64,000 bases of DNA from Polystyrenella longa (GTDB lineage: Bacteria > Planctomycetota > Planctomycetia > Planctomycetales > Planctomycetaceae), in assembly GCF_007750395.1 (NCBI RefSeq), contig NZ_CP036281.1, positions 2,007,001 through 2,071,000 on the forward strand, given 5' to 3'. Each line of letters opens with the position of its first letter. Position 1 is the first letter of the stretch. The translations under genes were made by a program, and so were the position numbers. The notes beneath the pieces are model-generated. The model ran no database searches. It was not told the origin of the DNA and saw nothing but the letters and a program-made list of their open reading frames with translations. Below, one piece after another: positions 1-64,000 of the stretch.

Positions 1-2232
1 GGCGTGGAAGAAGCCGATTTTCTGACCGCCCTGAAAACGATACGAGGAGGACAGACCGTGACCGACCAAAATCCCGAAGACAAATACCAGGCTCTTGAGC
101 GCTATTCGAAAGACCTGATCGAGCTCGCCCGTGCTGGTAAGATTGATCCCGTCATCGGGCGAGATGCCGAGATTCGGCGGGTCATTCAGGTTCTCTCGCG
201 ACGTCGTAAAAACAACCCGGTTCTGATTGGGGAACCAGGCGTGGGGAAAACGGCAATTGTGGAAGGGCTTGCCCATCGAATTGTCAAAGGGGACGTTCCA
301 CAGAACCTCAAGAATAAGGGGGTTTACGCTCTCGACATGGGGGCTCTCATCGCCGGAGCGAAATACCGGGGAGAATTTGAAGACCGGTTGAAAGCGGTTC
401 TTAAAGAAGTGACCGACGCGGAAGGGCAGATCATTTTGTTTATCGACGAACTGCATACTGTCGTCGGCGCAGGGGCTTCGGAAGGCTCTATGGATGCCTC
501 CAACCTTCTCAAGCCAGCGCTCGCCCGTGGTGAATTACACTGCGTCGGTGCAACCACCTTAGATGAATACCGTAAGTACATTGAGAAAGATGCCGCCCTG
601 GAGCGTCGGTTCCAACCAGTTCTCGTACAGGAACCTAATGTCGAAGATACGATCTCCATTCTGCGTGGTCTGAAAGAACGATATGAAACTCACCATGGTG
701 TGCGAATCACAGATGATGCGTTGATTTCGGCGGCTTCGTTATCGGACCGATACATCGCCGATCGATTTCTTCCGGACAAAGCGATTGACCTGATCGACGA
801 AGCAGCGAGTAAACTCCGTATGGAGATCGACTCGATGCCCGTCGAAATCGATGAAGCCACTCGTCAGCTTACCAGAATGCAGATTGAAGCTGCGGCGCTT
901 GATCGTGAGACGAGCGAGGACAGCAAACAGCGACTCGATGACCTGAAGCGTCAGATTGCGGATCGCGAAGAAGAAGTCAATCAGCTGAAAGCCCGATGGG
1001 AGAACGAGAAGGAAGCACTATCGGGGCTGCAACCACTCAAAGAAGAAATCGAGCAGCTACGCTCTCAGTACGAAAATGCTTTCTCTCGCGCACAGAAAAC
1101 GAACAGCAACGACGATTACGCATTGGCGTATCAGTCTCAAGTGAAGCTGGAAGCGGCGGAAAAACGATTGGCCGAGTTGGAGCTGAAGTTTCAGGAAATC
1201 GCGAGTAACGATGAAGATCGATTGCTGCGGGAAGAAGTGACTTCGGAAGATATCGCCCGGGTCATCAGTACCTGGACGGGAATTCCTGTGTCACGCATGT
1301 TGCAATCGGAGCGTGAGAAACTGGTCCATATGGAAGATCAGATTCACCAGAGAATGATCAATCAGAACGAAGCAGTCGAGGCGGTCTCCAATGCGATTCG
1401 ACGCTCTCGGGCAGGCTTACAGGATGAAAATCGTCCGATTGGTTCGTTTATCTTCCTTGGTCCGACCGGGGTGGGTAAGACAGAACTGTGCAAAGCACTC
1501 GCCGAATTTCTATTCGATGACGAACGGAGCATGGTACGGATCGACATGAGTGAGTTCATGGAGAAACATTCAGTGTCCCGATTAATCGGCGCGCCTCCGG
1601 GGTATGTTGGTTATGAAGAGGGGGGAGTGCTCACCGAAGCGGTCCGCCGACAACCTTACTGCGTCATTCTGTTAGATGAAATCGAAAAAGCACACCGGGA
1701 TGTGTTCAACGTACTGCTGCAACTTCTTGATGATGGTCGATTGACGGATGGCCAGGGTCGAACTGTTGATTTTACCAACACGCTCGTCGTGATGACGTCG
1801 AACATTGGAAGCCAGTTCCTGATCGAACTGTCCGGCAAGGAGCACGAGCTGGAAATCAAGGAACGGGTGCTGGATGCCTTACGGGCGCACTTCCTACCGG
1901 AATTCCTTAACCGGGTGGACGAGACGATCGTTTTCCATCCTCTTCAGAGCGATGCGATCAAACAGATTGTGGGACTGCAGCTGGACCGGCTGAAAAAGCA
2001 GGTTGAGAAAAACGGCTACGAATTGGAAGTGACAGAGGCCGCTCGGCAGTTACTGGCCCAGGAGGGCTTCGATCCCGTTTACGGAGCTCGACCAGTGAAA
2101 CGGGTCATTCAGCAGCGTATTCAGAATGCACTGGCGAATGAAATTCTGTCCGGTCGTTTTGAAGAGGGGAGTACCATTCTGGTGGATGCCAGTCAGGATG
2201 GATTCATCTTCGATACCAAATTGCCTGAATAA
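1..2232 (+). CDS. clpB: ATP-dependent disaggregase ClpB, 5' end outside window
   Basis: This is the C-terminal 743 residues of the Hsp100 chaperone ClpB, a cytoplasmic hexameric ATPase that pulls apart protein aggregates together with DnaK. The frame is open from base 1, and roughly 110-130 residues (most of the N-domain) lie upstream, judging from the usual length near 860. Visible parts are the first AAA+ module with Walker A GEPGVGKT (bases 229-252) and Walker B ILFIDELH, a long charged coiled-coil middle domain (about bases 840-1240), and the second AAA+ module with GPTGVGKTE near base 1460 followed by [11 protein letters not shown]. The middle domain separates ClpB from ClpA and ClpC. 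The C-terminal small domain is complete and ends at TAA 2230-2232. No clear terminator follows. Confidence 0.97.
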
Positions 2233-2506
2233 GTTTTCAGTTATTCAGTTGATAAAGAAATTCCAAACTGAGGCAGACAATTAGACATCTAAAGACTGCG
2301 GTGGTCTTATTATTTGATACAAATCCATGAACTAAATTCCGGGAAAGCCTGTTCAGACCAGCAGTTGTCGCGAAAACAAGATGGTCGAGTCCAGTAAAGA
2401 GTTGTTGTTTTCTCACTGCGCGAGCGATAAGATGGCAACTTATCACATCCAAATTAGTTCCAATATATTCCCGTTATTCCCCTCTTGATATCAATGTGAG
2501 TGTTTC

Positions 2507-3601
2507 ATGTTTCGCATTGGGTATATCCACAATTTTCGTACGGACTTGGCGTTCTTTCTGCTTCTTCCATTTCTGGCGATTGGTTTTTCTCTTCTAGCCC
2601 AGAATTATTTGAGTGCCGTAGCGCTTTTATCCGTCAGCGTCTGGATCACCTATCCTCACCACGCCGCGACTTTTGTGCGGACGTTTGGTTTGAAGGAGGA
2701 TATGGCCCAATATCGAGAAAGGCTAATTGTCGGTCCAATTGTAATCATCAGCCTCGCTTGGGTTGGTTTGAATTACGCACCAATAACCTATCTGGCCCTC
2801 ATTCAATTTTGGGCATATCAGCATAGCATTATGCAGCAGCATGGTTTCGCTCGGATTTACGACTTCAAAGCGCGAACGGGTATGGCAACTACTGGAAAAT
2901 GGGATCTCTGCCTCAACTGGGTTCTATTTGTAAATCTATTGATTACAGCGCCTCTCTTTACTAACTTCTGGGTACGGGAGATGTACGTCTACAATTGGCG
3001 AATTACGGCCGAACAGGTGACAATGGTTCAGAATGTTTCCTGGTCACTGACTGGCGTTTATGTTTTCCTGTATGCGATTCATTTGGTAACGGTTCTCCGC
3101 ACAGGACATGCTCTGAATCCATTGAAGTACTGTTTCCTCGGATCGAGCTACTTCCTCTGGTATTTCGTCGCATGGCAAATCGATAATGTATTCGTATTCG
3201 GTATTGCCGATCGTATCATGCACGGAGTTCAGTACATGGTGATTGTCTATCTGTATATGGATCGCAAAGTTCAGGATTCAGAAACCGAAGAAACCTACAT
3301 CAAACGGTTCCTCTCAGCTGGGCATATTAGTGCCTACCTTGGGTTACTTCTGGTCTATACGCTCCTATACCAGATCGTTCGCGACAAGCCATTTTCTGAA
3401 TTCAACTTTGGGCTCAACTTAATGATCTTTATGGAGCCTTACATGCAATCAATTCCGGAGGCGGGTTTGGGAGAGTTGAGCGAGAAAAACGCGTTGTCCT
3501 TTGTCTTCTTTATGGCGGTCGAAACCGTGGCTACGATCCACTATTACTACGATTCTTTCATCTGGAAAGTCAGTAATAAGAAGACTCAAAAAGGGCTGTA
3601 G
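2507..3601 (+). CDS. Uncharacterised polytopic membrane protein with conserved-looking histidines
   Basis: The 364-residue protein has about eight hydrophobic stretches and I do not recognise its family with certainty. Histidines sit at or next to membrane segments: H51-H52 (YPHHAATFVRTF), H106 and H112 (WAYQHSIMQQHGF), H192, H239 (MHGVQYMVIVYLYMDRK) and H345 with D349 (IHYYYDSFIWK). Such spacing recalls integral-membrane metal enzymes (Brp/Blh-type carotene oxygenases, membrane di-iron hydroxylases), so a metal-dependent lipid or isoprenoid enzyme is possible, but this is inference from the histidine pattern only. The start ATG 2507 is preceded by a weak GTGAG; an overlapping ATG at 2500 is in another frame. 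The next gene starts 3 bases after the stop, so the two are very probably co-transcribed. Confidence 0.85.
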   Translation: MFRIGYIHNFRTDLAFFLLLPFLAIGFSLLAQNYLSAVALLSVSVWITYPHHAATFVRTFGLKEDMAQYRERLIVGPIVIISLAWVGLNYAPITYLALIQFWAYQHSIMQQHGFARIYDFKARTGMATTGKWDLCLNWVLFVNLLITAPLFTNFWVREMYVYNWRITAEQVTMVQNVSWSLTGVYVFLYAIHLVTVLRTGHALNPLKYCFLGSSYFLWYFVAWQIDNVFVFGIADRIMHGVQYMVIVYLYMDRKVQDSETEETYIKRFLSAGHISAYLGLLLVYTLLYQIVRDKPFSEFNFGLNLMIFMEPYMQSIPEAGLGELSEKNALSFVFFMAVETVATIHYYYDSFIWKVSNKKTQKGL

Positions 3602-3604
3602 GCA

Positions 3605-4153
3605 ATGGGAGAACAAAAGGGAAATCTGATCAAATCAATCTTCGTTCGTTACAAACTTCTGTTTATTGTTTATGGCGTGGGACTCCTTTTTGCTACTTGG
3701 GAGTACTATGGTGTTCCGGATGAAAGCCATGAAATGATGCAGCAGGAAGACTACCTTAAACATTTGTTGCAACATGTGGATGAAGATGATTCATTCTACG
3801 GTTTCCAGATTAAAAAATTCGAAGGACGCCCCGAATCAGAGTACTTAAAAGGAATGCGTGAGTTTCGTAGATATGAATTGGCTATGCGGAAAGTCAAATC
3901 TCTTAAGGACAAAGGGAAGGGGAAAGAAGCAACCGCAATAGCGAAGGGTGCTCGCAGCCACTTAGAGGAAGCGCGGAGGCACTTCGAGATTCCCTTGCAA
4001 GCAGGAGTAATCAGCAATGAGAATCTAATGGTATTTCATTGTATTACATTGAAGCTATTGAACGCGCCAGAAGAGGAGTATCAGGTAGCCATTGTCCGCT
4101 TGCAAAAAAACTTCCCTCTAATGGAACTTCCACCATTTCTTCGAGAGCAATAG
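3605..4153 (+). CDS. Small membrane-anchored protein of unknown function
   Basis: The 182-residue product has one N-terminal hydrophobic segment (about residues 15-33, LLFIVYGVGLLFATWEYYGV) and a charged, mostly helical remainder rich in Lys and Glu. The topology suggests a single-pass anchor with a soluble domain on one face of the membrane. I do not recognise a family. ATG 3605 lies 3 bases after the stop of the histidine-rich membrane protein, so it is probably translated from the same message and may be an accessory subunit of that protein. A strong hairpin terminator lies about 75 bases downstream. Confidence 0.8.
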   Translation: MGEQKGNLIKSIFVRYKLLFIVYGVGLLFATWEYYGVPDESHEMMQQEDYLKHLLQHVDEDDSFYGFQIKKFEGRPESEYLKGMREFRRYELAMRKVKSLKDKGKGKEATAIAKGARSHLEEARRHFEIPLQAGVISNENLMVFHCITLKLLNAPEEEYQVAIVRLQKNFPLMELPPFLREQ

Positions 4154-4226
4154 GGTATGCGGACAGCGACTTTGGAATAGTGCAGTGCGTGGACAATAAG
4201 CACGAATGAATTTGCCAATCGACTAA

Positions 4227-4266
4227 ATAAAAAAGCGACCGGGAAATCTCCCGGTCGCTTTTTTTG
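4227..4266. terminator. Bidirectional intrinsic terminator
   Basis: An 11-bp perfect stem (4234-4244 with 4249-4259, AGCGACCGGGA/TCCCGGTCGCT) with a 4-base loop is flanked by an A-run on the left and seven T on the right. It lies between converging genes (membrane protein pair on plus, 58-aa basic protein on minus) and can serve both. Confidence 0.88.
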
Positions 4267-4360
4267 TTTTTGAGGTGCTCGCTGACATTCATTTATTGCC
4301 ATCACGATGTCACCAGTGCTGTTGAGCGGTCCAGAGGTTGAACTTCGGACTTGACTACGC

Positions 4361-4537
4361 TCAGTCAGCCGTTTTTTCGCCGAGGACGACGAACTGGCTA
4401 ACTCGACCTGCTTTTTCCTGCAAAGCCTGTTTTTCAGCGTCAGTTTTAGCGCCTGCGAATTTTTTGCGGAGCTTGGCAATTTTGGCGCGGCGGGTACGAC
4501 GTCGGGCAATTTCTCGGCTGCGTTCAATGCGTCCCAT
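4361..4537 (-). CDS. 58-aa basic protein, resembles planctomycete DUF6800
   Basis: A short gene reading M-GRIERSREIARRRTRRAKI and ending GEKTAD before TGA. The 58-residue product is strongly basic in its N-terminal half (six Arg between residues 13 and 20) and turns acidic and helical afterwards. From memory it resembles the small planctomycete proteins grouped as DUF6800, of unknown function; the basic helix suggests nucleic-acid or ribosome binding, which is inference. The start is supported by a purine-rich GGGAGAAG about 6 bases upstream on the minus strand. The opposite strand has an overlapping open frame (4338-4559), but the family-like protein and ribosome site favour the minus strand. 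The gene is convergent with the membrane-protein pair and shares its terminator. Confidence 0.8.
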   Translation of the reverse strand: MGRIERSREIARRRTRRAKIAKLRKKFAGAKTDAEKQALQEKAGRVSQFVVLGEKTAD

Positions 4538-4851
4538 GTGGAACTTCTCCCTTTCCTGAAGGTGTTTTACTTCAATACTGTTTCAAATGTGTTGATATAT
4601 TAGTTCGACATACTTGGAAGGTCCTGCAGATTTCTATTTCCAGAGGACGCCAGTCTGAATCGCACACTCTACGTTGCACGCCCTGAGTCGCATAGAGGGC
4701 TTAATAGCACATAGAGGCGGCATCAGGCCAAGGTACTTAAGTCGATCCATTCTTGTTGTCTAATTTAAGAAGGCTATTTTTAAGCGATTTGTCGACCATT
4801 TTCCAGTCCTGTTGCTATTTGGACCACTCAGAAATGTTCAGGAGGGGTGGA
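4538..4851. other. Intergenic region without a supported gene
   Basis: About 310 bases between the start of the 58-aa gene and the stop of the large fusion gene, both on the minus strand. The part next to 4538-4620 is AT-rich and probably holds the promoter of the small gene, but I could not fix -35/-10 boxes. No hairpin terminator was evident. Confidence 0.5.
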
Positions 4852-7800
4852 TTAGGCCGTAACTCGGCTGTAATGATCGATCGCTAATTGCTTCAGGGAC
4901 CGTAAATCGAGCTTTCCCGTCCCTAAAATGGGGATTTGGTCGACTTCCAGAAAACTATCCCGGCTGGGAAGCCACAGGTTGGGAATATCGCAGTTTCCGA
5001 GCGATTTCAGGACCTCATCGGTCGGTTTGTTCAGCTTTCGGTGCACCACGATGATGCGTTCGCCCTTACTTTCGTCTGGAATCGACGTCACGGCCAGAAC
5101 GATTTCCTCTTCTTCGTCATCGGGGGATTCCACGATATTCGTGAGCAGTTGCTCAATTTTGATGTGAGGAACCATTTCGCCCGCGATTTTGGAGAATCGG
5201 CTTTGCCGACCCGTGATCTCAATAAAGCCATCCTGGTGAATTCGTGCGAAGTCGCCTGTTTCGTACCAGCCGTCCCGAATGACTTCGGCCGTCTTTTCAG
5301 GCTGATTCAAATAGCCTTTCATGACATTTGGCCCTTTGACGAGCAATAACCCTTCCTGTTCGGCGTCCAGATCCTCCCGGGTTTCGGGGTGGACGACTTT
5401 TACGCTGATGTTCGGTGCGGCCCGTCCGACAGTGCCGATCTTCGTACCAACTTCGGATGTCAACTTGCTGCGATGGTCAGGGACGTTACAGCTGACTAGC
5501 GGTGACAGCTCGGTCGTTCCGTAACCTTCCGTCGCTAGTACACCGAATTTCTCGTAGAACTCGGTTTGCAATTCTACAGGCAGCTTCTCCGCCCCAGTGA
5601 CAACAGTATCGAGTCGGCAGAATTGCTCCTTAGTGCATCGTTTGAGGTACCGTTTCAGGAAGGTCGGCGTGGTGATGATCACAGACACGCCGTACTTTTC
5701 GCACAGTTTCCCGATCATATTTACGTCGATCGGGTTGAAGTGATAGACCGCCTGTGGTTCCGAAGCAATCACCAACCACAAGGTTGCCATATACCCAAAC
5801 GAATGAAAGTAGGGGAGTACCCCCAGAAGAACGTCGTTTTTGTCAAAGTGCAGCAGTTGAATGGCGGCATCGACGTTAGTGGCGATGTTGTAGTTGGTCA
5901 GCATCACTCCTTTCGGATTCCCTGTGGAGCCCGAAGTGAAAATGACGGTCAAAATGTCGTCCGGTTCAATCTTATGCAATCCATGAATCCGTTCCAGCAG
6001 AAAAATGGGAACAAGATATGTCTGAAAAAAAGTAATAGCTTTGTCGGCGAGAGAGATTTCCTCTTTCAAATCTTCAAGGAAGATTAGCTCCACATTCATT
6101 TCTATCGGTCGTTTTTCAAGGAAACGGCGGCTCGTCAGGACGTGCTTGATACCACAATCCTCGATGCAGTGATTGACATCCTTCTCGGAAAGGGTGTAGT
6201 TCAAATTCACCGCGACATTATGTTTCATGGTGAGGGCGGTGTTGGTCACAGCCGCTGCGACTGAGGGTGGCAGCAGAACGCCAACCATGTTTTCAGTCAT
6301 GCCGATATTCTTGCGGCGGAATAACCGCTTGAAAATGAGCGAGCCAATAAGCAGTTTTGCGCCCGTGGCTTCGTTCCCGGAGTAGTCTGCGACTTTGCGC
6401 CGGAACAGGCTGGATCGGCACTGCCGGAGAAATGCCCTGATGGGGACCATAATGCGTGATTTACGTTCTTCCATAAGTTCAACTCCCAGGTCCTGAACGG
6501 CCTGACGGATTTGGTGGACGCTATCCGGTTTTTCAATCGGTTTGCCGAATTTTATCGAGAGGGGGTAGCGAATTCGCAATGGTAGTTTCCACAGGAATCG
6601 TCCACCGCGATAACTGAAAATGCTTCCCCATAATTCGTCGAGATAGACGGGGACAACAGGGGCGTCCGTCCCTTTCAAGATGTGCATGACGCCACCTTGA
6701 AATTGCTGTAATTGACCCGTGCGAGTCAACTGGCCTTCGGCGAAGATGCAAACGAGTTCGCCTTGTTCTATCGCCTGCCGGGCCTGTTGCAGCGATGTTA
6801 TTAACGCCTTGGGGCCCGCTTCCGGTTTGATGGGAATGACACCGAATAACTTGGCAACCCATTTAATCCAAGGTTTGTTTACATAATCTTCATACGCGAT
6901 CATACGTATCGGCCGCGATGATGTCACCATCAAAAAGACACCGTCCAGCCACGTTACATGGTTGGCGACCAGCAGGGCACCGCCGCGTTCGGGAAGATTT
7001 CCACGTCCCCAGACACGCACCTTATAAATCGTATGTGTCACCAGCCAGACCGCAAACCGGATTGTTGCGTTAGGAAGTAGCACAAAGATGTAGATCGCGA
7101 CGGGCATGGTCGCTATCCCGAGCAGCAGAAAAATGGTACTCGGTTCCAACTTCAACTGTTCGCGTAAAACCCAGAAGAGCCCGGAAGCGAACAACGTCAA
7201 AGTGAAACAGAGAAAGTTGGCTGCAGCGAGGATTCTTCCCCGGCTTTTATCTGGACTGCGGTGCTGAATGTACGATTCCAGAGGAATATTAAATAGCCCC
7301 GCCGCAAGACCGAGAACGAGTAAACAGAGGCAAGACCAACGGTAGGCATAGCTGGTTGAAAGAGCATTGGAAGGGTCGACTAGGGCACCGATGGAGTACA
7401 AAACGATGGAACTGAAGACAATTCCAAGAGCTCCCAAGGGGGAGATTCCCAGCTCAACATGGTCTCCAGACCAGTAGCCCGCCAATACACTTCCGACTCC
7501 TACGCCAATAACCAGCAATGCAAGCAGGGGGCCGACCGCCGTCTGGTCCAACTGTAATTGGATCGTCCCGTAAGCATCGATATTCAATTGAGCGAGCGCC
7601 GCGAGGAACCAGAAAAAGGCACTGCCCAAGGCGGCCCGGAAAAGTGCCTTCGATTTAAAGAGCTGGTTTAGACTCTGGTAGGTATCTTTGACTGGGTTAT
7701 TGGGGAGCACCCGTTCCGGGTCGGCCGGGGGCAGTTTGCTAATGAATAGACTGCTGATTAGTCCCAGCCCCGCCATTGTGAATAGAACGAGGGCCGCAGG

Positions 7801-8367
7801 CATGATCTTCAGAGAGGAGATCGGAACCGGGTTTTCATAATCCACGCCGATTTTTTCGGAGAGCTCCATGCCTAAGACGAATCCCACGGCGGCGGCGACG
7901 ATGGTCGCCATTCCCAATAATCCGTTCCCTTTGGAAAGTTGATCCGATTTCAGGATCTCGGGCAGACTTCCGAATTTGGATGGGTAAAACAGCGCACTTT
8001 GCATCCCCATCAGGAAGACAACGAGGAAAAGCCCCGAAATACTTCCCAGCCAGATGCAGAACAGGCCGAGAGCCATGATGAGGATTTCGGCGATTTTGCA
8101 GCCAATGATCACGGACCGTTTGCTGTAGCGATCCGCCAGATAGGCGGCTGGTGTCGCGAAAAGCAGGTAAGGAATCGTAAAGCAAGCGAGGCCCAGTGAA
8201 AGTGCTGTCGATTCGTCGTACACCATTTTGGCGATCGGAACGGCCAGCCAGCGAAACGCGTTATCGTTGATCGTTCCCAGAAACTGAGTCAGCCATAGGC
8301 CGAGATAACTTTGAGTTCGCAGGCTACCCCGATGATCATCTGCTTCAGTTACTGTTACGGTATTCAT
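4852..8367 (-). CDS. aas: Fused lysophospholipid transporter / acyltransferase / acyl-ACP synthetase (LplT-Aas type)
   Basis: The 1171-residue inner-membrane protein combines three functions of lysophospholipid recycling. Residues about 15-430 form a 12-helix MFS transporter like LplT. Residues about 440-640 form a PlsC acyltransferase with the NHxxxxD box (NHVTWLD, near residue 467), FAEGQLTRTG and the PVYLDELWG segment. Residues about 680-1171 form an adenylating acyl-CoA/ACP synthetase with the P-loop TSGSTGNPKGV (near 807), GYGTTELSP and the YETGDFARIHQDG/GRQSR hinge. In Escherichia coli LplT and Aas (acyltransferase plus synthetase) are separate adjacent genes; here all three are one chain. 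The predicted role is to flip lysophosphatidylethanolamine inward and re-acylate it. The start ATG 8367 gives a short hydrophilic leader before the first helix. Confidence 0.93.
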   Translation of the reverse strand: MNTVTVTEADDHRGSLRTQSYLGLWLTQFLGTINDNAFRWLAVPIAKMVYDESTALSLGLACFTIPYLLFATPAAYLADRYSKRSVIIGCKIAEILIMALGLFCIWLGSISGLFLVVFLMGMQSALFYPSKFGSLPEILKSDQLSKGNGLLGMATIVAAAVGFVLGMELSEKIGVDYENPVPISSLKIMPAALVLFTMAGLGLISSLFISKLPPADPERVLPNNPVKDTYQSLNQLFKSKALFRAALGSAFFWFLAALAQLNIDAYGTIQLQLDQTAVGPLLALLVIGVGVGSVLAGYWSGDHVELGISPLGALGIVFSSIVLYSIGALVDPSNALSTSYAYRWSCLCLLVLGLAAGLFNIPLESYIQHRSPDKSRGRILAAANFLCFTLTLFASGLFWVLREQLKLEPSTIFLLLGIATMPVAIYIFVLLPNATIRFAVWLVTHTIYKVRVWGRGNLPERGGALLVANHVTWLDGVFLMVTSSRPIRMIAYEDYVNKPWIKWVAKLFGVIPIKPEAGPKALITSLQQARQAIEQGELVCIFAEGQLTRTGQLQQFQGGVMHILKGTDAPVVPVYLDELWGSIFSYRGGRFLWKLPLRIRYPLSIKFGKPIEKPDSVHQIRQAVQDLGVELMEERKSRIMVPIRAFLRQCRSSLFRRKVADYSGNEATGAKLLIGSLIFKRLFRRKNIGMTENMVGVLLPPSVAAAVTNTALTMKHNVAVNLNYTLSEKDVNHCIEDCGIKHVLTSRRFLEKRPIEMNVELIFLEDLKEEISLADKAITFFQTYLVPIFLLERIHGLHKIEPDDILTVIFTSGSTGNPKGVMLTNYNIATNVDAAIQLLHFDKNDVLLGVLPYFHSFGYMATLWLVIASEPQAVYHFNPIDVNMIGKLCEKYGVSVIITTPTFLKRYLKRCTKEQFCRLDTVVTGAEKLPVELQTEFYEKFGVLATEGYGTTELSPLVSCNVPDHRSKLTSEVGTKIGTVGRAAPNISVKVVHPETREDLDAEQEGLLLVKGPNVMKGYLNQPEKTAEVIRDGWYETGDFARIHQDGFIEITGRQSRFSKIAGEMVPHIKIEQLLTNIVESPDDEEEEIVLAVTSIPDESKGERIIVVHRKLNKPTDEVLKSLGNCDIPNLWLPSRDSFLEVDQIPILGTGKLDLRSLKQLAIDHYSRVTA

Positions 8368-8568
8368 CGTTTCGGTTCATTTTGCTGAAGTAAATTGTCC
8401 CTGGTCCCTCATCCTGAAGGCGCATACTAAAGAGACAATCCCACTCCGAATCTTAGGGATTTTGCAAATTTTCCGCGAGTTACCCACCGAAACTTGTCCT
8501 GTTTTCCGAGAGACCGCTTCCGGAAATCATGGTCTACCTCTCAATTGATGCAGAAAACAGACGCAAAG

Positions 8569-9573
8569 TCAGGGGACAAACTTGTAACGACCCTCATTTT
8601 GCTGGGCCAGTTTAAGTACGACTTTTTCGCCGTCCCGATTGCTGATGCAGTAAGTATTGATACTTACCCGGCTGCGGTTGACGCCTCGAACGGTCTCGAT
8701 CAGCTGTGGGTTAATCTCTCCATCGGTCAGGAAATGGATTACATCCGGTTTTAGAGAGAGTGCGAGCTGAATGGCGGTGCTGGGGTCAGTTTCACCGTTG
8801 GCTCGATGTTTACTCATCCAGATCAGGGCTTCGTCTGCATTTTCTTCCCCTGCGGGCAACATTCGCCGTCCCGGCATAGGAGTCGCTTCGGTATTGAAGA
8901 AGATGATGTAGAACTTTTGTTCAGGAGACATGGAGCGGATCGCACGAATCAATTCTATTTTGACTCGGCCAAAGCGAGTTTTCTCCCGTCCCGGATAAGG
9001 ACTGTTCATACTGGCAGACCCATCGACCACATAGACGATATCTTTACCACTGACATCGGAGTTGAAGAATCCCTGACTGCCTGACCCATCAACTCCTGAT
9101 CCATAGCTCAGTTCTCCGATATTGCCCGTCAGGTCCAGGCTCTCTAAATCGGATTCCCAACTGTTGTCCAGTGGCGAGGCGAGATCCGAGAGAAGCGGAC
9201 TGGGGACGGCGACCGCTTGCGTAGTCGGTTGAACCAATGTGGGAGCAGGGGAGTCCTGTTCGGTTTCTTTGACCGTTTCAATCTGGATTTCTTCGATTTC
9301 GGGAGCTTTATCGGCAGCGTCTTGCCAAGTGGTCTCCACTTCAACGTAGGCCGTCCCCGCTGGAATCGACATCATCAATTGAGCGAGTAGCAGAATGACC
9401 AGCAAATGCACGAACGTCGACAGGGAGAGGCTCGTGAACCATTTACGATACTCAGTAGTTGGGGATTTGGTTTCTGGTTGAAAAACGACAGGAGCAGGAG
9501 CATCGACCGTTACGGAACCTGCTTGTGGCGGGCTGGCGGGAGCATTCAGTTTGTCCGAATAAGAGATGGACAT
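8569..9573 (-). CDS. Membrane-anchored von Willebrand factor A domain protein
   Basis: The 334-residue protein begins with a cytoplasmic Pro-rich leader (about 45 residues), then one membrane helix (FVHLLVILLLAQLMMSIPA), a Pro/Thr/Gln-rich linker and a C-terminal VWA domain from about residue 180. The metal-ion-dependent adhesion site is intact: DGSASM (DxSxS), a Thr in GETDPSTA and Asp in FLTDGE. The topology (short cytoplasmic tail, single helix, Pro-rich periplasmic stretch) resembles TonB-like or ExbD-adjacent planctomycete proteins, but no ExbB/ExbD genes adjoin. It probably binds a protein partner in the periplasm; the partner is unknown. It is separated by about 200 bases from the fusion gene on the same strand. 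Confidence 0.85.
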   Translation of the reverse strand: MSISYSDKLNAPASPPQAGSVTVDAPAPVVFQPETKSPTTEYRKWFTSLSLSTFVHLLVILLLAQLMMSIPAGTAYVEVETTWQDAADKAPEIEEIQIETVKETEQDSPAPTLVQPTTQAVAVPSPLLSDLASPLDNSWESDLESLDLTGNIGELSYGSGVDGSGSQGFFNSDVSGKDIVYVVDGSASMNSPYPGREKTRFGRVKIELIRAIRSMSPEQKFYIIFFNTEATPMPGRRMLPAGEENADEALIWMSKHRANGETDPSTAIQLALSLKPDVIHFLTDGEINPQLIETVRGVNRSRVSINTYCISNRDGEKVVLKLAQQNEGRYKFVP

Positions 9574-10075
9574 GTCGCCTGGTTTCGAAGTTGATTTGAT
9601 TTATAGAAGGCCTTCGTTTTGAATTTCCGTTCGAAACATTGGCGGGGCGGGAACTGGTAACAGTTCGACATCGACCCGTGATCGATCAGCTGCGTCGCCT
9701 GTCACGACGACTGGTTTCTTCCAGATCGTTTCAAAACATCGAATCCGCACAGTTTATCACATTATCTCGTGTCCAGAGTCAAAAACCAGCTCGAATCCAC
9801 GCAATCGCGTGACGCATGGTTGAGTGCGGATTTTGTCTGTTGAATCCTGGACGAGAGGAAGCAGACTCTCGATATAGATCGACCACTCATTTCCCTGCCT
9901 CGGATCACTTTCGAGGACGGGAGTCGAAATCGGTTAAGTTCTGAAATATGTGACGGTTATGCCAGTAGGGTAAATCGATATTTGTTAAAATGGATCGATC
10001 GTCGGCGGGCGACGTTAGGGCGAGTATTCAAGCTCGCAAGTGAGTCCGACCACGCCGACAGAAGGGAATCGTGAA
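9574..10075. other. Divergent intergenic region, no supported gene
   Basis: About 500 bases between the minus-strand VWA gene and the plus-strand DCC-family gene. No coding frame with a plausible protein was found. It must carry the two divergent promoters. Stem-forming segments are short (for example around 9680-9700) and none has a T-run. Confidence 0.5.
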
Positions 10076-10480
10076 ATGGAAAAAAATGAGAACTCAGTTC
10101 TGTTCTTCGACGGTGTCTGTGGGATGTGTAATCACTTTGTCGATTTCGTCATTCGTCACGATACCGCCGGAAGCATAAAACTCGCCCCCCTTCAGGGAGA
10201 AACGGCTGAACAGAAATTATCGCCCGAAGAGCGTGAAAGTCTGTCTACGGTCATTTTTATCAATCACCTCGGTTCATTTCGATATTCCAGTGCCGTGGCC
10301 CGCCTCCTTTGGGAGTTGGGCGGTTTCTGGAAATTACTCGGTTGGCTGCTCTGGTTGATCCCCAAACCGATTCGCAACTGGGGATATCGCCTGGTGGCAA
10401 GAAATCGCTATCGTTTTTTCGGTAAGAAGGAAGCCTGTCGCATACCGACGCCCGAAGAGCGGGAACGATTTCTCCCTTAG
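10076..10480 (+). CDS. DCC-family thiol-disulfide oxidoreductase-like protein (DUF393)
   Basis: The 134-residue protein carries the family signature near its N-terminus, FFDGVCGMCN, which contains the DGxCxxC core, followed by a thioredoxin-like pattern and a hydrophobic amphipathic stretch (LLGWLLWLIPKPIRNWGY). Proteins of this group (DUF393/DCC) are predicted thiol-disulfide oxidoreductases; the substrate is not known. I prefer ATG 10076 because AAGGGA lies 8-9 bases upstream. An in-frame GTG at 10040 would add 12 residues without recognisable domain content. It is followed by the sulfatase gene after about 140 bases on the same strand. Confidence 0.85.
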   Translation: MEKNENSVLFFDGVCGMCNHFVDFVIRHDTAGSIKLAPLQGETAEQKLSPEERESLSTVIFINHLGSFRYSSAVARLLWELGGFWKLLGWLLWLIPKPIRNWGYRLVARNRYRFFGKKEACRIPTPEERERFLP

Positions 10481-10618
10481 CCTGATTCCACTCACCCGTT
10501 GCAATGGTCATCAGCGATCGCGACAATGAAATGGACTGGGCATTCGCCGGTCAGCTTTCAATGGCCGAATTGGAATGAGCCGATCTAGAATAACTTGAGA
10601 AGCAGAGTCACCTTTCCC

Positions 10619-12022
10619 ATGCAATTAATAAACGTACGTCTCTACTTTTGTTTGCTCGCTCTTGTTGCAGTTACACATATAACAGGTCGAGTTGCATTCG
10701 CTGCGGATACTAACAGTCCCGAGCGACCGAACATCGTTCTGTTCATTGCGGATGACATGGCCTGGAACGATGCCGAACCTTACGGGCATCCCCATATTCG
10801 CACACCGAATTTGTCAAAACTTGCTGACGGTGGTGTCACATTCGACAATGCTTTTTTGACGGTCAGTTCCTGTAGCCCGACTCGTTGCAGTCTGATCACT
10901 GGTCGATACCCGCACAGCACCGGCGCCCCTAACTTGCATGAGCCGCTCCCCGCAGACCAGCATCTCTTTCCTGAAGACTTAAAAAAGGCAGGATACTTCA
11001 CAGGCGCCTGCGGGAAATGGCATCTGGGGCCTCATGCCCGTCGTGGGTTCTCCAAAATCGATCCGAACCTGCATGCTTGGCAACAGTTTCTCGAAGAACG
11101 TCCCGCAGAGTCGCCGTTTTTCTTCTGGATCGCGACGACTGACCCGCATCGACCGTATCAGCCAGATACGATCAATCAACCGCATACTGCGGATGACGCC
11201 GTGGTTCCGCCTTATCTGATCGATAACGAAGAAACCCGGCAGGACTTCGCCGAGTATTACGACGAGATTGGCCGCCTCGATGAAGAAGTCGGACAGATTT
11301 ATGCTACTCTGGAAAAACAGGGACTTCTCGAAAATACGTTGTTTGTATTCATCAGTGATAATGGGCGCCCTTTCCCAAGGTGTAAGGGGACAATTTATGA
11401 CACAGGAATCAAAACACCACTTATTTGCCATTGGCCGGCGAAGATAAAAGCGGGAGAACGCTCCAAGGCACTCTTAAGCACCGTTGATCTTGCACCGACT
11501 TTCTTGAAGGTTGCAGGAGTGGAGCAGGGAGAAACTTTCCAGGGAGAAGACTTCAACGATGTGCTGGAGAGTCCAGAAACGAGTCATCGGGAGTACGTTT
11601 ATGCCGAACGAAACTGGCATAACTTTGATTTCTGGGGCAGGGGCGTCCGATCAATGAAGTTCAAGTACATTCATAACAACTACCCGGAGAACTACGATAC
11701 GCCACCCGCCGATGCAGTTCGTTCCCCTTCGTTTCAGGCATTGGTATCTGCCCATGCTAAGGGGACGCTCGAACCACAACAGAAATTTGCTTTTGTGCAT
11801 CCCCGTGCGGTGGAAGAGTTATATGACATAGTTAATGATCCGTATGAATTCCATAACCTCGCAACCGACCTGGCCTATCAGGATGAACTGGAAAATATGC
11901 GGACTCAGTTGGCTGACTGGCGGGAACAAACGCAGGACCCCGATACCCGAACTCCTATTCCAAATGACTTCGACGCCACGACGGGAGAGCGTACGCGACC
12001 GACACCCACATCGGGCAAGTAA
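10619..12022 (+). CDS. Secreted sulfatase, N-sulfoglucosamine sulfohydrolase-like
   Basis: The 467-residue enzyme has a signal peptide (about residues 1-29, ending VAFAAD) and the alkaline-phosphatase-like sulfatase fold. Metal ligands are in IVLFIADDMAWND and FVFISDNG. The cysteine converted to formylglycine is C85 in CSPTRCSLITGR, so the C-type signature is complete and the maturase must be encoded elsewhere. The overall pattern (GYFTGACGKWHLGP; C-terminal VRSMKFKYIHN) is closest to heparan N-sulfatase-like enzymes, but substrate cannot be read from sequence. It acts outside the cytoplasm, presumably removing sulfate from polysaccharides. ATG 10619 is chosen because it begins the signal peptide; a TTG at 10595 would add eight residues. 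Confidence 0.93.
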   Translation: MQLINVRLYFCLLALVAVTHITGRVAFAADTNSPERPNIVLFIADDMAWNDAEPYGHPHIRTPNLSKLADGGVTFDNAFLTVSSCSPTRCSLITGRYPHSTGAPNLHEPLPADQHLFPEDLKKAGYFTGACGKWHLGPHARRGFSKIDPNLHAWQQFLEERPAESPFFFWIATTDPHRPYQPDTINQPHTADDAVVPPYLIDNEETRQDFAEYYDEIGRLDEEVGQIYATLEKQGLLENTLFVFISDNGRPFPRCKGTIYDTGIKTPLICHWPAKIKAGERSKALLSTVDLAPTFLKVAGVEQGETFQGEDFNDVLESPETSHREYVYAERNWHNFDFWGRGVRSMKFKYIHNNYPENYDTPPADAVRSPSFQALVSAHAKGTLEPQQKFAFVHPRAVEELYDIVNDPYEFHNLATDLAYQDELENMRTQLADWREQTQDPDTRTPIPNDFDATTGERTRPTPTSGK

Positions 12023-12115
12023 TGTAGGTTCAGCAACGAACGACAAAACAATAAAATAATTCCGATCGCAAAGCATGAGGCGTTGTCGCCACATTTATGG
12101 AGAGTTGTGATAGTA

Positions 12116-13738
12116 ATGGCTGAGGTGGAGCACAAAGTAACGGAGACGAAAAAAAACTCGTTTCTCTTTAAATATCGTTGGTGGATTTTACTGGGAATTA
12201 TCATAATCGGCGGAGGCCTGCAGACGGCAGCCTGGTTCCATTACGACGACGAACGAACGGCCCAGGTTTTCTCCTTTTATCCCGTGACGGGAGGGACTGG
12301 GCTGGCACTTGTTCTTTGGTGGACCTTTGTGTCGGGGTTCAGTAAACGAACACGTTTGGCGGGTCTGGCCTTAATGGCACTGCCGGCGATCGTCTTTCTG
12401 ACGTTGTATAAGTACGAGCGATTCCAAGGAGATATGTTGCCAACCTGGTCTTGGCGTTGGCAACCCTCGGCCGCAGAGAAACGGGCCAATTTTATTTCCG
12501 CTCAGAACAGTGGTGATGGAGAACTTGAACAGGTCACCTTGTCTGTCAGTGAAGGGGACTGGCCTCATTTTCGCGGTGATGATTGGGATGGGACGGTACT
12601 TGATTTCGGGCTCGATCCTGATTGGGATGCGAATCCTCCTCAGTTGCTCTGGAAACATCCAGTCGGAATGGGATGGTCTTCATTTGCAGTTGTCGGTGAT
12701 TATGTCTTCACTCAGGAACAACGCGGAACGAGCGAGAAACCGGAAGAATCTGTTGTCTGCTATGATTTGCAAACGGGAGATCAACGTTGGGTTTATGCGG
12801 ACCCGGTCTGGTTCAGCGAAACACTCGGATCGGATGGCCCGCGAGCGACCCCCACGTTTTTCGATTCCAAGATTTACGCTCTGGGAGCTACGGGAATTCT
12901 AAACTGTCTGGATGCGTCCACTGGCAAGCTCATCTGGAGCCGGGACATATTGGAAGACGCCGAGGCAGGCAATCTGACTTGGGCGATGTCCGCATCACCG
13001 CTTGTCTATGACGACTTTGTCGTATGCAATCCGGGTGGAGACCAGAATAAGTCCGTGGTTAAATATAACCGTAATGATGGCAGCATTGTCTGGCAGTCAG
13101 GAAGTCGCGCGGCTGGATATGCCGGCGCTGTGTTGGCCACGATTGGCGATGTCCGTCAACTACTCGTCTTTGATGGCGACGGCCTCGGTAGCTTCGGTGA
13201 AGCGACGGGGGAGCAGCTTTGGTTTTACGAATGGACCAATCAACCCAAGGTGAATGCGGCGTTGCCTGTCGTGCTCGATGACGAGTCGATCTTTATCAGT
13301 TCGGGGTATGCCGTTGGCTCCGCCCGGTTGAAGCCAGTTCAAGACGAGGATGGTGCCTGGGCTGTTGAGGAAGTCTGGGTTTCGAAAAACAAGTTCCGTT
13401 TGAAATTTCAGGATGCGGTTCTCATCGGAGACTACGCATATGGAGCAGACGACGGAATTCTGGCCGCGCTTGATCTTTCCACTGGCAAGCGGTTATGGAA
13501 AAAAGGTCGCTACGGTTACGGACAAATCGTGCGTGTGGATGACTACATCATCGTGTTGACAGAGCAGGGCGATCTGGCCCTTGTTGAAGCGACTCCTGAA
13601 GAGATGACCGAACTATATCGCATGCCCGCACTGCAAGGGGGAATCACCTGGAATCATCCCGCGGTGGCGGGAGACAAGCTGTTGATTCGGAACGCCGAAG
13701 AAGCGGCCTGTTATGTGCTGCCGCGAAAAGAGAAGTAG
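12116..13738 (+). CDS. Membrane-anchored PQQ-type beta-propeller protein
   Basis: The 540-residue protein has a cytoplasmic leader, membrane segments near residues 20-38, 55-75 and 84-101, and then a periplasmic domain with repeated propeller blades. Recurring blade motifs end in Trp or Tyr, for example DLQTGDQRWVY, DASTGKLIWS, GSIVWQSG, ATGEQLWFY and DLSTGKRLWKKG. This matches BamB/PQQ-dehydrogenase-like propellers, which are common in Planctomycetes and usually lack proven PQQ binding. The role is unknown; scaffolding or polymer binding is possible. ATG 12116 is supported by GGAGAG at 12099-12104, while an upstream TTG (12083) has no such support. It follows the sulfatase by 93 bases and may be co-transcribed. 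Confidence 0.85.
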   Translation: MAEVEHKVTETKKNSFLFKYRWWILLGIIIIGGGLQTAAWFHYDDERTAQVFSFYPVTGGTGLALVLWWTFVSGFSKRTRLAGLALMALPAIVFLTLYKYERFQGDMLPTWSWRWQPSAAEKRANFISAQNSGDGELEQVTLSVSEGDWPHFRGDDWDGTVLDFGLDPDWDANPPQLLWKHPVGMGWSSFAVVGDYVFTQEQRGTSEKPEESVVCYDLQTGDQRWVYADPVWFSETLGSDGPRATPTFFDSKIYALGATGILNCLDASTGKLIWSRDILEDAEAGNLTWAMSASPLVYDDFVVCNPGGDQNKSVVKYNRNDGSIVWQSGSRAAGYAGAVLATIGDVRQLLVFDGDGLGSFGEATGEQLWFYEWTNQPKVNAALPVVLDDESIFISSGYAVGSARLKPVQDEDGAWAVEEVWVSKNKFRLKFQDAVLIGDYAYGADDGILAALDLSTGKRLWKKGRYGYGQIVRVDDYIIVLTEQGDLALVEATPEEMTELYRMPALQGGITWNHPAVAGDKLLIRNAEEAACYVLPRKEK

Positions 13739-13792
13739 TCCAGTTAATCAGGCATCTTGTCAGGCATTTAATGCCGTCGGAAAATGCTACCG

Positions 13793-14005
13793 TTAAGTGC
13801 GGTTCGATTTCGGTTCGGGAAAGTCGAGGCTGACGACTGACTCATTCGGTTTAGCAGAGCTGCAGCCACTGCAGCTGGTTCCGCATGCGGAGCCTCCGCC
13901 TCCGGACCGGATTTGTCTGAATAGTTTCTTCGCTTTCAAACCGAGATAGCCTGCGCCTCCAATTACGATCAGGATCGCGATGATCATTTGCCAGAACTGA
14001 TTCAT
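13793..14005 (-). CDS. FeoB-associated Cys-rich membrane protein
   Basis: The 70-residue protein has one N-terminal membrane helix (MIIAILIVIGGAGYLGLKA), a basic stretch, a Gly run and a Cys cluster (CGTSCSGCSS). This arrangement matches the small proteins (FeoB_associated family) encoded next to feoB in many bacteria. It lies 40 bases downstream of feoB on the same strand, so co-transcription is likely. Its role in ferrous iron uptake is unproven; the cysteines could bind iron or act as a redox relay on the cytoplasmic side. Confidence 0.88.
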   Translation of the reverse strand: MNQFWQMIIAILIVIGGAGYLGLKAKKLFRQIRSGGGGSACGTSCSGCSSAKPNESVVSLDFPEPKSNRT

Positions 14006-14045
14006 TTTGAGGGCCTTTCTGTACGTTTGTAAGACTGAACTCTGG

Positions 14046-16277
14046 TCAGGCGACGAATAACATTCCCACCTGATAGACTACAAATGCAGCGATGTAGGCA
14101 AGAATAGTCATGTAGCTGAAACTGAAAGCGGCCCATTTCCAACTGTTTGTTTCTCGGCGAATCACCATCAATGTCGAAACACACTGGGCACACAACGCAA
14201 AGAAGACCATGATCGACAGGGCGACAGGAACGTTAAAGACCTTCGTTCCATCCGGCCATTTGGATTCGTGTAGTGCATCCCGTAAGCCATCATCTTCTTC
14301 ATCGACTTCACCACCCAGGCTGTAAATGGTCCCCATGGTCGCGATGATGACCTCGCGGGCCGGAAAGGAAGCGACGACGCCGACTCCGATTTTCCAGTCC
14401 CAACCGAGCGGTTTCACGACTGGTTCGATGACATGGCCTGCTTGGCCGAGGAAGCTGGTTTCGATTAAGGTCGCACTTAGATGCTTGTTTCTCGCCTCAA
14501 GAGTGGCGATGCGATCGGCATCGGCTTCTTCATCCAGAGTTTCGAGTTCGGTTTCAATGGCGTGCTGTTCAGTGTGGTCGCCCGGGAAATATCCGGCGGC
14601 CCAGATAACGAGCGTCGCGGCGAAAATCAACGTGCCCGCTCGGACAACGAATGCTTTCGCACGATCATAAACACGGAAGGAGACGTTGCGAATCGAAGGC
14701 CATTTGTAATCGGGAAGTTCCATTACGAAGGGGGGAGCTTCGCCTTTGAATGCGGTCTTTTTCAACAGGAAGGCAACAGGAATGGCGACAACTGCCCCAA
14801 CCAGGTGCATCAGAAAAATAACGAGTGCAGGCAGAGTAAAGTCCCAGTACCCACCTTCGGCGAGTACAGGCATTGGAATCTGAAACAGAACAACCGAAGG
14901 TACGAAGGTCATCGTGAGCAGCCAATAGACCGGGAATCGGGCGGTACAACTCATCAGGGGGGCGATCAGCATGGTAACAATACGGTCACGCTGATTCTCG
15001 ACGACCCGTGCTGCCATAATTCCTGGAATGGCGCAGGCAAACGAGGACATGAGCGGCAGAAATGATTTGCCACTCAAGCCGAACAGACGCATAAAACGGT
15101 CCATCATTAGCGCAGCGCGCGCCATGTAACCGGTGTCTTCCATGATGGAGATGAACAGAAACAGGAAGACGATCTGCGGCAGGAAAATCAAAACTCCCCC
15201 CACACCGGCGATGACTCCATCGACCAGAAGGCTGCGAAGAGGTCCCGGTCCAATACCGGCCTCGACCCAGCCTGCTGCCGTTTCCTGTCCGTATTCGCAC
15301 CAGCCCATCACCGGTTCTGCCCAGGTAATGATTGTCTGAATGATGAGGAACATCAGGGCGAAAAAGACGACCAAGCCAAGAATGTTGTGGGTGAGGACCC
15401 GGTCGATATGGTCAGAAGCAGAGCGGGGTTTGACATCTTCATCGACGACGAAGAGCCCGGCCATGATCGATTTTGCCCACTGATAACGACATTCGGACTC
15501 GATCCTCGGAACAGTACAGTTTTGTTCTTTCAAGTTTTCACGAATACCAGTTAGAAACTGGGCGAACTCCGGCCCCGTTTTTTTCAAGCATCTTTTCTCG
15601 ACGGACCCATCTTTGTCCAGAATGAGTCGTTCGACCTCGTAATCTTCGAATATATCGACGCCAGACTCTGTAAGCCGTTGGCGAACTTTTTCCATCGCCT
15701 CGTTGAACGGGGCAGGGAAGACATTCAGTCGTTTGGGTTTCGGTTTCGCTTTGAGGAGTTCGGCAAGAGCCTGTTTGATTTCTTTCGTGCCCGTTCCTTT
15801 ACGAGCGACAGCAGGAATGACGGGAATCCCCAGTCGAGACTGGAGTTCCGCCAAGTTGAATTCCTCGCTTCGTTTTTTCAGCGAGTCCCACATGTTCAAG
15901 ACGAGGATCGCAGGAATACCCATGTCCAGAATCTGGCTGACCAGATAGAGGTTTCGTTCCAGATTGGTGGCATCCGCAATACAGATGACGGCATCTATCT
16001 CACCAATAGAAGGGGCATGGCCCATCAAAACATCGACGGAGACCATTTCGTCGGGAGTACGCGGAGAGAGGCTGTAGGTTCCGGGCAGGTCGATCAGATC
16101 GATTTGCTGACCTTCCCAGGTGACGCGTCCGATTTTCTTTTCAACCGTCACACCGGGGTAGTTGCCCGTGCGGGTGTTCATTCCGGCAAGAATATTAAAC
16201 AGAGTGCTTTTGCCGGTATTCGGGTTACCAATGAGGGCGACTTGACTGGTGCGCGTGGCGGGAGGAGTGGTAGTCAT
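14046..16277 (-). CDS. feoB: Ferrous iron transport protein B
   Basis: The 743-residue inner-membrane Fe(II) importer has an N-terminal G-protein domain with G1 GNPNTGKST (residues 17-25), the G2 loop with YPGVTVE, G3 DLPGTYSLSP and G4 LNMWD (NxxD), followed by a helical regulatory domain. The membrane part from about residue 290 contains two Gate repeats and the typical MARAALMMDRFM and SFACAIPGIMAAR motifs. The length is normal for the family. It is the second gene of feoA-feoB-Cys-rich protein on the minus strand, 171 bases after feoA. Iron regulation through the palindrome at 16817-16831 is likely. Confidence 0.97.
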   Translation of the reverse strand: MTTTPPATRTSQVALIGNPNTGKSTLFNILAGMNTRTGNYPGVTVEKKIGRVTWEGQQIDLIDLPGTYSLSPRTPDEMVSVDVLMGHAPSIGEIDAVICIADATNLERNLYLVSQILDMGIPAILVLNMWDSLKKRSEEFNLAELQSRLGIPVIPAVARKGTGTKEIKQALAELLKAKPKPKRLNVFPAPFNEAMEKVRQRLTESGVDIFEDYEVERLILDKDGSVEKRCLKKTGPEFAQFLTGIRENLKEQNCTVPRIESECRYQWAKSIMAGLFVVDEDVKPRSASDHIDRVLTHNILGLVVFFALMFLIIQTIITWAEPVMGWCEYGQETAAGWVEAGIGPGPLRSLLVDGVIAGVGGVLIFLPQIVFLFLFISIMEDTGYMARAALMMDRFMRLFGLSGKSFLPLMSSFACAIPGIMAARVVENQRDRIVTMLIAPLMSCTARFPVYWLLTMTFVPSVVLFQIPMPVLAEGGYWDFTLPALVIFLMHLVGAVVAIPVAFLLKKTAFKGEAPPFVMELPDYKWPSIRNVSFRVYDRAKAFVVRAGTLIFAATLVIWAAGYFPGDHTEQHAIETELETLDEEADADRIATLEARNKHLSATLIETSFLGQAGHVIEPVVKPLGWDWKIGVGVVASFPAREVIIATMGTIYSLGGEVDEEDDGLRDALHESKWPDGTKVFNVPVALSIMVFFALCAQCVSTLMVIRRETNSWKWAAFSFSYMTILAYIAAFVVYQVGMLFVA

Positions 16278-16448
16278 AAAAGAAGGCTGGCTCCAGTGAG
16301 AGCGGATGGAATGCTGGAACTCCGGCTGAGGCTGTTCGCGCGGAGGAATGTACCAGATGGTCTCACTGCTGGCAGGTTATTGGAGGGTAAAAAATTCGGT
16401 CTGAACAGGATGATTTCAGATCGTGTGTAACTTCAACTTTGAGGTGGA

Positions 16449-16685
16449 TCAGTTCACGAGTTCGACTTCAATACGGCTTGATTCTTCCGGTCGCAGGGCG
16501 AGGCGGAAACCTCGAGTCAGGTAAGTCGCAGGCTGTCCGAATGGGGCGCTACCGACGTATTCCACTACTTCTCCCGCAATCAGCCCCATTTCCATCAACC
16601 GAATGGAAATACCATCATCGCCGTCGACTCGAGAGATGCGCCCCCGTTTTCCTTTGGCGAGCTGGTTGAGTTTCAGTAGATTCAT
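16449..16685 (-). CDS. feoA: Ferrous iron transport protein A
   Basis: The small cytoplasmic SH3-like protein assists FeoB. The 78-residue reading starts MNLLKLNQLAKGKRGRI and includes the typical R-x-M-E-M-G-L turn (ISIRLMEMGLIAGE) and the terminal hydrophobic strand ending IEVELVN. ATG 16685 is chosen because its length fits the family (75-85) and AGGA lies about 10 bases upstream. In-frame ATG 16742 (97 aa) and ATG 16832 (127 aa) have no convincing ribosome site, and the longest frame would run over the operator-like palindrome. First gene of the feo operon. Confidence 0.88.
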   Translation of the reverse strand: MNLLKLNQLAKGKRGRISRVDGDDGISIRLMEMGLIAGEVVEYVGSAPFGQPATYLTRGFRLALRPEESSRIEVELVN

Positions 16686-16816
16686 AATCAATTCATCCTG
16701 GCATGGGCCGAAGTCTGATGGAGACAAGTCTGTTAGCGTCATCAAGTTGGAAAACGCGATCCGGGTTTCATCGAAGGACCTTCCTAATTCTAACAGGCAG
16801 CTTGGTGGAAGAGAAC

Positions 16817-16831
16817 TGAGACTCAGTCTCA
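16817..16831. promoter_or_regulatory. Fur-box-like perfect inverted repeat upstream of feoA
   Basis: The 15-base element TGAGACTCAGTCTCA is a perfect 7-1-7 inverted repeat, the geometry of the core Fur site (TGATAATnATTATCA and variants such as TGAGAATnATTCTCA). It differs from the latter at one mirrored position in each arm. It lies about 130 bases upstream of the chosen feoA start in the leader of an iron-uptake operon, which makes iron-dependent repression by a Fur-type regulator plausible. The match is by eye only. Confidence 0.6.
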
Positions 16832-16880
16832 CGCAAGTGGTTTTAAGCCAGAAAGTCAGACCCGATTTCGGTTAAGGGTA

Positions 16881-16926
16881 CAAAAAATCCCCGTCTTCAG
16901 TGCTTTTGGACTGAGGACGGGGATTT
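16881..16926 (-). terminator. Intrinsic terminator of the LRR/coiled-coil gene
   Basis: A 17-bp stem (16885-16901 with 16910-16926) with one wobble pair and an 8-base loop is followed on the minus strand by a T-run. It lies about 50 bases after the stop of the minus-strand gene at 16975 and insulates it from feoA. Confidence 0.88.
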
Positions 16927-16974
16927 GGCTGTTTAGGAGTGATGGTCGAACCTCGCAGGTAAGACTATCTCGTA

Positions 16975-18126
16975 TTAACCTGCTTTCGCAGTGAGCTCTT
17001 CCAGCGTTTTGGTTGTGGATTCGAGCTGTTTCTTCGCTTCTTCCGTTTGCACTTTCAGCTCTTCCAGCTGTTTCGCGGCGGCTTCGGCTTTCACTTTGGC
17101 TGCTTCACTCGCTGCTTTTGCAGCTTCCGTTTCAGCCAGAATCTTCTGGGCTGCTTCCTGTTTAGGAGCGGCGGCCTGTTTCTGATTTTCGGCTGATAGG
17201 CCTGTCAGGGCAGCTGCTTTGGCCGTTTCCTGTGCTTTGTGAATCGCAGCGATAGCTGCCTGGGCGGCGGCATCAGCCTGTTTCTGTGCTTCTTCGGCGG
17301 CTTTGATTGCTGCCTGTGCTGCCGCTTGAGCAGTCGCGGCTGCTTCAGCGGCGGTTTTGTTCTGAGCTTCCTTGTCCGTAGTTGCTTTAGCTGTCGCTTC
17401 TGCTTCCGCGGTGGCTGCCGTGGTGGCGGCTTGAGCTGCTTCCAGTTGTGTGGTGTTTTCAGCCAGCTTCATTTCAGCGGCTGCTTTTTCCTGCTTGGTC
17501 GCTTCGATCTTCGCCAGCAGTTGTTCCCGCTCCACGACGAGATTCGGTATGATTGCTACTTCAGGATTCGCTTCGATGAATGCTTTTACACCGTCGTAAT
17601 TGACTTCGGTTTCCCAGATGTACAGCTTCTTCAGTGAATCCAAACTGTTCAATTTAGGTAAACCGGCGTTGGTGACCTTGGTGCCGTAGACGTTCAGATA
17701 TTCCAGCGCTTTCAAGTTAGCGAGGTGATCGAGCCCGGCGTCGGTAATGCTGGTTTTTTCGAGATGCAGCTTGGAGACATTCACTAGACCAGTAATAAGA
17801 GCGAGTTGATCGTCTGTAACAGGCTTGTTTCGCAGGTTTAAATGGACAATCAGGCGTGACAGAGGAGCCAGCGCTTCTAATCGTTCGTTGGTCACGTCAC
17901 CGTCGGACAGGTGGTAGGCAACTTCCAGGTGTTTGTCTTCCTGGGACAGCTCTAAAACATGGGCGCCCAGCTCGCGTGCCTTGGCAATTGCGGCTTCTTC
18001 TTCGGGAGTGAAGGTGATTTCTTCCGCTAACAGGGCACCGGAACTCACAATAAAGATGAATAGCAGGGCGAGCAGATGAGAGCAGTGCTTCAGCGAACTG
18101 GCGTGGCGATTACGGAAAATAAGCAT
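16975..18126 (-). CDS. Secreted leucine-rich-repeat protein with Ala-rich coiled coil
   Basis: The 383-residue protein has a signal peptide (about residues 1-34, with IFIVSSGALLAEE), then about four leucine-rich repeats (LIVHLNLRNKPVTDDQL, KLHLEKTSITDAGLDHL, YLNVYGTKVTNAGLPKL, KLYIWETEVNYDGVKAF). The second half, from about residue 195, is an Ala/Lys/Glu/Gln-rich heptad-like coiled coil with no other fold. The LRR type is common in planctomycete secreted proteins, often beside cytochrome domains, which are absent here. I placed the start at ATG 18126 because it begins the signal peptide and AGGA is 11 bases upstream; the open frame extends to 18345 without further support. Role unknown; a cell-envelope spacer or binding protein is possible. 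Confidence 0.8.
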   Translation of the reverse strand: MLIFRNRHASSLKHCSHLLALLFIFIVSSGALLAEEITFTPEEEAAIAKARELGAHVLELSQEDKHLEVAYHLSDGDVTNERLEALAPLSRLIVHLNLRNKPVTDDQLALITGLVNVSKLHLEKTSITDAGLDHLANLKALEYLNVYGTKVTNAGLPKLNSLDSLKKLYIWETEVNYDGVKAFIEANPEVAIIPNLVVEREQLLAKIEATKQEKAAAEMKLAENTTQLEAAQAATTAATAEAEATAKATTDKEAQNKTAAEAAATAQAAAQAAIKAAEEAQKQADAAAQAAIAAIHKAQETAKAAALTGLSAENQKQAAAPKQEAAQKILAETEAAKAASEAAKVKAEAAAKQLEELKVQTEEAKKQLESTTKTLEELTAKAG

Positions 18127-18526
18127 AATCCGGGAGTCCTCTTGGCAACTAAAACAGGGGTGGGGGGACCGTAAGATCTTGTTTGAAAATAGGTTACGGT
18201 ATTTCTTCTGGGTGAGATCCAGGGCCGGGTGCGATCTTAACGGCTGGAATCGCCGTAATCCGCAATCCTGACCAGCTCTCCCTATATTAACACACCGATT
18301 CCGGCGTCGGAAAGATATTGGCCCCCGAAGTAGATAAAAAGTCATTGATCTGTTGAATCTGACCGGTTCAATCTGCAGAGCCGGTCCTGCCTGAAATGGT
18401 CTCGCCCTAAATTCTGTTTTTAATTATGGTTCCAGCCGCAAATGGATTTCGAATTCCGGCACGGGGTACTCCGCAGCCTGGCATTCGTGCGAAATAGATT
18501 TTCTCAGGAAGGATTCCTGTTTACTC

Positions 18527-19366
18527 ATGGCTACTGGTTCAATTCCCAACCCCCGGTCCACCCCCATTCATGCACTGGGAGCACTGGTGCTGAAGGCGGT
18601 TGCCGGTTTGGGGAACTTTTCCCTGTTTGGTTACGACACCGTCCGTTGGACGCTCGTGGCGCGACCACCGAAATCGGTCATCTTACCTGCCATGTATCAG
18701 ATTGGCGTCCGTTCGATCTCGGTCGTAATGGTTACCGGATTTTTCATCGGCATGGTGCTTGCCGTTCAAACATATGACCAACTTCACATGATGGGCCTCG
18801 AAAGTCGATTGGGCTCTGTCATTAACGCCACACTCGTAAAAGAGCTTGGGCCTGTACTCGCCGCCACGATGCTGGCCGGTCGAGTCGGCAGCGCGATGGC
18901 GGCCGAACTGGGAACGATGCGCGTGACCGAGCAAATCGAAGCGCTTCGTGCTCTCGGTGCTAACCCGCTGCAATACCTGGTCGTGCCCCGATTCCTCGCT
19001 TGTGTCTTGCTGATTCCGCTGCTGACCGCGATTGCCGATTCACTCGGGATTTTTGGTGGCTGGCTTTTCGGGACGCAGGTTCTGGGCGTGAACACCTTTT
19101 TCTACTGGCGATATTCGTTTGAATTTATTACGGCTTATGACGTCCTGTCGGGAATCACCAAGAGTTTCTTCTTCGGTGGTGCCATTGCTCTGATTGCCTG
19201 CCAACGTGGATTTAACTGCGGGTCGGGGGCAGAAGGAGTAGGGCGTGCGGCGACAGAATCCTTCGTTTACTCGTTCGTGGTGATCCTGATCCTCGACTTC
19301 TTCCTCGGCATGTTCATGAACAGGTTGTACTACGTCCTGTGGCCGGTCGAAATCACCTTGTCTTGA
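18527..19366 (+). CDS. mlaE: MlaE-type ABC transporter permease
   Basis: The 279-residue inner-membrane permease belongs to the MlaE family and forms the membrane core of a phospholipid transporter. Visible features are an N-terminal interfacial helix, [20 protein letters not shown], the highly typical [29 protein letters not shown], and [21 protein letters not shown], followed by C-terminal helices. First gene of a three-gene group with the ATPase and the MCE-domain protein on the same strand. Confidence 0.94.
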
Positions 19367-19420
19367 TTTTACTTTTTGTTCTGGTTGCTTGTTGTCCTGA
19401 ATTTGAAGAGCACACCGCGA

Positions 19421-20233
19421 ATGTCAGTTTCCTCCACCATCGATCCTCCTATCATCGCCCTCGACCGAATCTTTCGTTCGTTTGGGGCTCAGAACGTTTT
19501 GCGCGATCTCTCGATTGAAGTGGAGCGGGGCGAGACGCTCGTACTGATTGGCGAAAGTGGTTGCGGCAAAAGTGTCACGATGAAACTGATGATGGCTTTG
19601 ATGGAACCGTCAGCGGGGGATGTCTTCTGGGGCGGAACGAACATCAATGATCTGAGCGAATCCGAGCTGCAACGGCAGCGGTTAAAGTATGGTTATCTGT
19701 TCCAGGGGGCGGCGCTATTTGACAGCATGAACGTATTCGAGAACATCGCCTTTGGCGTGCGTCAGAATACTCAAATCAAAGAACCCGACATCCGTACGAT
19801 CGTGCATCAATGTCTGCGCGATGTCGGTCTGCCCGAATCGATCTGCCAGAAGAAACCGGCGGAACTTTCCGGCGGGATGAAAAAACGAGTCGGTCTGGCA
19901 CGGGCGTTGGCACTTGGGCCAGAGGTCATGTTCTATGACGAACCGACAACCGGGCTCGATCCGGTCATGACCGATGTGATTAATCAGTTGATTATCCGCA
20001 CACGAGACAAGAACCGGGTGACTTCGGTCGTGGTAACTCATGAGATGAGTACGGTTCGCAAAGTGGCCGACCGTGTGGTAATGCTGTATCCCCTAGTGCG
20101 GTTAGGGGTTGATGAACCTCAGGTCATCTTCACTGGCACACCGGAAGAGTTATACGATTGCGAAGACCCGCGCGTCTATCAGTTTGTGCGGGGAGAAGCG
20201 GAAGAACGAATACAGGAATTGACGTCCGTTTAA
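19421..20233 (+). CDS. mlaF: MlaF-type ABC transporter ATP-binding protein
   Basis: The 270-residue cytoplasmic ATPase drives the lipid transporter. It carries Walker A GESGCGKS, a Q-loop in [11 protein letters not shown], signature [14 protein letters not shown], Walker [14 protein letters not shown] and the switch His in VVTHEM. The LSGGMKKR variant and DSMNVFEN segment are typical of MlaF rather than general importers. ATG 19421 is preferred over an in-frame TTG at 19376, which would add a 15-residue hydrophobic leader not expected in an ATPase. It lies 54 bases after mlaE. Confidence 0.93.
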
Positions 20234-20317
20234 GATCGCAACTCCTTATTGGCTCATCAGAAATAAGACGGAAGTTCGGCTTCCGATTGATCATAGAGAC
20301 TTAGGTATTGAATTATC

Positions 20318-21478
20318 ATGAGTGAACAACAAATGCAGTTCCGAGTCGGGCTGTTTACGATCGTCGCACTCGGACTGATGGGAGTGATGGTTTTTAAATT
20401 CGGTCAGCTTGATCGTTACTGGAAAGCGTATTACACGGTACAGGTTGATTTCGAGAACGCGGGAGGGATCTATCCCGGTACCCCCGTGAAACGGCACGGT
20501 ATTCAGATCGGTCAGGTCAATGATCTGAAACTCGTTCCCGGCGAGGGTTATGTGAAAACGACGATTCGTATTGCGGAAGAATACCCACTGTCGAATGACG
20601 TCGAACCGCGCGTGGTCCGTTCTTTACTCGGTGGAGTGACCATCGAGATGACGGGGGGAACTGGTGGGGAACTGCTCGTCGATAACTCGCTACTTACGGG
20701 GCGGGCGGCTGCGGACCCGATGCAGATCGTCAATAACATGGAGAAGAATGTCACCAAAACATTGAATGCCTTCGCGGCGACCAGTGAGGAATGGCGTGTC
20801 GTGGGGACGAATGTAAATTCATTGCTTGAAAACAATCACGATAAGATCGACCACGTAATCGAACAGTCATCGGAATCGTTGGAGCAGTTCGCCCTGACGA
20901 TGAAGCAGATGAACCGGGCGATGGAATCGCTTAATGTGACCATCGCCGATCCACAGAACCAGGAGAACCTCCGCCGTACACTCGCCTCGATGCCGAAGCT
21001 GGTTTCCGAAACAGAACAGACGATCAAGCACATCCGTCTGGCGGTGGATCAGGCGGAAGGGACGCTGGGGAACATGCAGACCCTCACGGAACCACTCGCG
21101 CAACGGAGCAATCAGATCGCCCTCAACCTGGATGGTGCAATCCAGAATCTGAATTCATTAACGGGCGAGCTTAACCGGTTCTCGCACATGGTCAATAAAT
21201 CGGACGGCACGCTACACCAGCTTGTTAGCAATCCCGATCTCTACCGGCATCTGGACAAGTCCTCGCAGTCGATCAACATCCTGCTGGAGAACCTGGGACC
21301 AACGTTACGCGACCTGCGTATCTTCTCCGATAAAGTCGCCACTCATCCCGAACTGCTGGGTGTAAGCGGTGTCTTCAAAGGCAGCGCCGGCGTCAAAGAA
21401 GCCCCCGAGACAGGGCAGGGGAGCAGTCCGATTCGCCAGACAAGCGGAGCAATGGATTACGGACGATCGCGGAAGTAG
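20318..21478 (+). CDS. mlaD: MlaD-like MCE-domain protein
   Basis: The 386-residue protein has an N-terminal membrane helix (FRVGLFTIVALGLMGVMVFKFG), an MCE domain (about residues 35-120, with GGIYPGTPVKRHGIQIGQV and the VVRSLLGGVTIEMTGG segment) and a long helical C-terminal part with repeated Asn/Gln-rich helices. In Mla systems the MCE protein forms a periplasmic ring that carries lipids between membranes; the extended helical tail is longer than E. coli MlaD (about 183 residues) and resembles the bigger MCE proteins. Third gene of mlaE-mlaF-mlaD, 84 bases after mlaF. No mlaC or mlaB is adjacent. Confidence 0.9.
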   Translation: MSEQQMQFRVGLFTIVALGLMGVMVFKFGQLDRYWKAYYTVQVDFENAGGIYPGTPVKRHGIQIGQVNDLKLVPGEGYVKTTIRIAEEYPLSNDVEPRVVRSLLGGVTIEMTGGTGGELLVDNSLLTGRAAADPMQIVNNMEKNVTKTLNAFAATSEEWRVVGTNVNSLLENNHDKIDHVIEQSSESLEQFALTMKQMNRAMESLNVTIADPQNQENLRRTLASMPKLVSETEQTIKHIRLAVDQAEGTLGNMQTLTEPLAQRSNQIALNLDGAIQNLNSLTGELNRFSHMVNKSDGTLHQLVSNPDLYRHLDKSSQSINILLENLGPTLRDLRIFSDKVATHPELLGVSGVFKGSAGVKEAPETGQGSSPIRQTSGAMDYGRSRK

Positions 21479-21498
21479 CTCTCTGGATGAAAAGATAT

Positions 21499-22038
21499 TC
21501 AAATATCTATCCAGAATCTTTTCTTTCGTGGACGGTCGGACGCTACATCAATTAAGTTTTCAAAGCGGCCCCCGTTTTTGAGGATAACTCTCTCTGAGGG
21601 GAGGTTATCTTCGTCGCAGGTAATCAGAATGCGACCAATTTCGCGGGCGACTGTTGTTTCCAGTAAAAGCTTGAGTATCTTTGTCGCGAATCCCTGATTG
21701 CGGCACGAAGGGATAACGTAATAACCAACGTGCCCGCCCGTCTCATCAGCATCGAAACGAACTGCGATTCTCCCAATGATGCTTTCAGCTTCGATGGCCC
21801 AATAAACGATTCCAGGCGAACGCCTCGGAGGTGGATTGGTTTTGTATTGGATGAGCCGTTCGACATACTCTTTGAATGATATCTCGTCGAATTCTTCGGA
21901 TTGGGCACCAAGATAAATCAGCGAAGTTCGATCCCTTTCCGTGGTGAGCTCCGCGAGAGCTTTTCGGAAGGCTGTTTCTCTACGAATATTGGGGGAAATG
22001 AGATTTACGATCGTCGAATTCCTGCTATGAGCCGGCAC
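21499..22038 (-). CDS. GNAT-family N-acetyltransferase
   Basis: The 179-residue enzyme looks like a RimJ/RimL-type GNAT acetyltransferase, using acetyl-CoA to modify an amino group. The central strand IVYWAIEAESIIGRIAVRFD is followed by HVGYYVIPSCRNQGFATKILKLLLE, which contains the R/Q-x-x-G-x-A acetyl-CoA motif (RNQGFA), and the later NLPSERVILKNGGRFE matches the usual N-x-x-S-x-x-x-x-x-K-x-G-F segment with Gly-Gly. The start is GTG 22038 without a clear ribosome site, so the true N-terminus is uncertain. The substrate is unknown. The stop lies 20 bases from the convergent mlaD stop. Confidence 0.85.
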   Translation of the reverse strand: MPAHSRNSTIVNLISPNIRRETAFRKALAELTTERDRTSLIYLGAQSEEFDEISFKEYVERLIQYKTNPPPRRSPGIVYWAIEAESIIGRIAVRFDADETGGHVGYYVIPSCRNQGFATKILKLLLETTVAREIGRILITCDEDNLPSERVILKNGGRFENLIDVASDRPRKKRFWIDI

Positions 22039-22172
22039 TGGAAGATACTATGCCATCTCTTTAAGAAGTCTTTTATTACGGATAGATGCAATTGAATCTA
22101 TTTGAAGAAGTGTGGAGAATACTGAGAGCAGAAGGTCTGACTTGTGGTTGGTATCAGTCCATTCTCATGTGC

Positions 22173-22553
22173 TCATTTGTAATTGTTACTGTCCAAGTTG
22201 TCTAATATTCTCCATGCAGTATTTGGACTCACATTGCGAAACTTTTCAAGTAAAGAATTTGTTTGAGACCAACTGTAGATCCGTTGGCTGAACCTCTCCT
22301 CAGTGCCGTGAATATCCCTGACAACGATGAAGAATTCGTATTCATGGTCGACATGTCTAGTAACTTCGTTAACCATTCGTGAGGCAGGATGGATTGCAAC
22401 TTCCACATAGCTTGAGAAAACCTCACGCCTCAAGGTAACTGCCTCGTGTCCCTTATGACAATAAATGTTGCAATCACTCTCCTCCGAATCACTGTCTCTA
22501 GTCAAATGCCAACGATGACCGAAATCGCAACAATACTCCCAAAATGCTTTCAT
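22173..22553 (-). CDS. Small protein with two CxxGH knuckles, unknown function
   Basis: The 126-residue protein begins MKAFWEYCCDFGHRWHLTRD and carries two similar knuckles, CDFGH (residues 9-13) and CHKGHEA about 25 residues later, which could form a zinc ribbon-like N-terminal domain. The rest has no recognised domain. The start ATG 22553 is supported by GAGGAA about 9 bases upstream. Upstream in-frame ATGs (22622 and 22667) lie at or beyond the terminator of the next gene and lack ribosome sites. I cannot name a function; similar short Cys/His N-termini may exist in other planctomycete proteins. Confidence 0.7.
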   Translation of the reverse strand: MKAFWEYCCDFGHRWHLTRDSDSEESDCNIYCHKGHEAVTLRREVFSSYVEVAIHPASRMVNEVTRHVDHEYEFFIVVRDIHGTEERFSQRIYSWSQTNSLLEKFRNVSPNTAWRILDNLDSNNYK

Positions 22554-22624
22554 GTCATGATTCCTCGATGATAGTGAGTTTACATGGCCGAATTGTTGAT
22601 CGTTCTCATTAGTAGCTGCCATAC

Positions 22625-22664
22625 AAAAAAAGCCACGTTTCCCTTGCGGAGAAACGTGGCTTTT
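22625..22664 (-). terminator. Intrinsic terminator after the NtrC-type regulator gene
   Basis: A 14-bp perfect stem (22628-22641 with 22651-22664, AAAAGCCACGTTTC and its complement) and a 9-base loop are followed on the minus strand by a T-run. It lies 28 bases after the stop of the minus-strand response regulator. Confidence 0.9.
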
Positions 22665-22691
22665 CAAGATTCCACTCTTTAAACCTGTTCG

Positions 22692-24101
22692 TTACCCGGC
22701 TTGTCTTGCCTGGTGTTGATTGAGTTTGTTGTACAGAGTCTTGAGGGCGATGCCCAGTTCGCTGGCGGTTTTGGGTTTGTCGCCTTCGTGTTTGTCGAGG
22801 ACCTGAAGGATGAATTCCATCTCGACTTCGCGGAGCGTTTTCTTTTCGTCCACGGCGGACCTGATCGAAAACGTTTGCGGGCGGTTGAGAGACAGCGTTG
22901 TTTTACCGGCGGTCTCGCGGATACTGGCGGGGAAGTCTTCGGGGGTGATTGGGTTGCCACCGGAGAGGATAACCGCGTGCTCCAGGACATTGCCCAGTTC
23001 ACGAATGTTGCCGGCCCATTTATGGGAGAGCAACAGTTCGATTGCTTCCGGAGTAATGATGTCCGGAGAGATTTCGCTCCGTTTCATGTGCCGGGCAATC
23101 AGGTGCATTGCCAGTTCGGGGATGTCTTCGAGACGTTCCCGCAGGGGAGGAAGTTGTACTTCGAATGTGTTCACGCGGAAGAGCAAGTCTTCCCGGAACG
23201 TTTCTTCGATCACCATCTCCTGCAAGTCCTGGTGAGTCGCACAGACGACACGCACGTCGACGATTTTCGGATCGTTGTCACCGACGCGGCGAATTTCACC
23301 CGCTTCCAGAAAGCGAAGTAGTTTGACCTGCGTTGATTTATTGAGTTCCCCCAGTTCGTCCAGGAACAGAGTACCACCGTTGGCGACTTCGAACAGACCT
23401 TTGCGGTCGGTATCGGCACCGGTGAAGGCTCCTTTACGATGTCCGAAGAGTTCGGATTCGACCAGGCTGTCCGGAATAGCGCCACAGTTGACGGCAACGA
23501 ACGGGTTGCTGGCTCGGTTGGACTGTTCATGAATCGAGCGAGCGACCAGTTCTTTACCAGTCCCTGTTTCGCCCAGAATGAGGACAGTGGAGTCGGTGGG
23601 GGCGACGCGGCTGATCAACTTTTTGACCTGCTCCATCGGCTGAGAGTCTCCAATCAGCTTGGTTTCCCCTTCCACGACTTTCAGGCGTGATTCGAGCGCA
23701 AGAGTCTTGTTTTTGAGGGCCAGTTTCTCTCCCAGGTTCTGCAGTACGTTGTTGATTTCAAACAACCGGCAGGGTTTGGGAAGGAAGTCGTAGGCACCCT
23801 GACGAACGGCTTGAATCGCCTCGTTCAAATCACCGTGCGCAGTGCTGATGATGAACTCGGTGTTCGGGCTGTTTTCGTTCAGGTATTCGACCACACCCCA
23901 GCCATCGACTTTGGGCATACGCAGGTCGATAATCGCCGCATCGTATTCATTCTTTTTGATCGCTTCGATTGCGTCGGCGCCATCTTCGCAGATGGTTACG
24001 TCATGACCCATGCGTGGAAGTTCCAAACGCATGACATCACGGATCGCCGCTTCATCATCGACAAATAGAATGCGGAGTTTATGTTTTGGGTTGGAAGCCA
24101 A
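22692..24101 (-). CDS. Sigma-54-dependent response regulator, NtrC family
   Basis: The 469-residue cytoplasmic transcription activator has a receiver domain (residues about 9-125; phospho-acceptor D59 in AAIIDLRMP, acidic pair D15-D16), a sigma-54 AAA+ domain with Walker A GETGTGKE, the GAFTGA loop (GHRKGAFTGAD), Walker B GGTLFLDELGE and the R-finger region, and a C-terminal Fis-type helix-turn-helix (KPKTASELGIALKTLYNKLNQH). It should open promoters with sigma-54 upon phosphorylation. Its sensor kinase lies 200 bases upstream on the same strand. The presence of GAFTGA predicts true sigma-54 dependence. Target genes cannot be named. Confidence 0.95.
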   Translation of the reverse strand: MASNPKHKLRILFVDDEAAIRDVMRLELPRMGHDVTICEDGADAIEAIKKNEYDAAIIDLRMPKVDGWGVVEYLNENSPNTEFIISTAHGDLNEAIQAVRQGAYDFLPKPCRLFEINNVLQNLGEKLALKNKTLALESRLKVVEGETKLIGDSQPMEQVKKLISRVAPTDSTVLILGETGTGKELVARSIHEQSNRASNPFVAVNCGAIPDSLVESELFGHRKGAFTGADTDRKGLFEVANGGTLFLDELGELNKSTQVKLLRFLEAGEIRRVGDNDPKIVDVRVVCATHQDLQEMVIEETFREDLLFRVNTFEVQLPPLRERLEDIPELAMHLIARHMKRSEISPDIITPEAIELLLSHKWAGNIRELGNVLEHAVILSGGNPITPEDFPASIRETAGKTTLSLNRPQTFSIRSAVDEKKTLREVEMEFILQVLDKHEGDKPKTASELGIALKTLYNKLNQHQARQAG

Positions 24102-24301
24102 CGATATCTCCTTAATCGTTGTAAATTTCGATAACCTTCGAATCCCTTCGAAGTTTCAGGGGACGGGTTAATAACAGAAATCGCAAAACGTGACAATCTG
24201 TTCTTTCCCTCTGAAGTGAAAAATATGCAATCGATTGAAATCTTTTTTAGATAAGCAGTTAGGTGAAATGGGATTGACAGGAATTGGAGAGAGAAGGGAG
24301 C

Positions 24302-25861
24302 TCAGGCGGCCCGTTTCAATTGCTGAGTCAGTCTTTTAGGCAACCGGATATGGAAGACTGAACCCTGTCCGACGCCCGGACTTTCGGCATTCAGCGATCC
24401 ACCGTGATCGGAAATAATTCGGTTGCTGATGGACATGCCGAGGCCCGTACCTTTGCCATCTTTACGGTTTGTGTAAAACGGTTCGAACAGATGATCGATT
24501 GTTTCCTGCGCCATACCATGACCATCGTCTCGGAAGGTGAGAAGCAACTCTTCCGATTTTTCGTCGAGTTCAATCCACAGTTTTCCATCGGGGTCCATCG
24601 CCTGCAGGGCGTTGGAGACAATATTGATAATGACTTGTTTGATTTCCGGTCCATTGACGACGGCGAAGCAGGGGGTTGCCCGGTCGAATTTCAATTCCCG
24701 GTCCCTGTACTGGCTCATGTGGAAGACCATCTCGAGGACTTCATTAATGAGAGCGACGATATCCGTCCGTTTTCGCTCTTCATCCTGCCCGCGAGCGAAC
24801 TCCAACAGCTTATGAGTGATGTCCTGGCACCGTTTTGATTCCCGGCAGATCATGGTGAGGTAATGCTGAGCGGCTTCAATATCTTCTTTTTGTTCTGGAG
24901 TCGGATTGAAGTAGGCAAGTCGATCGGTGATCGATTCCGAAGCCATGCTGACGGCGGACAGGGGATTGTTGATTTCATGAGCGACACCTGCGGCGAGGAG
25001 GCCAATATTGGCAAGTCGTTCGGACCGGACAAGCTGTTTACAGCGGGCGTCGATTTCCTGCTCCCGATCTTTGACCATGTCTTGAAATTTGTCCGCCATC
25101 TGGTTGAAGGACTTGGCCAGCTCTCCCATTTCGTCTTGGGTTTCGACTTCCACCCGGTGCCCGGTGTCCCCATTGGCAATGCGGGAGGCTCCCTGACGTA
25201 GTTTCCGTAAGGGGATGACGACGCCCAGGTTCAGGCGAATCGTGAGATAGAGGAACATGCCCAAGACGACCAGGGCGGTGCAACCCACCCACCAGAAGCC
25301 GGCATTGTAGACTTCGGTCGCTTCTTTCAGGGTGTTCTCGAGGTTCTCTTGGTGTTCCGGGAATTCACCAGCGACATTCAGCAGGTCGAAGGTTTGTTTT
25401 CGCAGAAAGGCGATGGTTTCGTCACGTTGTGCAGGTGAATCGAGCCCTGCATGGACTGCTTCCATTTCCCTGATTTCATCGCGCATTGTGGCCAGTGTGC
25501 GATTCATACGGACACGAACCAGGCTGTAGCTGGTGGTGTTGGGGAGGATGTCGAGTTTTTTTTGCAGCTTGGTGAGTTTTTGTTTCGCAATCTCAAGCTG
25601 AATGCTGAATGCTTTTTTCTGACCGAACCAGGATGTCTGGTCTTCGGTGACTTCGACGTTCAGGGGTTCGGCGAGGTGGGCGATGGTGGAGAGCAGTTCC
25701 GACCGTCGAGGCGCTTCATTGATCGCAAACTTGAATTCCGAAACCGATTGGCGGTAGGAATAGAGACCGTTTAACCCGCTGAGGGTGAGGACTACGATCA
25801 TCAACGCGACGATGAATAGTCCACCGGAAAGTTTGCGCCGAATAGAACGGCTGAAGAACAC
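24302..25861 (-). CDS. Membrane sensor histidine kinase (HAMP, HisKA, HATPase)
   Basis: The 519-residue kinase has two membrane helices (about residues 10-33 and 180-200), an extracytoplasmic helical sensor region between them, a HAMP domain (RKLRQGASRIANGDTGHRVEVETQ in part), an H-box with the phospho-acceptor (GVAHEINNPLSAV), an N-box (INIVSNALQAMD) and G-boxes (DDGHGM, GKGTGLGM). GTG 25861 is chosen since AGGAGGT lies 5 bases upstream and the first membrane helix follows at once; the open frame continues to 26167 with no domain content. It precedes the NtrC-type regulator and is its probable partner; the ligand is unknown. Confidence 0.92.
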   Translation of the reverse strand: MFFSRSIRRKLSGGLFIVALMIVVLTLSGLNGLYSYRQSVSEFKFAINEAPRRSELLSTIAHLAEPLNVEVTEDQTSWFGQKKAFSIQLEIAKQKLTKLQKKLDILPNTTSYSLVRVRMNRTLATMRDEIREMEAVHAGLDSPAQRDETIAFLRKQTFDLLNVAGEFPEHQENLENTLKEATEVYNAGFWWVGCTALVVLGMFLYLTIRLNLGVVIPLRKLRQGASRIANGDTGHRVEVETQDEMGELAKSFNQMADKFQDMVKDREQEIDARCKQLVRSERLANIGLLAAGVAHEINNPLSAVSMASESITDRLAYFNPTPEQKEDIEAAQHYLTMICRESKRCQDITHKLLEFARGQDEERKRTDIVALINEVLEMVFHMSQYRDRELKFDRATPCFAVVNGPEIKQVIINIVSNALQAMDPDGKLWIELDEKSEELLLTFRDDGHGMAQETIDHLFEPFYTNRKDGKGTGLGMSISNRIISDHGGSLNAESPGVGQGSVFHIRLPKRLTQQLKRAA

Positions 25862-26204
25862 GGTGACCTCCTTGTCCCTGCAAAACGTGGCATTTCGAGA
25901 GGCGATTTGCTGGGGATACCCAAATGTAAACGAGTATAAAACCCCAATCGACCGCCAAGTCGAAGCAGCCTGGATCGAAGTTGATCGGCACATTCCATGT
26001 GCACTCAGGCGATGAAGTTTGTAAAGTTTACATAGGCAGCGTCTGCCCCGCAACACTTTTTTGGTGACGAATTCCCGAAAGACGTCATGACGAGAATCAG
26101 GAGCGGATACGAACGCTGTTTCTGAGTGGAAAACGCAGGCGAATTTGTGTTGAAACGAGTTATTCACGACAACTTATGCTTCGCCGAGTTTTGCTCGCTA
26201 CTGC
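25862..26204. other. Intergenic region, no supported gene
   Basis: About 340 bases between the histidine kinase start and the PP2C stop (both minus). The kinase frame remains open through most of this stretch but shows no domain-like sequence, and the strong ribosome site at 25866 argues that it is leader. It probably carries the promoter of the two-component operon. Confidence 0.5.
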
Positions 26205-27488
26205 TTATTCACTACTGCGATGTTTTTTCAACGAGACCATGAATCGCTGAATCAGGTCTCCATATTTGCTGATCGCCTCTTTTTCGGATTTTTCGCGGAG
26301 AGCAGAGCGGGCGTCGATCAACGTGCCATCAACCTTGTTCCAGTTGATTTGCCACTTTTCTTCCTGAGCCGTTCGGATCAGCTCTTCGGACACAGCGTCG
26401 AGCTGTTTGAGAAAGTTCGTGCTCAAGGAAGCGGAAGCGCTGCGATAAGGACGCCAAACTACGGTCGAAGATTCACTTGGGGTATTATCGTCGACTGGTA
26501 GAGGAACATCGTGGCGATGTCGCCAACGGCTCCAGAGCAGGTAAGTGAGGGCACAACTTACACTGGCGACGGTCATGAGAATGCTGGCCGGAACCCACTT
26601 CTGCATGAGAAGCAGTAATACCCCAGCCATGAAAGTGATGATCGTGGTGAGTCCGGCAAACCGACCTGCAGTGACTATCCGCTCGAATGATGGATTGTCG
26701 CCGTTATCTGCGTTCACGTCGGGAAGTTCAGTACTTACCTCGGCGACGATCACGGTGATGTTGTCGACTCCGCCCCTCAGATTGGCGAGATTCACCATCA
26801 ATTTGCAGGCTTCGCCAGCATCGAGCGAGCTGCAGATCATGCCTATTTCATCATCGGAAAGATGGCCTGTGAGTCCATCGGAGCAGACAATGTAGGAATC
26901 ACCGGGCAGGACAGGGTAGGGGCCTTCGATATCAACTTCGACTGCCGGTTCCGGGCCGAGGGAGCGAGTGATGACATGTCGTGAGCGACTATACAAGCTG
27001 GGATCAATATCCCCTTTGGCCTGTTGCTTCAGTTCCCATTCCAGGCTGTGATCGCAGGTGAGTTGGTCGATGCGTTCGCCGCGAACACGGTAAACGCGAC
27101 TGTCTCCAACATGTCCAGCGATCGCGCCGTGTGGTCCAAGCACAAGCGTGGAACAAGTGGTTCCCATGCGCTGAAATTCGTGGTTGGCAGCAGAGCGTTC
27201 GTAGATGGCGGAGTTAGCAGCGACGATGGCTTGCTGCAGATTTTCTAGTGGTACACCTTTTGGATGGGACTTGTAGAAGTTGTGTGGGACGGTATCGACA
27301 GCAATTTTACTTGCCAGTTCACCGACAGCGTGGCCACCCATCCCGTCGCAGACAATAAAAATGTGGCCGTGCGATTGCCACAACTCTTTGTCCTTGAGAA
27401 GCCGAACAGTTAGTGAGTCTTCGTTGTTCTGGCGTCGAAACCCGAGGTCGGTCAAACTACCATACTGAATACGCTGCTCCCAAAGCAT
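26205..27488 (-). CDS. PP2C-type protein phosphatase with membrane segments
   Basis: The 427-residue protein starts with a PP2C phosphatase domain (about residues 1-255): RRQNNEDS, the metal-binding VCDGMGGH, GHVGDSRVYR, VCSDGLTGHLSDDE and GVDNITVIV. These are the Asp ligands for Mn/Mg, so it should be an active Ser/Thr phosphatase. Two adjacent membrane helices (about residues 280-325) follow, and then a helical C-terminal domain that begins after a short Ser/Thr-rich linker. The catalytic domain is predicted to face the cytoplasm. A Ser/Thr kinase is encoded about 2 kb away on the opposite strand; a functional link is possible but unproven. The start ATG 27488 has the catalytic domain immediately behind it. 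Confidence 0.93.
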   Translation of the reverse strand: MLWEQRIQYGSLTDLGFRRQNNEDSLTVRLLKDKELWQSHGHIFIVCDGMGGHAVGELASKIAVDTVPHNFYKSHPKGVPLENLQQAIVAANSAIYERSAANHEFQRMGTTCSTLVLGPHGAIAGHVGDSRVYRVRGERIDQLTCDHSLEWELKQQAKGDIDPSLYSRSRHVITRSLGPEPAVEVDIEGPYPVLPGDSYIVCSDGLTGHLSDDEIGMICSSLDAGEACKLMVNLANLRGGVDNITVIVAEVSTELPDVNADNGDNPSFERIVTAGRFAGLTTIITFMAGVLLLLMQKWVPASILMTVASVSCALTYLLWSRWRHRHDVPLPVDDNTPSESSTVVWRPYRSASASLSTNFLKQLDAVSEELIRTAQEEKWQINWNKVDGTLIDARSALREKSEKEAISKYGDLIQRFMVSLKKHRSSE

Positions 27489-28021
27489 TCGCGATTCCTG
27501 ACCGTGCTGTTATCTATTTTCTGTTTAGATAATGTGTTGATTTGGATTCAAGGGGGTGGATTCAGATTTCGAAGACAGGTCAACCTGCTGGTCGTAATCG
27601 TTTCCGAGAGCCACCGCAATTCAGCGAGACGAAGGCGTCACCGGACTGCGAAGTTCTGATGTTCCTGTGTATCGACTCTCTTCATTATTAGTCTGAAGTT
27701 CTTTATAGCTTAGATTATCGTAACTCTTTGGAACCGTTCAAGTAAAGTAACCGTTATGCGGTTTAGATTGTTTTATGGTCATCAGTCAGAACGCCGATTC
27801 GGTGGAAGATGACGAAAAATGGAAGACGATCTTTCTCCTTCGATTTAATAAGAGGGCTTTACTGTGGAGGGGTCTGTGCTAAAGGCAGGTTGACACTTCT
27901 TCAGTAGAGTTCTAAGCTCAAGGCTAAGGAATTCGCTTCGGTCTTCGTTTTTATTGCGAGAATTTAAACGCGTTTTCTGTGCGGGTCATATCATCGTTTT
28001 TCAGCCTTGGGACTTTGGAAT
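27489..28021. other. Divergent intergenic region
   Basis: About 530 bases between the minus-strand PP2C gene and the plus-strand adaptor gene. No protein-like frame was found. It includes a candidate sigma-70 promoter at 27890-27918 for the adaptor gene. The AT-rich segment around 27690-27780 may hold the minus-strand promoter, which I could not define. Confidence 0.5.
27890..27918 (+). promoter_or_regulatory. Candidate sigma-70 promoter for the adaptor gene
   Basis: TTGACA at 27890-27895 is a perfect -35 box, followed by 17 bases and TAAGCT at 27913-27918 as a weak -10 box. It would give a leader of about 100 bases before ATG 28022. Confidence 0.4.
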
Positions 28022-29182
28022 ATGCATAAGTTTACGGCTCTGCTTTCGTCTCCTGCGTTTCAACAGCAGGCAGTTACTTCACCATTGGTTCCATCAAGGG
28101 GCAGTCTACTTCGAGCCTGGTTGATACCAGTTTGTTGTATCTGTTGTACCTCGCTGTATACGACTGCTGGCTGGTCTCAGTCTGAGAAGAAAGACGATGC
28201 CGATCAGGTAACGATCGAGCGGGAACCACTCACAATTAAGAAACCGGATGAGTATCAGTTTCGGTTTCATCTCTCTCCGAAAAAAACAGCGGAACTACTA
28301 GCTGCGACTTCCGGTACGATTAAACAAGTCAACGCGGCTCCAGGAGCACAATTGAGGGCGCAGGCGACTTTGGCGACGGTGGATGACACGCGACAGCAGT
28401 TGCAATTAGCAATTGCGGCAGCGCGGCTTAATGTTTTGAAAGAGCAGAAGCCCTCCGAGGATTTGACTGATAACGTGCTGAATGCGCAGCGGGAATTGGC
28501 TCAGGCGGAGTTGGAGCTGGCAAAATATGAACTCTCGTTGACGGAGATTTTCATACCTTTCGATTCCAAACTGGATCGACTTTACCAAGAGCAAGGGGCC
28601 TACGTCATAACTGGTACTGCGATTGGTAGAGTGATCGATGAATCTCAGTTGACTGTTCAGTTGCCGTTGGAGCGTCAGGAGATCAAACAGGGGGATTCAA
28701 TTTCGATTCAAGTAGAATCCGAGCAGGTGAATGCCAAAGTGGCTAACATTTCGGGGCTTCCCGCTGAGTGGGATGCATTACGCGATCTTGCCTCGTCTGT
28801 CGCTATGATGACCTGTGTGATTGAGAACAAAGACGGGAAATATCAGGCGGGACAGACTGTTTTTTCCCCTGTAATTCCACGTCATGCAGTGGCAGAAGTC
28901 GAATTGGAGTCTGTGAGTAACGGGGACCAGGGTGGGCGGAAGGTTCAGATCATCCGGGACCAGACCATTCGGAATATCAGCGTCGAAACGCTGGGGCAAG
29001 TCGGATCAGAGCGGGTGTTTGTCAGTGGTCTGTTTATCGAAGGTGACGAAGTGATTAAAGGCAGTTCCGTTGAACTCAAAGAGGGAACGCTTGTTCAATC
29101 GGTCTTTGATTCCGAAGACGCGCGAAGCGGAAAACGTTCGTCGGCGCCAAAACGGAGCAATTCCCGGCAGCAGGAATTTTAG
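28022..29182 (+). CDS. Periplasmic adaptor of the HlyD/RND membrane-fusion family
   Basis: The 386-residue protein has an N-terminal hydrophobic export signal (LIPVCCICCTSLYTTAGWSQ), a lipoyl-like half (GTIKQVNAAPGAQLRAQATL), a short helical hairpin (LAQAELELAKYELSLTE), the second lipoyl half (IFIPFDSKLDRLYQEQGAYV) and a beta-barrel. This is the order of membrane-fusion proteins that link an inner-membrane pump to an outer-membrane channel. No pump or channel gene is adjacent, so it may work with a distant system or have another role in the envelope. ATG 28022 is chosen; a TTG at 28007 would add five residues. The cysteines in the signal do not form a convincing lipobox. Confidence 0.82.
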   Translation: MHKFTALLSSPAFQQQAVTSPLVPSRGSLLRAWLIPVCCICCTSLYTTAGWSQSEKKDDADQVTIEREPLTIKKPDEYQFRFHLSPKKTAELLAATSGTIKQVNAAPGAQLRAQATLATVDDTRQQLQLAIAAARLNVLKEQKPSEDLTDNVLNAQRELAQAELELAKYELSLTEIFIPFDSKLDRLYQEQGAYVITGTAIGRVIDESQLTVQLPLERQEIKQGDSISIQVESEQVNAKVANISGLPAEWDALRDLASSVAMMTCVIENKDGKYQAGQTVFSPVIPRHAVAEVELESVSNGDQGGRKVQIIRDQTIRNISVETLGQVGSERVFVSGLFIEGDEVIKGSSVELKEGTLVQSVFDSEDARSGKRSSAPKRSNSRQQEF

Positions 29183-29428
29183 TGTTGCCACTCTCGTGCT
29201 ATCATTCGTTAAGATAGAAAAGCCTGGCTGACTTCTCCATTTTTGCTTATGGTGTAGGTAGTTAGAACGCTTCACTCGTCTGTGTGGCTGCAAGAAAACT
29301 CAAACTTTATTGCTGTTTCAACGAATGGAGTGCGCCGGGAGCAGTGTTCCTGTATCTCTCGGTTCTGCCCCGAATCGCTCTAATTAGTCTGTCTTTCGAT
29401 TGAGTTTCAATCGCGAAAGGTTTTCGGT

Positions 29429-31075
29429 GTGTCTGAAGAAGCCCATTTAGTTGATGAATATGAGTTGCTCAATTGCATCGCCACCGGAACGAATACTCAA
29501 ATCTGGGAAGTCGTGGAGCAGGGGACGAGCCGACGTTTCGCGATGAAATTGATGCTCCCGGAAGCGTACGACTCTTCGCTGCAGCGAGGAATTATCAAGC
29601 ACGAAGCGAAAGTCGGGCAGGCGATCGGGCATCCGAATATCATTCAATTTCAGCATTTCTCAATGAAGAAACCGCACGGTTATATCCTGATGGAGTATTT
29701 CCGGGCGTTGAATTTGAAGGCGCAGATCCGGAATGATCTCGTGGGATTGCAGTCGCGATTGAAAAAGGTTTTAGAAGGAGTATGTCAGGGTCTGTCTTCG
29801 ATGCATGACAAAGGGTGGATCCATCTGGATGTAAAACCTGACAATATTCTTGCGAACAAAAGCTGCGAAGTGAAGCTGATTGACTTTTCACTCGCAAAAC
29901 GTCCTGGCGGCGGATTTTTAGGCTCAAATAGTCGAAAACCAATCCGTGGCACCCGCACTTATCTGGCTCCAGAAACGATCCGGAAAAAAGCTCCCGTGCC
30001 TGCGACAGACATCTACAGCTTGGGGATTTCGATGTATGAGATCCTGACGGGTGGGGTACCTTTCAGCGGAACGTCTCCTGACCTGCTGTTGGAAAATCAT
30101 TTGGTCAGGATTCCCTTGCCACCTTCCAAGACGAATGAAAATGTCACGCCGGAGGCAGACGCTCTGGTTTTAAAAATGCTGAATAAACGGCCCGAAGACC
30201 GCTTTGTGACGGCGCACGAGTTTTACAGCGAACTTCGCAAAATTAATTTATTCAAGCGAGAGCCATTGGAATTACAGGCCGAACGGAACCGTATCCGCAA
30301 GGAAAAAGAGGCCGAGGAGCTCGCTTCAGACGAAGCGAAGCTCGATAGTCGAGCAGACGCATTACGGGTTCAGAAGGGCTTGGCGACAATTACTGCGAAA
30401 GGTCCAGCGCCCAAACCAGCCGCCCAGGAAAAGCCAGCGGCTCCCAAACCGGCATCGCCAGCTCCAGCTGCGGCTCGTCCGTCACAATCACCCCCTGCAC
30501 CTTTGCCTCCTGGGCAGAGTGGGCAATTTACGATGCCGCCCGGGCAACCCGCTCCTGGTCAGCCTTACCCAGGGCAAGGGTATCCCAATCAACCCTATCC
30601 TAACCAAGGTTATCCCAATCAAGGATACCCGGGGCAAGGCTATCCTCCACAGGGCTATCCCGGCCAACCCTATCCCGGCCAAGGTTATCCAGGACAACAG
30701 GTTCCGGGACAACCAGTTCCGGGACAACCTTACCCAGGTTATCCCAATGCACCCACCGGTGAACCGGCAGGTCAGGTACCCGGTCAACCATCAGTTCATC
30801 CAGGTCAGGGGGGGGCTCAACAACCCGGTCAGCCCGCTACTGGTCAGCCCACACAGAATCAGCCCGCACCACCACAGCAACGGCCGAATCTTGGGCAAAA
30901 CGCTCCGCCTAGCCCCCCCGCTGGGGGAAGTCAGATTCCCGGGCAGCAACCTAAACCGTCTCAGCCACCTAATCCGGCACAGAAAACGGTGCTAACTCGA
31001 CCGGTTCCGCCACCTGTGCCCGAGGAACCGGGTGACGATCTGCCCGAAATGGACGAATTACCACCAGTGAGTTGA
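29429..31075 (+). CDS. Ser/Thr protein kinase with Pro/Gly/Gln-rich repeat tail
   Basis: The 548-residue protein starts with a kinase domain (about residues 10-270). The nucleotide-binding Lys is in SRRFAMKLM and the catalytic segment is WIHLDVKPDNIL, with L in place of the Arg of HRD. The magnesium motif is LIDFSLAK, i.e. DFS rather than DFG. GTRTYLAPETI matches the APE motif. The kinase should still be active since Asp, Lys and Asn are retained, but loss of the HRD Arg implies regulation without activation-loop phosphorylation. A charged helical linker follows, then a long low-complexity tail with PGQPYPGQGYPNQ-type repeats and polyproline segments. No membrane helix is seen. GTG 29429 is supported by GAAAGG 8 bases upstream. 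Confidence 0.92.
   Translation: MSEEAHLVDEYELLNCIATGTNTQIWEVVEQGTSRRFAMKLMLPEAYDSSLQRGIIKHEAKVGQAIGHPNIIQFQHFSMKKPHGYILMEYFRALNLKAQIRNDLVGLQSRLKKVLEGVCQGLSSMHDKGWIHLDVKPDNILANKSCEVKLIDFSLAKRPGGGFLGSNSRKPIRGTRTYLAPETIRKKAPVPATDIYSLGISMYEILTGGVPFSGTSPDLLLENHLVRIPLPPSKTNENVTPEADALVLKMLNKRPEDRFVTAHEFYSELRKINLFKREPLELQAERNRIRKEKEAEELASDEAKLDSRADALRVQKGLATITAKGPAPKPAAQEKPAAPKPASPAPAAARPSQSPPAPLPPGQSGQFTMPPGQPAPGQPYPGQGYPNQPYPNQGYPNQGYPGQGYPPQGYPGQPYPGQGYPGQQVPGQPVPGQPYPGYPNAPTGEPAGQVPGQPSVHPGQGGAQQPGQPATGQPTQNQPAPPQQRPNLGQNAPPSPPAGGSQIPGQQPKPSQPPNPAQKTVLTRPVPPPVPEEPGDDLPEMDELPPVS
30531..30762 (+). repeat. Tandem in-frame repeats encoding GYPxQ/PYPGQ units
   Basis: About 230 bases inside the kinase gene consist of degenerate 12-15-base units built on GGN-TAT-CCN-NNN-CAA. 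They encode some 16 consecutive P/G-Y-P-G/N-Q units in the kinase tail. It is coding sequence, not a CRISPR array: units are contiguous and vary at synonymous sites. Confidence 0.85.
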
Positions 31076-31354
31076 GTCGCTGAAAAAATTGGATCAACGG
31101 GTGGATCTGGTGAGGAGCTGGGTGACTTAGCGTGCCTTTGAGGTGTGGTCCTGTCACTCTTATCATCATAATCAGGGATTCGTTGATGATTCTCCCGGTT
31201 CCGGAGAGGCTACTGACCAGGCAGACCTTGCGGAAGAATCCAACAGAAGGAATTGCTCCTCTTGAGGTCTCTCGGGAAAGAAAGTATTGTTTACGCCTCA
31301 GGAAAACTTCACGGGTAGTACCCTTTTATAGCTTAAGATAAAGACAACCGGCTG

Positions 31355-32347
31355 ATGTCCAAATTGCAACCTCTACCGTTTGAGCGACCTATTTTCGAGA
31401 TGGAACAACAACTCGAGAATTTGGAAGCTAAGCCCGAACCCTCCTCCGAGACACTGGATGCCATACGCAATATGCGTGTGGAAATCGCCCGGTTGAAACG
31501 CGAAATTTACGAAAACCTCGATCCGTGGGACATCGTAAAGGTCGCTCGTCATCAGGAGCGCCCCCAGACATTGGACTACATTGAACTTGTCTTTGATGAG
31601 TTTGTTGAGTTGCACGGGGACCAGGCATTTGGAGATGACCGATCCATTCTGACTGGTTTTGCCAAACTGGATGATCACAAAGTAATGCTTGTCGGGCATC
31701 ATAAAGGAAGAAATCTGAAAGAACGCAACGAGCACAATTACGGTATGGCCCATCCCGAGGGTTATCGAAAAGCACTTGAGAAAATGAAGCTGGCCGCCAA
31801 GTATGGTTTGCCGATCATCAGTCTGATTGACACTTCAGGAGCTTATCCCGGAGTAGGGGCCGAGGAGCGGGGGATCTCACGGTATATCGCGATGAATCTG
31901 CGCGAAATGTCCGTACTGAAGACTCCCGTGATTTGTGTGGTTATCGGAGAAGGGGGGTCCGGAGGGGCGATCGGGATTGGAATCGGCGATCATGTCTGCA
32001 TTCTACAGTACGCCTACTATTCGGTAATCAGTCCCGAGGGCTGTGCAGGCATTCTCTGGAAACATGCTAAGCACGCCGACAAAGCAGCTCGGGCGTTGCG
32101 ATTCACCAGTAAAGATCTGCTGGAGTTCGGCATCGTAGATGAAATCATTCCCGAGCCACTGGGCGGAGCGCATCGCGACCATCGGGAAATGGCTCGCACG
32201 CTGAAGTCCTCTTTGATCCAGAACCTCAAAGAGTTGGGCAGCCGACCGATTGATGAATTGCTCGACGGGCGATACCAGAAGTTTCGTCAGTTCGGACGTT
32301 TCGAAGAAGAGATTGCGACGCAGGCCGAAGACGCAAGCCAATCGTAG
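31355..32347 (+). CDS. accA: Acetyl-CoA carboxylase carboxyltransferase subunit alpha
   Basis: The 330-residue subunit works with AccD to transfer the carboxyl group from biotin to acetyl-CoA, the committed step of fatty acid synthesis in the cytoplasm. Recognisable features are the N-terminal helical hairpin (FERPIFEMEQQLENLEA), RPQTLDYIELVFDEFVELHGD, GRNLKERNEHNYGMAHPEGYRKA, the oxyanion-hole segment IGEGGSGGAIGI and SVISPEGCAGILWK. The length is close to the E. coli protein. A hairpin terminator follows the stop by 43 bases, so the gene appears monocistronic. Confidence 0.97.
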   Translation: MSKLQPLPFERPIFEMEQQLENLEAKPEPSSETLDAIRNMRVEIARLKREIYENLDPWDIVKVARHQERPQTLDYIELVFDEFVELHGDQAFGDDRSILTGFAKLDDHKVMLVGHHKGRNLKERNEHNYGMAHPEGYRKALEKMKLAAKYGLPIISLIDTSGAYPGVGAEERGISRYIAMNLREMSVLKTPVICVVIGEGGSGGAIGIGIGDHVCILQYAYYSVISPEGCAGILWKHAKHADKAARALRFTSKDLLEFGIVDEIIPEPLGGAHRDHREMARTLKSSLIQNLKELGSRPIDELLDGRYQKFRQFGRFEEEIATQAEDASQS

Positions 32348-32389
32348 CCATGCCAGACTGAAAGCAGCACGGTAAGACAGACTCAAGCG

Positions 32390-32431
32390 AACGCGAATGA
32401 CGCCAGCCTAATGGTTTCATTCGCGTTTTTT
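32390..32431 (+). terminator. Intrinsic terminator after accA
   Basis: An 11-bp perfect stem (32390-32400 with 32417-32427, AACGCGAATGA/TCATTCGCGTT) with a 16-base loop is followed by a T-run. It lies 43 bases after the accA stop. Confidence 0.85.
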
Positions 32432-33186
32432 GTTGCAGTGCCTTGAGCAGAGGCAGAGTGCTACCCGTGGAGAAACCCTGATATCAAGACTATATTCAAC
32501 GTCCGATAATGTCTGTTATGTTGTGTTTTGTGTCAAAAAATGTCAATACGTGGCAAGGGGGTTTCTGGTGCTCGGGCCTGCTCTTCTGGGTGGGACAGTG
32601 TGAAGTTTTGGCTGGCTGCTGACTTGAGGTTACGATTCGAGAGTTTGGTGGGTACGGTTCTGGGTTCGCAAGGTCAGCGATTGAGGCAGCTACATTTGGT
32701 CGCCCGTTTGCGTACGGAACCGGGTATGGTGTCAGGCTCGTCTTTGATTGTGGGCTCCACAGATTGATTTCTTGCCTGAGGATTTGAGTCTTGGGATTAG
32801 CGTCGAAGCGGAATCGTTGATTTGTGAATGTGAGAGCGTTCGGCAACCATGGTGATCAGGCTGGTAGATCGTAGTGATGTCTTGATGTCGCTGGGTTATT
32901 CGCTCGGTGAGGCTTCCCTGTTTCGAGCTTCAGTTGGGAGCAGGAAATCCCTGGTGTCGTTCTCCCTGCTTGATTTCCTGTCCGGAAATATTTTTGCGGT
33001 TTTTGTTAAATCGTGCAAAAATGACAAAGTGCTGTTTAATTTGCATTGTGTGTAGCGTATCTATATATAGAGTTCCGATATATATTGGAGGAGGGTGTTG
33101 GCTGCAAGGGAATTACAGGGTTGTCCCGATGGCTCTTTTATTCCGGAGGCGCTCCCCTGCTTTGCTTGTCCTTCAGGAGGGTGACA
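32432..33186. other. Long intergenic region, G/T-rich plus strand, no supported gene
   Basis: About 750 bases between the accA terminator and the padR start. Open frames on both strands (116 aa on minus, about 80 aa on plus) have no protein-like pattern. From 32540 to 32800 the plus strand is visibly rich in G and T. The last 150 bases contain AT-rich palindromes and the padR ribosome site. A non-coding RNA is possible but no defined boundaries can be given. Confidence 0.5.
33061..33085. promoter_or_regulatory. AT-rich palindromes, candidate PadR operator
   Basis: CTATATATAG (33061-33070) and ATATATAT (33078-33085) lie 17 bases apart start-to-start, about 100 bases upstream of the padR start. 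AT-rich inverted repeats upstream of their own gene are common operators of PadR regulators, so autoregulation is plausible. The assignment rests on position and symmetry. Confidence 0.4.
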
Positions 33187-33570
33187 ATGACAGATAAAAC
33201 GAGTGAGAAAGCGTCGATCGACAAATTTGATTCTCAGCTCATGCGTGGGAGTCTCGATCTGATGATTCTCGCCGTGCTTGATCGCGACCGGCAGTACGGG
33301 TATTCAATCCTGCAGGAGCTTCGCGACGCCTCTGCTGAGAAAGTCGATCTCAAGGCGGGCACACTCTATCCCATTCTGCACCGACTCGAAGCCGAGAAGC
33401 TGATCCGCAGTAAATGGGATGAATCGACGGGCCGCAAACGTAAATGGTATGAGCTGACCAAGGCAGGCCACAAACGGTTACAGCAGCAGGCACAAACCTG
33501 GCACGCCTACGTGAACTGTATCCAGTCGCTGTTGCCACCAAGTCTGGCTCAACCACTTCCCGCGACTTGA
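33187..33570 (+). CDS. PadR-family transcriptional regulator
   Basis: The 127-residue DNA-binding protein has the PadR winged helix: LMRGSLDLMILAVLDRDRQYGYSILQEL, then LKAGTLYPILHRLEAEKLIRSKW and GRKRKWYELTKAGHKRL. The short C-terminal helix places it in the PadR-s2-like group with a dimerisation helix. ATG 33187 follows a strong AGGAGGG 6 bases upstream; the open frame runs further upstream without domain content. It lies 26 bases before the next gene, which is probably co-transcribed. In this arrangement the regulator usually controls its partner. Confidence 0.93.
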   Translation: MTDKTSEKASIDKFDSQLMRGSLDLMILAVLDRDRQYGYSILQELRDASAEKVDLKAGTLYPILHRLEAEKLIRSKWDESTGRKRKWYELTKAGHKRLQQQAQTWHAYVNCIQSLLPPSLAQPLPAT

Positions 33571-33596
33571 ATTGTTTCATTCAGGAAGGATGACCC

Positions 33597-34751
33597 ATGC
33601 CCGAACACGAATTTGAATTGTACCTCTCCCTGCTTTCCCGTTTTCTGAAGTTGAATTCTCAACAGCGGGAGGAGATCGCCGAAGAGCTTCGTGGTCACCT
33701 TGAAATGCGACTGGAGGACCTCGCTAAAGAGGGTCACTCCCGCGAGGAGGCCATTCGAATTGCTCTCGATGAAATGGGAGACGCCGGGGAACTGGCACAA
33801 CACTTCTCAACCATCTCAAAATCACGTCGAAGGAAAATGATCATGCGATGCACATTAGGAACAGCGGCGGTACTCGCCTGTGGGCTTGTTTTGTTTACCG
33901 CGTTCTGGAACGAACCCGACCGGCCGAGGCCTATGGCCAATTTGGTTGCGGAAGATGAGGGCGGCGGAACTTTGCCTGAATCGGGAAAAACGAAACCTAT
34001 GGATTCTTCAGTGCAGAAGAGGCCAGCAGAAGTATGGGAATTGGCAGAGAAGGTGCGGGTTTATAAGAGTGAAGAGCTTGAACCGTGGGATGAGCAGTTA
34101 GAAAGTCAGTACGAATTGGACTTACAGGGACTCTCACTGCAGGATGCATTCGATCAAATCTCGGATCAAGGGGGATTTCTCATTGTAGTGCACAACTCAG
34201 TTACAGCTAGTTTGGGAGATCTCATTAGTATTGAAATCGAAAAGAACTACACCAATTTGAAGTTGCGTCAGATTTTGTACCTCCTGTTGGCTCCACTTGA
34301 ACTGACCTATGCTCCGAAAGACGGAGTCTTATACATTTTAACTCAAGATGAGACGCAGGATAACTCTGATTTTTTGCAGGTGCGGATGTATGACTGTCGT
34401 GATTACCTGTTAGTGACCGTTCCTGATCCTCAGAACAATCCCGAGAAACTTGCTGAGAAGATGCATCATCTAATGAACCTGGTGATGCAATTCGAAGGTG
34501 AATGGAAGACGGCTGGCGAAGGTTTGGGGACTATTCAATCGATGAATGGTGTACTCGTCATCAAACAAACGGCAGATGCCCATGCTGCCATTGAACAATT
34601 GTTAAATCAATTGCGGAAACCCTATCTCGATGTAGCGCATAATAATTCAGCGGCCTCCCAAATCGACTTCGGACCGGAGCGGCTATTCAAACTGGAGCAA
34701 AAAGGTCAGTCTTCAATCGAAAAAACTCCTGAGCTAGGTTCCCTTTTTTGA
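33597..34751 (+). CDS. Permease-prefix-domain membrane protein with secretin-like STN domain
   Basis: The 384-residue protein begins with a soluble helical domain of about 75 residues (LSRFLKLNSQQREEIAEELRGHLE; GHSREEAIRIALDEMGD) that resembles the 'permease prefix domain 1' found beside PadR regulators. One membrane helix (TLGTAAVLACGLVLFTAFW, about residues 86-104) follows. The extracytoplasmic part has a Pro/Glu linker and then a beta-alpha pattern resembling STN/secretin N-domains (LQGLSLQDAFDQISDQGGFL; LTYAPKDGVLYI), ending with a second such unit that includes MNGVLVIKQTADAHAAIEQLL. It is co-transcribed with padR. It may sense or respond to envelope state; no transporter permease domain is present. 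Confidence 0.8.
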   Translation: MPEHEFELYLSLLSRFLKLNSQQREEIAEELRGHLEMRLEDLAKEGHSREEAIRIALDEMGDAGELAQHFSTISKSRRRKMIMRCTLGTAAVLACGLVLFTAFWNEPDRPRPMANLVAEDEGGGTLPESGKTKPMDSSVQKRPAEVWELAEKVRVYKSEELEPWDEQLESQYELDLQGLSLQDAFDQISDQGGFLIVVHNSVTASLGDLISIEIEKNYTNLKLRQILYLLLAPLELTYAPKDGVLYILTQDETQDNSDFLQVRMYDCRDYLLVTVPDPQNNPEKLAEKMHHLMNLVMQFEGEWKTAGEGLGTIQSMNGVLVIKQTADAHAAIEQLLNQLRKPYLDVAHNNSAASQIDFGPERLFKLEQKGQSSIEKTPELGSLF

Positions 34752-34978
34752 AGAATCCCCCTCTCCTTGCTTACTAAACCAAAACTTCCCTGTAACCCGG
34801 TGGATTTTTTTATGTAGTTCTATCCCACTCATAATTTCACTTTAAAGGTAGCTGGCCAGTAAGGAAGAAACGGATTGATGTTCTCTTCCGAATGACAGCC
34901 TTTGCGGGAGTCGCTAAAATCAGGTTGCTTATAACCCATTGGTTTCGAATATTGCGTTCCCCCAGCCTGATGTGAATT

Positions 34979-36430
34979 ATGCCTTCCCGTTCCGAACAGA
35001 TTCTTGAGCAGTATTTTGGTTTTCCCGGTTTTCGTTCTCCGCAGGGAGAAATTATCGAAACCGTCCTGAAAGACGAGCACGCGCTGGTCATCATGCCGAC
35101 GGGGATGGGGAAGTCGCTATGCTTTCAGATTCCTGCGTTAGTGTTGGGAGAAGAACCGGTGCCGGGAGCGGCTCTTACCTTGGTGATTTCCCCCCTGATT
35201 GCTTTAATGAAGGATCAGGTCGATTCCTTGAAACGACGAGGAATCAAGGCGGAATTCATTAACTCGTCGCTATCGCGGGAGGAGCGGGAAAAACGGTATC
35301 GCCAGGTTCGCGAAGGGAATTACCACCTGCTCTACGTCGCTCCGGAACGGTTTCGGAAATCGGAGTTCGTGGAGGTGATCCAAACACGAAATGTGCGTCT
35401 ACTGGCCGTGGATGAGGCACACTGCATCAGTGAATGGGGACACGATTTTCGACCAGATTACACCCGTCTTCGAGAATTTCGGCAGATGGTCAACAATCCC
35501 ACAACGATCGCGCTGACGGCGACGGCGACTCCTGATGTGCAGCAGGATATTATCAAACAGTTGGGCCTGGAACCTGACGAGATTCGCCAGTTCCACGAAG
35601 GGATCAACCGGCCGAATCTCCATTTGAATGTGGTCGAAACCTGGGGAGATGAAGAGAAGCTGGAACAGATCGAAAAGGCGATCGATAAATTCAACGATAC
35701 ATCCGGCAGCGGGATCGTTTACTTCACATTGATTAAGACGCTGGACGAGTTCAGTAACATGTTACTCGCCAGAGGTGTCCCCCACCTCTGTTATCATGGA
35801 GATCTGGAACGGCGTCAGCGTCGACGTGTACAGCGTGACTTCATGGAGAATCCGAATACGATTGTACTGGCGACGAATGCTTTTGGGATGGGAATCGATA
35901 AAGAAGATATCCGTTTCGTACTGCATGCAGACTTACCTGGTTCGATGGAATCGTATTATCAGGAGATTGGTCGTGCGGGACGGGATGGGCTCGACTCCGA
36001 CTGTACGTTGCTGTACGAAGAGCGGGATCTGGCGACGCAGATGGAATTTCTGCGCTGGAGCAATCCGGATTCAGATTATTATCAGCGGGTCTACGACCTG
36101 ATCCAGCATGAAACAGAAAAGCTGGATGCCTACGGGATCGACTGGCTCCGTGAAGAGCTACATGGTCGGAAAAAACATGATTTCCGGCTCGATACCGTAC
36201 TATCGATGTTTGATCGATTTAATATTCTCACTGGCGATGGCCGACGGCAGTCGCTGCGCATTACCGATGCTCTCCCCCCTGCTCTGCAGGATGAAGAACG
36301 GTTAGCGGCCAAACTCCAACGGGATCAAATGAAACTGCTGGCACTTGTTCAATATGTGCAGCATGAAGGAGACCGCAAGGAATACATCCATCATTATTTC
36401 GGGCTTCCGTATCCCGGGGCGAATTCTTAA
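34979..36430 (+). CDS. recQ: RecQ-family ATP-dependent DNA helicase, short form without zinc-site cysteines
   Basis: The 483-residue protein is a superfamily-2 3'-5' DNA helicase of the RecQ family used in recombination and fork repair. Motif I is MPTGMGKS, motif II LAVDEAHCISEWGHDFRPDY, motif III ALTATATP, and motifs IV-VI include LCYHGDLERRQRR, FGMGIDKEDIRFVLHADLPGS and YYQEIGRAGRDG. A helical segment follows, then a degenerate zinc-binding region (ALVQYVQHEGDRKEYIHHYFG) in which the first cysteine is Asp and the CxxC pair is missing because the protein ends seven residues later. Winged-helix and HRDC domains are absent. Its length is similar to the shorter RecQ/RecS group. The downstream frames show no cysteine cluster that a frameshift could restore. 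Confidence 0.9.
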   Translation: MPSRSEQILEQYFGFPGFRSPQGEIIETVLKDEHALVIMPTGMGKSLCFQIPALVLGEEPVPGAALTLVISPLIALMKDQVDSLKRRGIKAEFINSSLSREEREKRYRQVREGNYHLLYVAPERFRKSEFVEVIQTRNVRLLAVDEAHCISEWGHDFRPDYTRLREFRQMVNNPTTIALTATATPDVQQDIIKQLGLEPDEIRQFHEGINRPNLHLNVVETWGDEEKLEQIEKAIDKFNDTSGSGIVYFTLIKTLDEFSNMLLARGVPHLCYHGDLERRQRRRVQRDFMENPNTIVLATNAFGMGIDKEDIRFVLHADLPGSMESYYQEIGRAGRDGLDSDCTLLYEERDLATQMEFLRWSNPDSDYYQRVYDLIQHETEKLDAYGIDWLREELHGRKKHDFRLDTVLSMFDRFNILTGDGRRQSLRITDALPPALQDEERLAAKLQRDQMKLLALVQYVQHEGDRKEYIHHYFGLPYPGANS

Positions 36431-36452
36431 TTCACTATGCGATTTACAGTGG

Positions 36453-36489
36453 TATTCACTGTGTTATCCACGTTATTCACTTAATCCAC
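36453..36489 (+). repeat. Cluster of DnaA-box-like TTATYCAC motifs
   Basis: Just after recQ four related octamers follow each other: TATTCAC (36453), TTATCCAC (36464-36471), TTATTCAC (36473-36480) and TTAATCCAC (36481-36489). TTATCCAC is eight of the nine bases of the DnaA box TTATCCACA. Spacing is about 9-11 bases. There is no dnaA or dnaN nearby, so this is a candidate DnaA-binding cluster only. Confidence 0.35.
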
Positions 36490-36530
36490 GGCGATATTAA
36501 CGGCGGTTCCTGTTTGGTATGACGACGGCC

Positions 36531-36562
36531 CCGGTTTGAAAAGAGAATCTTTCTCAAACCGG
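36531..36562. terminator. Long hairpin between convergent genes
   Basis: CCGGTTTGA-AAAGA (36531-36544) pairs with TCTTT-C-TCAAACCGG (36548-36562), giving 14 bp with one bulged C. It lies between recQ (plus) and a small membrane protein gene (minus) and could end transcription from either side, but no T-run follows, so intrinsic termination is not certain. Confidence 0.5.
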
Positions 36563-36603
36563 AGCAGCGCATGAAACAGAAACATCACCCTGCCCGGCCA
36601 GAG

Positions 36604-36936
36604 TTATGACCAGATGGGGAAACGCTGAGCGATAGAGATGATCGCGACGATACTGGATAGAGAGACGAGTACCGTGTTGATGATCTGGCTTTCTTTCCGC
36701 AGAAAGAGGTTTTCTGATTTGTTGGGCAGTTTTTCCATGTACTCACTGAAGTAGAACATGGTGTTACCGAGCAGAAACAGAATGAAGAAGGTGCGGACCA
36801 GGCTTTGTGGCAGAACGAAGCTGCTACCAAGCAGGACGCAAACGCTAGTGAGGCGAAGCATCATGCTTACGTTGCTTTTGGATAAATCGTGAGTTTCGTT
36901 TGCAGAAGCTTCAGCAGTATTCATTGTCGTTTCCAT
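36604..36936 (-). CDS. Small membrane protein, unknown function
   Basis: The 110-residue protein has a polar N-terminus, then three hydrophobic segments (about residues 26-42, 48-64, 85-105) and no recognised motif. GGGA about 6 bases upstream of ATG 36936 supports this start; a second in-frame ATG lies four codons in. It is convergent with recQ and divergent from the beta-helix gene. I do not recognise the family. Confidence 0.65.
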   Translation of the reverse strand: METTMNTAEASANETHDLSKSNVSMMLRLTSVCVLLGSSFVLPQSLVRTFFILFLLGNTMFYFSEYMEKLPNKSENLFLRKESQIINTVLVSLSSIVAIISIAQRFPIWS

Positions 36937-37333
36937 TTCATTTCCCAGTCTTGGTTAAGGTGGATGTGAAAGCATGTCGGTAAGGACAGGCTCTCTGTTC
37001 TGTTTCAAAGGAATTGTTGATTTCCAAAGAGTGTTGATTTTTTGAAACATAGTTCACTTTCGGCAATGTAGTGAGTTTTTTTTGAAACTTATTAAAAAAA
37101 CGATTGCGGAGTTTAGCGTCCCAACACCTGAATCTGCCTTCACTTGCATCCTCCTTGTGAACCCGCATACATTGGAAGCGCCTGCAGGCCGGTGAATTCG
37201 ATTGTGTAATCCGCTCTGGATGTATCGATTATCCTGTCCCCTGTTGACCCCCTCCTAGTCCTCCTTTCTGATAAATCGTCCCGTATCTATATGCCTCGCC
37301 GTTCCGGGTGAGGCTGAAATAAGGTGTTGAACT
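36937..37333. other. Divergent intergenic region
   Basis: About 400 bases between the small minus-strand membrane protein gene and the plus-strand beta-helix gene. A 76-aa minus frame (36938-37168) exists but is not protein-like. The 37030-37110 part is AT-rich with A- and T-runs. It should hold both promoters; I could not place boxes. Confidence 0.5.
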
Positions 37334-38719
37334 ATGCGATTGATGCTACTCTGTTCCCTGATGTTTCTATCAACTCAAGCCGGACTCTTCGCGGATGAGG
37401 ATGTGCTGTTCGACAGTCGCCCCAACCCCGAATTGGTGGCTGAAGTGGTCGCGGGCACTCGCGAGGCTGCGAACGCGGGCTGGTGGGGATTCGACCCAGT
37501 TGATAGCACCGAAATCCTGCAGGCAGCGATCAATTCGCCCGCTAAAAAACTAATTGTCCCGAACCTCGGTGAAACCTGGATCGTGCGTCCCATCACTTTA
37601 CGTGGAGACCTGGAACTCGTTTTCGAGCCGGGTACATTAGTGATGGCAAAACGAGGCGAATTCAAAGGGGGCGGCGATTCCCTTTTCTCTGCGAGAGACG
37701 CCAAGAACCTGACGATTCGGGGCTATGGGGCAACATGGCGAATGTGGAAACGGGACTATCAGAATCCTCCCTATGTTAAAGCGGAATGGCGAATGGGGTT
37801 GGCGTTGCGAGGTTGTCACGATGTGCTCGTCGAGGGTTTGCAGATTGAAAGCAGTGGTGGAGATGGCATCTATATCGACAATGGGAGCGAACAGACTTTC
37901 AGCGATGGCATTACGATCCGGGATTGCATTTGTCTTGATCATCATCGTCAGGGAATGAGCGTGATCAGTGCCAAGAATCTGCTGGTGGAAAACTGCGTCT
38001 TCGCCAAAACGGGAGGGACACCCCCCGAAGCCGGGATCGACTTCGAACCCGATGGACCAGATCAATGTTTCATTAACTGCGTCGTTCGTAATTGTGTCTT
38101 TCAGGACAACAGCGGGCACCAGATACTGGTTTATCTGAAACCGATGACGCGAGACTCTCAGCCCGTTGATATTCGATTCGAGAACTGCGTTTCCCGAATG
38201 GGAGAAGCAGGCATGCAGAAGTCAGATTTTCTTGATCTCAATACGTCCGGCTGGGCAGGCATTGCTGTTGGAGCGATCAAAGATGATGGCCCACAAGGAA
38301 AAATTGAGTTCATTAATTGTTCGACAGAAAACACGGGGAAAGAGGGCATCAAAGTCTTTGATAAGTCGGCCAGTAGTGCCGAGGTGATTTTCCAGAACTG
38401 CAAAGTCAAAAACAGCTGGGTCTCACGGCATCAAGAGTTTGGTGGCCCACGCGTTCCCATTTTGATTCAGGTTCGTCGGCCCTCTTATACGGAACGTCCA
38501 GGGGGAATTGACTTCATCCAATGTATGGTGAACGATACCATCCACGCCCCTACCCTTCGCTTCGATCAGGAAAAAAGCGAGTACGGTTTGTATGACGTCG
38601 AAGGAACGATTTACGTCCGCAGTCCGCAAGGCCCACAGGCGGTGCTCGGTAGCGATTTGCATTTTGTTGATGTCAATCTGGTTGACGCCCGGCCTGTGAA
38701 ACCAGAAGGAACTCCCTGA
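37334..38719 (+). CDS. Secreted right-handed parallel beta-helix protein
   Basis: The 461-residue protein has a signal peptide (about residues 1-20, MLLCSLMFLSTQAGLFADED) and a body of repeating beta-helix rungs: LTIRGYGATWR, DVLVEGLQIESSGGDGIYIDNGS, ITIRDCICLDHHRQGMSVI, LVENCVFAKTGG, VRNCVFQDNSGHQILVY, and others. This is the fold of pectate lyases and many carbohydrate-active enzymes, but I see no full catalytic signature, so activity on polysaccharides is only possible. AAGGTG precedes the start by about 8 bases. No partner gene is adjacent. Confidence 0.85.
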   Translation: MRLMLLCSLMFLSTQAGLFADEDVLFDSRPNPELVAEVVAGTREAANAGWWGFDPVDSTEILQAAINSPAKKLIVPNLGETWIVRPITLRGDLELVFEPGTLVMAKRGEFKGGGDSLFSARDAKNLTIRGYGATWRMWKRDYQNPPYVKAEWRMGLALRGCHDVLVEGLQIESSGGDGIYIDNGSEQTFSDGITIRDCICLDHHRQGMSVISAKNLLVENCVFAKTGGTPPEAGIDFEPDGPDQCFINCVVRNCVFQDNSGHQILVYLKPMTRDSQPVDIRFENCVSRMGEAGMQKSDFLDLNTSGWAGIAVGAIKDDGPQGKIEFINCSTENTGKEGIKVFDKSASSAEVIFQNCKVKNSWVSRHQEFGGPRVPILIQVRRPSYTERPGGIDFIQCMVNDTIHAPTLRFDQEKSEYGLYDVEGTIYVRSPQGPQAVLGSDLHFVDVNLVDARPVKPEGTP

Positions 38720-38842
38720 TCGACGTCTCGCTTGAATATCCAAGAGTTACCACGTGTACAATCAAGTGTGCACAACCAAGTCCCCTCAACCAGATGTACG
38801 CAATACTGAATACTGTTTCCACTACTGTAAGGAGGAACTGCG

Positions 38843-39382
38843 ATGGCTGCTAAACTGTTGGATGGATATCGGATTCTGATCATCGTGGGCGAAGACTACG
38901 AAGACCTGGAACTGTGGTATCCTAAACTTCGCCTGGAAGAAGCTGGAGCCCATGTTATTCTCGCCGGCGAGGAGACGGGCAAGAAATACAGTGGGAAGCA
39001 TGGTTATCCGGCGGTGAGTGATGCACACATCGATGAGATGGAAGAGGCAGACTTCCACGGCATTGTCTGCCCCGGTGGCTGGATGCCGGATAAACTTCGC
39101 CGTAATCCCAAGGTTCTGTCGCTACTCAAAGAATTCCACGAATCCGGAAAGATGATCGCGGCAATTTGTCACGGAGGCTGGATGCCTATCTCGGCGGGAA
39201 TCTATGGGGATGTAACGGTTACCGGCTCACCTGGTATCAAAGATGACCTCATTAATGCCGGTGCCAAGTGGGAGGACAAGACTGTGGTTGTTGATCGGCA
39301 CTTTGTGTGCAGTCGTCGACCGAGCGATCTGCCCGACTTCTGTATCGCGATGCTGGAAGTCTTACAGGCCCAGGCAACGTAG
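38843..39382 (+). CDS. DJ-1/PfpI-family protein
   Basis: The 179-residue protein is a DJ-1/PfpI superfamily member (class I glutamine amidotransferase-like fold). The nucleophile elbow is IAAICHGGWMPISAG, with Cys-His, and the Glu of the active site sits in GEDYEDLELW. Family members are reported as proteases, deglycases or chaperones; the closest by pattern is the bacterial PfpI/YhbO-type stress protein. AAGGAGG lies about 7 bases before ATG 38843, a strong start. No operon partner is evident. Confidence 0.92.
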   Translation: MAAKLLDGYRILIIVGEDYEDLELWYPKLRLEEAGAHVILAGEETGKKYSGKHGYPAVSDAHIDEMEEADFHGIVCPGGWMPDKLRRNPKVLSLLKEFHESGKMIAAICHGGWMPISAGIYGDVTVTGSPGIKDDLINAGAKWEDKTVVVDRHFVCSRRPSDLPDFCIAMLEVLQAQAT

Positions 39383-39492
39383 TAAACTTACGTGAAGCTT
39401 AAATGAATCAGCAATTTTATAGCGGACGAGCCATTGCTGCTCTGCTTATACTGGAACTGGAGCGGTCATTACGCCGCGAATAAATTGACCCC

Positions 39493-40350
39493 ATGAAACT
39501 GAGGATAATCGAACTGAACATGAAAAACTTTGCTTCAGGAATGCTGCTCATGGTGATCGCTACGATTGCCTCTGGAGGAATAAATACTCCCGCACTTCAG
39601 GCCGTTGAAATTGTTGCCCATCGCGGAGCGTCTCACGATGCTCCCGAGAATACGCTGGCCTCAGTGAATCTGGCTTGGGAGAAGAATACGGATGGCGTCG
39701 AGATCGATGTTTATCTTTCCAAAGATAATCAGATCGTCGCGTTCCACGATAAGACGATGAAGCGAACCGGTGGTGGTACGGATCTCCGGATCGTCGATCA
39801 AACACTCGCTGAACTGAAAAAGCTGGACGCGGGTAGCTGGAAGTCGCCCAAATATAAGGGAGAGCAAATTCCCTTACTGAGCGAAATCCTGCCCACGATC
39901 CCGGAAGGCAAGCGGTTGTTTATCGAAGTGAAATGTGGTCCGGAAATCGTTCCGTTTCTGAAAGCGGATTTGAAAAAAGCGGGTCGAAAAGCGGACCAAA
40001 CCTGTGTGATCTGTTTCGGAAGCGATGTCTGTCGCGATGTGAAACAGGAAATGCCGGAACTGAAAGTCTACTGGCTCTCCGGTCAACGCAAGGACAAAGA
40101 AACGGGTGAATGGACACCTAAGCTGGAAAGCCTGATTGAGACGGCCCAGTCGATCCACGCCGATGGACTCGATCTGAATGCAAATGAAAAGATCGACGCG
40201 GAATTCGTTCAGCAGGTGAAACAGGCTAATCTCGGTTTGTATGTCTGGACTGTCAACAACCCGGACGAAGCCAATCGCCTGGCCAAAGCAGGCGTCGACG
40301 GCATCACCACCGACCGCCCTGCCTTTTTGCGAGACGCGTTAGAGAAGTAA
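39493..40350 (+). CDS. Secreted glycerophosphodiester phosphodiesterase
   Basis: The 285-residue enzyme has a hydrophobic signal (MLLMVIATIASGGINTPALQA) and a GDPD TIM barrel. The catalytic region is intact: VAHRGASHDAPENTLAS (HR...E), DGVEIDVYLSKDNQIVAFHD and the C-terminal VWTVNNPDEANRLAKAGVDGITTDRP. It hydrolyses glycerophosphodiesters to glycerol-3-phosphate and an alcohol, outside the cytoplasm in this case. The chosen ATG 39493 gives a leader with a second ATG (39520) that also begins a fair signal peptide. A terminator follows. Confidence 0.93.
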   Translation: MKLRIIELNMKNFASGMLLMVIATIASGGINTPALQAVEIVAHRGASHDAPENTLASVNLAWEKNTDGVEIDVYLSKDNQIVAFHDKTMKRTGGGTDLRIVDQTLAELKKLDAGSWKSPKYKGEQIPLLSEILPTIPEGKRLFIEVKCGPEIVPFLKADLKKAGRKADQTCVICFGSDVCRDVKQEMPELKVYWLSGQRKDKETGEWTPKLESLIETAQSIHADGLDLNANEKIDAEFVQQVKQANLGLYVWTVNNPDEANRLAKAGVDGITTDRPAFLRDALEK

Positions 40351-40382
40351 ACGCTACAGATCAATTTGGTTATTGATTAATA

Positions 40383-40418
40383 AACCCCGTGTGCGATTGT
40401 ATGAGCACGCGGGGTTTT
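40383..40418 (+). terminator. Intrinsic terminator after the phosphodiesterase gene
   Basis: A 12-bp stem with one wobble pair (40383-40394 with 40405-40416) and a 10-base loop is followed by a short T-run. It lies 33 bases after the stop. Confidence 0.82.
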
Positions 40419-40497
40419 GCTTTTACCCTGCTTCGTTTCGGTTTCTCTGTCTCTTCAAAACAGATGCGGGAAAAGTAACGAATCTGATTTCCTGTAA

Positions 40498-40527
40498 TTG
40501 ACTTTGTGATGCAAAGTGAGTTATAGT
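40498..40527 (+). promoter_or_regulatory. Candidate sigma-70 promoter for the paralogous membrane protein pair
   Basis: TTGACT (40498-40503) and TATAGT (40522-40527) are separated by 18 bases and lie about 65 bases before ATG 40592, right after the terminator of the previous gene. Confidence 0.5.
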
Positions 40528-40591
40528 CGTCCTCGTCACAGTCAGGAATGCACCTTGGCTGAAGCGATCCAATTGAATTCGGGAGAGGACG

Positions 40592-41464
40592 ATGAAGATA
40601 CTCGGACCTTTACGTGAGCTCGATCAGATTCTCCGAGGGGAGAAAACGAAGCCGGAGTCGCTCAGGCGGGCGAGTCTTGAGATCTCGCTCGGGCAGATTC
40701 TGGGGATGATCGTCTTTCTGGGCCTGTTATATGGTCTCTGCATGAGTGTCTTTTCCATGACTCAGGACTATCCCGGGCACGAATGGCAAATTATCGCGTC
40801 GATGGTCAAGGTCCCTGCCCTCTTTCTGCTGACTCTGCTCATCACGTTCCCGTCACTGTATGTCTTCAATGCCCTTGTTGGTTCCAGGTTCGAAGTTGTT
40901 GAGCTGCTCCGTTTGCTGATTGCCTCACTGGGAGTGGCCCTATCGATGCTCGGATCGCTGGGGCTGATCGTCGCCTTCTTCTCGGTCAGTACGACCAGCT
41001 ACAGTTTTATGATTCTCTTGAATGTCTTTGTCTTCAGTGTATCTGGATTCCTGGGCCTCAAGTTTCTACTGCAGACGTTGCATCGCATGTCTCTACTGAC
41101 GGAACAGGAAGAAACGGAATCCTCGATCAAAGAGACCACTTCCCCTGTTCATTCCCCCACCGAAGGTGGGTTTGTCGAAATTGAAATTGTCGAAGAGTCG
41201 TCCAAAGCCTCATCCAATATGGCATCTAACTTCTCACCCAAAGAGGCGGGGCCGCTCGCTCAACTTTACGGTCCTGTTCTGAGTGGTGAAGTGAAAACGG
41301 TTTTCCGCTGCTGGATTGTGGTCTTCGGCCTGGTCGGTGCGCAGATGAGCTGGATTTTGCGTCCTTTCATTGGCGACCCCAACTCGGAGTTTGCATGGTT
41401 CCGTCCGCGTGGTTCCAGCTTCTTCGAAGCGGTTTATCACACTTTCCTCAATTTGTTTTCGTAA
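40592..41464 (+). CDS. Polytopic membrane protein, first of a tandem paralogous pair
   Basis: The 290-residue protein has a short cytoplasmic leader, about five membrane helices in the first 170 residues, a Ser/Glu-rich soluble insert (about 172-225), another helix and the C-terminal motif AQMSWILRPFIGDP near residue 255. The last part is shared with the next gene (QMGWVLRPFIGSP), which also has the same hydrophobicity pattern, so the two are probably paralogous. I do not recognise a family; the pattern is compatible with a complex of two related membrane subunits. The start follows GAGAGGAC by about 5 bases. Confidence 0.8.
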   Translation: MKILGPLRELDQILRGEKTKPESLRRASLEISLGQILGMIVFLGLLYGLCMSVFSMTQDYPGHEWQIIASMVKVPALFLLTLLITFPSLYVFNALVGSRFEVVELLRLLIASLGVALSMLGSLGLIVAFFSVSTTSYSFMILLNVFVFSVSGFLGLKFLLQTLHRMSLLTEQEETESSIKETTSPVHSPTEGGFVEIEIVEESSKASSNMASNFSPKEAGPLAQLYGPVLSGEVKTVFRCWIVVFGLVGAQMSWILRPFIGDPNSEFAWFRPRGSSFFEAVYHTFLNLFS

Positions 41465-41476
41465 CGGAGCGACTGC

Positions 41477-42133
41477 ATGCCTGCTTATCTGCAACAGGCC
41501 GATCGACTCCTCCGACCCCGAGAGCTGTCGCTCCCCACTCTCCAGACGTTGCCATTATTAGTGCTGATTCTGGGCGGATGGTACGGAACAGTAATGGGGA
41601 GCTATGGCGGTTTCGGCGGAGAACGTCTCTGGCAAGTGCTGTATTCGGCAACGAAAGTCCCGCTACTCTTGCTGGCCACATTCTCGATCAGCCTGCCCAG
41701 TTTTTTCGTACTCAATACGCTGGCCGGTCTTCGAGCGGACTTCGGTCGGGTTTTCTCGGCCCTGTTGGCGACTCAAGCGGGAATGACCCTCATTCTCGCC
41801 GCTCTCTCGCCCTATACTGCCCTTTGGTATCTCTCGTTCGAGAGCTACACTCAGGCGATCCTGTTTAACGGCGTCATGTTCGGAATCGCCAGTTTTGCGG
41901 CTCAGTTCATATTGCTCAAATTCTATAACCCCCTCATTCGCGAGAACAAATTACACCGGCTGATGCTCGTGCTCTGGTTGGTTCTGTATGCGTTTGTCGG
42001 AATCCAGATGGGCTGGGTCCTCCGCCCCTTCATTGGCAGTCCGGACGAAGCGATCGAATTCTTCCGTGAAAATTCCTGGGGAAACGCCTACGAACGGGTG
42101 TTCCAGATTTTTCTCCGATCCATCGGGCAGTAA
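41477..42133 (+). CDS. Polytopic membrane protein, second of a tandem paralogous pair
   Basis: The 218-residue protein has about six hydrophobic segments and ends with a short tail after QMGWVLRPFIGSPDEAIEFFR. It starts 12 bases after the stop of the preceding gene, so translation is probably coupled. It lacks the acidic insert of its neighbour. Unknown function; a heteromeric membrane complex with the first protein is the simplest reading. Confidence 0.8.
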   Translation: MPAYLQQADRLLRPRELSLPTLQTLPLLVLILGGWYGTVMGSYGGFGGERLWQVLYSATKVPLLLLATFSISLPSFFVLNTLAGLRADFGRVFSALLATQAGMTLILAALSPYTALWYLSFESYTQAILFNGVMFGIASFAAQFILLKFYNPLIRENKLHRLMLVLWLVLYAFVGIQMGWVLRPFIGSPDEAIEFFRENSWGNAYERVFQIFLRSIGQ

Positions 42134-42310
42134 CGGGTTCACTGTCGTAGGTGTCGCTTCTGTTCTACTGAATTCCAAACCCCGTCTGTTTTAGATGTCT
42201 CCTGATTAAAGAGATTGATTGCGCTGAACGCAGAAAAAAGGCATTATGTTCCAGATTTTTCCCGCGAACCTTTGACCTCGGAAAAGCCTCTGAATCCTGA
42301 AACGGATACC

Positions 42311-42338
42311 TTGCGGATTCGTCCGATTCTGCTAAACT
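42311..42338 (+). promoter_or_regulatory. Candidate promoter for tRNA-Arg
   Basis: TTGCGG (42311-42316) and TAAACT (42333-42338) are 16 bases apart and lie 66 bases before the 5' end of the tRNA, with no gene between. Confidence 0.4.
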
Positions 42339-42404
42339 GTGTCTCATAGACAGGATGCGGCCCCCCTACCCCGGCGGGCTGTCCTCAATCTGTACAACCA
42401 ACAT

Positions 42405-42478
<74 letters not shown>

Positions 42479-42511
42479 CTTTTCACATAGAGTGAACAGC
42501 AGGATATATTT

Positions 42512-42547
42512 AAAAGGCCTTCGTCATTGTGACGAAGGCCTTTTTTT
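42512..42547 (+). terminator. Intrinsic terminator after tRNA-Arg
   Basis: A perfect 14-bp stem (42512-42525 with 42531-42544, AAAAGGCCTTCGTC and its complement) with a 5-base loop is followed by T. It lies 33 bases after the tRNA. Confidence 0.9.
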
Positions 42548-42774
42548 GTCGTAAACTTAGTCGCGGATGCTCAACAATTCTAAATGGATATTGTCTGGAA
42601 TACTGGACGCCCAGGCGACGTCTGTCTCAAATTATCAACAAGTTTTTGACAGACGAAAACTGTCCATTACTCTCAATTGACATGATAGATTAGAACCCAT
42701 CCTGAAACTCGCAAATTAGTGAACGGTTGGTCCAGTCGCCACGCATTACACTTCGTGTCCGCACCCGCATCCTG

Positions 42775-43046
42775 TACGATAAAGCGGCCGATTCGATGAG
42801 CTTGAGACAACGCCTGCGACACCACGGCGTGCGCTTGATCTCCCGTTTCGTAAACGACGAAATGGAAAGACAAAGAAGCTGAGCGAACGTGACCAGTTTC
42901 TCTACGAGAATCGCTGGAAAGTCGAACGGACGATCAGTTGGCTGAAGAACTTTCGCCGCCTCGTAGCCCGCTGGGAATATCATCTGCACTTACACGAATG
43001 CTTCTGGCGCCTCGGTGCGCTGTACACTATCCTCCGAGGGTTCTAG
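42775..43046 (+). pseudogene. IS5-family transposase, C-terminal remnant with a frameshift
   Basis: The translation of about 42775-42838 gives YDKAADSMSLRQRLRHHGVR, the region near the second acidic residue of IS5-type transposases. The frame then shifts by one base, and 42840-43046 reads the well-known C-terminus WKVERTISWLKNFRRLVARW and ends LGALYTILRGF before TAG. The glutamate of the DDE triad is present in WKVERTISWL. The N-terminal two thirds are missing, so the element is dead. It lies about 230 bases downstream of the tRNA terminator. Confidence 0.8.
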
Positions 43047-43142
43047 TACTTGAGCAATCCCGTATCGTAAAATATTCAGCCAACTTTGAAAACGAGCGTC
43101 CTTACGTAATCATATTCTCACCCAATAGCCAATGAGAAATTT

Positions 43143-43808
43143 ATGACGACACACATTTTCCGTCCGTTCTCCGATTCTCTAACGATAAAGATTCCCGTAT
43201 TCACTCTTTTATTCATGGCAATGCTGGTTGCCTGCTTTATGACGAATGACATCACTCCTCTTCAACGAATCATATTCATATCAATAGGGTTTGTCGGGCC
43301 GCTATTCGCACTTACTCATCTCTGGATCAACAGAAGTTTTTCAATATCAATACAGTCAGATGGGATACATCTCGAAGGCCATCGAAATGCCAGCCTCATC
43401 ATGTTTGAGGAAATAAAACGTGTTGAATTTGATGAAAAGAGAGTTCGCCTTCGATTCGAAACACTCGCTACACACTATGTTGTTCCTTTAAACTGCTATT
43501 TACAGCATGACCGTATTTCGATGCGTGACCAGCTTAGCTCATGCGAAGCACTCAAGTCTTCTGATGTCAACGTTATCCCGGTGGGAACCACCCGACTCTA
43601 TAAACTGGTATTATGTCTTATATTATTCTTATTTATAGCTTTGATGTCTCCACTGTTTTCATATCTATTTCCGCTGACATGGATTAACAAGCGACTTATC
43701 TATCCGAATTCAGCCTCCGTATATTATGTCGCATTCATATTGGTTGCCGCAATGACCTACATCATTTCCCAACACAAGGTTTCCCCCCGAAGTTTCAAAG
43801 TGAATTAG
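43143..43808 (+). CDS. Orphan membrane protein between transposase relics
   Basis: The 221-residue protein has two membrane helices near the N-terminus (about residues 16-33 and 43-61), a soluble beta-rich segment (IQSDGIHLEGHRNASLIMFE; VEFDEKRVRLRFETLATHY) that resembles the bacterial PH-like arrangement, and two C-terminal helices. Codon usage appears more AT-rich than that of its neighbours, for instance ATA and TTA codons, which fits acquired DNA. The stop TAG overlaps the putative left end of the next IS remnant, so the true C-terminus may have been cut. Function unknown. Confidence 0.6.
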   Translation: MTTHIFRPFSDSLTIKIPVFTLLFMAMLVACFMTNDITPLQRIIFISIGFVGPLFALTHLWINRSFSISIQSDGIHLEGHRNASLIMFEEIKRVEFDEKRVRLRFETLATHYVVPLNCYLQHDRISMRDQLSSCEALKSSDVNVIPVGTTRLYKLVLCLILFLFIALMSPLFSYLFPLTWINKRLIYPNSASVYYVAFILVAAMTYIISQHKVSPRSFKVN

Positions 43809-43841
43809 AGGCAGTTGCAAAACCATACAACTACTGAACAG
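43808..43841. repeat. Putative left terminal repeat of an IS5-type element
   Basis: GAGGCAGTTGCAAAACCATA begins right at the stop codon of the preceding gene. G-rich starts followed by TTGCAAAA are typical of IS5/IS1031-type ends. It is followed after about 50 bases by an N-terminal transposase remnant in the proper orientation. No matching right end was found within the next 500 bases. Confidence 0.5.
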
Positions 43842-43889
43842 TTTGGTCTGCTGATTGCATTGTAATGTCTCCAGAAAGGAGACTTTATA

Positions 43890-44246
43890 ATGGAGATGAC
43901 GCTGGAATGGTATCCCTCACTCGAACGATACACAACAGCGTCCAGGACGGACTGTGTTACCGAACTCACTGATGAGCAATGGCTTTTGATCGAAGACCTT
44001 TTTCCCTGGGAGGGTCCCTCCCGAGTTGATAGGCGGCCACAGGCACCACCACGAGAGTGCTTTGAAGTCATTCTTTGGGTCCTGCGAACAGGCGCCCGAT
44101 GGAAAGAAGCAAGGTGATTTCGCCGAGTGGATAACGAGGAATAAGAAATGACCGCGGTAGATTTTTCGTTTCCCTCTTTTACAACGTGTTGGAGGCGGTT
44201 CAAGCAATGGACTGTCTTAGGCGATTCCTCAATACTGAAAATCTAG
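43890..44246 (+). pseudogene. IS5-family transposase, N-terminal remnant with in-frame stops
   Basis: The frame opens with MEMTLEW and contains the DUF4096-type N-terminus ELTDEQWLLIEDLFPW and ECFEVILWVLRTGARWKEA. It is interrupted by TGA (44115-44117) and TAA about 25 bases later, and then resumes in the same frame with FPSFTTCWRRFKQWTV, the next conserved segment of the same family, until TAG 44244-44246. The roughly 17-codon interruption looks like a small insertion. All catalytic parts downstream are missing. A left terminal repeat lies just upstream. Confidence 0.8.
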
Positions 44247-44317
44247 GCCCAACTCGTCTCTCAATCAATGATCCGAGCTTGAGCTCCCGTTGACAACAAC
44301 TCGCGACAGGTACGTAT

Positions 44318-44599
44318 GTGGGCGCTCATCCGGTTCTGAGCCCCGCCTTGAAGGTCGTGTGCGGATTACTCGTCGCTCTGGTCGGCTTCGTTGACGCGGA
44401 TCGGTTAACTTTCTTCGTGTGCTTCTATCCGATCCTTTTCATTCCGATCGTTTACCCACACTGGACTTGGGACCGACAGGAAGTCCCCGACGACACACCG
44501 GTGTGCGCAGCAGACCATCTGGAGACCTCTGCGAAGGAACAGAACATGACGGAACGCATAGAGAGGCTGGAATACCAAAGTGGAATATTTCCAGTATAA
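44318..44599 (+). CDS. Doubtful short frame, possible fragment of a membrane protein
   Basis: The 93-residue frame starts at GTG 44318 and has two hydrophobic stretches (VVCGLLVALVGFVDADRL and TFFVCFYPILFIPIVYP) followed by a hydrophilic tail. I see no ribosome site and no family. Given the surrounding relics, it is probably a leftover piece of a gene rather than a functioning one, and is kept only because the hydrophobic pattern is protein-like. Confidence 0.25.
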   Translation: MGAHPVLSPALKVVCGLLVALVGFVDADRLTFFVCFYPILFIPIVYPHWTWDRQEVPDDTPVCAADHLETSAKEQNMTERIERLEYQSGIFPV

Positions 44600-44626
44600 A
44601 TAACAGAATGCAACTCCATGTTGTGA

Positions 44627-45688
44627 TTACTTCTGTGAGTCGAGCTTTTGTCGTGCATTTGCGATGACTTCATCGATACTCACGGGGACACCGCCTTGGC
44701 GATGGCTCTCGTGGGCTGCTTCCATGAAGCCGAATAGCTCTATTGTCTCGTCTGGCTCGATTGGCGATTCGCCCGTCCTGTAGAATTTGGCAATCTCGGT
44801 GGCTAACCCTTCATAGCCCATGTATCTCCCTTTGGGAACCACTCCGTTCACAGGAGCTGCGTAGCCATAGATACCGGCGGGGGCGACCCCCTTGTCTCCG
44901 AAAACGGTGGCGCTGTATTTCAGTGCTCCGCGTCGAATCCCCCGGTAGGACCCAATTCGACCATCTTTCCAAACACCGGTCACCAATTCTGCATCGTCTG
45001 TTCGAGCCCGAGTAACCGAAACGGCACCCGGTCCCATGATCGTGTAGAGCGCTTCGATACTGTGGATCGAGTGCCAGAACAAATCCGGATGATGTTCCTC
45101 GGTCGGGCAACCACCGTAGACATTGCAGCCGATCACCTCTCCCACTTCGGGATGATTCCGCATCCCGATAAAACCTGGGCTGTATCGATGCTGCGAGCAC
45201 GAGAAGACAGGCGTGTTGTATTTCTCCGAAAGGTCAAAAATCGCAATAACATCTTCGAAGGAAGCAGCCATCGGTCGTCCGATGTAGGTCGGTTTATGTG
45301 CCTTGAGTGCCTGTTCTGCAAGCTTCAAGTGAGTGCGGCCATCGATGGTCATGATCATGACAACATCACATTGCTGCAAGACTTCATCAATGGAATCTAC
45401 GATCTCAACATCGTTCTTCTTTAAACTTGGTTCCCAGCGATCAATATCAACAAGTGTCTCTTCGATATCTGGGCTGCCCCCTCTCCAGGCTGCCACCACT
45501 TTGAGTCCACCGAGCTCCGCGTTGTCCTGAGGTGGTTTATGCCACAGTTTCGTAAACGCCAGGCTTTGATAGTTGTCGAACCCAATAATTCCTACTCGAA
45601 CTGGATCATCCGAATAGGCAGACTGATGAACTGCGAACATAAGAATTATGGCTGTTAAAACCACCTTTAAATGCGTTGGCTTATTCAA
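44627..45688 (-). CDS. Secreted Gfo/Idh/MocA-family oxidoreductase-like protein
   Basis: The 353-residue protein has an N-terminal signal (LTAIILMFAVHQSAYSDDP) followed by a Rossmann-like start (VRVGIIGFDNYQSLAF) and the C-terminal alpha/beta domain. In ordinary Gfo/Idh/MocA enzymes the loop after the third strand reads EKP, which provides the catalytic Lys; here it is GRP (PTYIGRPMAASFEDVIAIFD), and the glycine-rich loop GxGxxG is altered to GFDNYQS. Thus the protein may not bind NAD normally or may be a non-catalytic relative common in planctomycete exoproteomes. The apparent start is TTG 45688; an in-frame start a few codons later is possible. Confidence 0.85.
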   Translation of the reverse strand: MNKPTHLKVVLTAIILMFAVHQSAYSDDPVRVGIIGFDNYQSLAFTKLWHKPPQDNAELGGLKVVAAWRGGSPDIEETLVDIDRWEPSLKKNDVEIVDSIDEVLQQCDVVMIMTIDGRTHLKLAEQALKAHKPTYIGRPMAASFEDVIAIFDLSEKYNTPVFSCSQHRYSPGFIGMRNHPEVGEVIGCNVYGGCPTEEHHPDLFWHSIHSIEALYTIMGPGAVSVTRARTDDAELVTGVWKDGRIGSYRGIRRGALKYSATVFGDKGVAPAGIYGYAAPVNGVVPKGRYMGYEGLATEIAKFYRTGESPIEPDETIELFGFMEAAHESHRQGGVPVSIDEVIANARQKLDSQK

Positions 45689-46035
45689 TGTTCGCTCTGT
45701 GATTCCAGGTGTAAGGTTACGCGAGCCGACAGAGAGGATTTTCAGTCAGCACGCTTTCAGATAATAACATTGATTCAGCATAGCCCTCCCTGTTCAGCGT
45801 CGTCAAGGATTGAGTTCAACGCCGTAAAGCCACTGTATCACGTAAATTCTGTCTATTTCCAGAAACAGGTTCTCGGACCGGCTTATTGGTACTCCACAAA
45901 TTACAGATATCTAGAACAAGGACTTGTGTCTGAGGTCATTCATATCTACGATGTTTTATGTGTTTTCCGAGCGAGCCTACAATATCGATGAGCTACGTTC
46001 GATCATGGTCGTTATTCTGAGATTGAGTATAGAGA
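45689..46035. other. Divergent intergenic region
   Basis: About 350 bases between the minus-strand oxidoreductase gene and the plus-strand cytochrome-type gene. A 106-aa plus-strand frame (45671-45991) is not protein-like. The region should hold divergent promoters; none could be fixed with confidence. Confidence 0.5.
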
Positions 46036-48465
46036 ATGGGTCCTAATCCTCTACGTGTTCTAGTTGGCATTTTGGCGATCGTAGTCCTCAGCTTAGGAGA
46101 ACGGAGTGTCGCAGCCGAGATTCGCATCAGCCCGACTTCGGCTTTGCTCGACAGCCCGGAAGCTTCATTGCAAGTTCTTGCAACTGAAGTTATTTCTGAA
46201 AATCGCTCGAACGATCTTTCACGAAGTGTGCGGTACGAAATCGTTCCACCTGAAATAGCAACCGTCAATGATGCTGGCTTGATTCGCCCACTTTCTGAAG
46301 GGAGTGGAACGCTTGTTGTTCATCATGAGGGACAACAAAGCAGTATTCCTGTCGAAGTGCGTTCTTTGAAAACACCGCGACCTGTTTCGTTTCGCAACGA
46401 GATCGCGCCGATTCTTACGAAAGCTCGCTGTAATTCGGGCGGCTGTCATGGTAAGGCGGAAGGTCAAAACGGTTTCAAGCTGAGTATTTTCGGATTCGAT
46501 TCGGACTTAGATTATCAATCGATAGTGATGGAAGCCCGGGGAAGACGAGTCTCAGTCGCCACTCCCGATACCAGTCTGTTGTCTCTAAAAGGGACGGCTC
46601 GAATGCCGCATGGGGGTGGGCAAAAGATTGAACCTGGAAGCTATCGTGACCAACGATTATTGCGCTGGATTGCCGAAGGGGCACAGTTCGAATTGGCCAA
46701 TGAAGGCGATGATCGGATTGTACGAATCGAGGTTGAACCGAAGCAGCAATTTCTTTTAAGTGGACAATCGCAACAGATTCGTGTCATGGCGATTGACGCC
46801 TCTGGGAAACGACAATGTGTAACGACAGAGGCCGAATATGAATCTAATGCCGCTTCAATCGCCGAAGTCGATTCAAGCGGCTTAATTCAAGCGAGCGACA
46901 TCCCCGGGGAAGCGGCCATTCTGATACGTTATCTGGAGCATGTGGCTGTTTGCCGAATTACGTTACCGCAACCGGGAGTGGAGTTCACCAAGCCTCCGGA
47001 AAACAACTTCATCGATACACTAGTGTGGGATAAACTGGAACGGCTGGGCATTGAACCAAGCGATTTAACCGACGATGCCTCGTTCATGCGTCGCGCATTT
47101 CTCGACACCATTGGCACTCTTCCTACTACCGAAGAAGCCCGCCAGTTTATCGCGGATACCTCAACCGATAAACGATCAAAACTGATCGACCATCTATTAG
47201 ATCGCGATGAATACGTTGATTATTCCACCATGCGTTGGCTCGATATTTTAAGAGCCGATCAATTAAAGATTTCACCGCAGGGTACGGTGGCCATGCAACG
47301 TTGGTTGCAACGGCAGTTCTCAGAGAACCGACCATTCAACGAATTCGCCCGGGATCTGCTTGTCGTCCAGGGGAACACGTCTGCCGAAGGTCCGGGATCA
47401 TTCTATAAAGTCTTAGACGAGCCCGACGTTGCTGCCCGATCGGTTAGCCAGTTGTTACTGGGTGTGCGTATTGAGTGTGCTCAATGTCATCACCACCCTT
47501 CCGAAAGATGGAGCCAGGCAGACTATGTGGGATTAGCCGGATTCTTCACTGGGATCAAATTGAAAAAACTTCCCAACGGAGAGCAGTCTGTCGTTTCTAT
47601 GGGAGGAAAAGATCTCCCACATCCCAGAAGCGGAGAAATCATTCCCGCACGAGCATTAGGGGCCGAATCGGCTGACTTTTCTCAAGTGAGTGATCGTCGC
47701 CAGGTATTGGCAGATTGGATGACGGCTGAAGACAATCCGTTTTTTGCCAAGGCAATTTCGAATCGATTATGGTCTCATTACTTTGGTCGAGGCTTGGTTG
47801 AACCAATTGACGACATGCGACACACCAACCCTGCCACTAACGAACCACTGATGGAGGCCTTAGCCAGCCATTTGATAGAGACCGGTTTCGATCTTAAAGC
47901 TTTCACCAGGACGCTGTTGAACTCGCGAGTCTACCAACTCAGTTCGGCCACCAAAGTGTCAAATGAAAACGATATTCAAAACTTTTCTCACGCTGCCTAC
48001 AAAACTTTGCCTGCCGAAGTGTTACTCGATGCAATCTGTCAAAGCACAGGCGTCACCGAAAAGTACAACGGTTGGCCGGATGGGTATCGAGCCGTTCAAA
48101 TCTGGGACAATCGCATTCCCTCTTATTTCTTCACTATTTTTGGTCGTCCGGTTCGGGCATCGGTTTGTGAATGCGAACGGAGTAATCAGCCGAGCATCTC
48201 TCAGGCGATGCATTTGATGAACTCCCCTGAGATTGCCGCCAAAATCGACCATCGCCACGGCACTGCGCGGAGGCTGGCGTTGTCGATGACTCCGAGTGAA
48301 ATTATTGACGAGTTATACTTGGGCACCCTTTCGCGGTTTCCGAATGAACAAGAAAAAAACTTGATGATGCAGGCATTCGATGAGTTGCAGGACGACATTC
48401 CCGCTGCAGCGGGAGACGTTCTTTGGGCATTGCTAAACTCAAAAGAATTTGTGTTCAATCATTAA
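46036..48465 (+). CDS. PSCyt2/PSD1 (DUF1549-DUF1553) secreted protein with Ig-like domains
   Basis: The 809-residue protein has a signal peptide (LVGILAIVVLSLGERSVAAE). Bacterial Ig-like (Big_2) segments sit near residues 30-110 and 230-310 (VRYEIVPPEIATVNDAGLI; SIAEVDSSGLIQASDIPGE). A cytochrome-like stretch with CNSGGCHGKAEGQNGFKLS lies at about residues 135-155. The DUF1549 domain (about 330-530; FIDTLVWDKLERLGI; IECAQCHHHPSERW) and DUF1553 domain (about 550-800; SNRLWSHYFGRGLVEPIDD) follow. The motif C-X4-CH resembles heme-binding sites but has four spacer residues instead of two; a CAQCH site lies in DUF1549. Functions of these planctomycete families are not established. It starts a three-gene unit with the next two genes. 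Confidence 0.92.
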   Translation: MGPNPLRVLVGILAIVVLSLGERSVAAEIRISPTSALLDSPEASLQVLATEVISENRSNDLSRSVRYEIVPPEIATVNDAGLIRPLSEGSGTLVVHHEGQQSSIPVEVRSLKTPRPVSFRNEIAPILTKARCNSGGCHGKAEGQNGFKLSIFGFDSDLDYQSIVMEARGRRVSVATPDTSLLSLKGTARMPHGGGQKIEPGSYRDQRLLRWIAEGAQFELANEGDDRIVRIEVEPKQQFLLSGQSQQIRVMAIDASGKRQCVTTEAEYESNAASIAEVDSSGLIQASDIPGEAAILIRYLEHVAVCRITLPQPGVEFTKPPENNFIDTLVWDKLERLGIEPSDLTDDASFMRRAFLDTIGTLPTTEEARQFIADTSTDKRSKLIDHLLDRDEYVDYSTMRWLDILRADQLKISPQGTVAMQRWLQRQFSENRPFNEFARDLLVVQGNTSAEGPGSFYKVLDEPDVAARSVSQLLLGVRIECAQCHHHPSERWSQADYVGLAGFFTGIKLKKLPNGEQSVVSMGGKDLPHPRSGEIIPARALGAESADFSQVSDRRQVLADWMTAEDNPFFAKAISNRLWSHYFGRGLVEPIDDMRHTNPATNEPLMEALASHLIETGFDLKAFTRTLLNSRVYQLSSATKVSNENDIQNFSHAAYKTLPAEVLLDAICQSTGVTEKYNGWPDGYRAVQIWDNRIPSYFFTIFGRPVRASVCECERSNQPSISQAMHLMNSPEIAAKIDHRHGTARRLALSMTPSEIIDELYLGTLSRFPNEQEKNLMMQAFDELQDDIPAAAGDVLWALLNSKEFVFNH

Positions 48466-48513
48466 ATCAACGACTTGGAATCCCTGAGCTCAAAATGAAT
48501 ACGAGGATGGTGA

Positions 48514-49857
48514 ATGTTTAAGATTACTCTTGGAAATCGAACGAATTCGACATGCGATGGCATCTCGCGGAGACATTCTTTGCGAATGGGAGCCTGCGGT
48601 TTGATTGGAGGCCTGACTTTACCCCGGTTGTTAGAACTACAAGCCAAAGCTGCATTACCTGACGCGCCCAAAGCCAAGTCTTGTATTTTCCTTTTCCTGG
48701 AAGGTGGGCCCCCGCATCAGGACATGTGGGATCCCAAGCCTGATGCACCAGAAGAAATTCGAGGTCCTTTCAGCCCGATTCAAACCAACGTGCCCGGTAC
48801 GATCGTTACCGACCAGTTACCACTGTGTGCGAAAATCGCCGACAAATACACAATTGTTCGCAGCCATAGCCATCGCGATAACGGACACTCAACGGGCTAT
48901 CATTATGTGATGACCGGTCGGAAACCTAACTTTGCTGATGGGGATAACCCAGTACCGAACAATGATTTTTATCCGTCAATCGGCTCAGTCGTGTCGCGTG
49001 AATGCGGTCCACTTAGCTCGCTACCTGCCTACATCAATCTGCCCCACCCGATGGCCGGCGGTGGACCAGGATTTTATGGAGCCGAACACGCACCATTTGT
49101 CATCGAAGCCGATCCGACTCAACCCGACTTTGAAGTCAAAGATTTAAGGCCCGCCGAGAATTATTCTCAAAAACGTTTAAGCTTGCGAAAGAAGCTGCTG
49201 ACGGGGCTCGATCAACTAGAACGCGAACGGAACCATGGTCAGGCCAAGGTGATGTCAACTTACTATGAAAAAGCATACAGCCTGATTGCCTCTCCCGAAG
49301 CGAAAAAAGCGTTTGATATTCAATCAGAACCAGACGAAGTGCGTGACGCTTATGGTCGCACTCAAATCGGACAGTGTGCACTACTGGCCCGACGCTTAGT
49401 CGAAGGGGGAGCTCGATTCGTCGGTGTGGATGCACCAGGCTGGGACGTGCATTTCAACTGCTTCCCAAGTTTACAAAACGATTTGATCCCTTACGCAGAT
49501 CGAGCGTTTAGTACCTTGGTAACCGATCTGGAAGAACGTGGTTTGCTGGACGAGACATTGGTCATCATGATGGGAGAAATGGGCCGCACCCCTCGCGTGA
49601 ACGCTAAGGCGGGTCGCGATCACTGGTCGATGGCACAGACCATCATCTTTGCAGGTGGCGGCACCAGGCCGGGTCAGGTGATTGGGGCGACTGACAAACA
49701 AGCTGCTGCACCTATCACAGAGCCGATCGGCGTGTCTGACTTGTTGTACACCATTTCGACATTGATGGGCATCAATCCAGAGAAATCCTACCTCGGTCCA
49801 TTGGGACGACCGTTTCCCATTGTCGATGGCGGAAAAATGATACAGGGCCTGGTGTAA
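48514..49857 (+). CDS. DUF1501 family protein, twin-arginine leader
   Basis: The 447-residue protein has a twin-arginine-type leader (RRHSLRMGACGLIGGLTLPR) and the DUF1501 alkaline-phosphatase-like core: CIFLFLEGGPPHQDMWDPKP, VRSHSHRDNGHSTGYHYVMTG, FVGVDAPGWDVHFN, VIMMGEMGRTPRVN and GRDHWSMAQTIIFAGGG. The family is found very often next to DUF1549/DUF1553 proteins in Planctomycetes and its reaction is unknown. It begins 48 bases after the stop of its partner and ends immediately before the start codon of the next gene. Confidence 0.93.
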   Translation: MFKITLGNRTNSTCDGISRRHSLRMGACGLIGGLTLPRLLELQAKAALPDAPKAKSCIFLFLEGGPPHQDMWDPKPDAPEEIRGPFSPIQTNVPGTIVTDQLPLCAKIADKYTIVRSHSHRDNGHSTGYHYVMTGRKPNFADGDNPVPNNDFYPSIGSVVSRECGPLSSLPAYINLPHPMAGGGPGFYGAEHAPFVIEADPTQPDFEVKDLRPAENYSQKRLSLRKKLLTGLDQLERERNHGQAKVMSTYYEKAYSLIASPEAKKAFDIQSEPDEVRDAYGRTQIGQCALLARRLVEGGARFVGVDAPGWDVHFNCFPSLQNDLIPYADRAFSTLVTDLEERGLLDETLVIMMGEMGRTPRVNAKAGRDHWSMAQTIIFAGGGTRPGQVIGATDKQAAAPITEPIGVSDLLYTISTLMGINPEKSYLGPLGRPFPIVDGGKMIQGLV

Positions 49858-52209
49858 ATGAATCTTATACTGCAAATGATGACTCTTTGCATTGTGCTGA
49901 GCCTAGTCAGTTTTTTCGGCTCAGCAGAAATGGTATTCGCTCAAACTCCGCCGGGAATCGGTTACATGTACCCGCCCGGTGGACAAGCCGGACAAACAAT
50001 CGATGTTGTTCTGGGGGGGTACGACTGGACGCCCGACATGCAATTGTTCGTGCATGACGAGCGTATTCAGCTGGAGATTCTTTCCCCACCAGGACCAGTG
50101 ATCGTGCCAGAGCCTCCCTATTGGTTCGGAAAGAAAGCACGCCGATCACCAACGTTGCTGCCTCGCGAAACTCCTGCTCGATTGACGATCCCTGCAGACA
50201 TTTCTCCGGGTGTGGTAAGTTGGCAAGCAGCCAACGCCAATGGCGGAACGGCCACGGGAAAGTTTATTGTAAGCGATGGCCCGGAATTGGTGGAAATCGA
50301 TGACCGCGAGCAAGCTCAAAAGTTACCATCTCTTCCAGTCTCTATCTCTGGACACATCAAAAAGATTGAAGAGGTTGACCGTTACCAGTTTGTCGCAGAA
50401 AAATCTGGCCCGGTAACATGTTCGATTGCCGCTCGAAAAATCGACTCTCCGTTGAACGCGGCACTCGAAGTTCATGACGCGACAGGTCAGAAGATTGCCG
50501 AAGCCGTTGATACGGCTGGTATCGATACGGCGATCACTTTCCCCGCTCAGGCTCAGCAGACGTATACCGTCAGTGTTTACGATATTGACTTCCGCGGAAA
50601 TCGTAGCTTTGTATACCGGTTGTCGATTGTCGCAGCGCCTCGTGTGGTGGCAGCCATTCCTGCCGCTGGCCAACGTGGAAGAAGTCAATCCGTCGAATTT
50701 GTTGGATATGGGATTTCCACAGGTGCGTCAATACTGGAATCGGTCACTCGCACAATCGACTTTCCCGCAGATCCGTCACTGGAATCATTCCACTATCGTC
50801 TCGAAACTCCGTTCGGATCGGCTCCCGCATTTTCAATGCTGTTATCCGATCAGCCAGAATCGGTCGAGGCCGACAATTCATCACTAGACCTTACTGGCAG
50901 TGTGGCGGTGACTGGTGTGCTCAATGACCGGTTGGGCAAAGATGTTTACCACTTTGTCGGAAAAAAGGGGGACCAATGGAATATTGATCTCGTTGCTGAA
51001 AAGATTGCTTCCCCGCTCGATGTAACATTGACAGTCCTGGGGGCTGAGGGAAAGGTACTGGCAAGTAGCGATGATGTTCCCGGTTCGACTGACGCTGCCT
51101 TGCAATTTACTGTCCCTGCCGACGGTGAATACTCAATCGATGTGACCGATGTCTCCGGACAAAGCGGCAATGCGGCGGCCGTTTATCGGCTGACGATGGA
51201 GCCTGCCCAACCTGCCTTTACGCTCGATGTTCCAGAAATCCTAAATGCTCCGTTGGGTGAAAATGTAAAGTTTTCGATTAAGGCAAAACGGCTCGGTGGT
51301 TTCAAAGAACCGATATCAATTTCATTCAATAATTTGCCGCTTGGCGTTACTGTTCCCGATGAACTAATCATTCCCGCTAAAGCATCTGCTCTAAAAATGG
51401 AATTTACCGTGTCGCCTGATGAGGCTGCTACAGCCTCGATGGTGACCGTAGTTGGCCAGGCGAAAATCGATGATCAGAATACAATTCAAAGTACAGCTGG
51501 CCCGCTGTTAATGGCGACAACCATCCCCCCCCCTTTCTCAATCGATGCTGAAGGGAAAGACGATGTGACGAAATGGCCCCGTGGCACAACCTTCCCTGCA
51601 CCGGTTCTGATTCAACGTGATGAAGGTTTTCAAGAAGAGATTGTTCTTGAAATGACATCGCGGCAAGGTCGTCATCGTCAGGGCATTCGCGGTCCTGAGC
51701 TGACGGTGCCCCCAGGTATCGAACGCATTCTTTACCCAATCTTCTTACCGGAATGGTTAGAAACGACTCGAACTTCGCGTTTGGTTCTTAACGGTGTGGC
51801 CAAGGTCACCGATCCTAAAGGAAACATCCGCTACTCGCTCACCCGCCAGAAAACGCGCATGGGGTTTTTACCCACTGGAGCATTATTGAGCATTTCAGCC
51901 GATGTCAATGAGTTAAAGGCAACCTCGGAGAAGGAACTCTTAGTTCCACTTATCATTCGCCGGTCACCAAAGCTTACTGAGCCGGTTCGTCTGGAACTTC
52001 TTGCAGGCAGTTCGAAAAGCTTCCAGTTCAATAGCGAACCAATGGAAGTCGCTGGCGATCAAACGGAAACATCTTTTCCAATCACGATGATCAGCTCGGA
52101 CGGTGGCACCACCGGCGAATCCAAACTCACCATTCGAGCTACGGTTTTGCAAGACGGAACTCTTCCCGTCGTCGCGGAGACGACAGTGATTGTTCTGTCT
52201 GGTCAATAA
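49858..52209 (+). CDS. Secreted protein with two PPC-like domains
   Basis: The 783-residue protein has a signal peptide and starts at the base following the DUF1501 stop, so translation is coupled. After an N-terminal Ig-like segment (YPPGGQAGQTIDVVLGGYDW) it carries two pre-peptidase C-terminal-like beta domains, about residues 150-265 (DRYQFVAEKSGPVTCSIAAR, FVYRLSI) and 340-450 (DVYHFVGKKGDQWNIDLVAE, AVYRLTM). The rest is a series of further beta-sandwich-like stretches. No catalytic motif is seen. The PPC pairs probably bind carbohydrate or help secretion; the unit seems to be the extracellular or periplasmic binding partner of the module. Confidence 0.82.
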   Translation: MNLILQMMTLCIVLSLVSFFGSAEMVFAQTPPGIGYMYPPGGQAGQTIDVVLGGYDWTPDMQLFVHDERIQLEILSPPGPVIVPEPPYWFGKKARRSPTLLPRETPARLTIPADISPGVVSWQAANANGGTATGKFIVSDGPELVEIDDREQAQKLPSLPVSISGHIKKIEEVDRYQFVAEKSGPVTCSIAARKIDSPLNAALEVHDATGQKIAEAVDTAGIDTAITFPAQAQQTYTVSVYDIDFRGNRSFVYRLSIVAAPRVVAAIPAAGQRGRSQSVEFVGYGISTGASILESVTRTIDFPADPSLESFHYRLETPFGSAPAFSMLLSDQPESVEADNSSLDLTGSVAVTGVLNDRLGKDVYHFVGKKGDQWNIDLVAEKIASPLDVTLTVLGAEGKVLASSDDVPGSTDAALQFTVPADGEYSIDVTDVSGQSGNAAAVYRLTMEPAQPAFTLDVPEILNAPLGENVKFSIKAKRLGGFKEPISISFNNLPLGVTVPDELIIPAKASALKMEFTVSPDEAATASMVTVVGQAKIDDQNTIQSTAGPLLMATTIPPPFSIDAEGKDDVTKWPRGTTFPAPVLIQRDEGFQEEIVLEMTSRQGRHRQGIRGPELTVPPGIERILYPIFLPEWLETTRTSRLVLNGVAKVTDPKGNIRYSLTRQKTRMGFLPTGALLSISADVNELKATSEKELLVPLIIRRSPKLTEPVRLELLAGSSKSFQFNSEPMEVAGDQTETSFPITMISSDGGTTGESKLTIRATVLQDGTLPVVAETTVIVLSGQ

Positions 52210-52237
52210 GAAGCCGTTTCTGTTTAGCACCACAACC

Positions 52238-52657
52238 TTAAATGTCAGTAGGTGTTTCTAAAATTCGCTTAAGAAATTCCTTTGAGTATGCCTTGAGATC
52301 AGGAAGGGACGATCCGACGGAATCCAAGAGGCATTCTACTCTTCTCCTGCATTCATTCCAGTCAGCAGTTGTTCGATTTTCCGACAGATAGTCTTCGCCA
52401 TTGATTGCATCTTCAAGTAGTGGGTAATATTTGTAAAATGGAATTGGCTCCTCCTTTCTCAAGATACTCTCGGGAGTTAGGAATTGATCGAGCCAATATA
52501 AAGGTGGTTCAATGAAGCAGATACCGTTCTCGCCCATAATTGACTCCATAGTCTTGATCCAAGCTATAATGTCCTCTTTAGGCCAGTCTAGAATCTCAGA
52601 AAGAATCTCGTCCCAAACACAAATATAATCTGCCTTTACTATTTCATGGTCGAACAT
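52238..52657 (-). CDS. Orphan 139-aa protein, unknown function
   Basis: The 139-residue protein is acidic and rich in Trp, Ile and Leu, begins MFDHEIVKADYICVWDEILS and contains helical-looking segments such as PKEDIIAWIKTMESIMGENG. I find no family. AGGA lies about 8-9 bases upstream of ATG 52657, which supports translation, and composition is more AT-rich than in the neighbours. Its stop faces the PPC-domain gene stop 28 bases away. It resembles in size and charge small immunity or adaptor proteins, but nothing else supports that. Confidence 0.6.
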   Translation of the reverse strand: MFDHEIVKADYICVWDEILSEILDWPKEDIIAWIKTMESIMGENGICFIEPPLYWLDQFLTPESILRKEEPIPFYKYYPLLEDAINGEDYLSENRTTADWNECRRRVECLLDSVGSSLPDLKAYSKEFLKRILETPTDI

Positions 52658-53022
52658 TTTTAGTCCTGTATTTTCAAGCGTGTAAGATTTCCGATGCGGG
52701 AATTATCCCGATAGACGCAAGGTCATTGGCTACCAGAATGATATCAAGATTATTGTGGGAATCGAATCTATTCTGAAACGGCTGAAGATGATGTTTAACG
52801 CATTAAGATAGCATACGATTCTGCTTAGCTGCATTTCTACGGAAGCTGGAAGGCTAAAGTAAATGAGACAGCCGGTAAAACTTTTCCCGGCGAAATGAAA
52901 GTCCTTACTCCATTCTTCGCCAATTCGGCACTTCAAATCGCTTGGAAATGCGATAGGATAAACGTTCCTTTATTTGTCTCACCGCCTCTCCTTCCTGATT
53001 CTCATCCTCAGCGAGGACTTCC
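52658..53022. other. Divergent intergenic region
   Basis: About 365 bases between the orphan gene (minus) and the second PSCyt gene (plus). A short inverted repeat (CGGGA-ATTA-TCCCG, near 52700) and AT-rich sequence are present; no open frame looks real. It holds the promoter of the PSCyt gene; boxes were not identified. Confidence 0.5.
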
Positions 53023-56000
53023 TTGCGCACAACATTCCTTTTGATCTCGCTCGTTGGTTTGCTGCTGGTCAGTGCCCGGCTACCGCTCCGCGCGGGAGAA
53101 CCAGTGGAGTACAACCGGGATATCCGTCCGATTCTGTCGGATAACTGCTTTCAATGTCATGGTCCTGATGAGAATGCGCGGGAGGCTAATCTCCGGCTTG
53201 ATTTGCGCGACAGTGCCCTGGTGCCTTTGAGTGATTATGCCGCCATTGTACCGGGCGATGCAGAACATTCGGGCATGATGTTGCGGGTGCGAGAGACCGA
53301 TCCTTCTCTGCGGATGCCGCCTGCGGAAACTAAGAAGCAGCTGACTAAACGAGAAATCGAACTGTTGCAGGAATGGATTAATCAGGGGGCGGAATACCAA
53401 CAGCACTGGGCATTTCTGCCTGTTGAGGATGTCGAACCTCCCAGGGTGGAAACGGAAAATAGAAATCACCCCATCGATCGCTTTATTGCAAAGAAGTTGG
53501 AAGCGAAGGGGCTTACCCCCTCCCCCACTGCCGATCCCGAGACGATTATTCGTCGTCTCTATCTCGATCTGGTTGGACTGCTACCGGAACCGAGTCGCGT
53601 TGATGCATTCGTGATGGCCTATGAACAAAATCGAAAAGCCGCGACTAATCAGTTGGTCGACGAACTTCTCGCCAGCAAACATTACGGCGAACGGTGGGGA
53701 CGGCACTGGCTCGATCAGGCCCGCTACGCCGACTCGCACGGGTATACTGTCGATAGCCCGCGGATCATGTGGCCTTATCGCGATTGGGTAATCCAGGCGT
53801 TGAACGAAGATATGCCGTTTGATCAGTTTACGATTGAGCAGTTGGCGGGCGACTTGCTACCCGAACCGACGAAAGCGCAACTGGTCGCGACCGGATTTCA
53901 TCGAAACACACTCATTAATCAGGAAGGAGGCACGGACGACGAACAGTTTCGCAATGAGGAAGTGGTCGACCGTGTTAACACCACGGGAGCCGTCTGGCTG
54001 GGGTTAACAGTCGGCTGCGCGCAATGTCATACGCACAAATTCGATCCGATCAGTCACCAGGAGTATTTCGAACTCTTCGCTTTCTTCAATCACACCGTAG
54101 ACGTCAACAACACCGGTCCAACAGTCGAGGTCTGTGAAGGAGAGCTATTGCTGGAGGATGTCGATCCCGAATTGTGGGAATCACTTCAGGCGGCCGAACG
54201 AAAACTAGCAGAACTCACCCGTACTAAATCTTCTCGACAAACAGCGTGGGAGAAGTCTCTTTCAGACTATAAAGCAGACTCAACCCGAGCGGTATGGCAG
54301 TTGGCGGAGGCGACTCGTTACCAATCGACGACTCCTGATCAATTGACTTCCTTGGAAGATGGTTCCCTGCTGGCCAAACCGGGAGCACCGCGTGAAGTCT
54401 ATACCCTGGAATTCAACCCTCCAATGCAACCAGTTACCGCAGTTCGGTTGCGTGTGCTGACCCACGAAAGCCTTCCACAACAGGGACCGGGCTTGGCGTC
54501 GAACGGGAACTTTGTATTGACGGAAGTGGAGATACTGCAATCAGGGGAACCTGTCGAGATTGCTCGAGTTCAGGCGGATCATGCACAACCCGATTTTCCT
54601 GCTGCTCATACGGTGGATGGAGATTCCAAAACAGGATGGGCGATTAATATCGGCGCGGGCTCAGCTCCAGGGGCCACGATGAATGCACCTCATGAAACTC
54701 ATTTCATTCTCAAGAAACCGTTGCTGCCCGCGAATGGTCCGGTGACAGTAGTCCTGCGACATGAATTGAATAACGAGTACAACATCGGTCGTTTTGCCAT
54801 TGATTTCTCGGAGACAACTCCTGCACCGATCAGCGAGTCTGTAGTAAGACAGATCGCAATGCTGGCAGTGGAGAAGCGAACCGACGCACAGAAAAAACAA
54901 CTTGCTGCTGCGTTCTCTCAGCAGGACTTCGAGCAGAACGCGACCGAGAAAGAAGTCAGAAATCTCAAAAAGAAGCTGGGCCTCGGGAAGCCGGTGAAGG
55001 CGATGGTCATGCGGGAGATAGAACGACCTCGCGAAACTTACATTCACGAACGTGGCGATTTTCTACGGAAAGACAAAAAGACGGGACTGTTGAACCCTAA
55101 TACTCCGGAGATCTTCCCCCCCCTTGTACGTGCAACTGAAAATTCACAAGAAACAGAAACAGAGAAGCGAGCCTCCCGTCTCGACTTGGCACGTTGGTTA
55201 GTGGATGAAGAAAACCCTCTGACAGCTCGCGTGACGGTCAACCGTGTCTGGATGCGTTATTTCGGTCAGGGGCTCGTCAAAACGGAAAACGATTTCGGAA
55301 CCCAGGGAGCGTATCCGACTCATCCGGAGCTACTCGATTGGTTGGCCCGGTCCTTTATGGAATCGGGTTGGTCGATGAAGCAGTTGCATAAGCGAATTGT
55401 CACTTCGGAAACCTACCTACAGTCCTCCCATCATCGTGAAGAGCTCACGAAAGTCGATCCATTAAATTTGCTATTGGGGCGGCAGAATCGTTTAAGATTG
55501 GATGCGGAAATCCTGCGCGATGTCAGTCTCACTGCGAGTGGCTTATTAGACGAGACGATTGGAGGACCGAGTGTGTATCCGCCGCAACCGGAAGGAGTCT
55601 ACGCGTTTACCCAGACGAAGAAAGCCTGGGAGGTCGATACGGACGGTGCTCGATATCGTCGGGGGATGTATACTTTCTTCTACCGCAGTGCTCCCTACCC
55701 TTTCCTGACGACGTTCAATACACCAGAAATGCAGTCAGTCTGTACAAGCCGGACCCGGTCGAACACACCGTTGCAGTCTTTGACGATGGCAAACGATGCG
55801 ACTATCTTTGAGATGGCGCAAGGGCTCGCTGCCCGGTTACTGACCGATATTGAAGGGACCAGTTCCTCTACCAATCGTGAGCGGGTACGGCACTTGTATC
55901 GTGTTTGCTTTGCAAGGGAACCGTTTGACAAAGAATTAAACCGAGTCATCGCCTTCAAAGAGAAACAGGAAGAGTTGTTCCGACTGGATGCAGAGGCGGC

Positions 56001-56115
56001 CGAAGTCGTCATCAATACCCACCTGACCGTACTGGCATCGCCGGAAACGGCCGCCGCCTGGACGGCAGTCGCACGAGCTATTATGAACACCGATGAATTC
56101 CTCACCCGGGAATAG
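53023..56115 (+). CDS. PSCyt1-PSCyt2-PSD1 secreted protein with inserted F5/8-like module
   Basis: The 1030-residue protein has a signal peptide and a c-type heme motif in the N-terminal PSCyt1 domain (SDNCFQCHGPDENAREANLR, about residues 40-60), then DUF1549 (about 140-370; GLTVGCAQCHTHKFDPISH) with a second CxxCH, an inserted domain (about 440-610; VTAVRLRVLTHESLPQQGPG; HTVDGDSKTGWAINIG) resembling F5/8 type C carbohydrate-binding modules, and DUF1553 (about 720-1030; TARVTVNRVWMRYFGQGLV; RRGMYTFFYRSAPYP). TTG 53023 is the start, with GAGGA 5 bases before it. It precedes the DUF1501 partner by 9 bases. Confidence 0.92.
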   Translation: MRTTFLLISLVGLLLVSARLPLRAGEPVEYNRDIRPILSDNCFQCHGPDENAREANLRLDLRDSALVPLSDYAAIVPGDAEHSGMMLRVRETDPSLRMPPAETKKQLTKREIELLQEWINQGAEYQQHWAFLPVEDVEPPRVETENRNHPIDRFIAKKLEAKGLTPSPTADPETIIRRLYLDLVGLLPEPSRVDAFVMAYEQNRKAATNQLVDELLASKHYGERWGRHWLDQARYADSHGYTVDSPRIMWPYRDWVIQALNEDMPFDQFTIEQLAGDLLPEPTKAQLVATGFHRNTLINQEGGTDDEQFRNEEVVDRVNTTGAVWLGLTVGCAQCHTHKFDPISHQEYFELFAFFNHTVDVNNTGPTVEVCEGELLLEDVDPELWESLQAAERKLAELTRTKSSRQTAWEKSLSDYKADSTRAVWQLAEATRYQSTTPDQLTSLEDGSLLAKPGAPREVYTLEFNPPMQPVTAVRLRVLTHESLPQQGPGLASNGNFVLTEVEILQSGEPVEIARVQADHAQPDFPAAHTVDGDSKTGWAINIGAGSAPGATMNAPHETHFILKKPLLPANGPVTVVLRHELNNEYNIGRFAIDFSETTPAPISESVVRQIAMLAVEKRTDAQKKQLAAAFSQQDFEQNATEKEVRNLKKKLGLGKPVKAMVMREIERPRETYIHERGDFLRKDKKTGLLNPNTPEIFPPLVRATENSQETETEKRASRLDLARWLVDEENPLTARVTVNRVWMRYFGQGLVKTENDFGTQGAYPTHPELLDWLARSFMESGWSMKQLHKRIVTSETYLQSSHHREELTKVDPLNLLLGRQNRLRLDAEILRDVSLTASGLLDETIGGPSVYPPQPEGVYAFTQTKKAWEVDTDGARYRRGMYTFFYRSAPYPFLTTFNTPEMQSVCTSRTRSNTPLQSLTMANDATIFEMAQGLAARLLTDIEGTSSSTNRERVRHLYRVCFAREPFDKELNRVIAFKEKQEELFRLDAEAAEVVINTHLTVLASPETAAAWTAVARAIMNTDEFLTRE

Positions 56116-56124
56116 GAATCGATC

Positions 56125-57552
56125 ATGTCGATCTTACTTGAACAAACTCGCAGGCATTTCTTCTCCGATTGCGCCGTCGGTTTAGGCTCAGTGGCCTTGG
56201 CTAATCTGCTATCGGATAACGATCTGTACGCCAATTCCGATTCAAATCCCTCCTCGGTGACACAGAGTCATTTCGAACCGAAAGCAAAGAATGTCATCTA
56301 CCTGTTCATGGCAGGCGGGCCTTCGCAGTTCGATCTCTTCTCCGAGAAGCCGAAGTTAAATGAATTAAACGGTCAAACGGCCCCGGACTCCTTCTTTCCC
56401 AAAGAGAAAAGTTTCGCCTTCATTGGAAAAGGAGCGAAGCTGCTGGGTTCCAAACGAAAGTTTCGCAGGTATGGCGAAAGTGGCCTCTCCGTGAGCGAAC
56501 TGATGCCTCACACGGGAGAGGTGGCCGACGATATCTGCATGCTCAACGGAGTTGTCACAGACGTCTTTAATCATGGCCCCGCCAAGTTGTTTATGAATAC
56601 CGGTTTCCAGGTTCCCGGTCGACCAAGCCTCGGTTCCTGGGTGACGTACGGTCTCGGAAGTGAATCGCAAAATCTCCCTGGTTTTGTTGTACTGCAATCG
56701 GGCCCTCGCGGACCACGTGCGGGCAGTGCCCTCTGGTCGAGTGGTTTTCTACCGAGCACCCATCAAGGAGTTCCCTTCCGCGGAACGGGAGACGCCATTC
56801 TGAACCTGAATAGTCCGGAAGGTTTTGACCGCGAGAAGGAACGGGGCTTTTATGATCTCGTAGGTGACTTGAATCAACAGCGGTACGATGTGACTCGCGA
56901 CCCGGAAATCCGCACGCGCATTGCCGCCAGCGAAATGGCCTACCGCATGCAGACGAGTGCCCCCGAGTTAATGGAAATCGGATCGGAACCGCAGCATATT
57001 CTGGAGATGTACGGAGCCGAACCTGGAGCGAACTCTTATGCAAACAATTGCCTGCTTGCCCGTCGCATGATCGAACGAGGCGTTCGGTTTGTGCAGTTGT
57101 ATCACACCGACTGGGACCATCATGGGAACAAGGGAGACAACCTGGGCGAACCCCTCGAACAACGTTGTCGAGAAGTCGACGCCGCTTCCGCTGCCCTCGT
57201 CAAAGATTTAAAACAACGGGGTTTACTGGACGACACGATCATCATCTGGGGAGGTGAATTCGGCCGGACTCCCATGGGTGAAGTGCGGGAAGAATTTCCC
57301 GGTCGCGATCATCATATTGACGCATTCAGCATGTGGGTCGCCGGTGGCGGCTTCAAACCTGGCGGCCAGTACGGTGTCACTGACGAACTGGGCTTCGCCG
57401 TTACTGAAGAGAAAATCCACGTCCACGACCTGCACGCTACCCTGCTCCACCAACTCGGCTTCGACCACGAAAAACTCTCCTTCCGCTTCCAGGGAAGAGA
57501 TTTCCGCCTGACCGACGTGCATGGTCGCGTGGTTAAGGAAGTCTTGGTGTAA
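56125..57552 (+). CDS. DUF1501 family protein, twin-arginine leader
   Basis: The 475-residue protein has a leader [20 protein letters not shown] with twin Arg followed by a hydrophobic stretch, suggesting Tat export. Family blocks are [52 protein letters not shown] and [17 protein letters not shown]. It starts 9 bases after its PSCyt partner, with AGGA about 8 bases before ATG 56125. Reaction unknown; the two likely act as a pair outside the cytoplasm. Confidence 0.94.
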
Positions 57553-57577
57553 GGCGATAGTCGAGTTCCATCACTCG

Positions 57578-59587
57578 TTATTTCACCAATCCAATTTCAT
57601 CCACAGGAATGGGTTCAAATCCGAGATTGAAGGCGGGTGAGTTTGCTTTCAGTTCGAAGTCCTTAGCTGTGACGGAATCCGATTGTGGATTGCCTTGGAA
57701 CAGCGGGTCTTCGTCGATCAAGTTATTCTCGAGGGTCACCAGAAGTTCCGCCTTGTCATCAATGTGGCTCCAGTGGCCACCAACAGAGATGTTTTTACGG
57801 ATGAAATTGTACTTTGGTTTGCCAGGTTCGTCTTCGAGGATCGTGAGCAACTGCGGGTATCGTTCTTTCCACGGTGACTCCTGATACGGCATCGCGTTCA
57901 AACGTTCAGGCAACGTCGTGTCGACGGTCTCATGCATCCAGCCGATGCCACGTGAGTCGACATGTACTGAGGGATTACAGTCGACGAAGATGTTATTCTC
58001 AACGAGATTATCTCTTCCCCCTCCAATAAACGCGGCGCGACCCGCTCTCAGGAACAGGTTGCTCTGAATCTTGATTCCACTCGCTGCGTCATCCAGGTAA
58101 ACCGACATCGCTCCATGCAGCCCCGGACCACTGATATTGTGGAAGAAGTTATGACGGATGACCGTTCCTCGGGCGGTCCAGTCGCGTCCCATGTAAAAAG
58201 CACCCACGTCACCCGTTTCGTAACAAACATGATGCACTTCGTTGAATTCAATCAGATGATCATTGCCGCCCAGTTGAATCGCGTTGTGCGGACCATCATG
58301 GATCAAATTGTGGATAACGTGATTGCCGACTCCCTGCACCGAAACACCCGGACGGTAAGTCCGGTATAATCGACCGAAATGATGGATGTGATTACTAAAG
58401 GCAAGGTGTTTCGCCGGTGACAACGTTTGGCGATCTCCACCGAGCAGAGTGATTCCACCCTCCCCTAAGTTCATAATCTCACAATGCCGGACTTCACATG
58501 ACTTACCATCACGAATCTGCACACCCCAGCTTCCACTGTTGAGCAGACGGCAGTGGTCGACGGTGCAATCGTAGGAGTTTCGGATATTGACGAGTGTGGA
58601 ACGAGTTCCTTCAAACGTCAGGTTCCGAAACTGAATATGTTTGGAATTCTCGATATTGATCAAAGAGGGCAGAACGGAAATCATCACGTCCCCTGGTTCG
58701 ATCTCGCCCATCGGCCAAAAATAGAGCTGGTGAGTCTCGCGGTCGAGGTACCATTCTCCTGGTTGATCGAGTTCCGAAAGAATATTTAAAGCGTAGTATC
58801 GTTGCTCGTTGCGATAGCCATAGTTGTGGTAGGGTTCCGAAAGTCGAATTGTGTTGCTGTCGGGATCGATGCTTTCAACTTTCTCGAACGAGTCCGACCA
58901 GTCCCAGAACCAATATCCATGCAGCCAGACATCAGTCGTGTTAGCCCAGCTATCAGTCCGGTCGTCATCATAAATAAACCAACCTTCCTTCGTTCCTGGG
59001 ATACCGTGACTCTTGAACGTGGTGTCACCGACGACCTGTTTAATTTTGACGAACCCTTCGTTGGGCCAGCGAGCCAATTGCATCGGGATATGGCGATAGA
59101 AAAGTTCCAATCGATTCCCAGCTTGGGCGACGGTGCCGAGGTCATCCAGACTCAATTCTTTCAAATTGGCGACCATCACGTTTCCATGTGCAGACCTATC
59201 CAATCGCTTGAGTTGGTCAGGATCTGTGACCTGACGAAACTCTGGAATGAGACGCGAACCGAGTAGCCGGACTGTTTTGCCAGGCGCACCTTGAAAGAGA
59301 ATCGTCTGGTGCTCGCCTGTAGTGTAATCTTTGATTTCAAGCGGGGCTTCGAGTTCGTAGCTTCCTTCCTGTAAGGTGACGGTCACCCCTTCCGCCGGAA
59401 GGTTGCTTTCTGCCTTAAGTTTTTCGATCGCCTTCACTGCGGCAGATGGAGTTGCAAATGGTGCTTCAAAACTTCCATTTTGTGTGTCGTTTCCCATGGG
59501 GGAGACATGAAGTTCCAACGGTGCGGCACTGAGAAGGGACGAGCAGGCAAAGGTGGAGAGGCAGAGCCAGAAACGAAGTGAAAGCAT
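57578..59587 (-). CDS. Secreted right-handed beta-helix protein
   Basis: The 669-residue protein has a signal peptide (LRFWLCLSTFACSSLLSAAP) and begins with the DUF1565-like start LHVSPMGNDTQNGSFEAPFA. Beta-helix rungs follow, e.g. IQFRNLTFEGTRSTLVNIRN, VDHCRLLNSGSWGVQIRDGK, VRHCEIMNLGEGGITLLGGD and VIRHNFFHNISGPGLHGAMS. The fold matches polysaccharide lyases and other carbohydrate-active enzymes, though no catalytic signature could be proven. It sits in reverse orientation between two PSCyt/DUF1501 pairs, a context that suggests polysaccharide processing. Confidence 0.87.
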   Translation of the reverse strand: MLSLRFWLCLSTFACSSLLSAAPLELHVSPMGNDTQNGSFEAPFATPSAAVKAIEKLKAESNLPAEGVTVTLQEGSYELEAPLEIKDYTTGEHQTILFQGAPGKTVRLLGSRLIPEFRQVTDPDQLKRLDRSAHGNVMVANLKELSLDDLGTVAQAGNRLELFYRHIPMQLARWPNEGFVKIKQVVGDTTFKSHGIPGTKEGWFIYDDDRTDSWANTTDVWLHGYWFWDWSDSFEKVESIDPDSNTIRLSEPYHNYGYRNEQRYYALNILSELDQPGEWYLDRETHQLYFWPMGEIEPGDVMISVLPSLINIENSKHIQFRNLTFEGTRSTLVNIRNSYDCTVDHCRLLNSGSWGVQIRDGKSCEVRHCEIMNLGEGGITLLGGDRQTLSPAKHLAFSNHIHHFGRLYRTYRPGVSVQGVGNHVIHNLIHDGPHNAIQLGGNDHLIEFNEVHHVCYETGDVGAFYMGRDWTARGTVIRHNFFHNISGPGLHGAMSVYLDDAASGIKIQSNLFLRAGRAAFIGGGRDNLVENNIFVDCNPSVHVDSRGIGWMHETVDTTLPERLNAMPYQESPWKERYPQLLTILEDEPGKPKYNFIRKNISVGGHWSHIDDKAELLVTLENNLIDEDPLFQGNPQSDSVTAKDFELKANSPAFNLGFEPIPVDEIGLVK

Positions 59588-59851
59588 GGTGAGACTCGCA
59601 GCGGTGGGATAAGTGGGTAGGAGAATTCATCTTTTGAATACAGTTAATTTGCTGAACAAGATTGTATTACAGAGGCTTGCCAGGTGTCTATCATCGTACT
59701 GATTTCGGACGAAATGGAGGTTCTGATTGCTGATCGCTTTCACTCTGAATTTAGGCCGATCTCGAAAACGTCGGAATTGAGGTTTATCCTGGTCACAACT
59801 TATACGGTATACTTTAAGGAACATAATCCCCTTCCTGCCAGGAGTCTCCCT

Positions 59852-62800
59852 GTGCGTTTTATTATCCCGCCATTGCGATGTTATCTTATACTGACAGTCA
59901 TAGTCAGTGGGTTGACGATGCTTTATCCCCAATCGATCAACGCGGGCGAACCTGCCGCTGTTTCTTTTCAAGATGTTCAGAATATTCTGAAGAACAACTG
60001 CGTGAAGTGTCATGGGCCTCTTACTCATGAGGGTGAACTCGATCTCAGTAGCGCTGCCGCAATCTGGACAGGTGGAGATAGTGGACCGTCGATGGTAAAA
60101 GGGCATCCTGAGGAAAGCGTGCTGTGGGAACGTATTGTTACTGGAGAAATGCCGCCGGAATCTCCACTTGATGATGTTCATCAGCAGAAAATAAAGGACT
60201 GGATCACTGCAGGAGCGATCGGTTTGCCTGATCAGGTTGAACCAGAAGAACTAGTCCATTGGTCTTTCCGTAAATTGACTCCAACTCACGAGTTGGCCGA
60301 AGACGCACAGAGTTCACCAGAGGTCTCGCCTGTTGATCAACTCCTTCTCCCTGCCTTGCGTGAAAACGGTCTAGATTTCAGTCCGGAAGCGGATCGGGCA
60401 ACGTTGTTACGTCGCGCCAGCCTGATCTTAACGGGTCTTCCACCGACGATCGCGGAGCAGAACCGCTTCCTGAAAAGTTCGGATCACGACGTCTATGATC
60501 AGATCGTAGAATATTATCTCAATTCGCCTCATTACGGTGAACGGTGGGGGAAATTCTGGCTCGATGCGGCTGGCTACGCTGACAGCAATGGTTACTTCAA
60601 TGCGGACACACCTCGACCGTTGGCATGGAAGTATCGCGATTATGTGGTGAATTCCTTCAATGCAGACAAACCGTTCACTCAGTTTATAAAAGAACAAATC
60701 GCGGGAGATGAGTTATCGGGCTATCAACCCGGGATGATCGCCACGAGAGAAATCGTCGAGCAACTGGTGGCGACCCACTATCTTCGGAACGCTCAGGATG
60801 GAACCGACAGTAGTGATGGTAACCCGGAAGAATTGCGAACGGACCGCTACAGCGCCCTCGAAGGGACGATGCAAATTGTCTCCTCTTCTCTGCTTGGATT
60901 GACAATTCAATGTGCTAAATGTCATTCGCATAAGTTCGAACCGATAACACATGAAGAATACTATCAGTTTCAGTCCGTCTTTTATCCCGCGTTCAATGTG
61001 GAGAAATGGCAAAAGCCGGCCTCTCGTATTATCGAAGCTCCTTTACCTATCGAGTTCGCAAAGTGGGAAAAGCAGAAGGCCTCTTTAGAATGGGAACTGA
61101 CGGAATTGCAGGATGCATTTCGTTTATGGTCAGAAAGGAATCGGCCTGAGGGAGAAATTCTGTTTGCAGATGACTTCTCTACTAGCAATCTTGATCTTAA
61201 GCAGCGTTGGAGTGCGACCGCCCCGGGGGACGATTCGCCTGGCAGTTCTCGTCCCATTCAAATTGGAGAACCGGAGCAATTCCCTGCACTGTATAGCAAC
61301 GACGACGGACAACTGGTGGTTGATGCAACCCAGGCTGCCTCCGAGGACAGTTGGAATTCCACAAGTGTTGCCTTTGAATGGGCACCCGCAGAAGACGGGA
61401 AATGGGTCCAGGCTACGTTCGATCTGATCGATAATCGGATTTCATCCAACGGAACGGTAGCGGTTCGTATCGGGTATGGAATTGCTCTTCACGACTACGA
61501 TGATAGCTCCACTGTTGAGGGAGGAAACGTGATTTTCGAAGGAGCGGCACCTGGAGGTGGAGCGACCGTCTATTACGATTTACCCGGAACTGATGCGGAA
61601 CCTCTCAGCAAGATCGGTACTCGTGAATATGCACCTGGTCACAACTACGGAGTTCGGGTGACGCGGACCGGTGAAAGTGAAGTTCAAGTACATCATTTAG
61701 TCGATGGGGTACCTGACGGCAAACCTCTCAAGCTGAAACCGGAACAGTTGCCAGAGGGTGGTTTCGGATTTATTTATTATCAGGACCGTAGTTTTATCGT
61801 CGACAATGTGCTTATTGAACGCACTCCTCCCTTCTCCACTGACTTTGAGGAAAGCTGGAAAGTCTTCTCTCAAGAAGTGGCCGAGAAGCAAAGCGCGATT
61901 GAGGTCATACGTCAGCTATTGAAAGACTTAGATTCTGCGAAACCGGGACGGATTGCCTGGGTTTCGGACTATTCTGGAGAAGCACCAGTCGTACCTCTCC
62001 TATTGCGTGGCGATCATACGGCGCCGGGTGATCCGGTCGAGCCAGTTCCATTTTCCGTGTTGCGGGATAAGGACGGAAATGGTGCTTTACTCCCATACGA
62101 AATTAACCCTCCTCATGAGAATGCGACGGGCCGCCGCACTGCTTGGGTCAATTGGTTGACTGAGCCTGATTCCCGTTCAGCGGCGTTGACGGCGCGAGTG
62201 CAGGTGAACCGTCTCTGGCAGCATTATTTCGGTACAGGAATTGTGTCGACAACGGATAACTTCGGGTACAGCGGCGAACGGCCGACCAACCCGCTGTTGC
62301 TCGAATACCTGGCGAGTCACTATGTTGAACAGGGCTGGAAGCTTAAGGACGTTCATCGTTTGATCCTGCATTCCCAAGTCTTCAAGCAATCAGGACAACA
62401 TCGGGAGGCGGCATATACTGTGGATCCCGACAATAAGTCGTTATGGAAATATCCCCGCCAAAGATTAAATGCAGAAGCGGTCCGTGACGGAATGCTTCAA
62501 GTGGCGGGCACATTAGAAAAGGAGCTCGGCGGAGCCTTTGTGCCTACGGCTCGCAGCAGCGGAGGAGAAACTACTGTTGAAGAATCGACTCCGGGTGCTC
62601 ATCGTCGTTCACTTTACCTGTACCAACGGCGGACACAGATCGCCGATATGTTACAAGTGTTTGATGCTCCCAAAATCGTATTCAATTGCACTCGACGAAA
62701 CGTATCTACGACACCGCTACAATCACTCTCACTCATGAACTCCGAATTCATACGCCTGCGAGCGAGTGAATTAGCCATTCTACTGGAAGAACGGGACTCG

Positions 62801-63034
62801 TCGGAAAGGCGGATCGACTTGTTGTATCATCTTGTGTATGGACGAGCCCCGGATTCTGAAGAACGAGAATTAGTGACGAATTTCCTAACCCGACAGGTCA
62901 TGTTCTATAAGGCTGCAGATGATAGACCAGAACAAGCCGCAAACAAGCCAACAGCCTTAAACCCGGAACATCAGGCTTGGGTCGATTGTTGTCAGATGTT
63001 GCTGGCTTCCAACGAATTTCTCTACATCCCTTGA
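59852..63034 (+). CDS. PSCyt1-PSCyt2-PSD1 secreted protein with inserted lectin/glucanase-like module
   Basis: The 1060-residue protein has a signal-like hydrophobic leader (YLILTVIVSGLTMLYPQSI), a PSCyt1 c-type heme motif (NNCVKCHGPLTHEGELDLSS), DUF1549 with a second CxxCH (TIQCAKCHSHKFEPIT), an inserted jelly-roll-like module (about residues 440-660; ILFADDFSTSNLDLKQRWSA; VRVTRTGESEVQVHHLVDG) and DUF1553 (TARVQVNRLWQHYFGTGIV). The insert resembles concanavalin-like/LamG sugar-binding folds. I start at GTG 59852 because AGGAG lies 7 bases before it and the leader fits export; the open frame extends to an ATG at 59684. It precedes another DUF1501 gene by 30 bases. Confidence 0.9.
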   Translation: MRFIIPPLRCYLILTVIVSGLTMLYPQSINAGEPAAVSFQDVQNILKNNCVKCHGPLTHEGELDLSSAAAIWTGGDSGPSMVKGHPEESVLWERIVTGEMPPESPLDDVHQQKIKDWITAGAIGLPDQVEPEELVHWSFRKLTPTHELAEDAQSSPEVSPVDQLLLPALRENGLDFSPEADRATLLRRASLILTGLPPTIAEQNRFLKSSDHDVYDQIVEYYLNSPHYGERWGKFWLDAAGYADSNGYFNADTPRPLAWKYRDYVVNSFNADKPFTQFIKEQIAGDELSGYQPGMIATREIVEQLVATHYLRNAQDGTDSSDGNPEELRTDRYSALEGTMQIVSSSLLGLTIQCAKCHSHKFEPITHEEYYQFQSVFYPAFNVEKWQKPASRIIEAPLPIEFAKWEKQKASLEWELTELQDAFRLWSERNRPEGEILFADDFSTSNLDLKQRWSATAPGDDSPGSSRPIQIGEPEQFPALYSNDDGQLVVDATQAASEDSWNSTSVAFEWAPAEDGKWVQATFDLIDNRISSNGTVAVRIGYGIALHDYDDSSTVEGGNVIFEGAAPGGGATVYYDLPGTDAEPLSKIGTREYAPGHNYGVRVTRTGESEVQVHHLVDGVPDGKPLKLKPEQLPEGGFGFIYYQDRSFIVDNVLIERTPPFSTDFEESWKVFSQEVAEKQSAIEVIRQLLKDLDSAKPGRIAWVSDYSGEAPVVPLLLRGDHTAPGDPVEPVPFSVLRDKDGNGALLPYEINPPHENATGRRTAWVNWLTEPDSRSAALTARVQVNRLWQHYFGTGIVSTTDNFGYSGERPTNPLLLEYLASHYVEQGWKLKDVHRLILHSQVFKQSGQHREAAYTVDPDNKSLWKYPRQRLNAEAVRDGMLQVAGTLEKELGGAFVPTARSSGGETTVEESTPGAHRRSLYLYQRRTQIADMLQVFDAPKIVFNCTRRNVSTTPLQSLSLMNSEFIRLRASELAILLEERDSSERRIDLLYHLVYGRAPDSEERELVTNFLTRQVMFYKAADDRPEQAANKPTALNPEHQAWVDCCQMLLASNEFLYIP

Positions 63035-63064
63035 TTCAACTCTTTCGCCCGGAAAGCATTTCGC

Positions 63065-64000
63065 ATGCTGAATCCATTTGACAGTCAAAACCAGGTGAAC
63101 CGACGTGCCTTTCTGGGAAGCTCCGCAACCTGTATGGGAGGGCTGGCTCTATCGCAGTTAATGCAGCAAGCCGTTGAAGCTGGTTCTACTTCTGGGGAAG
63201 GATTGCCCAATAAGACTTTGTTCACGCCCCAAGCAAAGAATATGATCTGCCTGTTTCAGCATGGAGGACCGAGTCAAATGGATTTGTTCGATTACAAACC
63301 TGCTCTTAACAAATGGCATGGGAAACCGTATCCGGGGGGCGACCTCGAAGTTCATTTCGACAAACAGGCCGGGAATGTTCTCGGGGCACCTTATCAATTT
63401 GCGAGTCATGGCGAATGTGGTATGGAGTTGAGCGAACTGTTACCTCATACCGCTAAAATCGTGGATGACATCACTTTGATCCGTTCGATGCAGACTGAGT
63501 CGGTCGATCATGAATCGGCCTTGCGATTAATTCACTCGGGTAAGTTTCTCGCCGGCATGCCCGTGATGGGTTCGTGGGTAGTGTATGCCCTGGGATCCGG
63601 TAATGAAAATCTGCCCGCCTATGTGGTACTGACGGATCCGGGGGGGCTCCCTGTCGATGGTGAACGCAACTGGTCTTCGGAGTGGCTCCCCGCTATCTAT
63701 CAGGGGACCCCATTCCGTTCCGGACCTTCGGTGGTTTCTAATCTGAACACACCCCAGGGGATTCCCTTCGACGCCCGTGTTCATCAGCTCGATTTACTCA
63801 AACAGTTGAATGGACGACATCTACAGCAGGATCCGTACAACACGGAATTGTCAGCCCGTATTCAGAATTTTGAAACAGCAGCACGCATGCAACTGGCCGT
63901 ACCGGAGGTTCTCGATATCTCCCAAGAAACCAAGGAGACGCACGAACTGTACGGACTGAATAATCCGGAGACGGCTGAATATGGCAAACGTTGCCTGTTG
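63065..64000 (+). CDS. DUF1501 family protein, 3' end outside window
   Basis: The frame is open from ATG 63065 to the end of the window (312 codons without a stop). The leader NRRAFLGSSATCMGGLALSQ has a twin-arginine-type pattern. Family blocks are MICLFQHGGPSQMDLFDYKP, LIRSMQTESVDHESALRLI and WVVYALGSGNENLPAYVVLT. It pairs with the upstream PSCyt/PSD1 protein, 30 bases away. The C-terminal third is missing here. Confidence 0.92.
   Translation, partial: MLNPFDSQNQVNRRAFLGSSATCMGGLALSQLMQQAVEAGSTSGEGLPNKTLFTPQAKNMICLFQHGGPSQMDLFDYKPALNKWHGKPYPGGDLEVHFDKQAGNVLGAPYQFASHGECGMELSELLPHTAKIVDDITLIRSMQTESVDHESALRLIHSGKFLAGMPVMGSWVVYALGSGNENLPAYVVLTDPGGLPVDGERNWSSEWLPAIYQGTPFRSGPSVVSNLNTPQGIPFDARVHQLDLLKQLNGRHLQQDPYNTELSARIQNFETAARMQLAVPEVLDISQETKETHELYGLNNPETAEYGKRCLL

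Follow-up and report, generated by a model that had tools for sequence, protein, structure and literature searches.

The palindrome TGAGACTCAGTCTCA, located at positions 16817–16831 (no strand assigned) of the 64,000-nucleotide stretch of Polystyrenella longa DNA analyzed here (the window), is very probably an operator of this bacterium's own Fur with an ACT-S-AGT core, as suggested by its sequence and by comparative counts. In the window sequence, the site matches the described word with 0 mismatches. It is a reverse-complement palindrome whose arms, TGAGACT and AGTCTCA, are separated by one centre base (7-1-7). An earlier note on this DNA had described a perfect 7-1-7 palindrome that differs from a typical Fur box at one mirrored position and lies in the leader of an iron importer operon. 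The inverted repeat was recovered letter for letter, the difference from TGAGAATnATTCTCA amounted to two letters, and the genes downstream of the box were feoA, as identified by Pfam, and then feoB.

The feoA gene (16449–16685, minus strand) is an open reading frame for a polypeptide of 78 amino acid residues (Pfam FeoA, E 4.7e-19) and is the first gene of the operon, and its start codon is separated from the upstream box by 131 bp. The feoB gene (14046–16277, minus strand) encodes a ferrous iron importer of 743 residues with the Pfam domains FeoB_N, Gate and FeoB_C. The gene at 13793–14005 on the minus strand, encoding a FeoB-associated Cys-rich membrane protein of 70 residues (Pfam FeoB_associated, E 4.8e-6, 27.2 bits with a cut-off of 27), is probably the third gene of the feoAB operon. 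In addition, a hairpin with one internal mismatch followed by a T-run was read from the sequence at 16882–16926 on the minus strand. It was absent from the output of the terminator scan, probably owing to the internal mismatch. This element probably terminates the upstream gene at 16975–18345, and the box would therefore belong to the control region of feoAB. A consensus scan of the feoA leader of the window found no sigma-70 promoter and no clear -35 element. The sole conserved promoter-like word in this leader was a possible extended -10 element at 16787–16795 (minus strand), 21 nt downstream of the box, which is proposed from the alignment of two leaders and reads TGTTAGAAT in the window and TGTTAAAAT in the same-genus genome G096. 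G096 was the only other genome of the genus with a feoA match, and it contained an identical box while much of the surrounding leader had diverged.

A loose search of the window alone, in which up to 3 mismatches were allowed, returned 2 sites with 2.5 expected and thus showed no excess, so that the case rests on the exact match and on comparative data. The exact word with a free centre base occurred at two places in the 6.13-Mb genome and its reversed control at none. The family word TGARAYTNARTYTCA was matched 448 times in 161 of 170 genomes of the family, while the reversed control was matched 27 times. For the textbook Fur box TGAKAATNATTMTCA, 8 matches were found in 8 of the 170 genomes with 2 for its control; this word is less degenerate than TGARAYTNARTYTCA, and each count is to be compared only with its own control. 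Genomes G003 and G004 possessed Fur and no exact family word, and a version with one mismatch preceded feoA in both.

The box was also conserved upstream of feoA in relatives. Among the 137 genomes with a feoA match, 70 feoA loci were compared, comprising the 30 best matches and 40 loci added for genus breadth. The exact family word was found within 900 bp upstream of feoA in 48 of the 70 loci, and the count rose to 55 when one mismatch was allowed, with 0 of 70 for the reversed control over the same 900 bp. G073 was entered twice among the 70 loci, and the corrected figures are 47 of 69 and 54 of 69, respectively. Counted by genus, 27 of 45 genera had the exact word and 32 had it at no more than one mismatch. 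The textbook word was not found exactly at any of the 70 loci and was found with one mismatch at a single locus (L327), which is a hybrid. At 15 loci, all words in the 900 bp upstream of feoA departed from the family word by more than one mismatch. A chance palindrome was ruled out, as the genome, family-wide and feoA-upstream counts were all above those of the reversed controls. A tandem pair of feoA genes was observed in L194 and L195, with the box before the first copy, and such tandem copies may explain many of the box distances near 300 bp. In genus g10, 16 of 16 feoA leaders had a box that overlapped the -35 element of a promoter-like TTGAAA-17-TATATT/TATAAT/TATAGT sequence.

The genes faced by the box were surveyed in a census of all 76 family-word sites in the 25 matching genomes among G000–G026, in which a gene was considered to be faced when it lay within 450 bp, and Bfd and HemP were called by tblastn at E≤0.01 with short references. 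The targets included feoA/feoB (12 sites), a Bfd-like [2Fe-2S] gene (15 sites, one of which also faced a truncated globin gene), hemP (9 sites) and a ZnuA gene (1 site), so that feo, bfd or hemP genes were faced by 36 of the 76 sites and the total with ZnuA was 37. The remaining sites faced a DUF1559 (PF07596) gene only (25 sites), a TPR gene only (2 sites) or none of the listed genes (12 sites). All 12 sites without a listed target had a TGAAA or TTTCA arm. A listed target was found at 64 of the 76 sites and at all 56 of the sites whose arms were both of the TGAGA/TCTCA form, both figures being descriptive only, for a gene set that was fixed after part of the same loci had been seen. The centre base was C or G at all 56 of these strict sites. 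Pfam supported the Bfd, hemP, globin, ZnuA and FeoB examples, for which pieces of 58–153 residues were searched except for FeoB and one PepSY protein, as well as the flavodoxin and Fur genes beside boxes outside the family.

A lack of enrichment before iron genes had been named in the earlier note as a result that would refute the Fur-box reading, and the counts did not refute it. The box was found before feoA in most of the family genera read and before bfd and hemP, and elsewhere in the phylum before fur and flavodoxin genes. Comparison of the feoA leaders of related genomes, also proposed in the earlier note, gave the conservation reported above, and the Fur-box reading itself gained support both from the iron-gene targets and from the near absence of the textbook word in the same genomes.

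The genome of P. longa contains three family-word sites. Besides the one at feoAB, one precedes a TPR gene (C1:2968553) and one lies in the intergenic region that separates a hemP-like gene from a DUF1559 gene (C1:5449507). The boxed TPR gene is possibly a new member of the iron regulon. Related TPR genes were also boxed in G001 and G005, and a similar-looking open reading frame lies opposite hemP in G022 (L219).

Six genomes (~45 Mb) contained 597 DUF1559 matches, and in these genomes 14 of 30 sites were found no more than 450 bp upstream of a DUF1559 gene versus ~0.6% expected at random. No DUF1559 match was found in 14 control genomes. At L259 (G025:C1:2211000-2224000, 1857–6892), the box is followed by genes for DUF1559, an unassigned small protein, PepSY_TM, Peripla_BP_2 and FecCD, a gene row typical of siderophore or haem uptake with DUF1559 at its head. 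The box would connect some members of DUF1559, a large and uncharacterised family, with iron starvation. The open-licence PMC literature searched yielded no account that places DUF1559 in iron regulation.

In a sample of the phylum, the strict word was present in 24 of 27 genomes of the family versus 42 of 365 other genomes, while the reversed control was present in 2 of 392. Hence, the suggestion that this form is the Fur-like site preferred in the phylum holds in part: the box is also present outside the family, where its strict form is rarer. Eleven sites outside the family were read, and these preceded fur (2 sites), flavodoxin (1 site), DUF2325 (3 sites) and DUF1559-type genes (3 sites) or had no assignment (2 sites). 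In other families of the phylum, the box was located 10 bp (L243) and 96 bp (L242) before fur, and it preceded a flavodoxin gene in L241. In family f46 (G286, G330 and G414; L233–L236), the box preceded a DUF2325-type gene in 3 of 4 loci, with the Pfam assignment made for one of them. Related forms in Verrucomicrobia were mostly asymmetric: relatives such as TGCGACAGAGTCTCA were found in 7 of 15 feoA leaders, and 1 of 15 came within a single mismatch of the family word.

The Fur of this genome is a polypeptide of 164 amino acid residues encoded at G000:C1:4042662-4043153 on the minus strand. It is one of two Fur-superfamily proteins of this genome, the other being L004, and the genome also encodes one DtxR-type protein that includes a FeoA domain. 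The best candidate for the reader of the box is Fur, given the 7-1-7 geometry, the Fur-type set of targets, the boxes at fur (L242 and L243) and at flavodoxin (L241), and the persistence of the box in genomes without a close DtxR orthologue. A Fur hit at E≤0.001 was obtained in 164 of 170 genomes of the family and in 128 of 130 near-complete ones, four of the hits being weak. Comparing the presence and absence of Fur with those of the box across the 170 genomes was uninformative because both are nearly universal. Ten genomes had no clear Fur hit (best E >1e-20 or none), all of them in at least 270 contigs, and nine of these ten contained boxes, a pattern that missing contigs may explain. The fur genes of the family lacked a box within 300 bp upstream, where the best words had 4–6 mismatches in 20 of 20 loci; among the 164 genomes, these 20 gave the best matches to the Fur of this genome. 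A box at the fur gene is common, and not universal, among Fur systems.

A reading of the box by the DtxR/MntR-type metal repressor of this genome (233 residues with a C-terminal FeoA domain, C1:5917471–5918169) is improbable. This protein has the Pfam domains Fe_dep_repress, Fe_dep_repr_C and FeoA, DtxR-type proteins regulate iron genes in other bacteria, and one target of the box is a ZnuA-type transporter (L066). The presence of the box, however, does not track the DtxR-type protein. It was kept, with 95 boxes at normal density, in 36 of the 38 genomes of at least 90% completeness that lacked a close DtxR-type orthologue, as defined by a best E >1e-40, weaker DtxR-domain hits persisting in those 38 genomes. 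Moreover, the box has the 7-1-7 geometry of Fur and differs from a Fur box by two letters, and it precedes fur in L242 and L243, whereas the best words at the dtxR-like loci of four genomes (L006/L100–L103) had at least 2 mismatches. It is very improbable that the reader is another iron-responsive regulator, such as an Rrf2/IscR-type protein or the second Fur-like protein L004, which has Lys at the helix position (FDKATVFRNL). The lack of a box at the family's own fur gene would fit such a regulator, but the targets are those of the standard Fur set, and the boxed regulators of L242 and L243 share the ATVYRTL type with the main Fur. Least probable of all is that the palindrome works as RNA by forming, in the leader of feoA, a small hairpin that terminates or attenuates transcription: it appeared terminator-like in the scan, with 6 pairs and a loop of 3, but 1 such hairpin was found with 0.5 expected in shuffled sequences, no Rfam match up to E 0.1 was obtained in 16400–17000, the letters themselves are conserved across genera beyond their pairing, the box is also found in divergent arrangements, for example between hemP and DUF1559 genes, and in genus g10 a box over the -35 element would be upstream of the transcript.

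Returning to Fur as the probable reader, we compared the box with the sites of known systems. The Fur box of proteobacteria and Bacillus is a 7-1-7 repeat of the TGATAATNATTATCA or TGAGAATNATTCTCA form. Similar to that box, the site described here shares its length, 7-1-7 inverted repeat and TGA...TCA ends, and it is found before feoAB, hemP, bfd and siderophore- or haem-type uptake genes, and before fur only outside this family. Different from that box, its core is ACT-C-AGT (ACT-S-AGT in the family) instead of AAT-N-ATT, and its centre is C or G in the 56 strict sites. Because of this core and the near absence of the textbook word (8 matches versus 2 for the control), the box is classified as a variant of the Fur box rather than as the textbook box. 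The PerR box, of the TTATAATNATTATAA type, is also a 7-1-7 site of the Fur superfamily with an AAT-N-ATT core, and differs from the present box in its outer bases and core. The boxes of DtxR/IdeR and MntR are bound by metal-dependent repressors that control genes for iron or manganese uptake; they differ in sequence and are not 7-1-7 TGA...TCA palindromes. No description of the box itself or of the planctomycete Fur regulon was found in the open-licence PMC literature. If these genomes were searched for the textbook Fur box, nearly all of their boxed iron genes would be overlooked; TGAGAYTSARTCTCA finds them.

The structures of Magnetospirillum Fur with the feoAB1 operator are PDB 4RB1 and 4RB3. 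In this Fur, the minor groove is read by Lys15 and the major groove by Tyr56 and Arg57 (PMC4506495). The Fur of P. longa is a sequence relative of Magnetospirillum Fur (E ~2e-16), and in their alignment Tyr56 and Arg57 are retained as Tyr69 and Arg70. Lys15, in contrast, is replaced by Arg30, and residue 52 in Magnetospirillum numbering, where the recognition helix starts, is Arg65. By alignment, Arg at the helix start was found in the Fur of all 20 family loci and in all 8 best hits from Verrucomicrobia. Seven further planctomycete genomes included five with a close Fur, all with Arg, and two with weak paralogue hits only (L280 and L281). The Fur proteins of L242 and L243 had Lys at this position, while three gammaproteobacterial Fur proteins (L277, L278 and L284) had Leu or Ile; in gammaproteobacterial feoA leaders, a box one letter from TGAGAATNATTCTCA was found in 2 of 9 (L155 and L163). 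The best Fur hit of G544 (L279) was a Zur-like paralogue. Arg or Lys at position 65 was also present in the paralogues L280, L281, L282, L283 (Zur-like), L285, L287, L288, L290, L292, L293 and L004, and this residue is therefore not specific to readers of the box. The co-variation of core and residue 52 among true Fur proteins, seen in a small sample, is only a lead, and Arg65 possibly partners the new G-C pair of the core. The PerR-like gene of L286 (Verrucomicrobia), with Leu at the helix position, has a palindrome similar to the PerR box, TTAGAATCATTCTAA, ~100 bp upstream; the same genome encodes, in L272, a Fur paralogue whose helix differs.

Repression by occlusion that depends on iron is the expected mode of action. 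With ample ferrous iron, metal-bound Fur would occupy the box at the feoAB promoter and block transcription, and under iron shortage Fur would be released and feoAB expressed. The lineage form of the Fur site would be TGAGAYTSARTCTCA, in which the usual AAT-N-ATT core is changed to ACT-S-AGT. Bound Fur would cover the -35 region in genus g10 and, if TGTTAGAAT is the -10 element, would sit just upstream of the -35 region at feoA of the window. Binding by Fur, repression and the role of Arg65 are what we infer from these comparisons. A joint scenario, plausible but falling somewhat short of probable, is that Arg or Lys in the first turn of the helix rewired the Fur code early in the Planctomycetes–Verrucomicrobia line from AAT-N-ATT to ACT-S-AGT, separating Fur from the PerR-type paralogue of the same cell, and that the regulon gained the pseudopilin-like DUF1559 proteins. 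If so, these proteins would take part in acquiring iron by way of siderophores or haem, which would hint at the function of part of a family that is very large in planctomycetes. The changed core, combined with the changed Fur helix, would allow the evolution of Fur specificity to be tested directly at a single residue.

Finally, the window contains a second Fur-like word, CGAGAATTATTCTCA (49155–49169), which is one letter off the textbook Fur box. It lies within an open reading frame of 447 residues (48514–49857), presumably DUF1501-like, and is unlikely to be an operator and probably due to chance. At another site of the genome, C1:942150 (TGAGATTTATTCTCA), the locus L246 contained no family word. 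Beside L225 and L230, one gene per site was scanned over its N-terminal 75 residues, and no Pfam hit was obtained; in these two loci, from G025 and G026 of one genus, TGAGATTCAGTTTCA lies between apparently the same pair of divergent, unassigned genes, one member of which appears helix-turn-helix-like by eye.
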